This document shows positions 1-48,875 of a DNA stretch of 48,875 nucleotides, piece by piece. The notes below the pieces were generated by a model. The model did not search any database. It saw only the letters and a list, made by a program, of their open reading frames with translations, and was not told the origin of the DNA. Every line of letters begins with the position of its first letter. Positions within the stretch are counted from its first letter, which is position 1. Both the position numbers and the translations under genes were made by a program. Origin of the DNA: Chloroflexota bacterium (GTDB lineage: Bacteria; Chloroflexota; Limnocylindria; P2-11E); the NCBI GenBank assembly GCA_005879975.1, contig VBIL01000160.1, positions 1 through 48,875 of the forward strand, read 5' to 3'.

Positions 1-1270
1 TGGCTTGTATCGACGTTTCGAACTTCGCCCAGTCGACGGTCTTGCCCCTGAGCGCGTCCTGTAATGCGGCGCCCATGTCGTCGCCGCCACCCGACGGCAG
101 CAAGTCGGAGCCGTCGAAGCGGACCGCTGACGCGTTCGCGACCTGTGCGGCTTCGCGCTTGGCGAGGTCGTTCGGGTAGGCGGTTGCCGGGACGGCCTTC
201 ACCGGCGAGATGACCGCGCCGGTCCCGGCCCAGACCGAGCCGGCGTCGGACGTGGTCATGTACTGAAGGAATTCCTTTACGCCTGGCTTTGTGGTGAACG
301 CGGCGATGACATCGCCGCCGATGGTGACCCCCTTGTTCCCGTTGATGCTCGGGAAGTCAAACCAGTCGATCGAGTCGCCGACCTTGAGTGCGGTGTTCGT
401 CTGGCCGGTGGCGATGCCACCGACGAAGCCACCCTCGTAGTAGATGCTGGCCTGAGGATTGGCGCTGAACGCCTGGCCGATGCCGTCCGTGAAGCTACGG
501 CCGAGAGCCGCCGTGACCCCGCCGGCGACGTAATCGTCCTTGAGCGCTTGCTTCATGGTGTCCACGGCGGCCGCGACGGACGAATCGGTCCACGCCAGCT
601 TGCCGCTGAACAACTGGTCGTACTTGTACGGACCCGCCTGTCGGACGTACACGCTCTCGAACCAGTCGGTGAGGGTCCATGAGTCGCCTGCACCGAGGCC
701 GAGCGGCGTTTGCCCCTTCGCTTTGATGTCGCCGAGCAGCTTGGTGAAAGCATTCCAGTCCGCGGCGGGCTGGACACCGAACGTCTTGAACTTGTCCGGC
801 CGGTACCACACGGTGCTCTTGCTGTTGAACTTCACCATGATCGCGTATTGAGTTCCGTCGACCTGGCCGATCTCGAGGATGCCCGGCGGGTAGTTCGACT
901 TGAGCGAGTTCACGTCGATTCCGAGGTCGGCGACCTTCTTGAGCGACCCCTGGCGCGCGAACTGCCGCAGGAAGCCGATTCCCGGGATGATCGCGACATC
1001 CGGCGGATTGCCGCCGGAGATGCGGGTCTGGAGGGTCGTCGCATAGTCCGCACGGACCGACTCGTACTTCGCGGTGACGCCCGTCTTCGTCTTGAATGCG
1101 TCGAGTACTTTCTGGAAGCTGTCCTGCTCGCTCCCGCCCCAGAGCGACATGACGTTGATGGTGCTACCGGCTGCCGCTGTGCCAGGCGCATTCCCGCCCG
1201 ACGAACAAGCGGTCGCCACCAGAAGAGCGGTGAGGGCAACGATGGCTAGGGGCCGCGTGGATCGCAACAT
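1..1270 (-). CDS. ABC transporter extracellular substrate-binding lipoprotein, sugar type (runs off window start)
   Basis: Minus-strand ATG at 1270 gives MLRSTRPLAIVALTALLVATACSSGGNAPGTAAAGSTINVMSLWGGSEQDSFQKVLDAFKTKTGVT: lipobox plus SBP_bac_1-like N-terminus. AGAGGAGG Shine-Dalgarno just upstream of the ATG. Confidence 0.85.
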   Translation of the reverse strand, partial: MLRSTRPLAIVALTALLVATACSSGGNAPGTAAAGSTINVMSLWGGSEQDSFQKVLDAFKTKTGVTAKYESVRADYATTLQTRISGGNPPDVAIIPGIGFLRQFARQGSLKKVADLGIDVNSLKSNYPPGILEIGQVDGTQYAIMVKFNSKSTVWYRPDKFKTFGVQPAADWNAFTKLLGDIKAKGQTPLGLGAGDSWTLTDWFESVYVRQAGPYKYDQLFSGKLAWTDSSVAAAVDTMKQALKDDYVAGGVTAALGRSFTDGIGQAFSANPQASIYYEGGFVGGIATGQTNTALKVGDSIDWFDFPSINGNKGVTIGGDVIAAFTTKPGVKEFLQYMTTSDAGSVWAGTGAVISPVKAVPATAYPNDLAKREAAQVANASAVRFDGSDLLPSGGGDDMGAALQDALRGKTVDWAKFETSIQA

Positions 1271-2122
1271 GGCATGCCTCCTCTGCGGACGTCTGGCCTC
1301 ACATCGCGGCGGAGCCTGCTGACGTGCCGTGCAGCAGATTGGCTTGCCGCGAGCGCGGCTAGCACGTCTCCGGACCGATGGCTCCGAGCGTTCGAAGGGA
1401 CGGCCGTTTCCGGCACGCTCGATCGGTGTCGGTGCTGGAGTCGAAGCGACCTCGCGGACCGAGCCACGCAGGCCGCGCCACATCTGAGCGGCCTCGTCGC
1501 GTCCGCCGAGTCCGAAGGCGAGTCCGAAGGCGAGCGCGAGACCGAAGACGATCCCCGCGAAGAGGAGCTCGACCAGGGGCGCAGCGACGCCGATCTGCGT
1601 CGCCGCGGCGATGACGCCGAAGCCGAGTGTGGCCGCGTAGGCGAGCGTGCCCATGGTCTTCGCGTTGGGCATCGAAACCCCGCCGACGACGTTGCGCGCC
1701 AGCGAGGCGAGCCACGAGAAGGCTGCGAGGATGAAGACGGCCACGAGCAGATTCGGGATGAACGCGAGGACCTGATTCACGACCGTGCTGACTGCGGTGA
1801 GGCCGACCGCGTTCGCGGCCATGAGCACGAAGATGAGCCGGATGTACCACTTCACCACGCCGGCGATGACTCCGGCGGCGTCGGCGCGGACCTGGGCCCG
1901 GCGCAGGAATGCGGTGACGCCGGCGCGATCGGCCATCGCGTCGACCTTGATCGCGCGAAGCCCTCGGGCGATCAGGCCGCCGATGATGCCGGCGATGATC
2001 CAGCCGAGGACGAGGAGCACGATTGCTCCGAGGATCGCGGGAAGGGCTGCGATGAGCGTCACCAGGCCGGCGGTGACGCCCGTGATGAGCGCAGTCCCCA
2101 AATCAGTGACGGGCGTGGGCAT
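1271..2122 (-). CDS. MscS-type conserved TM-helix membrane protein; no in-frame stop before the downstream substrate-binding protein
   Basis: ATG at 2122: MPTPVTDLGTALITGVTAGLVTLIAALPAILGAIVLLVLGWIIAGIIGGLIARGLRAIKVDAMADRAGVTAFLRRAQV..., the pattern of the mechanosensitive channel TM-helix repeat family. The frame stays open through 1270; the family-like part ends near 1470. Confidence 0.7.
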
Positions 2123-2289
2123 ATGAACCCTCTCTTCTTTGGGCCTAGTGGCGTTAATTAGCCCAGCGAGCAGGCGCTGCATCGCCGAGGCCACCTGTTA
2201 CTCGGCGTCCGACCTCCCACCGCGCGAAGAGGCAACGATCCCGACACAACACGGCCACGAGCGGCCGTGCCACAGAATGCTGGGAGGAG

Positions 2290-3909
2290 ATGGGGACCTT
2301 TGTTCTCGCCCTGCACTCGCACCTGCCGTACTGCCGTGGGGCCGGACGGTGGCCGCACGGCGAGGAGTGGATCCACGAGGCCGTGCTCGGGACCTACCTT
2401 CCGCTCCTCGTGCTCCTCCACGATCTGCGCGAGGCGGGCGTCCGCTATCGGCTGGTCATCGGGCTGACGCCCGTGCTGCTTGAGCAGCTCGCGGACCACG
2501 ACGTCGACGTTCGGAACCTCGAGTACATCGACGACCAGGTCCACCGGGCCGAGAAGGACGTGCGCCGTTTCATCGACGCCGACGACACCGGGCGCGCGGC
2601 GCTTGCCGACTTCTATCTCGCGTCCTACCGGCGCCTTCGCGACGCGTACGTACATCGCTTCGGGCGCGACCTTGTCGGCGCGTTCGCCGATCTCGCGCGC
2701 AGCGGGCACGTCGAGATCCTCACGTCCGCCGCGACCCACGGTTACCTGCCACTACTTGATCGCGCCTCGGTCCGAGCGCAGCTCCGCATCGGGCGTCGCT
2801 CATCGCGCCGGCTTCTCGGGCTCGAGCCGACAGGGATCTGGCTCCCCGAATGCGCGTATGCGCCAGGTCTTGAGTTCGCGCTCGAAGAAAACGGGATCAC
2901 ACACTTCTTCACCGATGCGGCGCTGCTGCCTGGGCACGCGCGGGCCGCTGGTGAGATCGCCCGTCGCCGGGGGCAGAGCGAGCTTCGGCGCCATGCGCCG
3001 CACGAGGCGCGCGTTGCGGTCGCGAGCGCGCCAACGCGGACCGATGTGGATCTGCTCCGGCCCTATTACGTCGGCGACTCCGACGTCGTCGCCATCGCGC
3101 GACACGATCGCGTCTCGGGCCAGGTCTGGTCGGCGATGATGGGCTACCCCGGCGATCCGCAATACCGCGCGTTCCACCGCAAGGACGACCGCAGCGGTCT
3201 GCGCTACTGGCGCGTGACCTCGGTGCAGCTAGGGCTCGGGGACAAGGACCTGTACTCGCCGGGGCGCGCGGGCGAACGCGTTCGCGAGCACGCGAGCCAT
3301 TTCGTCCAGGTCGTGCACGACGAGCTCGCCCGGCCCGACGCTGACGGCCGCGACCCGCTCCTCGCGGTCACATTCGACAGCGAGCTCTTCGGCCATTGGT
3401 GGTTCGAAGGAGTGGACTGGCTCGGCCTCGTGCTCCGCCAGATGAGCGAGTCCGGTGTTCGCGTCGCGACCGCCGCTGAATACCTCGAAGGTGAGCCGCC
3501 GCGCGAACGGGTCGCTCTTGCCGAGGGCTCATGGGGCAAGAACAACGATCACTCGACCTGGCGCAACGACGCGACGGCGTGGATGTGGGATGAGCTCGAG
3601 CGCCTCGCGCGCGAGTTGGATCAGCTCCGTGCGTCGCCCCCGCGCGACGATCCTTTCCGCGAGCGCGCCGCGCGGCAGGCCATGCGCGAGCTCCTGCTCG
3701 CCGAGTCGAGCGACTGGCCATTCCTGGTCACCACAGGCCAGGCCGCGGACTACGCCGTGGAGCGTTTCCGTGCACACGTGCAGCGCTTCCGTCGGGCGGT
3801 CGCGCTCGCGCGCAGCGGTGATGCGACAGAGGACGAGGTTGAGCTGCGAAGCCTCGAGCGCGCGGACAATCCGTTCCCAGACGTGTCGCTAGCCGACTAC
3901 CGCGGCTAG
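2290..3909 (+). CDS. Glycoside hydrolase family 57, probable 1,4-alpha-glucan branching enzyme type
   Basis: MGTFVLALHSHLPYCRGAGRWPHGEEWIHEAVLGTYLPLL resembles GH57 branching enzymes (TK1436/Rv3031-like); also WLPECAYAPG and TFDSELFGHWWFEG motifs. Confidence 0.88.
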   Translation: MGTFVLALHSHLPYCRGAGRWPHGEEWIHEAVLGTYLPLLVLLHDLREAGVRYRLVIGLTPVLLEQLADHDVDVRNLEYIDDQVHRAEKDVRRFIDADDTGRAALADFYLASYRRLRDAYVHRFGRDLVGAFADLARSGHVEILTSAATHGYLPLLDRASVRAQLRIGRRSSRRLLGLEPTGIWLPECAYAPGLEFALEENGITHFFTDAALLPGHARAAGEIARRRGQSELRRHAPHEARVAVASAPTRTDVDLLRPYYVGDSDVVAIARHDRVSGQVWSAMMGYPGDPQYRAFHRKDDRSGLRYWRVTSVQLGLGDKDLYSPGRAGERVREHASHFVQVVHDELARPDADGRDPLLAVTFDSELFGHWWFEGVDWLGLVLRQMSESGVRVATAAEYLEGEPPRERVALAEGSWGKNNDHSTWRNDATAWMWDELERLARELDQLRASPPRDDPFRERAARQAMRELLLAESSDWPFLVTTGQAADYAVERFRAHVQRFRRAVALARSGDATEDEVELRSLERADNPFPDVSLADYRG

Positions 3910-4682
3910 GACTTCTTTGCGCCTCCGGCCGGCGCCTTCGGTGGTGCGCCCTTCGCGGCGCCTTCGGCCGCTGACGCGCCACCCTTGGCCGCGGCGGGTG
4001 CGCCAGGCTTCCCGGCTTCGGCACCGGCCGCCGGCGCGGCGCCCTCTCCGGCCTCGCCTTCCGCCGCGACCTCACCCTCGGCGGGCACCACAGCCTCGGC
4101 GGCCTTCGGCTCTTCCTCGACCTTGACCGGGACGGCCTTCACGACGAGCTCGTCTGGATCATTTGTGATCCGCAGCGTCGTCGCGTCCACCTTGAGGTCG
4201 CGGACGAAGATCGCGTCGTCGATCTCCAGCAGCCCGGAGAGGTCCACCTCGATCGCGCGTGGCATGTCCTGCGGGAACGCCTCGACATTCACCTCGGAAC
4301 GCGCGTGGAGAAGCACCGCGCCGAGCGTGCGCACGGCGGGCGACTCGTTGACGAAGTGAAGAGGAACGTCGGCGTGTGTCTTCTCCGTCAGCGACACCCT
4401 CGCGAAATCGACGTGGAGCATCCGGCCGCTCACCGGATCGCGGCTGACGTCGTAGACCAGGGCCGGGACCTCGCCGCCGTCGAGCCCGGTGAGCGCAAGG
4501 AGCGTCGTATTGCCCCAACGGCGGTAGGAGAGCTCGAAGGTGTGAAGGTCCGTTTCGACCGGCGTCGAATCGGCCCGGCCGCCGAAGACGACGCCCGGGA
4601 GCACGCCCTTGCGGCGGAGCGCGTTCACCTTCTTGCCAAGGACGGCGCGCGGACGGACGCTCAGTTTTTGCGCTTCAGCCAA
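3906..4682 (-). CDS. rplY: 50S ribosomal protein L25/general stress protein Ctc
   Basis: (TTG start) MAEAQKLSVRPRAVLGKKVNALRRKGVLPGVVFGGRADSTPVETDLHTFE...; L25/TL5/CTC family; low-complexity Ala/Glu/Gly C-terminal tail. Confidence 0.92.
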   Translation of the reverse strand: MAEAQKLSVRPRAVLGKKVNALRRKGVLPGVVFGGRADSTPVETDLHTFELSYRRWGNTTLLALTGLDGGEVPALVYDVSRDPVSGRMLHVDFARVSLTEKTHADVPLHFVNESPAVRTLGAVLLHARSEVNVEAFPQDMPRAIEVDLSGLLEIDDAIFVRDLKVDATTLRITNDPDELVVKAVPVKVEEEPKAAEAVVPAEGEVAAEGEAGEGAAPAAGAEAGKPGAPAAAKGGASAAEGAAKGAPPKAPAGGAKKS

Positions 4683-4726
4683 GGCAGGACGCTCCCCTCA
4701 ACTAGTGATCCGGAGCTTGAAGTATC

Positions 4727-5428
4727 TCAGGGAGGGGTCGGGAAATCCAAGATGACGCGGTACGGGCCCGCAAGCTCGCTCACTTTTGGACATGCCAGGT
4801 GATCCAAGCCCGTGCCCCAGACCAGCACGCGCTCGAAGTCCTCCACCAGGCGCACCTGTTTGATGAGCGGCGTAGCCGGCTTCATGTCGGTGCTGCCGGT
4901 ATAGCTAGGCGTGCCGTTCGGAGTCATCGTTGACGCGTTCTGGAAGCGTGTCCCGAAGATCGCGCTTCCCGCGATCGTGATCGGCTGCCCGCTCGGACCC
5001 GCAAGCGAGCTCGCCGCTTCGACGGTGTAGGCCGGCATCCCGAACGGGCCCGGCGCCGTGCTCGGGCCGAACTCGAAGACGAGGCGATCAAAGCCAGCCT
5101 GGTGCGCGACCCGGACCGACACGAGCTGCACCTGGTTGCCGGACCCACCCCCCGTCACCCGAGGGCAAGCCGCCGCCGGTGACGAGCCGGGGCTGGCCGG
5201 GGCGGTCGGCGACGCGGACGGCCGAGGGGTGAGGGTCGCGCTCGCGAGAGCTGTCGGCGTCGGCGTGGCTGCACGCGAAGCGGACGCTGACGTAACGACC
5301 ACCGTAGGGGATGGCGCGGCCTCCCGTTGGGGCGTGCAGGCGCTCACGACCACGATTCCCAGCGCGGTCAGGAGCGCCGCATACATCACTAGGCGACCGA
5401 ACATTCGCTCCAAGCCTGACTTACACAA
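4727..5428 (-). CDS. AMIN-like domain lipoprotein (start may be the internal ATG near 5404)
   Basis: Lipobox (ALGIVVVSAC), Thr/Ala/Ser/Pro-rich linker, then VQLVSVRVAHQAGFDRLVFEFG...VRLVEDFERVLVWGTGLD typical of AMIN-like domains. Confidence 0.65.
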   Translation of the reverse strand: MCKSGLERMFGRLVMYAALLTALGIVVVSACTPQREAAPSPTVVVTSASASRAATPTPTALASATLTPRPSASPTAPASPGSSPAAACPRVTGGGSGNQVQLVSVRVAHQAGFDRLVFEFGPSTAPGPFGMPAYTVEAASSLAGPSGQPITIAGSAIFGTRFQNASTMTPNGTPSYTGSTDMKPATPLIKQVRLVEDFERVLVWGTGLDHLACPKVSELAGPYRVILDFPTPP

Positions 5429-5469
5429 CGTTCTCTTGTCGAGTTCGTTGACATGCAGACGGCCAATTT

Positions 5470-5507
5470 GTACGCAGAGCGTACGCAGACGCCATTTTTG
5501 GTAAAAT
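5470..5507 (+). promoter_or_regulatory. Direct repeat and -10-like element upstream of the GH57 4-alpha-glucanotransferase
   Basis: GTACGCAGA at 5470-5478 and 5481-5489 (11-nt period); TAAAAT at 5502-5507, 9 nt before the GTG start at 5517. Confidence 0.45.
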
Positions 5508-5516
5508 GCATCGTTA

Positions 5517-7682
5517 GTGGCCGATCGCCTGCGATTGGCGCTGGTTTTCCACCAGCACCAGCCGGCCGGGAACTTCCCGTCAGTCTTTCAAGAGGTGACC
5601 GAGCGAGCGTATGCCCCGCTCGTCGCGACGCTTTACCGCCACCCAGAGGTGAAGGCGAGCCTGCACTTCTCCGGTCCGCTCCTGGATTGGCTCGAGGCTA
5701 ACCGCCCCGACGTCATCGGAGACCTCGCGGACCTGGTGCGACGCGGACAGATCGAGCTCCTCTCGGGCGGCTATTACGAGCCGGTCCTCGTCGGTGTGCC
5801 GCGGCGGGACGGCGTCGGACAGATCCGCGCTCTGTCCGATCGCGTCCACGCGATCTTCGGTCAGCGGCCGCTCGGCGCGTGGCTGACCGAGCGCGTGTGG
5901 GAACCGCATCTTCCCTCGCTGCTCGCCGAGGCTGGCGTCGCGTACACGGTCCTCGACGACGAACACTTCCTCCAGGCGGGACTGCGTCCGCAGGAGCTCG
6001 GCGAGTCGTACGTCACTGAGGATCAAGGGCTTCCCGTGATCGTGTTCCCCGGCAGCATGAAGCTCCGCTACCTGATCCCGTTCCGCGATGTCGGGCAGAC
6101 GATGAAGGAGCTGCGCGCGCGGGCCGACGAGGGCGCCCGCCTCGTCGTGTACGCGGATGACGGCGAGAAATTCGGCGCGTGGCCCGGTACTTACCAGCGC
6201 GTGCACAAGGACGGATGGCTCGAACAATTCTTCAGCGCGATCGCTCAGGCCGATTTCCTGCAGACCGTCACGCTCGAGGACGCATGGATCTTTCAAAAGC
6301 CGGCGCGCCGTATCTACATTCCCGGCGGCTCATATCCCGAGATGGCGGAGTGGGCGCTCGAGGCGAATGCGGCGCGCCGCTACCAGCAGGCGCGCAACAA
6401 GCTTGGCGACGAGCTCGCGGGACTCGTGACCGCACCGCTCTGGCGGAACTTCTTCGCAAAGTATCCCGAATCGAACGGCTTGCACAAACGAATGCTGATC
6501 GTTAGCGAAGAGCTCGCGCGGCGCAGCATCCTCGACGCGTCGCAAGAGGTTCGCCAAGCACAGCAGAACCTGTGGCGCGCGCAGGGCAACGACGTCTACT
6601 GGCACGGCGTCTTCGGAGGCATCTACTTCCCGCATCTGCGCTCGGACGCCTACGCGTCACTCCTGAAAGCCGAGCGGATCCTGTCCGAGCGCCGCACCGC
6701 GGCGGGGGAGCAGCGCGATTACGACGTCGACGGCTACGACGAGTACATCTTCCGCGGCAACGCTGGAGCCGTGTTCGTTCACGTCCAGGGCGGCGCGGTG
6801 ATCGAATGGGATATCTACGCATCGGCGACGAATCTGGTGGATACGCTCTCGCGCCGTCCCGAGGCCGAGCATGAAGCGCTTCGCCGCGCCGAGAAAGCGG
6901 GCAAGGTGCTCGTCGGCAAAGCTGCTGAGAAGGAAACGAAATCGATCCACGACAGCGTGCGGGCTCGGGAGCGCGGGCTCTCGAAGCTCCTCGAGTATGA
7001 CGTGGCGCGACGCGCGTTCTTCCAGGACAGCTTCCGCGTCGGGAAGGCCGAGCCGGTCATCCTGCATGGCTACCACTACCAGCTCACGCCGCAGCGTGAG
7101 GCGCGGACGGTGAGCCTGATCCTCGAGCCGCCGGCGCGCGCGCTCACCAGCGTGCCCGGGTTCGGCATCCGCAAGGACATCCGGATCGCGGACGAGGGCC
7201 TCGCGGCGGGCGTGCGGTATCGGCTGCGGAACGACGGCGAACAGGCGATCGCTCTGGAGTTCACGAGCGCGACGAACGTGGGGCTGCTGTCTGAGCAAAA
7301 CCCCGCCGATGTGATCACGGTCGGGACGCGCAAGACCACCGCGGGCAAGCCGATCGACATGCGGCACGTGACCGAGATCGCCGTGCATTCGGAGTCCAAG
7401 CACTTCGACATCGCGTTCGCGATCGATCCGCCATGCGAGATCACCACGCGCCCGATCTATTCGATCACGAACTCAGAACAGGGCTTCGAGCGCGTCTACC
7501 AGCAGCTGGAGATCGCATCGAGCTGGAACGTGACGATCGAACCCGACGCGCACGTCGACCTCGAGATCCGCGCGACGGCGGTCGGACAGATGGTCGAGCC
7601 CGAGGCCGTTCGGCCGACCGCGCGGCGCCGCAAGACCACGGCCGGCGCAGCGGTGGAGACAGCACGCCTACCGCGGAGGTAA
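5517..7682 (+). CDS. GH57 4-alpha-glucanotransferase/alpha-amylase with DUF1925/DUF1926-like C-terminus
   Basis: GTG start; MADRLRLALVFHQHQPAGNFPSVFQEVTERAYAPL...GAWLTERVWEPHLPSLLAEAGVAYTVLDDEHF.. and long beta-rich C-terminus. Confidence 0.9.
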   Translation: MADRLRLALVFHQHQPAGNFPSVFQEVTERAYAPLVATLYRHPEVKASLHFSGPLLDWLEANRPDVIGDLADLVRRGQIELLSGGYYEPVLVGVPRRDGVGQIRALSDRVHAIFGQRPLGAWLTERVWEPHLPSLLAEAGVAYTVLDDEHFLQAGLRPQELGESYVTEDQGLPVIVFPGSMKLRYLIPFRDVGQTMKELRARADEGARLVVYADDGEKFGAWPGTYQRVHKDGWLEQFFSAIAQADFLQTVTLEDAWIFQKPARRIYIPGGSYPEMAEWALEANAARRYQQARNKLGDELAGLVTAPLWRNFFAKYPESNGLHKRMLIVSEELARRSILDASQEVRQAQQNLWRAQGNDVYWHGVFGGIYFPHLRSDAYASLLKAERILSERRTAAGEQRDYDVDGYDEYIFRGNAGAVFVHVQGGAVIEWDIYASATNLVDTLSRRPEAEHEALRRAEKAGKVLVGKAAEKETKSIHDSVRARERGLSKLLEYDVARRAFFQDSFRVGKAEPVILHGYHYQLTPQREARTVSLILEPPARALTSVPGFGIRKDIRIADEGLAAGVRYRLRNDGEQAIALEFTSATNVGLLSEQNPADVITVGTRKTTAGKPIDMRHVTEIAVHSESKHFDIAFAIDPPCEITTRPIYSITNSEQGFERVYQQLEIASSWNVTIEPDAHVDLEIRATAVGQMVEPEAVRPTARRRKTTAGAAVETARLPRR

Positions 7683-7689
7683 CCGCGGC

Positions 7690-8772
7690 GTGAGCATCCG
7701 TACCGTGCTCGCCCCTCTTCTTCTCGCCTTTGTTGCCGCCTCCTGCGTCATCCCTCAAGCGGCCGAGTCACCGACTCCGGCGCCGCTAGGGAGCGCGCCA
7801 CCACTGCCATCCCCTTCGGCGGGCGCGCCCGCCATCGGGGCGAACGCTGACCCGGTTGTCGGGGTCGTCCAGGATCTGCTGCCCTCGGTAGTCACGGTGA
7901 TCAACAAGCTTTCGAACGGCCAACCTCAGTCGAGCGGTTCGGGGTTCATCGTCGACGCGAGCCGCGGTTACATCGTCACCAACAATCACGTCGTCGAGAA
8001 TGTCCGCGACGCGAATCCAGGCGCGGCCTTCGACGTCGTCTTCTCCGACAACCGAAAGCTCGACGCCAAGCTCGTCGGACGCGACCAGCTGACAGACCTC
8101 GCGGTCCTGCAAGTCAGCGCGCAGAACCTCAAGGCTGCGACGCTCGGCGACAGCGACGCAGTGCCGGTCGGATCGACGGTCGTCGCCATCGGCAGCCCGC
8201 TCGGCGAGTTCCAGAACACCGTGACCGCGGGAATCGTGTCGGCCAAGGGCCGGCGCGTCGCCGAATCACAGTCCGTCTTCCTTGAGGACCTTGTGCAAAC
8301 CGACGCCGCGATCAACGAGGGCAACTCGGGAGGCCCGCTCATCTGGGCCGCGACGCATCAGGTCATCGGCGTGAACACGCTGGTCGCGAGCAATGCGAGT
8401 GGCCTCGGCTTCGCGATCTCCAGCAACACGGTCCGGCAGATCGCGGACGAGCTGATCAAGAACGGCAAGGTGGTCCGCGGGTTCATCGGGGTCCAGTACA
8501 CGCAGCTCTCGGCGCGCCAGGCGGCACAGCTCGGGCTGCCAACGGGGACGACCGGGATCATCGTCACGCAGATCGTTCCCGGGTCGCCTGGCGCGCAGTC
8601 GGGTATTCGGGTCAATGACATCATCACCAAGGTCAACGACCAGCTGATCGACCCCCAGCATCCGCTCCTGAGCCTCATGGTGAAATTCCGCCCCGGCGAC
8701 AAGGTCAAGCTCACGCTGATTCGCGACGGCAGGGAGCAGGCCGTGGATGTGACCCTCGGCCAGCCCCAATAG
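7690..8772 (+). CDS. HtrA/Deg-like trypsin-type serine protease with PDZ domain, putative lipoprotein
   Basis: Signal MSIRTVLAPLLLAFVAASC; triad contexts IVTNNHVVENV, LTDLAVL, NEGNSGGPL; C-terminal PDZ-like GIIVTQIVPGSPGAQSGIRVNDIITKVN. Confidence 0.92.
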   Translation: MSIRTVLAPLLLAFVAASCVIPQAAESPTPAPLGSAPPLPSPSAGAPAIGANADPVVGVVQDLLPSVVTVINKLSNGQPQSSGSGFIVDASRGYIVTNNHVVENVRDANPGAAFDVVFSDNRKLDAKLVGRDQLTDLAVLQVSAQNLKAATLGDSDAVPVGSTVVAIGSPLGEFQNTVTAGIVSAKGRRVAESQSVFLEDLVQTDAAINEGNSGGPLIWAATHQVIGVNTLVASNASGLGFAISSNTVRQIADELIKNGKVVRGFIGVQYTQLSARQAAQLGLPTGTTGIIVTQIVPGSPGAQSGIRVNDIITKVNDQLIDPQHPLLSLMVKFRPGDKVKLTLIRDGREQAVDVTLGQPQ

Positions 8773-8783
8773 GTGGTCGTGCC

Positions 8784-8838
8784 CTACTTCGTAGTGCCCG
8801 ACCGTCCTGCTGCGCCCGGCTGCGCCGGGACGAAGTAG
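8784..8838. repeat. Nested inverted repeat between htrA-like and MFS genes
   Basis: Perfect 9-bp arms CTACTTCGT (8784-8792) and ACGAAGTAG (8830-8838), with an inner CCCGGC-tgc-GCCGGG hairpin. No U-tract. Confidence 0.75.
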
Positions 8839-10073
8839 CGACAACGCTCGGACGGCGCGACGCCGTCCTCTATCTGGTCGCGGCGGCTCTGGGCAGCTTC
8901 GGGCTGGGCGTCGCCTCCTTTTATCTGAACTTTCTCTACCGGGCCCTTGGCTTCGATGAATTCGCGATAGGCCTGCTCGCTGGGGCGCAGGCGATCGGCG
9001 TCGTCGCCGGCGCTGTCCCCGCCGCTGTCTTCACGCGGGGGCGCTCGCGCCGTGCCGCCATCCTCCTGGGCGGCACGATCACCGGCCTCGGCATCTTCGG
9101 GATACTCGTCTTCAACGCCCTCGTACCGCTCTTCCTGTCGGCGATGCTCGTTGGCTTCGGCGGCATCATCGCGAGCTCGTCGGGTGCCGCTCTCCTGGCG
9201 GATGCGACCGTGGCGGCGCGGCGTGCCACGCGCTTCGGTCAGCAAATCGCGCTCGGCACCACGGCCGCGTTCCTTTCGAGCGCGATCGCCGGTGCTCTCG
9301 CGACGCCGGTCGCCGCGTGGTTCGGCGCTCGACCGGATGACGCGCTCGTGCTGCGAGCCCTCGTCGCGAGCGGCGGCATCATCGCGGCCGCTTCGATCGC
9401 TCCCGTCCTCGCGATCCGCGCCGTCCCCGTCGGCCGGCACACGCTCGAGGCGCCCACGCGAAACCATCTCGTCCGTAGGTTCCTTGTCATCGAGGTGCTC
9501 TTCGGATTCGGGGCCGGCAGCTTCCTTCCGTTCCTCAACCTCTTCTTCGCTGACCGATACGGGGTTCCGTTCTCGGCGCTCGGGCTGTTGCTCGGGGTGC
9601 TCGCGGTGGCTGGCAGCATCGGCGCGCTCCTCCACGGGCGGTTCGTGGCCGCACGGATTGGCGCGATCCCGTCCATCGTCCTCGTGGAGATGCTGTCATT
9701 GCCCTTCGCGCTCGTCGCGGCCTTCACCGGCGCGCTTCCAATCGCGGTCGGCGCGCTCGCGGCTCGGCACTTCCTAATGTTCGGCGCGAGCGGGACGGTG
9801 AACGCCTTCCAGCTCTCGTCGTTCACGCCCGCGGAGCGCGCCGGGGCGAACGCGGTGTTCGCGCTCGCGTGGAGCGCCGCGAACGCCGTCGGCGCCATCC
9901 TTTCGGGCGCCATCCGAGCGCAGCTTGGGCCGGGCGGCTTCACTGCGAACATCGTCACGCTCGTGGTCGCGTACGGGCTCGCGGCGCTCCTCACCTGGCG
10001 GCTCTTCGCGGGTCACGAGCCCTCGGGGGACGTTTTCCTGTCGGCGGTGGCTGCCCCAGACTCGCCCGTGTGA
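8820..10073 (+). CDS. Major facilitator superfamily transporter; true start unresolved
   Basis: Frame gives DAVLYLVAAALGSFGLGVASFYLNFLYRALGFDEFAIGLLAGAQAIGVVAGAVPAAVFTRGRSRRAAILLGG...; hydrophobic coding extends well upstream of the first ATG (9144), but no ATG/GTG/TTG is in frame there. 8820 is an in-frame CTG. Confidence 0.75.
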   Translation: MRRDEVATTLGRRDAVLYLVAAALGSFGLGVASFYLNFLYRALGFDEFAIGLLAGAQAIGVVAGAVPAAVFTRGRSRRAAILLGGTITGLGIFGILVFNALVPLFLSAMLVGFGGIIASSSGAALLADATVAARRATRFGQQIALGTTAAFLSSAIAGALATPVAAWFGARPDDALVLRALVASGGIIAAASIAPVLAIRAVPVGRHTLEAPTRNHLVRRFLVIEVLFGFGAGSFLPFLNLFFADRYGVPFSALGLLLGVLAVAGSIGALLHGRFVAARIGAIPSIVLVEMLSLPFALVAAFTGALPIAVGALAARHFLMFGASGTVNAFQLSSFTPAERAGANAVFALAWSAANAVGAILSGAIRAQLGPGGFTANIVTLVVAYGLAALLTWRLFAGHEPSGDVFLSAVAAPDSPV

Positions 10074-11740
10074 GCGACGTATTGCTGCGTGATCAGATCG
10101 CTGGCGCGCTGAAGGATGCGCTTGGCCGCGCCGCCGGCGAGCTCGGCTGGAGCGGCGTCGATGGCGAGCCGATCAAGGTCGAGCGGCCCGAGAATCCCGA
10201 CCATGGGGACTACGCAACGAGCGTCGCGCTCCGTCTGGCCAGGCCCGTGCGCAAGCCTCCGCGCGACATCGCCGAGGCCATCCGCGAGCGCGTGAAGGTG
10301 GGCGGCCCGATCGCCTCGGTCGAGGCACTCAATGGCTTCGTCAACATACGCGTTGACCTCAAATGGCTCGCGAGCCAGGTCGACGAGATCGTCCGGGCGG
10401 ACAAGCAGTTCGGCCGCTCGAAGGCGCTCGCCGGCAAGCGCATGCAGATCGAGTTCGTGTCCGCGAATCCGACCGGACCGCTCACCGTCGCCAACGCCCG
10501 CGGCGGGCCGCTCGGTGACGCGCTCTCGTCGGTCCTCGAGTTCGCGGGCGCGGCGGTCGAGCGCGAGTACTACGTCGAGGACACCGGTACGCAGTTCGAC
10601 ACATTCGGGCGATCCATCGCGATCCGTTACCGCCAGCTCCACGGCGAGAACATCGAGATCCCACCCGATGCCTACCCTGCCGAATACGTGAAGGACATCG
10701 CCGCGGGGATCAAGGCGCGGGAGGGCGACAAGTGGATGAAGCTCTCGCTCGAGGAACAAACGAAGCGTTTTGCCCCCGAGGGCGTCGAGTGGGTCCTACG
10801 CGAGGCCAAGCGCGTGACGGCGATGCTCGGCATCCACTACGACACCTGGTTCTCGCAGGCCGAGCTGATGCGTTCGGGCTACTTCGAAAAGACGCTCGCC
10901 GAGCTCCGGAAGCTTGGAAAGGTCTACGAGAAGGATGGCGCGGTCTGGCTCGAGGCGAGCGAGGCGGTCGACGACAAAGAAGGGTGGGTCCTCGTTCGCT
11001 CGAACGGCGAGCCGGGTTACCTCGGCAAGGACATCGCGTACCACGTGCAGTCGCTGCGCGAGCGCGCCTTCGATAAGAAGATCGACATCTGGGGCTCGAA
11101 CACCCACTACCACCTGATCCAGATGCGTGCGGCGATGAAGGTTCTCGGGCTGCTGGATAGATTCGAGGTCGTTCTTTACCAGTACGTGCGGTTCCTGCAC
11201 GAGGGCGTCCTCAAGCGGATGGCGCGGCGCTCCGGCGAGTTTCTCCTGCTCGAGGACGTCATCGAGGCCGTAGGCAAGGACGCGACCCGCTACTTCTTCC
11301 TCCAGTCGAGCGCCGATCGGCAGCTCGACTTCGACCTGGAGCTAGCGATCCAGCAATCAAATGAGAACCCGGTCTATTACGTCCAGTACGCGCACGCGCG
11401 CATCGCGAGCATCCTGCGCACTGCCGCGGAGCGCGGCATCACTTCCGATGGCGGTGACGTCGCGCTCCTGACCGAGAAGGGCGAGCTCGATCTCGTCCGG
11501 CTGGCGCTCCGCCTGCCGGAGCTCGTCGACGACATCCGCCAGCACTACGGCGTCCATCAGCTCACCACGTACGCGCTCGAGCTCGCCGGCGCGTTCCATG
11601 GCTTCTACCGTGATCACCGCGTCGTTGACGATGCCGACGTGCCGCGTTCGAAGGCGCGCCTCCGTCTCGTGCTGGCGGTCCAGGTCGCACTCCGTCAGAC
11701 GCTCGGGCTGATCGGCGTCAGCGCTCCCGACAAGATGTGA
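10070..11740 (+). CDS. argS: Arginine--tRNA ligase
   Basis: GTG start overlapping the MFS stop (GTGA); MSDVLLRDQIAGALKDALG...IEFVSANPTGPLTVANARGGPLGDALSSVLEFAG class Ia ArgRS signature; C-terminal DALR domain. The ORF track start (9869) is too far upstream. Confidence 0.96.
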   Translation: MSDVLLRDQIAGALKDALGRAAGELGWSGVDGEPIKVERPENPDHGDYATSVALRLARPVRKPPRDIAEAIRERVKVGGPIASVEALNGFVNIRVDLKWLASQVDEIVRADKQFGRSKALAGKRMQIEFVSANPTGPLTVANARGGPLGDALSSVLEFAGAAVEREYYVEDTGTQFDTFGRSIAIRYRQLHGENIEIPPDAYPAEYVKDIAAGIKAREGDKWMKLSLEEQTKRFAPEGVEWVLREAKRVTAMLGIHYDTWFSQAELMRSGYFEKTLAELRKLGKVYEKDGAVWLEASEAVDDKEGWVLVRSNGEPGYLGKDIAYHVQSLRERAFDKKIDIWGSNTHYHLIQMRAAMKVLGLLDRFEVVLYQYVRFLHEGVLKRMARRSGEFLLLEDVIEAVGKDATRYFFLQSSADRQLDFDLELAIQQSNENPVYYVQYAHARIASILRTAAERGITSDGGDVALLTEKGELDLVRLALRLPELVDDIRQHYGVHQLTTYALELAGAFHGFYRDHRVVDDADVPRSKARLRLVLAVQVALRQTLGLIGVSAPDKM

Positions 11741-11774
11741 CAGCGGGTGAGGTAGGGCGGCAACCGCTGGCTAC

Positions 11775-12716
11775 TCAAAGCGGGAGCCAGCCCGTTCGGT
11801 TCCGCCAATGCCTTCCCGCGCGCAGATGCGCGACGATCGCGCGCTCCAGCTTGGTCCGCTGTGGGAGCTCGTCGATGTCCGGCGCGATCCGCTTGAACAC
11901 GAATCGCAGGATCTCCGCGTCACCGTTGGAGCCTTCACCGACGATCCGAAAACGTCGCTGGAAGCGAATGATGTTGGAGCGCTCGTCGAGGTACTCCGCG
12001 AGCTGATCGTCGAGAAGCCACGAGTAGCACATGCCAACGCGCCAGGGCGTTTCCGGAAAGTGCGCCGGAAAGAATTCCTGCGCCCAGCGGAACGACGCAT
12101 CGCAGGCCTCCGGCGAGAGCGGACCGCTTTCCGGTATGTGGATGCCGAGCGCTGGACCCTCCTGGAATCGCGAGAGATTGAACTGGAGCCGCCCGAGCGC
12201 GTAGATCACTCCACGGAAGTGCAGCGTCAGCCACGCACTTGTCCGAAGCCCGCTGTCCCCGAGAAGGCGCCGGTCGCGCGTCAGGTTGCGTCCGAGATCG
12301 GCGAGGGTCGTCCAGGAGACGTCGTCCGGTATGCCCCGTCTTTCGTGCCACGCGCGCACGTCGCCGAGCGCCGCCAGGAACAGATACACATAAAAGAAGC
12401 GGCCCGTTGCGCCGAACTCCGGCGGGAGGTTGGGCCACCGGAGCGGCTCGATCCCGCCGAGGTCGCTCACGAGGGCGTGGTAGGCGCGCTCGAGCAACCA
12501 CCAGATCTCTGGGTCCTTCGTGGGCGACGGCCAGCCCTCGATGATCTCGGCGGCGTCCGCTTGATCGATGGCGAGTCGCGGGAAGATCGACGAAAGCTCC
12601 GCGCGGTCCGGAAGGCGAAGGCCATGCGGAGACGCCCCGATCGCATCAAGCATCTCCAGCCACGGCCGGTGCTCGTCACGAAAATGCGACGGACTGGCCG
12701 CGCCGACGGGCCTCAC
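11775..12716 (-). CDS. GNAT_C (DUF5596)-type acyltransferase domain protein
   Basis: GRLQFNLSRFQEGPALGIHIPESGPLSPEACDASFRWAQEFFPAHFPETPWRVGMCYSWLLDDQLAEYLDERSNIIRFQRRF; GTG at 12716 lies just after the preceding gene's stop; the longer ORF (to 12830) would overlap that gene. Confidence 0.7.
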   Translation of the reverse strand: MRPVGAASPSHFRDEHRPWLEMLDAIGASPHGLRLPDRAELSSIFPRLAIDQADAAEIIEGWPSPTKDPEIWWLLERAYHALVSDLGGIEPLRWPNLPPEFGATGRFFYVYLFLAALGDVRAWHERRGIPDDVSWTTLADLGRNLTRDRRLLGDSGLRTSAWLTLHFRGVIYALGRLQFNLSRFQEGPALGIHIPESGPLSPEACDASFRWAQEFFPAHFPETPWRVGMCYSWLLDDQLAEYLDERSNIIRFQRRFRIVGEGSNGDAEILRFVFKRIAPDIDELPQRTKLERAIVAHLRAGRHWRNRTGWLPL

Positions 12717-12723
12717 GCCATGA

Positions 12724-13287
12724 CTATGGCTTCGCGGTAGGGCTCGCGCTCGCTCCGGGACGCCCGCCGAATCCGCCGGGGTTGCCGGTCTGCGAACCGA
12801 AGAGCTGACCGAGCACGTTCGTTCCGCCAACGACGATGGCCGTCGCCGACACGATCCCCGTGCTGTCAGCCGTCCCGACGACGGTCACCTGATCGTTCAC
12901 CTTGAGGTCTGCGAGCTTCACGTCGGTCTCGGTCGTCTTCACGATCCGTGTGCTCGCGCCGACGAGGACGATCTGGGACGTGGTCGTGGGCGACGCACCC
13001 GCGGCTTGCTGCCCCTGACCGCGCTCGACGGCGGCTACGGTGATGGACCCGTCGTTCACGGCGAGGACCCGGCCGTTGATCGGGACCTGCCCGGCGAGCG
13101 CGCCGCCCGCCCCGCCCGCTCCACGCGCGCCTGTTCCGCCCCGTCCGCCGGTCGGCGTGGTGCCGGTCGTCGCGATCGAGCTCGGGGCGGGACTTTGCGT
13201 CTTCTCGTAGGTCATGCCCGCGGCGAATCCGGCGCCGGCAATGGCGAGCGCGGCGACGACTCCGATCACGATCTGTGTGCTCTTCAT
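12724..13287 (-). CDS. DUF5666-like exported/membrane-anchored protein
   Basis: N-terminal TM (VIGVVAALAIAGAGFAAGMTYEK), Gly-rich linker, then INGRVLAVNDGSITVAAVERG...VNDQVTVVGTADSTGIVSATAIVVG beta-repeat. Confidence 0.6.
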   Translation of the reverse strand: MKSTQIVIGVVAALAIAGAGFAAGMTYEKTQSPAPSSIATTGTTPTGGRGGTGARGAGGAGGALAGQVPINGRVLAVNDGSITVAAVERGQGQQAAGASPTTTSQIVLVGASTRIVKTTETDVKLADLKVNDQVTVVGTADSTGIVSATAIVVGGTNVLGQLFGSQTGNPGGFGGRPGASASPTAKP

Positions 13288-13309
13288 TCTGTTTCTCCCT
13301 TGGTCACTG

Positions 13310-14581
13310 CTATTCGTATCTCAATGCTTCGATCGGGTGGAGGCGAGCGGCGCGCATCGCCGGGTAGAGCCCGAAGACGACGCCGATCGCGACGGACACG
13401 CCGACCGCGATGATCACCGTGCCGCTCGTGATGAGAAGCGGCAGGCTTGCCGCTTGCGGGATGCGATGGACGACTTCGGTGATCGCCCAGCCAAGGAGGA
13501 TGCCGAGCACGCCTCCGAGGCCCGTGAGTGCGACGGCCTCGATGAGGAACTGAGTGAGGATGTCACCGCGCCGGGCGCCAACGGCCTTGCGGATCCCGAT
13601 CTCGCGTGTCCGCTCGTTCACCGAGACGAGCATGATGTTCATGATCCCGATCCCTCCGACCAGCAGAGAGATCCCGCCGATCGCCCCGAGCAGCAGCGTG
13701 AACGTGCCGGTGACCGAGGAGAGCGCCGCGAGCGTGTCGTTCTGGTTCGTGACCGTGAAGTCAGCGCTCGCCGGGTCAGAGATGTTGTGACGCTGCAAGA
13801 GGATGTTGTTCACGTCACTGGTCGTGGCGTCCATGGTGTCTGAGGACGTGGCCTTGATGACGATCGAGTTCACGATGTTGAGCCGGCCGGTGAGCACATG
13901 CTGCGCGGTCGTCAGCGGCACGACGATCTGGTCGTCGCGACTGAAGCCGAACGTGCTGCCCTTCGTCGTCAGAACGCCGACCACGCGGAAGTTGAGGATC
14001 CGCGCGCGTCCGCCACCCCGGTCGCCGCCGAAGACCTGCCGTAGCTGGATCGTCTGCCCGACCGCGTCGGCGTCTCCGAAAAGGTTCTGAGCGGTGGTGG
14101 TGCCCAGGATCGCGACCTGCGCGTTCACGTTGAGGTCGCTCGTCGTAAAGAACTCGCCGCTATCCAGCTTCCAGTCACGCACGATCGGGTAGTCCTCGGT
14201 CACGCCGGTGACCTGCGTGTTCCAGTTCTGTCCGGCGGCGGTCACCTGCCAGCGGCCGGTCCCCTGTTCCGCTTCCGCGGCTGCGATACCGTCGCCCAGC
14301 TGGTTCTGGATGGACCGCATGTCGTCGAGCGTGAGGTTCTGTGCCTGGGCCCCCGCGCCCTTCAGCCCCTGATCGTTCCCGAACTGCGGCTGCACGGTCA
14401 CGAGGTTCGAGCCGAGGTTCAGGATCGTGGCCTGCACGCTCGCGGAGGCGCCGTTCCCGACGGAGACCATCGCAATGACGGCGGCGACGCCGATGATGAC
14501 GCCGAGCATCGTGAGCGCCGAGCGCAGCTTGTTGACGACGAGCGATTGCAGCGCCGAGCGGAACGAGTCGTAGAGCTTCAT
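13310..14581 (-). CDS. MacB/FtsX-like ABC transporter permease
   Basis: [45 protein letters not shown]...[40 protein letters not shown]. Confidence 0.95.
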
Positions 14582-15318
14582 TCAGCGGCGCCGATGCCGG
14601 CCGCGATCTCGTCCTCCGCGCGGCGCGGGTGTGGAACGAGCTCGTCACGCGCCACGAGTCCGTCGCGCATGCGCACGATGCGCTTGCAATGCGCGGCCAC
14701 GTCGGGCTCGTGCGTGACCATGACCACGGTCTTGCCGGCCTCGTTCAGGCGCTGGAAGATCGCGAGGATCTCCGCGCTCGAGCGCGAGTCGAGGTTCCCC
14801 GTCGGCTCATCGGCCAGGATCATCGAGGGATCGTTCAGCAGTGCCCGCGCGATGGCCACGCGCTGCTGCTGTCCACCCGAAAGCTCGCTCGGACGGTGAT
14901 GGATGCGATCGCCCAGGCCCACCTGCTCGAGCGCCGCGAGAGCGCGCTGCCTGCGCGCGTGGCGATCGCCGCCGTAGATGAGCGGCAACTCGACGTTCTC
15001 GATGGCATTGAGCCGCGAGAGGAGGTTGTACGTCTGGAAGACGAAGCCGACGTGCTTGTTCCGGATCCCGGCGAGCTTGTCGTCCGAGAGCTTCCCGACG
15101 TTCTCGCCAGCGAGCAAATAGGTCCCGCCGTCAGCGACGTCGAGACATCCGAGCACGTTCATCAGCGTGGACTTCCCCGAACCGGACGGTCCCATGATCG
15201 CGACGAACTCGCCGGCGCCGACGTCGAGGTCGACGGCGCGCAGCGCGTTCACCGTGATATCCCGCCCGATGTGGTAGGTCTTCGTGATCCCGCGGAGCTG
15301 GACGACGCTCTGGTTCAC
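14578..15318 (-). CDS. MacB/LolD-like ABC transporter ATP-binding protein
   Basis: Walker [10 protein letters not shown], signature [15 protein letters not shown], Walker [12 protein letters not shown]; 4-nt overlap with the permease. Confidence 0.96.
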
Positions 15319-17201
15319 CGACCGATGACCTGGGGGCCGCCACCGAACCCGCCACCCGGCCGGGGCGTCGTGGTCACGCGCGACTGCGGCAGGACGACGA
15401 GATCGCCTTCGGCGAGCCCGCTCGCGACCTCGGTGACCGTGTCGTTCGCGATGCCGAAGGTAACGTCCGTGTCTACGGCTTCGCCGTCCTTCAGGATCTG
15501 CACGTAGCGCCGGCCGGACGCGCTGCGGATCGCGAGGTTCGGCACGACGAGCACGGCCTGCCGGCTCGCGATGATCACGTTCGCGGTGCCGGTCATACCC
15601 GGCTTCACGGACACGTTCGGCAGGTCGATCGTCACATCGACGCCGTAGACGGGTACACCCTGCTGGATCGTCGCGACCGGATCGAGCGACGTGATCCTCC
15701 CGGTCATGCGGGTCCCCGAACCGACCGCATCGACGGTCACGTTGGCGACGAGCCCGAGCTTCAGCTTGGCGACGTCAGCTTCACCGACCGTTCCGTGCAG
15801 GACGAGCGAGCTCGTGTTCGCGAGGACAAGCAGAGGACTCGCAGCGTTCTCACCGACCGCCGACGCGATCGAGGCGACGACTCCGCTCGAGGGGGCGGTG
15901 AGCGTCGCCGCGTCGAGATTCGTCTGTGCGGTCTGCACCGCCGTTGCGGCGTTGTCGACGCTCGTTTGCGCGGTGGCGAGGTTCAGGGGCTGATTGGCGA
16001 CGGTCGTCTGCGCCGATTGGACGCTTTGCTGGGCGCGGAGGACCGCCGCGTCGATGTTGGCCTGCGCGTTCGCGATGGAACCCGTGACCGCGTCGTTCAC
16101 CGTCTGTAAGGCGGTGCCCGCCTGGTTGATCTTGCTTTTCGTCGAGCTCGCGAGCTGCTGCTCGCTCGTGACCGACGTGAGGATCGAGGCGAGATCGGTA
16201 CGCGTCTTCGCCAGGTTCGTGTCGGTACGGGTGTTCGCCGTGTTCAGGTTTCCTTGCGAAGATGTCACGCTCGACGAGATGGATGAGAGCGGGGAGTTCA
16301 CGCTGTCGATGGCCCCGGATATCTTCGACGACGCGAGGGTGTATTCGGACATCGCCTGCTGGAAGTCGGCGCTCGCGCGGCTGGTGTCGGACCCGGAGGC
16401 GAGGGCCGAGTCGAACTCGGCGATCGCTGCGCCGATGTCGTCGAGCGAGTGCTGCAGCTCGTCGGTGCTCGGCTTGAGGACGCTCCCCGCGAGGTTCTGC
16501 GCGCTCGAGAGCGGGGCATACGCGCTGTTCATCGAGTTCTGTGCGTTCCTCAGGTCGGACTGCTCGTTCATCGAGAGGCTGCCCGAGCGGAACGCGTTGT
16601 CGATGTCGTTCAGCACGATGTCGATCTGGGCCTTGAGGGTGCCAAGGCCATTCTGGTAGCTGCCGAGGTCGGTGTAGAGCGTGGTGCCGAACGAAAGCGC
16701 GTTTGCCTTCGCGGTCGCGTAGTTCGTCTTGATCTTCGCGAGATTCTGTTGCGCGGTCGCGATGTCGTTCTGGGTGGACTGCTGGGTCTGCTCGAGACTG
16801 CGCTGCGCGTCGCTCGCGGACTGGACCGTCTTCTGGTAGCTGAGCTGGGCGTTCTTCAGGTTCTGCTGCGCCTGCTGCAACGCGCTCTGAAGATCGGTTG
16901 CGTCGATGAGCGCGAGCGCCTGACCGGCGGTGACCTGCTGGCCGACGGCGACGTACAGCGCCGAGACCTTGCCATTTGTCTTGAAGGCCAGCTTCGTCTG
17001 TCCCGACGCGGCCACCGATCCCGAGACCGCGACCGATTGGGTGACTGATCCCTTCGTCACCGCTTGCGTGCGCAGCTCCTGTTTCGGCGGCTGCGAGTTG
17101 GCGCGCGATGCGAAGAGCGCACCCCCGCCTACGGCCACCACCAGCGCGAGCGCCAGCAGCCGCCCTGGCCATGTGGTGACTAAGCCCCTGAGCACGGTCA
17201 T
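15315..17201 (-). CDS. MacA/HlyD-like periplasmic adaptor (membrane fusion protein) with long coiled-coil
   Basis: N-terminal TM, lipoyl halves ([27 protein letters not shown] ... [21 protein letters not shown]), ~340-residue Gln/Ser-rich helical hairpin, MFP barrel C-terminus. Confidence 0.9.
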
Positions 17202-17223
17202 GAAAGCCTTCTCCCTTGGTTCG

Positions 17224-18012
17224 CTATCGAGCGGCCAGCTGCGGGTCGGCCGTGTGCGCGAGTCGCGCCGTCACCACGGCCCCGAGCGCGTACGCGAGGG
17301 CGGCGACCACCGCCAGAGCGCCCAGATATGGAAGCTGCCATGCGATATAGATAAGGGTCGCGCCTAAGAGGGCGATGAGAGGCGCCGGGAGCCTTTCGCC
17401 GTAACCGCGGAGCCCCCTGATCCGAAAGAGCGCGTCGCCGAGCCGCCAGGATGCCGCGGCGAAGCCGACCAGGGCAGCGAGGCCAGCGACGACGATCGCC
17501 ACGCTGAACGCGGCGAGCCCAACCTGTAGCGCGGCTGGCACTCCGATGAAACCCCCGTTTCGGAACGTTGAGACCGATCCGAGGAAGACGATCCAGGCGA
17601 GCGCGGCTGCCGATGCGCCGACGCCGATGACGGCGAGGCCGCTGCCGAGCACCCGGAGCTGGGCGCGCCAGCCGCCGAGCGACGCGCGATAGGTGCTGAC
17701 GACCTGGTCGCGAGCGAGGACGAGCGCCGCTGACGTGCCGAGCAGGATCAGCAGGTAACCCGCGGCGTCGCGTGCCGTGTCTGTGAGTCCGCGCTGCACC
17801 GGAACGATCGGCTGAAGCGGCGCCGGCAGGTCGCGCTGCGCCTCGACCACCGTGCGCGCGGGTGGCGGGCTGCTTCGTGGGCTGAAGAAGATCCCAGGTC
17901 TCTGGATCGACGCGCTCGGGGTGTTGGCGAGCGAGCTCGCGAGCAGGATCGCCGAGACGCCCACGGCGAGGACGACCGCGGCGAAGACGAGCATCGCGTC
18001 GCGCTGCTTCAT
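17224..18012 (-). CDS. Multi-pass membrane protein of unknown function
   Basis: MKQRDAMLVFAAVVLAVGVSAILLASSLANTPSASIQRPGIFFSPRSS..., multiple hydrophobic segments; ATGA overlap with the upstream gene. The ORF track's start (18450) reads out of frame through neighbours. Confidence 0.7.
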   Translation of the reverse strand: MKQRDAMLVFAAVVLAVGVSAILLASSLANTPSASIQRPGIFFSPRSSPPPARTVVEAQRDLPAPLQPIVPVQRGLTDTARDAAGYLLILLGTSAALVLARDQVVSTYRASLGGWRAQLRVLGSGLAVIGVGASAAALAWIVFLGSVSTFRNGGFIGVPAALQVGLAAFSVAIVVAGLAALVGFAAASWRLGDALFRIRGLRGYGERLPAPLIALLGATLIYIAWQLPYLGALAVVAALAYALGAVVTARLAHTADPQLAAR

Positions 18013-18401
18013 CGACTCGGAGAGCGCCGCACCGGAGCGACTATCGACGCGTGCGCGGCGACGAGGCTGGCGATGCCGAGGATCGCGAGCGCGAGGACCG
18101 TCGTCCCGTCGACGAAGAAGAACGCGTCCGCGCTCTCCGCGGATGCTGCGGTCACCACGTTGTTCAGCGCCGTGGTGAACTCGTCGCCGTGCGTAGCGAC
18201 CTGGTAGATGAGGAACGCGACCGACGGCAGCGCAAGCACCGCCGCGACGATCCATTCCCACGCGACGGCTTCGCCGGCAGAGACGCGTCGCATGACCGCG
18301 TCGCGGAATCCGAGCGGAAGCGCCTGCGGCGCGACCGCCGAGAGCGCCTGGTGGATGGCGCTTTCCGCGGGCTCGAGATCGGACGGCGCGTACCGGCTCA
18401 C
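18009..18401 (-). CDS. Small membrane protein, putative anti-sigma factor (no zinc-binding motif seen)
   Basis: GTG start MSRYAPSDLEPAESAIHQALSAVAPQALPLGFRDAVMRRVSAGEAVAWEWIVAAVLALPSVAFLIYQ...; cytoplasmic N-terminus plus hydrophobic helices; GTGA overlap with sigma factor stop. Confidence 0.6.
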   Translation of the reverse strand: MSRYAPSDLEPAESAIHQALSAVAPQALPLGFRDAVMRRVSAGEAVAWEWIVAAVLALPSVAFLIYQVATHGDEFTTALNNVVTAASAESADAFFFVDGTTVLALAILGIASLVAAHASIVAPVRRSPSR

Positions 18402-18994
18402 GCGGACCTCCCCTTCGACCGTGCCGCAAGACGCACCTTGAGCGCCGCACGCGCTCGGTGCAAGTGGGTCTTGACGGTACCGAGGGGGATCTCGAGCGCG
18501 TCCGCCACCTCTTGATACGAAAGCTGTTGCATGTGCCGGAGCGTCAGCGCGGCGCGGTAGGCCGCAGGCAGCTCCGCCATGGCCGCGACCACCTCGCCGA
18601 GCGCCTCGCGGCGCAGCGCGGTGGCTTCGGGTCCGGAGTCTTGATCTTCCGGCGATTCCGGCAGCTCCAGGGCGGGCGCTTCGTGTGCGTGCCAGCGGCG
18701 GACGTGATTCAGGCTGGCGTTCGTGGCGATGCGATAGAGCCACGGCCCGAGGGGGAGCGCGGGATCGTATTGGTGGAGAGCGCGATAGGCGCGGATGAAT
18801 GCCTCCTGAGCACAATCGTTGGCCGCGTCGGCGTCGCCCGTGATCCGAAGTGCGATGTTGTACACGCGGCCGCCGTACCGTTCGACGATGGTCGCGTAGG
18901 CGTCGGCGTCACCGGCGAGGCACGCCCGTACGACGTCCTGGTCGGTGCCGGTCAGCCGAGCCTCCGTTACACGGCCAGGACCTAGCCCGGTCAC
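18398..18994 (-). CDS. ECF-type RNA polymerase sigma factor (sigma-70 family)
   Basis: Region 2: DADAYATIVERYGGRVYNIALRITGDADAANDCAQEAFIRAYRAL; region 4: LPAAYRAALTLRHMQQLSYQEVADALEIPLGTVKTHLHRARAAL. GTG at 18994 proposed; the ORF extends to 19129. Confidence 0.93.
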   Translation of the reverse strand: MTGLGPGRVTEARLTGTDQDVVRACLAGDADAYATIVERYGGRVYNIALRITGDADAANDCAQEAFIRAYRALHQYDPALPLGPWLYRIATNASLNHVRRWHAHEAPALELPESPEDQDSGPEATALRREALGEVVAAMAELPAAYRAALTLRHMQQLSYQEVADALEIPLGTVKTHLHRARAALKVRLAARSKGRSA

Positions 18995-19046
18995 TCGCTC
19001 TACCCGGTGGTCCGGCGCGGTGTTTCGCGTATTCTCGGCCCACTCC

Positions 19047-19688
19047 ATGGACCTCACCTGGCTGGGCCACGCCTGTTTCCGCATGCGCGGCCGCGAAGGG
19101 GTCGTGCTGACCGACCCGCCTGACCCCAAATCTGGTCACGCCATCTCCAAGACCGAGGCTGCGATCGTCACCATCTCGCACGAGCACCTTGGTCATTCGA
19201 GTCTCAAGTCCGTTGGTGGCGAGCCGGTGGTGCTCCGCGGGCCAGGCGAATACGAGGTCCATGAGGTGCTCGTTACCGGCATCGCTTCGTTCCACGACGA
19301 TGAGAAGGGCACGGCGCGCGGACGGAACACGGTCTTCGCCATACGCCTCGACGATCTCGTGGTCTGCCATCTCGGAGATCTCGGCCACGAGCTCCCGGCG
19401 GCGGACCTCGAGCGGCTCGGCGACGTCGACATCGTCCTCGTGCCGATCTCCGGCGCGGACGTCAACCTGACCGCGGCGAAGGCCGCCGAGGTCATCCATC
19501 AGCTGGAGCCCAAGGTCGTCGTGCCGATGTCATATGACCCGGACGACAAGAAGAAGGACAGACCTTATGACCGGCTGTTACACGAGCTCGGGGTCAAGGA
19601 GCTCACTCCGGTCCCAAAGCTCTCAGTCACCCGCGGTTCATTGCCAGAGAACGTCCAGGTCGTCGCGCTGGACTCTCGCGCGCGCTAA
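19047..19688 (+). CDS. MBL-fold metal-dependent hydrolase (COG2220-like)
   Basis: MDLTWLGHACFRMRGREGVVLTDPP...VTISHEHLGHSS...DLVVCHLGDLGH...DIVLVPI; ATG at 19047. Confidence 0.82.
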   Translation: MDLTWLGHACFRMRGREGVVLTDPPDPKSGHAISKTEAAIVTISHEHLGHSSLKSVGGEPVVLRGPGEYEVHEVLVTGIASFHDDEKGTARGRNTVFAIRLDDLVVCHLGDLGHELPAADLERLGDVDIVLVPISGADVNLTAAKAAEVIHQLEPKVVVPMSYDPDDKKKDRPYDRLLHELGVKELTPVPKLSVTRGSLPENVQVVALDSRAR

Positions 19689-19712
19689 TCTCGCGCCGCG
19701 AGGGAGGGGCAC

Positions 19713-20930
19713 ATGACGTATCCGCAGGGCGCCGTCCGCGCCTTTCAGTACGGGCTTGGCATCTTCGCGCTGACCGCGATCATCGGCCTTACCAACGCGA
19801 CCAAGATCATCGGCGACGTCAATCGCGACACGCTTCTCACTCACCTTCACTCGGGGACACTCGGATGGATCACGATGGGCGTGTTCGGCCTCGCGCTCGC
19901 ACTGTTTGGCCGGAACGGATCGACGGTGGGGCCCAACGTGCTCCTCAGCGCTCTCGCCACAGCGGCGTACGTCCTCGCCTTCTGGTCGGGCAACTTCTAC
20001 GCTCGCGCGCTGTTTGGCGTGGTCATGCTCGCGACGATCTTCGGCTGGTGGGCGTGGGTCCTCTATCGAGCCTCGGCGCAGGGCTACGGGCGGCTCACGA
20101 ACCCGCAGCTCTCGATCGTCCTCGGACTCACCACCCTCGTGATCGGTTCGACGCTCGGCGTGATCGTCCAGATCCTCTACGCGACCAACAACCTCAACGA
20201 TCAGAACGCCGTTCTCATCGGCGCGCACGCGTCCGCACAGGTCGGCGGCTACCTGATCCTCGTCGCGGCCGGTGTCGCCGAATGGATCCTGAATCCGGGC
20301 GGCGGGAGGACGAGAGGCGGCGAGATCCAGTCATGGCTCCTTTTCCTCGCCGGGCTCACGCTCGCGATCGGATTCCTCGCGAACGTCCAGCCGCTCCTGA
20401 TCGTCTCGAACGTTCTGCAGCTGGTCGGCATCATCATGGTCGCCGTCCGTCTGGGCGGCCGCGTTCTGGGAGCAGCTTGGGGCGCACCGACGGGAGCGCG
20501 CCATGCCGCCATCACCATCCCGTTCATGGCCCTTGGACTGGTGCTGCTCATCGCGCTCGTACAGATGACGATCGCGGCCCAAGGCGACTTTTCGAAGGTC
20601 CCTCCGGGCTTCATCAACGCACTCAATCACACGATGTTCGTAGGCCTCTCGACCAACATGCTGTTTGGGGCGGTCCTGACGCTCTTGGCTGATCGCCCGC
20701 GCGTCTGGCCCTGGGCCGATCACGTCATCTTCTTGGGCCTGAACATTGGAGCGGCCTCGTTCATCGCGGTGCTGATCTTCGTCGGGACGAGCGCGGGCTC
20801 GTCTCCCTTCTCACATCCGGTGGCCTTCACCGCGCCGATCATGGGTCTTTCGGTGCTGCTCGCGATCGTCACGTACGAGATGCGCCTTGCGGGCGCCCCC
20901 GCACCGATGCGGGTACCCGCTCCCGCCTAG
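19713..20930 (+). CDS. Polytopic membrane protein resembling heme-copper oxidase subunit I
   Basis: ~12 hydrophobic segments with spaced His motifs: LLTHLHSGTLGWITMGVFG, LIGAHASAQVGGYLI, FINALNHTMFVGLSTNM, WADHVIFLGLNIG. Confidence 0.55.
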   Translation: MTYPQGAVRAFQYGLGIFALTAIIGLTNATKIIGDVNRDTLLTHLHSGTLGWITMGVFGLALALFGRNGSTVGPNVLLSALATAAYVLAFWSGNFYARALFGVVMLATIFGWWAWVLYRASAQGYGRLTNPQLSIVLGLTTLVIGSTLGVIVQILYATNNLNDQNAVLIGAHASAQVGGYLILVAAGVAEWILNPGGGRTRGGEIQSWLLFLAGLTLAIGFLANVQPLLIVSNVLQLVGIIMVAVRLGGRVLGAAWGAPTGARHAAITIPFMALGLVLLIALVQMTIAAQGDFSKVPPGFINALNHTMFVGLSTNMLFGAVLTLLADRPRVWPWADHVIFLGLNIGAASFIAVLIFVGTSAGSSPFSHPVAFTAPIMGLSVLLAIVTYEMRLAGAPAPMRVPAPA

Positions 20931-20941
20931 CGAGCGAATCA

Positions 20942-20976
20942 CCGGACGGCCGTCGAGCTGACGGCCGGCCGTCCGG
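20942..20976. repeat. Inverted repeat upstream of rplU (terminator-like or operator)
   Basis: Perfect 11-bp arms CCGGACGGCCG / CGGCCGTCCGG around loop tcgagctgacggc; followed directly by TATACT. Confidence 0.7.
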
Positions 20977-20982
20977 TATACT
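20977..20982 (+). promoter_or_regulatory. Candidate -10 element for the rplU transcript
   Basis: TATACT just before the rplU leader hairpin; no convincing -35 seen. Confidence 0.4.
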
Positions 20983-20990
20983 TTGAGTAC

Positions 20991-21017
20991 GTCGCGCGTG
21001 GTGCGCGGCGACTTTTT
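20991..21017 (+). terminator. Hairpin plus U-tract in the rplU 5' leader (candidate attenuator)
   Basis: gtcgcgcgtggtgcgcggcgac (one-base bulge) followed by TTTTT, ahead of the GTG start at 21042 and SD ggagagg. Confidence 0.55.
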
Positions 21018-21041
21018 CTGTTCGGAGAGGTCACCAAGTCC

Positions 21042-21353
21042 GTGTACGCGGTCGTCCGGAACGGCACCAAGAGCTACCGGGTCGAGGAAGGCACCCAGAT
21101 CACCGTCGATCGCCGCAAGGCGAATCTCGGGGATACGGTGACGTTCGACCAGGTGCTGCTCGTCGCCGACGGCGTGCGCGTACGTGCCGGAACACCCTTC
21201 GTGAGCGACGCCAAGGTCTTGGCGGAGATCGTCCGGCATGGAAGAGGCCCGAAGATCCGCGTGTTCAAGTACAAGAACAAGACGAGGTCGCGGAAGACGC
21301 GTGGCCACCGACAGGACCAGACCACGCTCCGGATCACGAAGATCGAGGCATAG
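21042..21353 (+). CDS. rplU: 50S ribosomal protein L21
   Basis: MYAVVRNGTKSYRVEEGTQITVDRRKANLGDTVTFDQVLLVADG...; GTG start. Confidence 0.97.
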   Translation: MYAVVRNGTKSYRVEEGTQITVDRRKANLGDTVTFDQVLLVADGVRVRAGTPFVSDAKVLAEIVRHGRGPKIRVFKYKNKTRSRKTRGHRQDQTTLRITKIEA

Positions 21354-21359
21354 AGGGAA

Positions 21360-21614
21360 ATGGCACACAAGAAAGGCGCGGGTTCGACCCGCAACGGACG
21401 AGATAGCGCCGGGCAACGGCTTGGCGTAAAGGAATACGCGGGCGCGCGCGTCGACGCGGGGGCGATCATCGTTCGCCAGCGCGGCACGAAGGTACTGCCC
21501 GGCACGAACGTCGGCGTCGGCAAGGACCACACGCTCTTCGCGCTCGTCGCGGGGACGGTGGAGTTCAAGCCGGCCCGTGACGATCGCCGACGCGTGAGCG
21601 TCGTCGCAAGCTAG
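21360..21614 (+). CDS. rpmA: 50S ribosomal protein L27
   Basis: [62 protein letters not shown]. Confidence 0.98.
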
Positions 21615-21624
21615 AGGTCAGGTC

Positions 21625-21870
21625 ATGAAAGAAAAGATCCATCCCAAGTACATGCAGGCGAAGATCATCTGCGCCTGCGGCCGCTCATACACGACGGGGT
21701 CCACCAAGCCGGAGCTCCACGTCGAGGTCTGTGCAGGCTGCCATCCGTTCTACACCGGGACGCAGCACATCCTCGACGTGCAGGGTCGCGTCGAACGCTT
21801 CACCAAGCGCTACGCGAAGAAAGAACCGGCGGCGCCGTCCGCGACCGCGGAGGCCGCTCCGCACCGTTAG
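21625..21870 (+). CDS. rpmE: 50S ribosomal protein L31 (zinc-binding type)
   Basis: [59 protein letters not shown]; CxC and CxxC. Confidence 0.97.
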
Positions 21871-22512
21871 GTGCCGATGAATTTGACCGGCGGCCACGCC
21901 GGTCTTGAGGTCATCGTCGGTTCGATGTTCAGCGGGAAGAGCGAGGAGCTCATCAGGCGCGTCAAGCGCGCGATCATCGCGCGGCGCGCGGTCCAGGTCT
22001 TCAAGCCGGCCATCGACGACCGCTTCGGAAACGCGCTGGTCCGTTCGCACGACGGCGACTCCTTCGTCGCGCGTCCCGTGCGCGTGAGCGTGGATATCTC
22101 GCGATCGGTCGAGCCGGAGACGAGCGTCGTCGGGATCGACGAGGTGCAGTTCTTCGATTCGGACATCGTCGACGCGGTCCGCTCGCTCGTGGCGAGCGGA
22201 CGTCGCGTGATCTGCGCGGGTCTCGACCTCGACTTCCGTGGCGAGCCTTTCGGCGCTGTGCCGGTTTTGCTCGCGTTGGCCGAACGCGTCGACAAGCTCG
22301 AAGCGATCTGCGTCGTCTGCGGTGAGGCCGCGACCCGCACGCAGCGGATCGTGAACGGGGTGCCGGCCTTCTTCGACGACCCGATCATCGTCATCGGCGC
22401 GCAGGAGGCCTATGAGGCGCGGTGCCGGGGCTGCCACGAGGTGCCGCGCCGTGAGACGACCTACTACGTCCGGGCGAAGCCCGGCGGAGCAGGACGGTCG
22501 ACCGATGCCTGA
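21871..22512 (+). CDS. tdk: Thymidine kinase
   Basis: [45 protein letters not shown]...[11 protein letters not shown]; two Cys pairs (CVVC, CRGC). Confidence 0.96.
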
Positions 22513-23395
22513 GCATCGAGCGACCACCTATGGGGGCCAGGCGGTCATCGAGGGCGTGATGATCCGAGGACGACGGACCGTCGCCCTTGCCTGCCGCCGC
22601 CCGAACGGTGACATCTATCGCTATCGCGAGCCGCTGCGTTCGCCACTGCTGCGCTCGCCCGTTGCGCGGCTGCCGTTCGTGCGCGGGATCGTGGTGTTGT
22701 GGGAGTCGCTGAGCTACGGGCTCCGCATGCTGATGCGGTCCGCGGAGGTGCAGCTCGAAGGCGAGCAGGGTCAGAGCACCGGCGGCAACAACATCGTCAT
22801 CGGAGTTGCGCTCTTCGCCGCGCTCGTGATCTTCATCGGAGTCCCCTATGTGGCGACCAATCTGGCGCGTGCCGCGATCCCGAGCTCGGTGGTGCTGAAC
22901 ATCGTCGAGGGCGTGATCCGCCTCGTCCTTCTCATCGGTTATCTCATCGCTATCTCGTTCATGCCCGATGTCCGGCGGGTGTTCGCTTATCACGGCGCCG
23001 AGCACATGACCATCCATGCGTTCGAGCACGGGGATCCACTCCTGCCCGAGCGCATCGCTCCCTACCCGACGGCGCATCCACGCTGTGGCACGGCGTTCCT
23101 GCTGTTCGTCGCCGTCGTCGCGATCGCGCTCTTCGCATTCCTTCCGCGGGTCAATCTCCTGGTCGACCTCATCACGCGACTCTTGTTGGTCGTCCCGGTC
23201 GCGTCGATCTCGTACGAGGTGCTCAGGCTCGGCGCCGCGCACGAGCGCCTCCCCGTCATGCGCGTCCTCATCGCGCCGGGTCTGCTGCTGCAGCGCATCA
23301 CCACACGGCGACCGGACGCGCGGATGATCGAGGTCGCGGTCGCGTCGCTCGAGGAGGCGATCGCGGGCGATCGCGAGGCCGAGGCTGCGGCATGA
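22505..23395 (+). CDS. DUF1385 family membrane protein
   Basis: [38 protein letters not shown]...[20 protein letters not shown]. Confidence 0.93.
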
Positions 23396-24492
23396 CCGAT
23401 TCGCTGACGCCTGGACTGCGCAAACGCCTGAACAAGGTCGAGGAGCGCTACGACGAGCTCGGACGCTCGCTCTCCGATCCCGCGACGACCTCCGATCCGT
23501 CCCGTCTGCGGAGCGTCGGCCAGGAGTTCGCCGCCCTCGAGCCGGTCGTCGAGACGGTGCGCTCGCTGCGCACGGCTGAGAAGCGGCTCGCAGATGCGCG
23601 CGAGCTGGTGGACGGTGACGACGCCGATCTACGTGACCTCGCGCGCGAGGAGATCGCGGAGGCGACCGATCAGGTGACCCAGCTTGGCACGCGCCTCCGC
23701 TCGCAGCTCGTGCCGCGCGATCCGCTCGATGAGAAGAACGTCATCGTGGAGCTACGGGCGGGCGAGGGCGGAGAAGAGGCCGCCCTCTTCGCGGGCGATC
23801 TGTACAAGATGTACCTCCGCTACGCCGAGCGGCACCGCTGGAAGACCGAGGAGCTCTCCGCGAGTCGATCCGAAAAGAACGGCTTCAAGGAAGTCATCTT
23901 CCGCGTGGCTGGAAAGGGCGCCTACTCGAAGCTCAAGTTCGAATCGGGCGTCCATCGGGTGCAGCGCGTGCCGGCGACGGAGGCGCAGGGCCGGATCCAC
24001 ACGTCCACGGCGACGGTGGCGGTGCTGCCCGAGGCCGAGGAGACCGACCTCGTCATCAACGACGAAGACCTCAAGATCGACGTGTACCGCGCCGGCGGCC
24101 ACGGCGGCCAGGGGGTGAACACCACCGACTCCGCGGTGCGCATCACGCACCTCCCGACGGGTGAGGTCGTGACCTGCCAGGACGAGCGCAGCCAGCTCAA
24201 GAACAAGGCGAAGGCCATGGCGGTGCTGCGCGCGCGACTCCTCGCGCGTGCGCAAGAAGAGCGGGAGGCCGCGGAGTCGACGGCGCGGCGGGCGCAGATC
24301 GGCAGAGGCGAACGCGCGGAGAAGATGCGGACCTACAACTATCCGCAGGACCGCATCACCGACCGGCGCCTCGGCTACAACATCTCGAACATCGAGCGCC
24401 GCATGGACGGCGAGATCGACGACCTCATCGACGCTCTCGCGGCCCAGGACGAGGCCGACCGGCTTTCGAGCCTCGAGGAGGACGGCGACTGA
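23392..24492 (+). CDS. prfA: Peptide chain release factor 1
   Basis: ATG at 23392 (ATGA overlap); LRAGEGGEEAALFAGDLYKMYLRYAERHRWK; GGQGVNTTDSAVRITHLPTG. Confidence 0.96.
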   Translation: MTDSLTPGLRKRLNKVEERYDELGRSLSDPATTSDPSRLRSVGQEFAALEPVVETVRSLRTAEKRLADARELVDGDDADLRDLAREEIAEATDQVTQLGTRLRSQLVPRDPLDEKNVIVELRAGEGGEEAALFAGDLYKMYLRYAERHRWKTEELSASRSEKNGFKEVIFRVAGKGAYSKLKFESGVHRVQRVPATEAQGRIHTSTATVAVLPEAEETDLVINDEDLKIDVYRAGGHGGQGVNTTDSAVRITHLPTGEVVTCQDERSQLKNKAKAMAVLRARLLARAQEEREAAESTARRAQIGRGERAEKMRTYNYPQDRITDRRLGYNISNIERRMDGEIDDLIDALAAQDEADRLSSLEEDGD

Positions 24493-25844
24493 CCGACGTC
24501 GCGATCCGCGGGGGGACCGTCGTCACGCCAGACGGTGATCGGCGCGCGGACGTCGCGATCGCGGGCGGGCGCATCGCGTCCATCGGCGTGATCGAACGCG
24601 CCGATCGGGAGATCGATGCGCGCGGAAAGCTCGTGCTGCCGGGATGCGTCGATCTGCACACACACCTCGCCTCGACGCCGACGTGGCAGCCGCTCGACGG
24701 CTTCGAGCACGGCACGCGCGCCGCCGTGGCGGGCGGCGTCACGACGGTCGTCTCGATGGTCTACCAGGAGAATGGCTCGCTTCGCGCCGGTCTCGAGCGC
24801 GGCCTGCGCGACGCGGCGCGCTCGATCGCGGACTTCGCGTTTCACATCGTCGTGACCGATCCAAGTCCGGCTGCGCGCGCCGAGATCCCCGGTCTCGTGC
24901 GCGAGGGCCATGCCGGCCTCAAGGTCTTCATGGTCTCGCCAGGCTTCGCCGCACGGACCGCCGAGTACCTCGCCGCATATCGCGCAGCGGGCGAGGTCGG
25001 AGCGCTCGTGGCTGTCCACGCCGAGGACCACGCGCTCATCGCGAAGCGCACGGCCGAGCTGCATGCCGCCGGCCGGGTCGGGGTCGAATGGTTTCCCGAG
25101 AGCCGGCCGCCGCAGGCGGAGGAGATCGCCGTCCGCGCGGCGGTCACACATGCGCGCGAGACCGGCGTAGCGATGTATCTGGTGCATCTTTCGTCGCGCG
25201 GCGCGCTCGCGGCGCTCCGCGAGGCGCGCGCGGCGAGCCACCCCGTGCACGGAGAAACGCGGCCGCTCTACCTCTATCTGACGCGCGAGCGGTTCCGCCG
25301 TCCCGACGCCGCGCTCTGGGTCGGTCAGCCACCGCTGCGCGAGGCCGAAGACGTCACCGCGGTGTGGGCGGCGCTGGCCGACGGCACGCTCGACACCGTC
25401 GGCACCGACCACATCCCGCGCACACGAGCGGAGAAGCTCGCACCGGATCTCTCCTTCGATCGGATCCCGCCCGGCGTCTCGAATCTCGAGACGCTCCTGC
25501 CGATGCTCTATTCGGAGGGTGTCGTGAAGGGCCGCCTCACCCTCGCGCGACTCGTGGAAGTGCTCGCCACCGCGCCGGCACGGATCGCCGGCATGTACCC
25601 GCGGAAGGGCGTCATTGCCGTGGGCTCGGACGCAGACGTCGTGGTCTTCGATCCAAACGCGCGACGCGGTGTCCGCGCAGCCGACCTCCACTCGGCATGC
25701 GACTACGACCCGTACGAAGGATGGGACGTGACCGGCTGGCCGGAGGTCGTCCTATCGCGGGGCGAGGCGGTCTTCGAACGCGGGACCGTCGTGGGCCGGC
25801 CGGGACGCGGCCGCCTCATGCCACGAGCACCATACGCGGCATGA
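24489..25844 (+). CDS. Dihydropyrimidinase/hydantoinase-like amidohydrolase; probable CTG start
   Basis: (L)TDVAIRGGTVVTPDGDRRADVAIAGGRIASIG...GCVDLHTHLAS...GLKVFMVSPGF...GTDHIPRTRAEK. The N-terminal sandwich requires coding upstream of GTG 24588; only CTG at 24489 fits (CTGA overlap with prfA stop, SD gaggagga upstream). Confidence 0.85.
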   Translation: MTDVAIRGGTVVTPDGDRRADVAIAGGRIASIGVIERADREIDARGKLVLPGCVDLHTHLASTPTWQPLDGFEHGTRAAVAGGVTTVVSMVYQENGSLRAGLERGLRDAARSIADFAFHIVVTDPSPAARAEIPGLVREGHAGLKVFMVSPGFAARTAEYLAAYRAAGEVGALVAVHAEDHALIAKRTAELHAAGRVGVEWFPESRPPQAEEIAVRAAVTHARETGVAMYLVHLSSRGALAALREARAASHPVHGETRPLYLYLTRERFRRPDAALWVGQPPLREAEDVTAVWAALADGTLDTVGTDHIPRTRAEKLAPDLSFDRIPPGVSNLETLLPMLYSEGVVKGRLTLARLVEVLATAPARIAGMYPRKGVIAVGSDADVVVFDPNARRGVRAADLHSACDYDPYEGWDVTGWPEVVLSRGEAVFERGTVVGRPGRGRLMPRAPYAA

Positions 25845-26869
25845 GCGAGCAGGAGCCGACCCGCGTCGAGCAGGTCACGAAGCTCCTGAACCTCATCAGT
25901 GGGTACCACGTGACACACCTCCTCGAGATCGCCCGCGAGCTCGGGATATGGGAGCTCATCACGGCAGAGCCCGGGGTGACCGCGCGTGAGCTCGCCAAGC
26001 GTCTCGGGACCGAACCCTTCTACAGCGAGGTCCTTTGCCGGACCGCGTTCGCGTTCGACCTGCTCGCGCGTGAGCGTGACGGCTGGCGCATGGCCCCGCA
26101 CTTCGACGAGATCCTCGGGACGCCGGACAGCACCTTCTACCTTGGCCGGGCCGCCCAGGTGCACATGCAGGTCGGCCGGGACTACGCCGAGATGCCGCGC
26201 CGCTTCCGCGACGGTTCCATCTTCACGTTCCAGGACCACGATGCCGCGTTCATCGAAGCGGTCGCCGCGTCGCTGAAGACGCTCCCCCAGATCCTCACCG
26301 ATGTCGTGCTACCGAAGCTGCCGAAGCTCGAACGTCGCTTCGCTGACGGTGCCCGTGTCCTCGACGTCGGTTGCGGTGCCGGCTGGGCGCTCGTTCACCT
26401 GGCGGAGCGTTTCCCGAAGACGACGTGTGTCGGCGTCGACATCGAGCCGCGCTCGATCGAGCTCGCGAACGACCTCATCCGCTCACGCGGGCTCGCCCGT
26501 CGCTGCGCGGCGCGGGTCATGGGCGCGGAACGTCTTGCCGAGGACGGTGCGTACGACATCGCAACGAGCTTCCTGGTCGTGCACGAGATCCCACCCGCGG
26601 TGAAAGAGGATGCCTTCCGCGGCGTCGCGCGGTGCCTCGTTCCCGGTGGAAGCTTCGTGATCTTCGACGAAACGTATCCCGAAACAGATGCGGAGCTCCG
26701 GACGATGCCGACACGCTTCGCCGCGCTGGCGCAATGGTTCGAGCTCACCTGGGGTAATCGCGTGAACACCAGAGCGGAGGTCGATGCGCTCTGCGCTCAG
26801 GCAGGCCTTCGCATCGCCGACGAGACGAGGTACTCGAGGTTTGCGATCATTGTCGCGGAGAAGAAGTGA
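25841..26869 (+). CDS. SAM-dependent class I methyltransferase with winged-helix-like N-terminus
   Basis: LLNLISGYHVTHLLEIARELGIWELITAEPGVTARELAKRLG...GARVLDVGCGAGWALVHLAERFPKTTCVGVDIEPRSIELA. Confidence 0.85.
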   Translation: MSEQEPTRVEQVTKLLNLISGYHVTHLLEIARELGIWELITAEPGVTARELAKRLGTEPFYSEVLCRTAFAFDLLARERDGWRMAPHFDEILGTPDSTFYLGRAAQVHMQVGRDYAEMPRRFRDGSIFTFQDHDAAFIEAVAASLKTLPQILTDVVLPKLPKLERRFADGARVLDVGCGAGWALVHLAERFPKTTCVGVDIEPRSIELANDLIRSRGLARRCAARVMGAERLAEDGAYDIATSFLVVHEIPPAVKEDAFRGVARCLVPGGSFVIFDETYPETDAELRTMPTRFAALAQWFELTWGNRVNTRAEVDALCAQAGLRIADETRYSRFAIIVAEKK

Positions 26870-27339
26870 TGATCGAGCGACTCAGATACGACGAGGACAA
26901 GGCTTTGTTGCTAGCGGACGATGCGGCCACGATCGCCCGCATCGTGCGGACCGTCCCGCCCGATCGCTTGCGCGCGACGAAGTTCGATCAATGGACGGCG
27001 GTCGAGATCATCGGGCACCTCGCTGACGCGGCGGAGATCTTCGCCGACCGCGTGCAGCGCTGCGTCGACGAGGAGAAACCGCAGGTCGCGTCCTACGACC
27101 AGGACGAGGTGGCGTCCGAGCGCGGGAACGACGTGCGCGATCCCCTGGAGCTTTCGCGCCGGCTCTCAGCTGCGCATTCGCGCATCATCCACCTGCTCCA
27201 GCGTCCCGGAGTGGCGGCCAGACCGGCCGTCCACAGCGCCTGGGGTGAAGTTGACGCCGGCCATTTTGGCGCGTACCAGGCGGCCCATTCGCACGGGCAC
27301 ACGAGCGAGCTTTCGGCGGCATTCCCGCCGACCGTCTAG
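26866..27339 (+). CDS. DinB-like family protein
   Basis: ALLLADDAATIARIVRTVPPDRLRATKFDQWTAVEIIGHLADAAEIFADRVQ ... HFGAYQAAHSHGHTSEL; DinB-type His positions. Confidence 0.75.
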   Translation: MMIERLRYDEDKALLLADDAATIARIVRTVPPDRLRATKFDQWTAVEIIGHLADAAEIFADRVQRCVDEEKPQVASYDQDEVASERGNDVRDPLELSRRLSAAHSRIIHLLQRPGVAARPAVHSAWGEVDAGHFGAYQAAHSHGHTSELSAAFPPTV

Positions 27340-27383
27340 CCGACCGTCCGGAACGCAAGTCCTAGTCATGGCGTAATACATCC

Positions 27384-28895
27384 GTGGCTTCCCTGCGAGA
27401 GCAGGCGCTGGCGCCGCTCTCGCGGGCTGACGCGGAGCGCCTTCTCCCTGACCTCTCCAGCGGGCGGCAGACCCTGGAGCGGCGTGTCCTGCGCGCGCGG
27501 TGTCTCAAGTACTTCGAGTCGTTCGATCTCGCCTGGGCGGAGCTCAACGAGGTCCTGCCGCAGATCCGCGATCCGCTCCTCGAGGCGCGCGTTGCGGTGG
27601 ATCTGCTTCACCTTTCCTATTACCTCGTCCGCCGGCCCGACTCGCCGCGCCTCGAACAGATCGCCGTGAAGAACGCGGGCTCGGATCCTTTCATCCTGGC
27701 GGAGATGCACCTCGGCGCCTCGATCGTTCTCACGGCGCAGAACGAGATCAGCGCGGCTCTCGTGCGCGCGCGGCGGTGCGAGGATGCCCTGCAAGGGGCT
27801 CCCAAGGGCCGATCAAGGGATCTCGTCGCGACACGCGTACAGCGGCAACTTGCGCATCTCCTCTCGCACTCCGGGGACTACCTGGACGCGGCTACCGCCG
27901 CCGAGGCCACGGTCCGCAATGCGTCACGGGTGAATGATCCGTGGGAGGCCGCGTGGGCGACGTACACGGGCGGGTTCGTGGACTGGGCCGCGGGACGAAT
28001 CGATCGCGCGGTGGATCAATTCACCAAGGCCGAGGCCGGCCTGCGCGCCGTCGGTTCATCGGTCTGGCGCTACACGTGCCTCTGCCTCGCCCGAGCCCGG
28101 ATGGAGCGGGGCGAGATCGCAGACGGCGACCGGCTCGCGCGGCAGAGTGCCACCGGCGCGGCGGAAGACCACGCTCACCTCGCACTCCTGCGGGGTGAGA
28201 CGGATGTTGCCGACCGGATCCTCACGCGCGCCCCGACCGGCTATCCGGAGGACGAGCAGTTCCGCAACAACGTGCGCGCGATCGTCCGCGCGCAGAAGGG
28301 CGACCCGCGTGGCGGGGTCCGCATGCTCGACGAGGCGGCCAATGAGTACGAGGCGCGCGGCATGGCGCACTGGGCCCTCGGCGCCGCGGTTCACGCGGCC
28401 TACTGGCGGGAGACCCTCGTGCGTGGCGGCGGTGCGTCCCGCGCGGCGGGTCTGGTGCGCGACATCGGTGCGCGCGGTGGCGAGGGGTTCGCGTACTACC
28501 TGCCCGAGGTCGCCTCGTGGCTGGGTCGCGCGGCCGAGCGGGATCCGGCGGCGCGCGAGCTCGCCCGGAAGATCCGCGCGCGCGCCGAGGCGGTGCTGCG
28601 GCGCGCGAAGACGGACAGCGCGGCGACGGTCGGCTCTTCCGCGCTCGACGAGGCCACCTTTTACCTGCGGACCGTGGGTCTCACATGGCGGGAGCTCGGG
28701 ATCCTGCGCGAGATGGAGCTGCTCTCGCGCGAGGGGAAGCGGCTCGACCGTGCTTCGCTGGCGGAGCGCCTCGGAGTGTCGCCGAACACTCTGCGGGTCC
28801 ATCTCACGCGGATCCGCGCGAAGCTCGACGTCGGCGATCGACGCGGTGATGAGGTTCTGCTCTCCGCGGCGCTCACGCAGCGTCCCGTGGCATGA
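27384..28895 (+). CDS. TPR-like protein with C-terminal HTH DNA-binding segment, putative transcriptional regulator
   Basis: Long alpha-helical repeat region, then RASLAERLGVSPNTLRVHLTRIRAKLDVGDR helix-turn-helix. Confidence 0.65.
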   Translation: MASLREQALAPLSRADAERLLPDLSSGRQTLERRVLRARCLKYFESFDLAWAELNEVLPQIRDPLLEARVAVDLLHLSYYLVRRPDSPRLEQIAVKNAGSDPFILAEMHLGASIVLTAQNEISAALVRARRCEDALQGAPKGRSRDLVATRVQRQLAHLLSHSGDYLDAATAAEATVRNASRVNDPWEAAWATYTGGFVDWAAGRIDRAVDQFTKAEAGLRAVGSSVWRYTCLCLARARMERGEIADGDRLARQSATGAAEDHAHLALLRGETDVADRILTRAPTGYPEDEQFRNNVRAIVRAQKGDPRGGVRMLDEAANEYEARGMAHWALGAAVHAAYWRETLVRGGGASRAAGLVRDIGARGGEGFAYYLPEVASWLGRAAERDPAARELARKIRARAEAVLRRAKTDSAATVGSSALDEATFYLRTVGLTWRELGILREMELLSREGKRLDRASLAERLGVSPNTLRVHLTRIRAKLDVGDRRGDEVLLSAALTQRPVA

Positions 28896-29449
28896 ACCCG
28901 GGACCCGTCTGGCTTATCAGCGGCGTGCCCGGAGCGGGAAAGACGAGCGTCGCGCGGGCGCTCTGTGCGCGTTTCGCGCGCGCGCTGCACATCCCGGTCG
29001 ACGACCTGCGGGACTTCGTCGTGAGCGGTCGCGGGAATCCCCTCATACCAATGACGGCCGAAACGAAGCTGCAGTTTCGACTCTCGTGGGCCGTGGCCGC
29101 GACCATGGCGGCGCGGTACGCGGACGAGGGCTTCGTCGTGGTCATCGACGATGTCGTGCCTCGCTGGGGTCTCGAGGTCTACGAGCGCGCTCTCGGTGAC
29201 CGCGCACTTAGAAAGGTGCTGCTCGCTCCGGCCCTGGAGATCGCGCTCGAGCGAAATTCGCGCCGCAAAGACAAACCGTTCGACCCTGGGATCCTCGTGC
29301 CGGCCATCAAGAACCTCCACCCGAGCCTGCTCTCAGGGGGCGCGGGATGGCTCGTTCTCGATAGCTCGCGGATGACGATCGACGAGACCGTCGCGGCGGT
29401 CCTCGATGGTTTCGAGCGCACCGGGGACTCGCGACCGTCCTCTGCCTAA
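28892..29449 (+). CDS. P-loop NTPase / zeta- or chloramphenicol-phosphotransferase-like kinase
   Basis: MNPGPVWLISGVPGAGKTSVARALCARFARALHIPVDDLRDFV; Walker A GVPGAGKTS. Confidence 0.65.
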   Translation: MNPGPVWLISGVPGAGKTSVARALCARFARALHIPVDDLRDFVVSGRGNPLIPMTAETKLQFRLSWAVAATMAARYADEGFVVVIDDVVPRWGLEVYERALGDRALRKVLLAPALEIALERNSRRKDKPFDPGILVPAIKNLHPSLLSGGAGWLVLDSSRMTIDETVAAVLDGFERTGDSRPSSA

Positions 29450-29483
29450 TCATGTTTGTTCTCCGGGTATCGTGGCGACTTCA

Positions 29484-30020
29484 ATGTTCGGCCCCGTGCT
29501 GAAGGGCGACAACGTCACGCTGCGCCCGGCGCGCGAGGGCGATGCCGAGCACTTCGTCCGGTGGTTCGCGGACATGGAGGTCACGCGTCACCTCAGCCGC
29601 CGCGCGGCGGTCTCGCTCCAGCAGGAACAGGAATTTCTCAAGAAGATCGGTGAGTCCAAGGACGACGTGTGGTGGGTGATCGAGGCCGAGGGCAAGCCGA
29701 TCGGGGCCACAGGGATCCACCGCATCGACTGGCTCGATGCGAACGGGATGACCGGGATCATGATCGGCGAGAAGGATTGCTGGGGAAAGGGCTACGCGAC
29801 CGAGGCGATGCGGCTCCGCACGCGATATGCGTTCCGCGAGCTCAATCTCCACAAGCTCATGACGGAGGTCGACACCGAGAACGTCGCCAGCCGCAAAGCC
29901 CTCGAACGAAGCGGCTATCGCACCGTGGGCATCCGGCGCGAACAGAACTTTCGTGAGGGCAAATGGAACGACCGTTGGCTCGGTGAGGTGCTGCGCGACG
30001 AATGGGAGCGGGGGGGCTGA
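29484..30020 (+). CDS. GNAT family N-acetyltransferase (RimJ/RimL-like)
   Basis: MFGPVLKGDNVTLRPAREGDAEHFVRWFADMEVTRHLSRR...GIMIGEKDCWGKGYATEAMRLRTRYAFRELNLHKL...NVASRKALERSGY. Confidence 0.9.
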   Translation: MFGPVLKGDNVTLRPAREGDAEHFVRWFADMEVTRHLSRRAAVSLQQEQEFLKKIGESKDDVWWVIEAEGKPIGATGIHRIDWLDANGMTGIMIGEKDCWGKGYATEAMRLRTRYAFRELNLHKLMTEVDTENVASRKALERSGYRTVGIRREQNFREGKWNDRWLGEVLRDEWERGG

Positions 30021-30082
30021 GACCTGCCTGCGACCCTGCGCGAGAGCGTGTCTCCTAGCCTTTGTGACGGTCCAAGGGTCGC

Positions 30083-31525
30083 GTGATGAAGGTCCTCGTC
30101 ATTCTTTTGCTCATCGTCGGCGGTGTAGGGGCATTCCTCTACTTCCCCCGTGGCGGAGCGAGCACGTCCGCGACGAACGCCGCCACGCTCGCGATCCTCA
30201 ACACGGCGATCGAAGGCTCGCGCGCGGGAGCCGGATTCGCGCCCGCCCTTGACGGCGAGGTCTATGCAACCGGCGACCTCGTCCGCGCCAACAGCGACGG
30301 ACGCGGGGTCCTGACGTTCTTCGACGCCTCGTCTCTGTCGGTCGACCCCGGCGCCCAGGTGAAGGTGATCGCGCTCAACCGCCTGCCGAGCGACGGGATC
30401 CAGGTGATGATCGAGCAGACCCTCGGGCGGTCGTGGTCGTCCGTTCAGAAGCTCAAGACGCCAGACTCCAAGTTCGAGCTCAGGACACCGAGTACGACCG
30501 CGATCGTACGCGGAACGGCGTTCCTCACCCTGGTGCAACAACTCCCCACGGGCGGCACGCAAACCACCTACCAGGTCGACGACGGCAGCCTGCAGGTGAC
30601 CGCAACCGCGGGCGGCACCGTCGCCGTCCCCGCAGGCACGCAGGTGACCATCGCCGAGGGCGCGTCCGCACCCGCGAACCCCACGCCGATCCCGCCGTCG
30701 CCGCGCCTCGAGATCACCGGCTCGCTCGGCCTCGGCTTCTTGGCGGTAGCGCCGACCGGCGCGACGTGCGGTCCCGCCGGCGGCAAGGCCGAGATCTTCG
30801 GGTGCGTCGCGACCTCGAGCAAGATCACCGTCCGCGATCCGGCACCCGGTCGCTGGGGGTTGTTCCTCACCTCGGGTGCCCCGCTCGGCGCCACGATCAC
30901 GGTCGAGGCATTCGTTGGGACGGCCCGAAGCGCGCAACGTGCGACCTCGCGCAGCCTCAACGCGAATGATCTGGTCCGGAGCGGCATCACCCTGACCGGC
31001 GGACCGTCCCCTGCGCTGTCGCCGTTCGAGGACATGACCCCTGTGGCCAGCGTGTGCGCGGCGACCGCCCCAGGCCGCATCTTCGCGAACGGGACGCTCG
31101 ACGCCCGCCTCGAGGCGGTGCGGGCGTTCGCCCGCGACAACCGCGGGATCCCGGTCTCGGTGATCTACACGGAGGCAGAGCTCAACCAGTCCATCGCGGC
31201 GAACGCGCCGACGACGCAGGGCGTGACGCTGAACGACGCGAAGATCACGATCGACGGCGGCGGCATCCACGGGACCGCGAAAGCCGCGACCCAGTTCATC
31301 ACGTTAAACGCGAGCGCCGATGTGATCGGTGGTCCGGTCGGCGACAAGATCACCCTCCGCGTCTCGCGCCTGGAGGCCGATCCGCTGCCGGCCGGGCTCC
31401 TCGACGCGGTCCGCGGCCTCGCAGACACAAGCACCGGCGCCTTTTCGAGCACCATCCCGTTCCTGGTGAAGCAGGTCTCCTTCCGTAACGGGTGCTTCTT
31501 CGTTAGCGGGGTGACGCCGCCCTAA
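30083..31525 (+). CDS. FecR-domain-like membrane-anchored protein
   Basis: N-terminal TM VLVILLLIVGGVGAFLYF; FecR-like GEVYATGDLVRANSDGRGVLTFFDASSLSVDPGAQVKV...ELRTPSTTAIVRGTAFLTLV. Confidence 0.65.
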   Translation: MMKVLVILLLIVGGVGAFLYFPRGGASTSATNAATLAILNTAIEGSRAGAGFAPALDGEVYATGDLVRANSDGRGVLTFFDASSLSVDPGAQVKVIALNRLPSDGIQVMIEQTLGRSWSSVQKLKTPDSKFELRTPSTTAIVRGTAFLTLVQQLPTGGTQTTYQVDDGSLQVTATAGGTVAVPAGTQVTIAEGASAPANPTPIPPSPRLEITGSLGLGFLAVAPTGATCGPAGGKAEIFGCVATSSKITVRDPAPGRWGLFLTSGAPLGATITVEAFVGTARSAQRATSRSLNANDLVRSGITLTGGPSPALSPFEDMTPVASVCAATAPGRIFANGTLDARLEAVRAFARDNRGIPVSVIYTEAELNQSIAANAPTTQGVTLNDAKITIDGGGIHGTAKAATQFITLNASADVIGGPVGDKITLRVSRLEADPLPAGLLDAVRGLADTSTGAFSSTIPFLVKQVSFRNGCFFVSGVTPP

Positions 31526-31545
31526 GCGCGCGCGACAATTCGCGC

Positions 31546-32892
31546 GTGCGGCCGGAGCTCGAGAAGCTTGTGCGGGATGGGATGGCCCGCTACCACGTCC
31601 CCGGTGTCGCGATCGGCATCCTTCATGAGGGCGACGAGGACATCGCGGCGTACGGCGTCACCAGCATCGAGCATCCACTTCCAGTGGACGGCGACACGCT
31701 CTTTCAGATCGCGTCGATCACGAAGACGATGACGGCGACGGTCGTGATGCGCCTGGTCGAACGTGGCGCGCTCGATCTGGACGCGTCGGTCCGCCGGTAC
31801 CTGCCGGAGTTCCGCCTGCGCGACGAGGACGCGGCGACTCGCGTGACCCTCCGCCATCTCGTCACCCACACCGGCGGCTGGCTCGGCGACTGCTTCGCGG
31901 ACTTCGGCAAGGGCGACGACGCGCTCGCCCGGTACGTCGCGGCGATGGCCGAGCTCGAGCAGCTCACGCCGATTGGCGAGGTCTGGCACTACTCGAACTC
32001 GAGCTTCGCCGTCCTCGGCCGGCTCATCGAGGTCGCGACCGGCAAGACCTTCGAGGCCGCGGTCCGCGAGCTCCTGTTCATCCCGCTTGGCATGGCCAAG
32101 AGCTGCTTCAACGCAGACGAGGCGATCACGCACCGCGTGGCGATCGGACACGTGATCGTGGACGAGCAGCCACGGGTCGCCCGGCCGTGGGCGTTCCCGC
32201 GCGCGACGACCCCCGTCGGCGGAGTGGTCTCGAACGTACGCGAGCTCCTGGCCTACGCCAGGTTCCATCTCGGGGACGGGCGCACGCCCGACGGCGGCCG
32301 CCTGCTCTCGGTCGGGTCGCTCGAGCTCATGCGCACACGGCTCACGCCGGCCGACAACGACCGCGCCGTCGGTGTGGCGTGGTTCCTCCGGGAGGTCGGC
32401 GGCGTCACGATCCAGTACCACGGCGGTGCGGCGATCGGCCAGCAGGGCGTCCTCATGCTCGCGCCTGAGCGTGGCTTCGCCATCGCGGTGCAGACCAATT
32501 CCGGGCGGGGAGCGCTGCTGCACGAGTCGATAACCAAGTGGGCGCTGAAGACGTTTCTTGGCGTCGAGGAGCCGGAGCCCGAGCATGTCCGCATGACCAA
32601 GACGCGCCGCGACGAGCTGGTCGCGCGCTACACGGCCGCGCTCGCGGACGTCGAGCTTCGGGCGGGTGGCGACGGCGTCCTCCTGTATCGCTCGACCAGC
32701 CACAACATCCTCGGCGTCAAGCCGCGGCCGAGCGATCCACCGCCTTCGCCGATCGCGTTCACCGACGAGGACCGCTTCGTGTGCCTGGAGGGCCCGCTCA
32801 AAGACATCAAAGGCGAGGTAATCCGCGACGACAGCGGCGCGGTCCGCTGGATCCGCGCAGGGGGCCGCGTGTATCGCCGCGTCGAGGCCTGA
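31546..32892 (+). CDS. Serine hydrolase, beta-lactamase (class C)/penicillin-binding-like
   Basis: GVAIGILHEGDEDIAAYGVTSIEHPLPVDGDTLFQIASITKTMTATVVMRLVE (SxxK SITK); WHYSNSSFAVLGRLIE (YSN). Confidence 0.9.
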   Translation: MRPELEKLVRDGMARYHVPGVAIGILHEGDEDIAAYGVTSIEHPLPVDGDTLFQIASITKTMTATVVMRLVERGALDLDASVRRYLPEFRLRDEDAATRVTLRHLVTHTGGWLGDCFADFGKGDDALARYVAAMAELEQLTPIGEVWHYSNSSFAVLGRLIEVATGKTFEAAVRELLFIPLGMAKSCFNADEAITHRVAIGHVIVDEQPRVARPWAFPRATTPVGGVVSNVRELLAYARFHLGDGRTPDGGRLLSVGSLELMRTRLTPADNDRAVGVAWFLREVGGVTIQYHGGAAIGQQGVLMLAPERGFAIAVQTNSGRGALLHESITKWALKTFLGVEEPEPEHVRMTKTRRDELVARYTAALADVELRAGGDGVLLYRSTSHNILGVKPRPSDPPPSPIAFTDEDRFVCLEGPLKDIKGEVIRDDSGAVRWIRAGGRVYRRVEA

Positions 32893-32899
32893 CCGAACG

Positions 32900-33781
32900 G
32901 TGCGTCAATACCTGGCGATCCTGAGGAAAGCGCTCGCCGAAGGCGACGATCGCGCGGACCGCACCGGTGTCGGCACGCGCGCGATCTTCGGCGAGACGAT
33001 GCGCTTCGATCTCGCGGACGGCTTCCCCGCGGTCACCACGAAACGTCTCGCATTCCGGTCGGTCGTCGCGGAGCTGCTGTGGTTCCTCGCCGGCAGCTCG
33101 GATGTGAACGAGCTGCACGCTCTCGGTGTGCACATCTGGGACGGCAACGCGTTCGCGGACTACTGGCGCCAGCGCGCGCGGTTCCCCGGGGACGCGGGGC
33201 GCAACTACGGGCAGCAGTGGCGCGATTGGATCGCGCCCGACGGGAGGCACATCGACCAGCTGCGCGAGGTGATCCGCGTGATCCGCGAACAACCGGCGAG
33301 CCGCCGCATGGTCGTGAGCGCGTGGAACCCCGGCGAGATCGATGCGACATCGCTCCCAGCATGCCACGCGCTGTTCCAGTTCTTCGTCGCCGGTCCGCGG
33401 CTCTCGCTGATGATGTACCAGCGCTCGTGCGATCTCGTGCTCGGCGTGCCGTTCAACGTTGCCGAGTACGCGCTCCTCCTGCATCTGGTGGCACGTGAGG
33501 TGGAGCTCGAGCCGCGCGAATTCATCCACGTCCTCGCCGACGCGCACGTGTACGCAGATCACGTCGACGCCGCGCGCGAGCAGCTGGAGCGCGAGCCATT
33601 CCCCGCGCCGGCACTCTGGCTCGATCCCGAGCTCCGCGGAGTCGACGACGCCGTCGCGCGATACCGCGAGATCGTCGCGCGCGCGAAACGCGGCGAGGCG
33701 CCCGGCCCCCTCCTCGACGGCTTCGCGCGCCTTCAGAACTACCAGCACCATCCGCCGATCAAGGCGAAGATGGCGGTTTGA
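32900..33781 (+). CDS. thyA: Thymidylate synthase
   Basis: RQYLAILRKALAEGDDRADRTGVGTRAIFGETMRFDLADGFPAVTTKRLAFRSVVAELLWFLAGSSD...LPACHALFQFFV...YQRSCDLVLGVPFNVAEYALL. Confidence 0.98.
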   Translation: MRQYLAILRKALAEGDDRADRTGVGTRAIFGETMRFDLADGFPAVTTKRLAFRSVVAELLWFLAGSSDVNELHALGVHIWDGNAFADYWRQRARFPGDAGRNYGQQWRDWIAPDGRHIDQLREVIRVIREQPASRRMVVSAWNPGEIDATSLPACHALFQFFVAGPRLSLMMYQRSCDLVLGVPFNVAEYALLLHLVAREVELEPREFIHVLADAHVYADHVDAAREQLEREPFPAPALWLDPELRGVDDAVARYREIVARAKRGEAPGPLLDGFARLQNYQHHPPIKAKMAV

Positions 33782-34272
33782 CCCGAATCTCGTTCGTCGT
33801 TGCGTTCGACCGCAACAAGGTGATCGGCAAGAACGGCGGTCTCCCTTGGCGGCTTCCCGACGACATGAGACGTGTGCGTCAGGTCACGATGGGGAAGCCC
33901 CTCATCATGGGTCGCCGTACATACGAATCGATCGGCCGACCCTTGTCCGGACGCACGAATATCGTGCTCACGCGCGACCCGGCGTTCCATCCGGGCGGCG
34001 TGCTCGTGGCGCCGACGCCTGAGGAGGCACTCGCGCTCGCGGGTGACGTGCCTGAGGTGATCGTCTTCGGCGGCGCCCAGGTTTTCCGGCACTTCCTACC
34101 GATGGCCGATCGTATCTACCTCACGCAGGTCGATGCGGATGTCGGCGGTGATACCTACTTCGACTTCAACGGCACCGACTGGCGCGTCGTCGAGAACGTT
34201 CCGCACCCGGCTGACGAGCGTCACCCTTATCCCTTCAACTTCGTGACGCTCGACCGCATACGAAAGTCGTGA
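33778..34272 (+). CDS. folA: Dihydrofolate reductase
   Basis: MTRISFVVAFDRNKVIGKNGGLPWRLPDDMRRVRQVTMGKPLIMGRRTYESIGRPLSGRTNIVLTRD; TTG start in TTGA overlap with thyA. Confidence 0.97.
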   Translation: MTRISFVVAFDRNKVIGKNGGLPWRLPDDMRRVRQVTMGKPLIMGRRTYESIGRPLSGRTNIVLTRDPAFHPGGVLVAPTPEEALALAGDVPEVIVFGGAQVFRHFLPMADRIYLTQVDADVGGDTYFDFNGTDWRVVENVPHPADERHPYPFNFVTLDRIRKS

Positions 34273-35339
34273 GCGGCGCCGCGGGATTCGTATGGGACCC
34301 GCGACTCGCGTCGCACGTGTACCGCGAAGACCATCCGCTCAAGCCGTGGCGGCTGCGCGGTGTGCACGACACCCTCGAACGCCTGGGCGCCTTCGCGCAG
34401 CCCGGCGCCCGTCTTCTTGCGCCCCGCGACGCGACGCGCGCCGAAATCGAGCGCGTCCACGATCCTGCGTACGTCGACGCCATCGTCCAGGCCTCCGCCC
34501 GGCCGGGCCTCGACTACTCGGAGTGGGGTCTCGCCAAGTGGGGCGACACGCCGCCGTTCCAGGGAATGCACGAGGCGTCGCTCCTCACGACCGGCGCGTC
34601 GCTCGTAGCCATGGAGGAAGTCATCTCGGGCCGGGTCCGCGTCGCCTTCAACGGTTCCGGCGGGCTGCATCACGCGATGCGCCGCCGTGCGTCGGGTTTC
34701 TGCATCTACAACGATCCGGCGATCGTGTGCGGCATCCTCGCGGATCGCGGGATGAGAGTCGCCTACATCGACATCGACGCTCATCACGGCGACGGGGTCC
34801 AGGCGGCGTTCTACGAGACCGACCAGGTGCTCACGATCTCGCTGCACGAGACCGGCCGCACGCTCTTCCCTGGCACGGGGTTCGCGGACGAACGCGGCGC
34901 CGGCAAGGGAGCCGGCTACAGCATCAACGTGGCCCTGCCCCCGTATACCGACGATTCGGCCTACGTGCGCGCGTTCGACGCCGCCGTCCCGCCGCTCGTG
35001 GAGCGCTATCGGCCGGATGTGCTCGTGACCCAGCAGGGCATCGACACTCACTTCGCCGACCCGCTCACGCATCTTCAGCTCTCGACACACGCTCGCCAGC
35101 ACGTCGTGCGCTGGTTCGGGTCGACGCCGTATCCCTGGGTTGCGATGGGCGGCGGCGGATACGACCTCGACGCGGTGCGCCGCACGTGGTCGATGGAGTA
35201 CCTCCTCATGCTCGGCGCTCCGATCCCGCCGGAGCTCCACGACCAGCATCCGCCGCTCTTGAGCGGCAGTAATAGGACCGCGGTCGACAGTGCGACCGAT
35301 CAGGCCGTGCGCGAGGCGCTCGCAGCCGCATTCAGTTGA
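34269..35339 (+). CDS. Histone deacetylase family / AcuC-like deacetylase
   Basis: FNGSGGLHHAMRRRASGFCIYNDPAIVCGILADRGMRVAYIDIDAHHGDGVQAAFYETDQVLTISLHETGRTLFPGTG. Confidence 0.93.
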   Translation: MSGAAGFVWDPRLASHVYREDHPLKPWRLRGVHDTLERLGAFAQPGARLLAPRDATRAEIERVHDPAYVDAIVQASARPGLDYSEWGLAKWGDTPPFQGMHEASLLTTGASLVAMEEVISGRVRVAFNGSGGLHHAMRRRASGFCIYNDPAIVCGILADRGMRVAYIDIDAHHGDGVQAAFYETDQVLTISLHETGRTLFPGTGFADERGAGKGAGYSINVALPPYTDDSAYVRAFDAAVPPLVERYRPDVLVTQQGIDTHFADPLTHLQLSTHARQHVVRWFGSTPYPWVAMGGGGYDLDAVRRTWSMEYLLMLGAPIPPELHDQHPPLLSGSNRTAVDSATDQAVREALAAAFS

Positions 35340-36010
35340 GGGTGCCCGTCGCCGAGCTCCACTGGCCGAGACAGTTCGCCGCGTGGGCCCTACGGACAGG
35401 AGCGCTGCCGCAGGCGCTCGCGTGCATCGCGCTGGCCATGATCTTCTCCACCGCGGGCGCCTACCGCATGGCGACGAGCATCCGCGTCGAGGACATCGTC
35501 TTTGGTTCGACGCGCAGCCCCGCCGTCGACACGTTGCTCGGCGCCATCGGCGTCGAGCGCACCGCGGTCCTGGTGTACCTGCTGCAGCGATCGTTCGATG
35601 CGCTTGTGGTCGCGTCGGCCCTCACCCCGATCTTCCTCTGGCTTCTGGGCTCTAGCGCGATGCATGCGGCGGCGCGGCTGCGGGGCGCGCGCGGTCATCA
35701 GTTCATCCCGCTTCTCGTGCTCTTCGCCTACGCGGAGCTCGTGTATCAGGCGCCGACGTCGCTCGCGGGCATCATCTTCGGCGCCCAAGGCGCAGGCGCC
35801 CAGCTCGCGACCGCACTTAGCCTCGTGATGCTCATCTGGTTCGGCATGGTCATCTACCGAGGCATCGAGCTGCACTACGAGGTACCGGGCGATCGCGCGC
35901 GTGCGATCTTCGTGATGGGCGCGCTCGTCTTCTACCTCGTGCCGCTCGTGCTGATCGTGGGCACGCTCGTCGCGATCGTGATGGCGGCGGCCATCCTCCA
36001 GTACTTCTGA
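35336..36010 (+). CDS. YIP1/multi-pass membrane protein of unknown function
   Basis: TTG start in TTGA overlap; several hydrophobic segments (ALACIALAMIFSTAG, VASALTPIFLWLLGSSAMH, GALVFYLVPLVLIVGTLVAIVMAAAIL). Confidence 0.55.
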   Translation: MRVPVAELHWPRQFAAWALRTGALPQALACIALAMIFSTAGAYRMATSIRVEDIVFGSTRSPAVDTLLGAIGVERTAVLVYLLQRSFDALVVASALTPIFLWLLGSSAMHAAARLRGARGHQFIPLLVLFAYAELVYQAPTSLAGIIFGAQGAGAQLATALSLVMLIWFGMVIYRGIELHYEVPGDRARAIFVMGALVFYLVPLVLIVGTLVAIVMAAAILQYF

Positions 36011-36011
36011 C

Positions 36012-36350
36012 GTGAGACGGCTCGCCGCGATCCTCACCGGCCGCTGCCCGCGCTGCCTCGAGGGCAGAGTCTGGCGTGGGCTGTTCGCGATGAACGAGAC
36101 CTGCCCGGTGTGCGGGCTCCTTTTCGAGCGGGAGATCGGGTACTGGACGGGGGCGATGGTCGCGAGCTACGCGATCGGGATACCCGTCCTCGCGCTGATA
36201 TTCGTTGCGGTGTGGCTTGTGTCTCAATGGGATTTTCTCGTGGTGCTCCTTGTTGCGGACGGCCTCTTCTTCATCGCCGCGCCGTTCGTGTGGCGCTACT
36301 CGCGCATCGTCTGGTTGCATTTGGATTGGGTGTTGGATCCCGTGCGCTAG
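36012..36350 (+). CDS. DUF983 family membrane protein
   Basis: MRRLAAILTGRCPRCLEGRVWRGLFAMNETCPVCGLLFEREIGYWTGAMVASYAIG; two CxxC motifs. Confidence 0.85.
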   Translation: MRRLAAILTGRCPRCLEGRVWRGLFAMNETCPVCGLLFEREIGYWTGAMVASYAIGIPVLALIFVAVWLVSQWDFLVVLLVADGLFFIAAPFVWRYSRIVWLHLDWVLDPVR

Positions 36351-36360
36351 AGATGAGCCA

Positions 36361-36389
36361 ACATGCGTGGTCACATTAACCACGTGTGT
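36361..36389. repeat. Stem-loop after the DUF983 gene
   Basis: acatgcgtggt-cacatta-accacgtgtgt: 11-bp stem including two G.U pairs; no clear U-tract. Confidence 0.5.
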
Positions 36390-36463
36390 CAGCCTCAATG
36401 CCGAGGAAGCAAGGGGCACAAAACGTGCTGGCGCTGCTTTCAACCTAGGGGGAGTTTGAGAGC

Positions 36464-36643
36464 ATGCGACGCGGTGGGTTCGGTTGGAAAAGTCGTCTCG
36501 CTATCCTCGCGGCGGCGAGCGCGCTCGCCCTGGTCGGCATTCCCCTTGAGGCGAACGCGGGGCTGGTCCAGGCGGCCCGGACAGCGCCAGCAATGTCGTC
36601 GTCACCGATGTGGTCCCCGGTTCCACCACGATCGTCTCTATGA
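36464..36643 (+). other. Signal peptide ORF belonging to the DUF11 protein but in a different frame
   Basis: ATG at 36464 with SD gggggag: MRRGGFGWKSRLAILAAASALALVGIPLEANAGLVQ..., stop at 36641. The downstream DUF11 frame is shifted relative to it. Confidence 0.75.
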
Positions 36644-39600
36644 CCGCTCCTGCCGGCTGGACCTGCGTCAGTCCGGCTTCCGGCGGAACGGGCACCGTTA
36701 CCTGCAGCTTCTCCACGCTCCAAGCCTTAGCCGCGCCGCAGGTCCTCACGCTCGTGGTGAAGGTGAACCCGGGCACATCCGAGGGCACGACCATCACCAA
36801 CACCGCCGCGGTAACCAGCGCAACGATCGACGCGAACCCGGCGAACAACAGCGCGACCCTGACGACCATGGTCAAGACTCCGTTGGCCGACCTCTTCGCT
36901 ACCACCGCAGACGACCCGGACCCAGTCATCGCCAGCAAGGACCTCACCTACACCCTGACCATCGTCAACTCCGGACCCAACGGTGCGCAGGATGTCTGGG
37001 TCAGCGACCAGATCCCGGCGAAAACCACCTTCGTCTCGCTCGCGCAAACCAACGGCCCCACGTTCAGCTGCAGCACGCCAGCCGTCAGCGGCACCGGCAC
37101 CGTCAGCTGCAGCAGTTCGACATTTGCGTCCGGTGCAACGGCCACGTTCAGGCTCGTGGTGAACGTGAATGCGAACACCACGGCCGGGACCTTGATCTAC
37201 GACACCGTCACCGTCGCGAGCTCAACGAACGATCCGAATCCGAACAACAACTCCGACACCGGGAATACCCATGTCAAGACCGAGGCCGACCTCTTCATCA
37301 CCCAGGCGGATGACCCCGACCCGGTCATCGCCGGAGCCAACCTCACGTACACCCTCACTATCGCCAACGCCGGACCCAACGGCGCCCAAGGCGCCTGGGT
37401 GAGCGACCAGATCCCGGCGAACACCGTCTTCGTCTCGCTCGCCCAAACCAACGGCACCGTGTTCAACTGCAGCGCGCCACCCGTCGGCGGCACCGGGACG
37501 GCAAGCTGCAGCGCCGGCTCGCTCGCCGCCGGGGCCACGGCCACGTTCAGGCTCGTTGTGAACGTGAACGTGAATACCATGGACGGAACCTTGATCCGCG
37601 ACACCGTCACGGTCGGGAGCTCAACGAACGATCCGAATCCATGGAACAACTCCGACACCGGGAAGACTCAGGTCAAGACCGAGGCCGATCTCTCCGTCAC
37701 CAAGGCAGACGACCCGGACCCGGTCATCGCCGGCGATAACCTCACCTATACCCTGACCATCGCCAACGCGGGACCCAACGGCGCCCAAAGCGTCTGGGTC
37801 AGCGACCAGATCCCCGGGAACACCACCTTCGTCTCGCTCGCGCAGAACAGCGGGCCCGCGTTCAGCTGCAGCGCGCCACCCGTCGGCGGCACCGGGACGG
37901 TCAGCTGCAGCAATTCGACATTTGCCTTCGGCGCAACGGCCACGTTCAGGCTCGTGGTGAACGTAAACGCCAACACCACGGACGGAACCTTCATCCGCAA
38001 CACCGTCACGGTCGGGACCTCCACAAACGATCCGAATCCAGGGAACAACTCCGCTACAGTGAAGACTCAGGTCAAGACCGAAGCCGACCTCTCCGTCACC
38101 AAGGCGGATGACCCCGACCCAGTGAGCCCCGGGGCCAACCTCGCGTACATCCTCACCATCGCCAACGCGGGACCCAACGGCGCCCAGGGCGTTTGGGTCA
38201 GCGACGATATCCCGGCGAACACCACCTTCATCTCGCTGGCGCAGAACAGCGGCCCTGTCTTCAACTGCAGCACACCACCCGTCGGCGGCACCGGCACCGT
38301 AGGCTGCAGCGCCGGCTCTCTAGCCGCCGGCGCCATGTCCACGTTCACGCTCGTGGTGAACGTGAACGCGAACACGCCTGACGGAACATTGATCTGCAAC
38401 ACCGTCACGGTCGGGAGCTCCACAAGCGATCCGAATCCGGACAACAACTCCGACACCGAAAAGACAGAGGTCAAGACCGAAGCCGACCTCTCTGTCACCA
38501 AGGCAGACGACCCGGACCCGGTCATCGCTGGCAACGACCTCACGTACACGCTGATCGTCAACAACGCGGGCCCTAGCGACGCGCAGAACGTCGCGGTGAG
38601 CGACGAGATCCCGGCGAACAGCACCTTCGTCTCGCTCGCCCAAACCAACGGCCCTGTCTTCAACTGCAGCACGCCATCCGTCGGCGGCACTGGGACGGTA
38701 GGCTGCAGCGCCGGCTCGCTCGCCGCCGGTGCCACGGCCACGTTCACGCTCGTGGTGAACGTGAACGCGAACACCGCCAGCGGCACCACGATCAAGAACA
38801 CGGTCACCGTCGCGAGCTCCACGAGCGACCCCTGCCCGGGGAACAACAGCGACACGGAGAAGACAGAGGTCAAGACCGCCGCCGACCTCTCCGCCACCAA
38901 GGCTGATGATGTCGACCCGGTCACCGCCGGCAACAACCTCACGTACACGCTCATCGTGAACAACCCCGGTCCCAGCGACGCTCAGACCGTCTCGATCAGC
39001 GATCCGATCCCGGCGAACACCACCTTCGTCTCGCTTGCCCAGAACGGCGGGCCACCCTTCACCTGCAGCACTCCAGCAGTCGGCGGCACGGGCTCGGTCA
39101 CCTGCAACATCGCGACGCTGGCCGCCGGCGCGACGGCCAGCTTCGCGCTCGTGGTGAAGGTGGACGCGAACACGCCCGACGGCACCGTCCTCAGCAACAC
39201 GGTCACCGTGACGAGCACCACGACTGACCCGGTCCCGGGGAACAACAGCGCCACCGAGACGACCAAGGTCAAGAACGTCCCCGCTCCGTCCGCCGATCTT
39301 TCGGTCACGAAGGCTGATGATGTCGACCCGGTCACCGCCGGAAACAACCTTACATACACACTCGTTGTGAACAACCCCGGCCCCAGCGACGCCCAGAGCG
39401 TCTTGGTCAGCGACCCGATCCCGGCGAACACCACCTTCGTCTCGCTTGCCCAAAACGGCGGCCCAGCCTTCACCTGCAGCACTCCAGCAGTCGGCGGCAC
39501 GGGAACGGTCAACTGCAGCATCGCGACGCTGCCTGCCGGTATGTCGGTGACGTTCACGCTCATCGTGAAAGTGGACGCGACCACGGCTGACGGCACCGTC

Positions 39601-40113
39601 CTCAGCAACACGGTCACGGTGACGAGCACCACGACTGACCCGGTCCCGGGGAACAACAGCGCCACCGAGACGACCAAGGTCAAGAACGTCCCCGCTCCGT
39701 CCGCCGATCTTTCGGTCACGAAGGCTGACTCGCCTGACCCAGTCGCTGCCGGGGCCAACCTCACCTACACCCTCACCATCACCAACGCCGGGCCCAGCGA
39801 CGCCCAGAGCGTCTCGGTCAGCGACCCGATCCCGGCGAACACCACCTTCGTCTCGCTTGCCCAAAACACCGGCCCGACCTTCACCTGCAGCACCCCGGCC
39901 GTTAATGGCACGGGCACGGTCACATGCAGCATCGCGACGCTGCCGGCCGGCATGTCGGCCACGTTCACGCTCATCGTAAAAGTGGACGCGACCACGGCTG
40001 ACGGCACCGTCCTGAGCAACACGGTCACCGTCACGAGCAGCACTGCCGACCCGGTCCCGGGGAACAACAGCGCCACCGCGACGACCACGGTGCAGAGCGT
40101 TCCGCCGGCCTGA
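36574..40113 (+). CDS. Secreted DUF11/conserved-repeat-domain protein (8 full repeats and one truncated)
   Basis: Repeats of ADLSVTKADDPDPVIAGxNLTYTLTIANAGPNGAQxVWVSDxIPANTTFVSLAQxxGPxFxCSxPxVGGTGTVxCS...; the first, truncated repeat GGPDSASNVVVTDVVPG starts near 36574; the ORF track starts at GTG 36610. Confidence 0.88.
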   Translation, partial: GPDSASNVVVTDVVPGSTTIVSMTAPAGWTCVSPASGGTGTVTCSFSTLQALAAPQVLTLVVKVNPGTSEGTTITNTAAVTSATIDANPANNSATLTTMVKTPLADLFATTADDPDPVIASKDLTYTLTIVNSGPNGAQDVWVSDQIPAKTTFVSLAQTNGPTFSCSTPAVSGTGTVSCSSSTFASGATATFRLVVNVNANTTAGTLIYDTVTVASSTNDPNPNNNSDTGNTHVKTEADLFITQADDPDPVIAGANLTYTLTIANAGPNGAQGAWVSDQIPANTVFVSLAQTNGTVFNCSAPPVGGTGTASCSAGSLAAGATATFRLVVNVNVNTMDGTLIRDTVTVGSSTNDPNPWNNSDTGKTQVKTEADLSVTKADDPDPVIAGDNLTYTLTIANAGPNGAQSVWVSDQIPGNTTFVSLAQNSGPAFSCSAPPVGGTGTVSCSNSTFAFGATATFRLVVNVNANTTDGTFIRNTVTVGTSTNDPNPGNNSATVKTQVKTEADLSVTKADDPDPVSPGANLAYILTIANAGPNGAQGVWVSDDIPANTTFISLAQNSGPVFNCSTPPVGGTGTVGCSAGSLAAGAMSTFTLVVNVNANTPDGTLICNTVTVGSSTSDPNPDNNSDTEKTEVKTEADLSVTKADDPDPVIAGNDLTYTLIVNNAGPSDAQNVAVSDEIPANSTFVSLAQTNGPVFNCSTPSVGGTGTVGCSAGSLAAGATATFTLVVNVNANTASGTTIKNTVTVASSTSDPCPGNNSDTEKTEVKTAADLSATKADDVDPVTAGNNLTYTLIVNNPGPSDAQTVSISDPIPANTTFVSLAQNGGPPFTCSTPAVGGTGSVTCNIATLAAGATASFALVVKVDANTPDGTVLSNTVTVTSTTTDPVPGNNSATETTKVKNVPAPSADLSVTKADDVDPVTAGNNLTYTLVVNNPGPSDAQSVLVSDPIPANTTFVSLAQNGGPAFTCSTPAVGGTGTVNCSIATLPAGMSVTFTLIVKVDATTADGTVLSNTVTVTSTTTDPVPGNNSATETTKVKNVPAPSADLSVTKADSPDPVAAGANLTYTLTITNAGPSDAQSVSVSDPIPANTTFVSLAQNTGPTFTCSTPAVNGTGTVTCSIATLPAGMSATFTLIVKVDATTADGTVLSNTVTVTSSTADPVPGNNSATATTTVQSVPPA
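36886..40113 (+). repeat. Tandem coding repeat: units start at 36886, 37285, 37684, 38083, 38482, 38881, 39292, 39703
   Basis: Unit starts located at the GCC-GAC/GAT (Ala-Asp) codons; spacing 399 nt up to 38881, then 411 nt. Confidence 0.9.
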
Positions 40114-40121
40114 TCTTCTCG

Positions 40122-40152
40122 CGATCTAGATCGATAGTCCGCGTGCGCACGC
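40122..40152. promoter_or_regulatory. Two perfect 12-bp palindromes in the intergenic region
   Basis: CGATCTAGATCG (40122-40133) and GCGTGCGCACGC (40141-40152), 7 nt apart, upstream of the acyl-CoA synthetase. Confidence 0.55.
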
Positions 40153-40167
40153 CGCGGCTGTCGTACC

Positions 40168-42108
40168 GTGGCGCTAATGCGCCCGGCGTGGGAGCCCACC
40201 GAGCGGTACCTCGAGCGAAGCCGCCTTCGCCGCTTTGCGGAGCGCAACGGGCATCCTGACTACGCATCGATGCTGCGCTGGTCCACCGATGACCTCGCGG
40301 GCTTCTGGCGCGCGACCGAGCGCGACCTCGGGATCGTCTGGCGCACGCCGTACACGCGAGTCCTCGACCAAAGCCGCGGCCTTCCGTGGACGACGTGGTG
40401 GACCGGCGGCCGCATGAACTACGTGGCGACCGCGCTCCGGCACGATCCGACGCACGTCGCGGTCATCGCCGAAGCTGAAGAGGGCACCGTCCGCGTCCTC
40501 ACATACGGGGAGCTCGCCGACCATGTCGCGCGCTTTGCCACGGGTCTGCGCTCGCTCGGCGTCAAGAAGGGCGACCGTGTCGCGGTCTTCCTTCCGCTGA
40601 CGGTCGAATGCGCGGTCGCGGTGCTCGCCATCGGCGCCGTCGGCGCCGTGTTCATCCCGGTGTTCTCGGGATACGGCGCGGAGGCCATCGCCGGACGCCT
40701 AAAGGACGCGGAGGCCAAGGTGCTGGTCTGCGCCGACGGCTTCTTCCGCCGCGGGTCGGTCGTGGCGATGAAGGAGACGGCGGACGAGGCGGCGGACCGC
40801 GCGCCGTCGGTCGAGACCGTCGTTGTGGTCGACCGCGTCGGCCGCGCCTATCCCAAGCGCGGGCGCGATGTCGCCTGGTCGGAGGTCACCCCCGAGGGCG
40901 CGATCCTCGATGTCGCCGACACCAGCGCGGAAGACCCGTTCATGGTCATCTACACGTCCGGCACGACAGGGAAGCCGAAGGGCGCGCTACACGTACACGG
41001 TGGGTTTCCGCTGAAAGCCGCGCAGGACCTCGCGCACTGCTTCGATCTTCAACAAGGCGACGTGATCCTTTGGTCCACCGACATCGGCTGGATGATGGGG
41101 CCGTGGCTCATCGCCGGCGGGTTGATGCTCGGGGCGACCATCGTCCTCTACGACGGCACACCGGACTTCCCCGACGCATCGCGGATGTGGTCGATGGTCG
41201 AACGTCATCGCGTGACCCACCTCGGCATCTCGCCCACGGCGATCCGTGGACTCATGCGCTCCGGGGAGGCTCCTGTGCGAGCGAAGGATCGGTCTTCGCT
41301 CTTCGTGCTCGGTTCGACCGGGGAGCCGTGGAACCCCGACCCGTGGTGGTGGTATTTCCGGAATGTCGGGGAATCGCGCTGCCCGGTCATCAATTACTCG
41401 GGCGGCACCGAAATCTCCGGTGGCATCGTCGGGTGCACGACCTGGACGCCGATCCAGCCAGGCTCGTTCGCCGGCCCCTGCCCGGGCATGGCGGCGGACG
41501 TCGTCGACGAGCAGGGCCGCCCGGTGCGCGGCGCGGTCGGCGAGCTCGTCATCAGCAAGCCCTGGCCGGGAATGACGCGCGGCTTCTGGCGCGACCCGCA
41601 CACCGCGGAAAGCCGCTATCTGCAGACGTACTGGAGTCGCTTCGAGAACGTCTGGGTCCATGGCGACTGGGCGCGGATCGATGATGAGGGCTTCTGGTAC
41701 ATCGAGGGCCGCAGCGACGACACCCTGAAGGTGGCGGGCAAACGCGTCGGGCCGGCCGAGGTCGAATCCGCCGCGGTCGCGCATCCCGCGGTCTCCGAGG
41801 CCGCCGCCATCGGCGTCCCGCACGAGATCAAAGGAGAGGTCATCGTGGTGTTCGCCGTGCTGCGGCCCGGGCACCAGGCTGCGCCCGACCTCGCGCGATC
41901 GGTGCAGGACAAGGTCGCGGAGATCCTCGGGAAGCCGCTGCGGCCCGACGGCGTGCGTTTCGTGACGCAGCTTCCGAAAACGCGGAACGCGAAGATCCTG
42001 CGCCGCGTCATCCGCGGCGCGTACCTCGGGAAGGACGATCTGGGCGATCTCTCATCGCTTGAGAATCCCGCCGCCGTGGACGAGGTGCGGGCGCTCGCGA
42101 TCTCCTGA
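40168..42108 (+). CDS. AMP-dependent acyl-CoA synthetase (acetyl/acetoacetyl-CoA synthetase-like)
   Basis: YTSGTTGKPKGALHVHGGFPLKAAQDLAHCFDLQQGDVILWSTDIGWMMGP; GSTGEPWNPDPWWWYFRNVG; GRSDDTLKVAGKRVGPAEVES. Confidence 0.93.
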   Translation: MALMRPAWEPTERYLERSRLRRFAERNGHPDYASMLRWSTDDLAGFWRATERDLGIVWRTPYTRVLDQSRGLPWTTWWTGGRMNYVATALRHDPTHVAVIAEAEEGTVRVLTYGELADHVARFATGLRSLGVKKGDRVAVFLPLTVECAVAVLAIGAVGAVFIPVFSGYGAEAIAGRLKDAEAKVLVCADGFFRRGSVVAMKETADEAADRAPSVETVVVVDRVGRAYPKRGRDVAWSEVTPEGAILDVADTSAEDPFMVIYTSGTTGKPKGALHVHGGFPLKAAQDLAHCFDLQQGDVILWSTDIGWMMGPWLIAGGLMLGATIVLYDGTPDFPDASRMWSMVERHRVTHLGISPTAIRGLMRSGEAPVRAKDRSSLFVLGSTGEPWNPDPWWWYFRNVGESRCPVINYSGGTEISGGIVGCTTWTPIQPGSFAGPCPGMAADVVDEQGRPVRGAVGELVISKPWPGMTRGFWRDPHTAESRYLQTYWSRFENVWVHGDWARIDDEGFWYIEGRSDDTLKVAGKRVGPAEVESAAVAHPAVSEAAAIGVPHEIKGEVIVVFAVLRPGHQAAPDLARSVQDKVAEILGKPLRPDGVRFVTQLPKTRNAKILRRVIRGAYLGKDDLGDLSSLENPAAVDEVRALAIS

Positions 42109-42122
42109 CGCCTGCGCCGGTG

Positions 42123-43664
42123 ATGGATCGTCGCCGCTTCCTGCGCCTGGCCGGGATGGCCGGCGCGAGCGTATTCGCCGCGTGCGCCACTCCGCCGACG
42201 TCCGCAAGCCCGACGCCGACCGCGGCGCCGATCGAGACCGCGAGCCCAAGTCCGACGGCGACGCTGACGGGCCGGGTGCCGGATTGGAGCGCGCTCGCGC
42301 GCACGCTCAAGGGCGAGCTCATTCGCCCTTCCGACCCGACGTATGACGCGAGGCGTGTCCTCTACAACACGCGCTTCGACGCGATCCGCCCCGATGCGAT
42401 CGCGCGCTGCGTGAGCGTCGACGACGTCCGAGAGTGTGTGGCCTTCGCGGCGTTCACCGGCGTCCCGCTCGCGCTGCGCAGCGGCGGCCACAGCTATGGC
42501 GGCTGGTCGACCGGCAGAGGTCTCGTGATTGACACCGGTCCGCTGAACGCGATCGATGTCCGCGCCGACCGCGTCGTCGTCGGCGCCGGCGCTCGGCTCA
42601 TCGACATCTACGCGGAGACCGCGAGGGCCGGTGCGGGCATCACCGGCGGGAGCTGCGCGACGGTGGGAATCGCCGGCCTCGCCCTCGGCGGCGGGATCGG
42701 CGTGATGTCGCGCGTGTGGGGGCTCACCTGCGACGATCTACTCGCGGCCGAGATCGTGACGGCGGACGCGAACATCCTCACCTGCGACGGGCAGCGCGAG
42801 CCCGACCTCTTCTGGGCGCTCCGCGGCGGAGGCGGCGGAAGCTTCGGCGTGGTGACGTCGCTCACGTTGCGCACGCACCCGGCGAGCGCGCTCGCGCTCG
42901 GCTTCCTCTCGTGGCCGTGGTCGGCGGCGAAGGAGGTCATCGCGGCGTGGCAGGAATGGATGCGCCTGGCGCCGGACGCGCTCTGGTCGAACCTGCACCT
43001 CGACGCGGATCGGTCCGGCGCGCAGCTCACCCTCTATGCCGTGCACTCGGGAAGCGTCGCCTCGCTCAACGCGCAGCTCGATCGCCTCGACGCGCTCGCC
43101 GGGGTCCGCGCGAGCCGCTCGGTCGCCTCGCGGTCGTTCATGGATACGATGATGGTCGACGCCGGATGCCTCGGCCGCAGCGTGTCGCAGTGCCATCTCG
43201 TGGGCGAAACGCCCGACGGTGTGCTGCAGCGCGAGACGTACGCCGGGAAGTCGGTCGTCGCGACCGCGCCGCTCTCGACCGACGCGATCGCGGTGCTCAC
43301 CAAAGGGCTCGAAGGGCCGATCCAGGGAAGCTCCTGGTCGGTCATCTATGACGCGCTCGGCGGAGCCGTGACGCGCCTGGCGCCCGAGGCGACCGCTTTC
43401 CCGCACCGCGGCGCGCTCGGCGTGCTGCAGTTCGTTCAGTCGTGGCCGGCGGACTCACCGACCGCACAGTCGCTCTTTCGCGCGTACCACGAAAGCGTGC
43501 GGAAGCTCGCCGGACCCGCGGCGTACGCAAACTATGCCGACCCTGATCTCGTCGACTGGCCCGAGGCGTACTGGGGCGCGAACTACCCACGCCTTCAGCG
43601 CGTCAAACGCGCGTATGACCCGAAGGAGCTTTTCACCTTCGCACAGGCGATCCGTCCCGCGTAG
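42123..43664 (+). CDS. FAD-binding oxidoreductase (PCMH/BBE type), Tat-like signal and lipobox
   Basis: MDRRRFLRLAGMAGASVFAACATP; LALRSGGHSYGGWSTGRGLVIDTGPLNAI; C-terminal BBE-like YANYADPDLVDWPEAYWGANYPRLQRVKRAYDPKELF. Confidence 0.92.
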   Translation: MDRRRFLRLAGMAGASVFAACATPPTSASPTPTAAPIETASPSPTATLTGRVPDWSALARTLKGELIRPSDPTYDARRVLYNTRFDAIRPDAIARCVSVDDVRECVAFAAFTGVPLALRSGGHSYGGWSTGRGLVIDTGPLNAIDVRADRVVVGAGARLIDIYAETARAGAGITGGSCATVGIAGLALGGGIGVMSRVWGLTCDDLLAAEIVTADANILTCDGQREPDLFWALRGGGGGSFGVVTSLTLRTHPASALALGFLSWPWSAAKEVIAAWQEWMRLAPDALWSNLHLDADRSGAQLTLYAVHSGSVASLNAQLDRLDALAGVRASRSVASRSFMDTMMVDAGCLGRSVSQCHLVGETPDGVLQRETYAGKSVVATAPLSTDAIAVLTKGLEGPIQGSSWSVIYDALGGAVTRLAPEATAFPHRGALGVLQFVQSWPADSPTAQSLFRAYHESVRKLAGPAAYANYADPDLVDWPEAYWGANYPRLQRVKRAYDPKELFTFAQAIRPA

Positions 43665-43743
43665 GCCGATGTCGGGTTGGTGAATATCCGCGCACGGTCG
43701 CGTAACGTCACGGACACCGGCGAGAAAATCGCGGGAGACCCGG

Positions 43744-44559
43744 GTGGTGAAGAGGAATAGCGATATCCGGGGGCTTGCCGGGCGTCTTCACCTCGACGAC
43801 GGTGGCCGAGGCGGCGTGCCTGTCGTCTTCGTCCACGCCTTCGGTGGAAATCTGTCGCATTGGTCGGCGCAGCTGGGGCACCTGCGGCCAAATCGGCGAG
43901 CCATCGCCTTTGACCTGCGCGGTCACGGCGGATCGCAGGCGCCGGGGGACCGCGACTACGCTGTCGACTCCCTCGCGGAGGACATCGGTGCTGTCGCGGA
44001 CGCGCTCGCGCTCACCCGCTTCGTGCTCGTCGGACACAGCCTCGGCGCTGCGGCCTCCATCGCCTTCGCCTGCAACCACCCCGAGCGCGTGGCCGGCCTC
44101 GTTCTCGTGGGCGCACCGGGCAAGGTCCCCGAAGCTCAGGCGCGCCAGATCATGACCGCGATGAGAGCGGACTACGAGAAGACATCAGCCGGCTTCATGG
44201 AAAGGCTCCTCGATGGCGCAGAGGCGAAGGTCCGCGAGCAGGTCAGCGCCGAGTTCAGGAGGATCCAGAAGGAGGCGGCGCTCAAGATCATGGAAGAGGC
44301 CTTCGCGTACGATCCCGTCGCCGATCTCGACGGGTATCCGGGGCCGACGCTCTCGATCACGGCCGCGCAAGCGGACGGCCCGAACGATCTGCACCGCCTT
44401 CGGCCGGACCTCCCACACCAGACCATCGCGGGCGCGAGCCACTGGGTGCAGATGGACAAACCCGAACGGCTCAACCGCATCCTGGATGAGTTCCTCGCCG
44501 GGATCGATGAGGCCGAGCAGCACGACCCGCATCGCCAGCACGCGGGCCGTTACGCCTGA
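43744..44559 (+). CDS. Alpha/beta hydrolase
   Basis: VPVVFVHAFGGNLSHWSAQLGHLRPNRRAIAFDLRGHGGSQAPG...FVLVGHSLGAAASIAFA (GHSLG nucleophile elbow); SHWVQMDKPERLNRILDEFL. Confidence 0.92.
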   Translation: MVKRNSDIRGLAGRLHLDDGGRGGVPVVFVHAFGGNLSHWSAQLGHLRPNRRAIAFDLRGHGGSQAPGDRDYAVDSLAEDIGAVADALALTRFVLVGHSLGAAASIAFACNHPERVAGLVLVGAPGKVPEAQARQIMTAMRADYEKTSAGFMERLLDGAEAKVREQVSAEFRRIQKEAALKIMEEAFAYDPVADLDGYPGPTLSITAAQADGPNDLHRLRPDLPHQTIAGASHWVQMDKPERLNRILDEFLAGIDEAEQHDPHRQHAGRYA

Positions 44560-44570
44560 CGAAGATCCCT

Positions 44571-45347
44571 CTATCGCGCGGTCCACCCTCCGTCGATGAC
44601 CTGCAGCGCTCCGGTGATCCCCGCCGCGGCGTCCGAACAGAGGAACGTGACATAGGCGGCGACCTCGCCCGGCTCCAAGAGCTGCTTGCGCGCCGCCGGC
44701 GCGAGCATGATGTCGCGGACCACGGCGTCCGCGGAGATGCCGTGCACGCGTGCCTGGTCGGCGATCTGTCTGTCGACGAGGGGCGTTCGCACGTAGCTCG
44801 GGCAGATCGCGTTGACGGTCACGCCTTTCTCTGCGGCCTCGAGCGCGATCGTCTTGGTGAGCCCGTTGAGCCCGTGCTTGGCCGCCACGTACGCCGACTT
44901 GTACGGTGAGGCAACGAGGCCGTGGACGGATGAGATGTTGATCACCCGGCCCCAGCCCTTCTCGTACATGCGCGGGATCGCGTACCTCGTGAGGTAGAAG
45001 GCGCCGAACAGCATCACGCGGATGAGGTACTCCCACCTCTCCTCGGGGAACTCCTCGATCGGCGCGACATGCTGGAGTCCCGCGTTGTTCACAAGGATGT
45101 CCACGCCGCCGAGCTCATCCATCGCGGCGTGGACGAGCGCGCGGCAGTCCTCACGCCGCGAGACATCCGCCTTCCGGAAGGTGCCGCCGATCGACGAGGC
45201 GAGCTCCGCGCCGCTCTGCTCGTCGAGATCGGCGACGAGGACGCGCGCGCCATGCTCCGCGAAGTCCATCGCGATCGCACGACCGATCCCGCTCGCGCCA
45301 CCCGTGACGAGCGCGCTCCTGCCAGAGAGATCGATCCCGCCCTTCAC
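44571..45347 (-). CDS. SDR-family 3-hydroxybutyrate dehydrogenase
   Basis: GTG at 45347: IDLSGRSALVTGGASGIGRAIAMDFAEHGARVLVADLD...NNAGLQHVAPIEEFPEERW...INISSVHGLVASPYKSAYVAAKHGLNGLTKTIALEAAEKGVTVNAICPSYVRTPLV. Confidence 0.9.
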   Translation of the reverse strand: MKGGIDLSGRSALVTGGASGIGRAIAMDFAEHGARVLVADLDEQSGAELASSIGGTFRKADVSRREDCRALVHAAMDELGGVDILVNNAGLQHVAPIEEFPEERWEYLIRVMLFGAFYLTRYAIPRMYEKGWGRVINISSVHGLVASPYKSAYVAAKHGLNGLTKTIALEAAEKGVTVNAICPSYVRTPLVDRQIADQARVHGISADAVVRDIMLAPAARKQLLEPGEVAAYVTFLCSDAAAGITGALQVIDGGWTAR

Positions 45348-45384
45348 GAGGCGACGAACGATACGCAGCCCTATCCTCCCGCGC

Positions 45385-46137
45385 ACGGACGGATTTGCCA
45401 TCGAGACGCGCGGCGTCACCAAAGAGTTCGTGGGGTTCCGCGCCGTGAACGGCGTCGACCTTCGGCTCGAAGCCGGACGCGTCCACGCCCTCGTCGGCCC
45501 CAACGGCGCGGGGAAGACGAGCTTGTTCAATCTCCTTACTGGGTTCCTCAAACCCACGAGCGGCGAGATCCTCCTCTTCGGGCGCGACGCGACCCACCTT
45601 CGCGCGGACCAGATCGCCAACCTCGGCGTCGCGCGCTCCTTCCAGATCACGAGCCTCTTCGAGCAGCTCTCCGCGCTGGAGCACGTCCTCCTGGCACTCC
45701 AGTCCGCGACAGATCTTGGCCTTCGCTTCTGGTCGTCCGAAGGCGCGCTACGCCGCTTTGTGCCGCGCGGCCGCGAACTGCTCGGCGAGGTCGGGCTCGA
45801 GGCCGTCGCCGATCGTCCGGCGAGCGGCCTCCCGTACGGGCAAAAGCGCGCGCTCGAGCTCGCGATCGCGCTCGCGCGCGAACCGCGGCTCCTCCTTCTG
45901 GACGAGCCGACCTCAGGCATGGGCCTCGAGGACGTGAGCCGAACCATCGCACTGATCCGGCACGTCGCGGGCGGTCGGACGGTACTGCTCGTCGAACACA
46001 ACATGGGCGTGGTCGCCGAGGTGGCGCAGCGCGTCGTGGTCATGCAGCAAGGCCGGGTGATCGCTGACGGGCCGTACGAGGTGGTCCGTCACGATCCGGC
46101 GGTCATCGCGGCGTATCTGGGGCAAGTGGATGCTTGA
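45385..46137 (+). CDS. Branched-chain-amino-acid-type ABC transporter ATP-binding protein (LivG-like); start codon unresolved
   Basis: FAIETRGVTKEFVGFRAVNGVDLRLEAGRVHALVGPNGAGKTSLFNLLTGFLKPTSGEI...LLLDEPTSGMGLEDVSRTIALIR. N-terminal strand lies upstream of the first reasonable GTG (about 45430). The only other in-frame start, GTG 45303, overlaps the divergent SDR gene. 45385 is approximate. Confidence 0.85.
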   Translation, partial: TDGFAIETRGVTKEFVGFRAVNGVDLRLEAGRVHALVGPNGAGKTSLFNLLTGFLKPTSGEILLFGRDATHLRADQIANLGVARSFQITSLFEQLSALEHVLLALQSATDLGLRFWSSEGALRRFVPRGRELLGEVGLEAVADRPASGLPYGQKRALELAIALAREPRLLLLDEPTSGMGLEDVSRTIALIRHVAGGRTVLLVEHNMGVVAEVAQRVVVMQQGRVIADGPYEVVRHDPAVIAAYLGQVDA

Positions 46138-46822
46138 GGTCGCGGGTCTCTCAGCGTGGTACGGCCAAGCGCAGGCGCTGAGGGAAGTCGCGTTTCGTGT
46201 CGATGACGGAGAGCTCATCACGCTGGTCGGCCGGAACGGGGCGGGGAAGACGACCACGCTCCGCTGTCTGGTCGGCCTCCATCGCGAGATGAAAGGCCGG
46301 ATCCTGCTCGGCGGCGAGGACATGAGTGGCTGGTCCCCGGAGCGTCGCGCCCGTGCGGGCCTCGGCTACGTCCCCGACGATCGGGGCATCTACGCGACGC
46401 TCACCGTTCACGAGAACCTCACACTGCCACCGCAGGTCGGACCCACGGCGTGGCCGCTCGATCGCGTGTACGCGACGTTCCCGGTCCTTGGCGAGCGCCG
46501 GCGCACCTCGGGGTCGAAGCTTTCCGGTGGCGAGCAGCAGATCCTCTCGATCGCGCGAGCACTACGCATGGGGGCCCGCATCCTCCTCCTCGACGAACCG
46601 ACCGAGGGCCTCGCGCCGGTCCTCGTCCAACAGCTTCGCGAGATGCTCCTGGATGCCAAACGCGAAGGTCTGACCGCGCTCCTGGTGGAGCAGAACCTCC
46701 GCTTTGCGAGGGCCGTCGCCGACCGTCACTATCTCCTCGCTCAGGGGGAGATCGTGGAGACGCTCGACAACGCCGCGGTCGCGGCGCGGGAGCACGAGCT
46801 CCTTCGTCATCTCGGCGTCTAA
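46130..46822 (+). CDS. Branched-chain-amino-acid-type ABC transporter ATP-binding protein (LivF-like)
   Basis: MLEVAGLSAWYGQAQALREVAFRVDDGELITLVGRNGAGKTTTLRCLVGL...LSGGEQQILSIARALRMGARILLLDEPTEGLAPVLVQQL. Confidence 0.95.
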   Translation: MLEVAGLSAWYGQAQALREVAFRVDDGELITLVGRNGAGKTTTLRCLVGLHREMKGRILLGGEDMSGWSPERRARAGLGYVPDDRGIYATLTVHENLTLPPQVGPTAWPLDRVYATFPVLGERRRTSGSKLSGGEQQILSIARALRMGARILLLDEPTEGLAPVLVQQLREMLLDAKREGLTALLVEQNLRFARAVADRHYLLAQGEIVETLDNAAVAAREHELLRHLGV

Positions 46823-46844
46823 CCGGGGCAAGAGGAGGACGACC

Positions 46845-48098
46845 ATGCGCGCTTTCGCTGCGATCGTTTCCGCCGTGTTGATCGCCGCTGCTTGCGGCGG
46901 CGGGCCCGGCGGCGCCGGTGCGTCGGCGGGACCCATCAAGCTCACCGACGGGAAGCTCGTCCTCGCGGTGATCAACGACCAGTCCGCGGTCTACGCCGAG
47001 CTCTCCGGTAAGAACGCGGTCGAGGCCGTCAACATGGCGGTCGAGGACTTCAAGGCCAAATACGGAGACAACGTCTTCGGCGGAAAAGTCGAGGTCATCA
47101 CCGCGGATCATCAGAACAAGCCGGACGTGGCCAGCTCCAAGGCGCAGGAGTTCTACGAGCGCAGCAACGCGGACGTGATCTTCGACGTCCCGACCTCATC
47201 CGCGGCCCTCGCCATCGCGAAGATCGCAAACGACGAGAAGCGTCTCTACATCAACATCACCGCCGCGACCACGGATCTCACCGGAGCGCAGTGCAACAAG
47301 TACACGTTCCACTACGCCTACGACACGTACATGCTCGCGGCGGGGACCGGTGTGTGGGTCACGCAGAACGTGGGAAAGAGCTGGTACATCATCTATCCGA
47401 ACTACGCCTTCGGGCAGGACATGGAGAAGTCATTCCGCAACGCGATCACAAAGACCGGCGGCACGATCGTCGCGTCGGATGGGTCTCCTTTCCCGAACCA
47501 GACCGGTGACTTCTCGAATCTCCTCGTGAAGGCGGGCTCGCTGAAGCCCCAGGTCCTTGGCGCGATGCAGGCTGGCGGCGATCTCGTCAACGTCGTGAAG
47601 CAGTACAACCAGTTCAAGCTCAAGGACCAGAACATTCAGCTCGCGATCGGTCTGCTCTTCGACACCGACATCACCGCCCTCGGCTCCGACGCCTACGCGG
47701 GCGTCGTCTACACGACGCCGTGGGTCTGGAACATGGATGACCAGGCGCGGACGTTCGCCGACAAGTTTCTGAAGCGCACGAACATCCGGCCGACCTTCGC
47801 CCACGCCGGGAACTACTCGGCGGCGTGGCAGTACATGGAGGCGATCCGCAGAGCCGGTACGGACGACCCGGATGCCGTCGTCAAGCAGCTCGAGGGCTAC
47901 AAGTTCAACGACTTCTTCATCCGGAACGGATACATCCGCCCCGAGGACCACTGGGTGCAGCACGACGCCCTCCTCGCGCAGGTGAAGCCGGCGTCCGACG
48001 TGAAGGAGAAGTTCGACTACTCGAAGGTCTTGGGCACCCTCAAGGCCGAGCAGGTCTCGCGTCCACTCTCCGAGACCGGCTGCCAGATGCCCAAGTAG
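46845..48098 (+). CDS. Liv-type ABC transporter substrate-binding lipoprotein
   Basis: MRAFAAIVSAVLIAAACGGG lipobox; LVLAVINDQSAVYAELSGKNAVEAVNMAVEDFKAKYG... periplasmic-binding fold type I (Peripla_BP_6). Confidence 0.92.
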   Translation: MRAFAAIVSAVLIAAACGGGPGGAGASAGPIKLTDGKLVLAVINDQSAVYAELSGKNAVEAVNMAVEDFKAKYGDNVFGGKVEVITADHQNKPDVASSKAQEFYERSNADVIFDVPTSSAALAIAKIANDEKRLYINITAATTDLTGAQCNKYTFHYAYDTYMLAAGTGVWVTQNVGKSWYIIYPNYAFGQDMEKSFRNAITKTGGTIVASDGSPFPNQTGDFSNLLVKAGSLKPQVLGAMQAGGDLVNVVKQYNQFKLKDQNIQLAIGLLFDTDITALGSDAYAGVVYTTPWVWNMDDQARTFADKFLKRTNIRPTFAHAGNYSAAWQYMEAIRRAGTDDPDAVVKQLEGYKFNDFFIRNGYIRPEDHWVQHDALLAQVKPASDVKEKFDYSKVLGTLKAEQVSRPLSETGCQMPK

Positions 48099-48150
48099 CG
48101 CAGAGTGAGAGGTGTGGCGCGGGCTGCGCCCCACCTCGATCAACGAGTCG

Positions 48151-48875
48151 ATGGACCTCGGCTACGCGACTCTTCAGGTCTTCAACGGCCTCGTCAACGG
48201 GGCGTTCTACGCGCTGCTCTCACTCGGCCTCGCGGTCATCTTCGGCATGCTCCGCGTCGTCAACTTCGCGCACGGGGCGTTCTACATGCTCGGTGCGTTC
48301 GCGGCGTATCTCCTGCAGCTCGAGTTGGGCGTCGGCTTCTGGCCGGCGCTCATCCTCGCGCCACTGGCCGTCGCGCTCGTCGGGATCGTCGTCGAGCGGC
48401 TCCTCCTGCGCCGGCTCTACGGTCTCGATCCGCTGTACGGCTTCCTGCTGACCTTCGGCCTGGCCCTTCTCATCCAGGACGGGATGCGCGTCCGGTTCGG
48501 CCTCCAGGGTGAGCCGTATGCGACGCCGGCGGAGCTCGGCGGGTCGCTCTCGCTCGGCGCCATTGCGTACCCCGCGTACCGGCTCTTCGTCATCGCGTTC
48601 TCGCTGGCGGTGTGTGTGGCGGTCTGGTACGCGATCGAGCGGACGCGGCTCGGCATGGTGGTACGTGCCTCCATCGAACGTCGCGACCTGACGCGGGCGC
48701 TCGGCATCAGCGTGGACCGTTGGGTCACCGGGACGTTCGCATTCGGGATCGCGCTCGCCGGACTGGCCGGCGTGCTGGCTGCGCCAATGCGCAACGTGTC
48801 GCCGACGATGGGCTCCGAGCCGGTGATCCTCACGTTCGCCGTCGTGGTCATCGGTGGTATGGGGTCGATCGCGGG
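48151..48875 (+). CDS. Branched-chain-amino-acid-type ABC transporter permease (LivH-like), truncated by window end
   Basis: MDLGYATLQVFNGLVNGAFYALLSLGLAVIFGMLRVVNFAHGAFYMLGAFAAYLLQ...; alternative GTG start at 48112. Confidence 0.93.
   Translation, partial: MDLGYATLQVFNGLVNGAFYALLSLGLAVIFGMLRVVNFAHGAFYMLGAFAAYLLQLELGVGFWPALILAPLAVALVGIVVERLLLRRLYGLDPLYGFLLTFGLALLIQDGMRVRFGLQGEPYATPAELGGSLSLGAIAYPAYRLFVIAFSLAVCVAVWYAIERTRLGMVVRASIERRDLTRALGISVDRWVTGTFAFGIALAGLAGVLAAPMRNVSPTMGSEPVILTFAVVVIGGMGSIA

Follow-up and report, generated by a model that had tools for sequence, protein, structure and literature searches.

How can a gene that begins with a convincing secretion signal continue into a long array of surface-type repeats that are read in a different frame? 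This question is raised by a locus on the forward strand of contig VBIL01000160.1 (48,875 nt; hereafter, the window) from an uncultured member of the Chloroflexota, whose draft genome comprises 2.66 Mb in 210 contigs and is 82.7% complete. Any answer has to account for the frame change, for a first repeat that starts in the middle and for the presence of the entire gene at a site where the closest relatives lack it.

A leader and a repeat array in two frames

The leader opens with an ATG at 36464, immediately preceded by the ribosome-binding site GGGGGAG, a good Shine-Dalgarno sequence, and ORF translation shows that this frame runs for 59 codons to the TGA at 36641-36643. The N-terminal sequence read from this start, MRRGGFGWKSRLAILAAASALALVGIPLEANAGLVQAARTAPAMSSSPMWSPVPPRSSL, resembles a textbook signal peptide, with a positively charged N-region, the hydrophobic stretch AILAAASALALVGI and then EANA. 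Translation thus bears out the first-pass annotation, which had reported this start, a clear signal peptide and a frame closing at 36641. Judging from translation and composition, the leader proper (36464-36577, frame 2) extends through EANA to a few residues of the mature N-terminus, and is followed by an out-of-frame tail (36578-36643) whose terminal TGA overlaps an ATG of the array frame at 36640 (ATGA). Signal-like leaders equipped with a ribosome site are found at six of the 499 candidate starts in the window, compared to 0 or 1 in each of 20 shuffles; the combination at 36464 is not a chance occurrence.

The array is read one base off the leader frame. Its frame follows a stop codon at 36547-36549, is open from 36550 to 40110, ends with the stop codon at 40111-40113 and overlaps that of the leader by about 90 nt; apart from the break at its beginning, it is clean over about 1,100-1,180 codons. 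Nine DUF11 domains are encoded in this frame, all scoring above the Pfam cut-off for PF01345 (53.6-92.2 bits vs 24.6). Domain 1 (36571-36885; E value 5.1e-14) matches only positions 29-113 of the model, whereas the other eight enter it at positions 1 to 7; domains 2-9 (36886-40113) are complete and lie in a single open frame. The claims that the repeats are out of frame with the leader and that the first of them starts mid-unit are therefore both upheld. Pfam detects only DUF11-type and related Ig-like domains up to the last residue of the protein, and no adhesive, sorting or C-terminal anchor domain was found. Nor does the sequence contain a signal peptide in frame with the repeats, the leader and array frames being different. 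The only alternative start in the array frame ahead of the main body of the array is a GTG at 36610, which has neither a ribosome site nor a signal peptide, and it was rejected.

The periodicity noted previously is exact: the GP motif of the partial repeat (GGC-CCG at 36574) precedes the next one (36973) by 399 nt, and a full unit in this register would start at 36487 (36886 minus 399), within the signal peptide. Despite this spacing, the view of unit 1 as a near-copy of unit 2 does not stand: in ungapped comparison, unit 1 is only about 40% identical in DNA to unit 2 and to the others, and units 2-6 are 77-84% identical to one another. To judge from these sequences, unit 1 is an old, divergent unit rather than a recent copy. 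Summed over ten unit pairs, the differences between units number 183, 199 and 381 at the first, second and third codon positions, respectively, an excess which implies that the protein was under selection during divergence of the repeats, an implication that does not extend to the time after the break.

The missing strands and the size of the shortfall

What, then, is missing from domain 1? In a whole unit modeled structurally (pLDDT 95.5), two β-strands, A (residues 3-10) and B (residues 19-28), lie ahead of the point at which the partial unit begins. A fold search with this model retrieved the crystal structure of a CLIPPER domain (9IFR; TM 0.74/0.80), with the CnaA-like Ig fold; when the unit profile was searched against PDB sequences, no match was obtained. 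A Lys-Asp-Asn isopeptide bond has been demonstrated in DUF11 with this structure, and some members of the family lack the bond (PMC12617251). According to the model, residues 1-28, absent from domain 1, would comprise strands A and B of a CLIPPER (DUF11) stalk domain and, with them, the position of the isopeptide lysine. In its present form, unit 1 is not expected to fold into a complete domain by itself.

In the remainder of the array, the similarity to CLIPPER domains (PF01345; 9IFR; PMC12617251) is evident from the nine above-threshold Pfam matches and the shared fold. In domains 4-9, the three positions of the putative bond are occupied by K7, D41 and N121/122, with a Lys-Asp spacing of 34 compared to 33 in 9IFR. 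The points of departure are the truncated domain 1, the absence of any detectable adhesive or sorting domain, and the residue at position 7, which is lost in unit 1, T in unit 2, Q in unit 3 and K in units 4-9. As a separate observation, domains 2 and 3 (36886-37683) lack the lysine that is kept in domains 4-9, and the N-terminal end of the array may be uncrosslinked.

The point at which the frame changes can be located from unit geometry and from a switch in composition. GC content at the three codon positions of the leader frame is 0.76, 0.58 and 0.76 before 36578 and 0.52, 0.81 and 0.52 after it, so the frame of the array takes over there, at the junction GGCGGCC (36571-36577). In all eight complete units, the distance from the A of the ADL motif to the G of the GP motif is 87 nt. 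At the junction, Q-A-A of the leader together with the CGGAC after it matches an ADL start directly, and the corresponding distance is -1, which amounts to a shortfall of 88 nt provided that the N-terminus of domain 1 was of the standard form and that the leader ran straight into it. Because 88 equals 1 modulo 3, a loss of this length accounts for the frame change. The linkers between leader and domain in related proteins span roughly 17 to 24 residues; if the intact gene possessed such a linker, for example, the 17 residues found in the G010 homologue described below, the loss was larger by a multiple of three. The heptamer GGCGGCC can be taken either as the last letters of QAA in the leader or as the first ones of GGP, a double reading that makes a deletion via short homology natural. 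Participation of the heptamer in a deletion is an attractive conjecture, the lost stretch itself being absent from any sequence.

Homologues and genomic setting

Comparison with homologues, proposed in the first-pass annotation as a check, shows what an unbroken gene of this kind looks like. Among the close relatives, a homologous protein is encoded in only one genome, G010 (C150, L050), at a different genomic site; a syntenic orthologue is found nowhere in the genus. The repeats of the G010 protein are 56% identical to those encoded in the window, and it likewise has a signal peptide and consists of repeats to its end without an anchor. Unlike the window gene, it has only three domains, and its leader, 17-residue linker and complete domain 1 are all encoded in one frame. 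In a one-domain relative from G003, too, leader and domain share a frame. A survey of DUF11-bearing ORFs turned up no complete leader-bearing homologue with such a truncation: a few are matched from positions 7-15 of the unit model onward, and the one further case of a late start, at position 66 (L071, 11048), is a weak match in a Lysobacter frame. A search of genome contigs recovered DUF11 proteins that were all distant (identity of about 29-36%). With the leader joined to a consensus unit, a query built for searching only, no leader homologue was found.

The gene is bounded by two conserved neighbors on the same strand. Upstream is a 112-aa DUF983-like membrane protein (36012-36350; PF06170, just over the cut-off), which is 84% identical in G004, the closest relative compared (about 89% DNA identity along most of the window), and is syntenic in nine same-genus genomes including the window's own. 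Downstream, an AMP-binding acyl-CoA synthetase (40168-42108; identified by Pfam, 87% identical in G004) starts, in G004, 29 nt after the DUF983 gene. In eight same-genus genomes, this site is without the 3.8 kb (36351 to about 40150) that includes the DUF11 gene: in G004 and five others, the site is empty, with only a short spacer, and in G009 and G010 it is occupied by an unrelated gene about 1.1 kb long that encodes a protein. By this comparison, the DUF11 gene is a species-specific insertion between the DUF983 and acyl-CoA synthetase genes; inspection by eye revealed no evident transposase, terminal repeat or target duplication at the insertion.

The 5' region of the gene (36351-36463) has a lower GC content (55%), and no similar DNA of appreciable length was detected among 28 genomes of the family. 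A riboswitch or another known RNA in this region was considered and rejected, with no match to any Rfam family. The same region contains a strong hairpin at about 36360-36390 (11 pairs, 7-nt loop; fold z-score -2.5).

When the ORFs of the window were compared to G004, no other clear frame break was seen in conserved genes, several multi-piece matches being judged to represent shadow frames. Elsewhere in the window, about 900 nt at 25900-26860, which encode a methyltransferase domain at the 3' end of an ORF (24644-26869), have no counterpart in G004, although both flanks match. Core genes also appear to be broken in drafts of related genomes: the acyl-CoA synthetase of G010 is in two pieces, and a histone-deacetylase-like gene of G006 contains a duplicated stretch (L108:4257-6081, L107:6271-7893).

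Deletion, assembly error and other explanations

The hypothesis that, in our view, accommodates these facts best is that a stalk gene was gained and then recently underwent a single deletion, about 88 nt in length (or longer, but equal to 1 modulo 3), between the leader region and the middle of domain 1; we rate its chance of being correct as roughly even. Under this scenario, a gene encoding a secreted stalk protein composed of tandem DUF11 (CLIPPER) Ig-like domains would have been inserted between the two conserved genes. One deletion at or near GGCGGCC, possibly mediated by short homology, would then have joined the end of the signal-peptide region to mid-domain 1, stripping this domain of strands A and B and throwing the leader out of the frame of the array. 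Ribosomes that begin at the leader ATG would stop after 59 codons, and no exported repeat protein would be expected from the sequence as written. The situation resembles that of pseudogenes formed by small deletions at short direct repeats, in that a frame-breaking loss coincides with short homology at the junction, and differs in that the deleted stretch is unseen here and its homology is a matter of reconstruction. The frame-breaking fusion of the leader to the middle of a repeat, as suggested in the first-pass annotation, is thus supported by the 88-nt shortfall, the in-frame homologue in G010 and the lack of another start, whereas two of the three causes that it offered are not. One of these is long-standing decay, which is at odds with the open array and the dominance of third-position differences. 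Given that the rest of the array is open, that the repeats differ mostly at third positions and that the nearby genes are intact, the break looks either young or artefactual.

An artefact has to be taken seriously. The gene in the living organism might be intact, with the draft having dropped some 88 nt where the 399-nt tandem array begins, through a gap join, a mixture of strains or a chimeric read; we regard this as a substantial possibility that nevertheless falls short of an even chance. The draft is fragmented and incomplete, long arrays of near-identical tandem repeats are a known trouble spot, and the core-gene breaks in the G010 and G006 drafts are suspicious. As a rule, a frameshift in a metagenome assembly is an error (PMC13087279), a general statement that we count in favor of this explanation; the literature on frame errors in repeats of such assemblies likewise offers general statements only. 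Against an artefact, the junction lies in the most divergent and least repetitive unit, the shared GGCGGCC is too short for a k-mer collapse, and the remainder of the contig is clean in comparison with G004. No second allele was found in the organism's own genome. A deletion and an assembly error predict the same contig; a junction in non-repetitive sequence with 7 shared nucleotides makes us lean to one that was present in the reads and is real in at least some cells, and hence to favor a real, recent deletion.

The remaining explanations fare worse. The leader and the array might never have formed one gene, a headless array having been inserted as a fragment next to an unrelated leader fragment located 5' of it. 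The absence of the whole 3.8 kb from this site in relatives leaves such a history conceivable, but the leader, ribosome site and junction are placed just as in a stalk gene and the last residues of the leader fit the start of a unit, and we consider this version improbable. Even less probable is that the gene works as is, either through a -1 slip between 36550 and 36640, for which the overlap of about 90 nt provides room and which has the needed direction, or through re-start at the ATGA overlap at 36640. There is, however, no X-XXY-YYZ heptamer between 36545 and 36643, the domain would still be deprived of strands A and B after slippage, the ATG at 36640 codes for an ordinary domain residue, and the product of re-start would have no signal and a still larger part of domain 1 would be absent from it. 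Variability is common among repeat-rich genes for surface proteins, and the second unsupported cause, the off state of a phase-variable gene that flips by slippage or recombination, has this much in its favor; yet in the leader region (36440-36660) homopolymers do not exceed 5 nt, the short repeats consist of just three units and are not suitable as a switch, no invertible or duplicated switch is seen, an 88-nt loss cannot be reversed by slippage and no second copy of the leader was found in the genome, which makes this alternative very unlikely indeed. The least credible notion, drawn by analogy with donor-strand pilins, is that the gene functions through recoding or re-initiation and that a strand of a second molecule would complete domain 1.

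Thus, whether the deletion is real or the assembly is flawed, we are dealing with an ordinary broken gene or an assembly flaw, not with a new mechanism or a new kind of system. The case nevertheless calls for caution, given that one small deletion can make nine-domain surface proteins look headless in draft genomes, and an annotation that starts at the GTG at 36610 would enter the protein as non-secreted. Should the deletion prove real, what we observe would be a recently gained, putative surface stalk being lost in part of a population.
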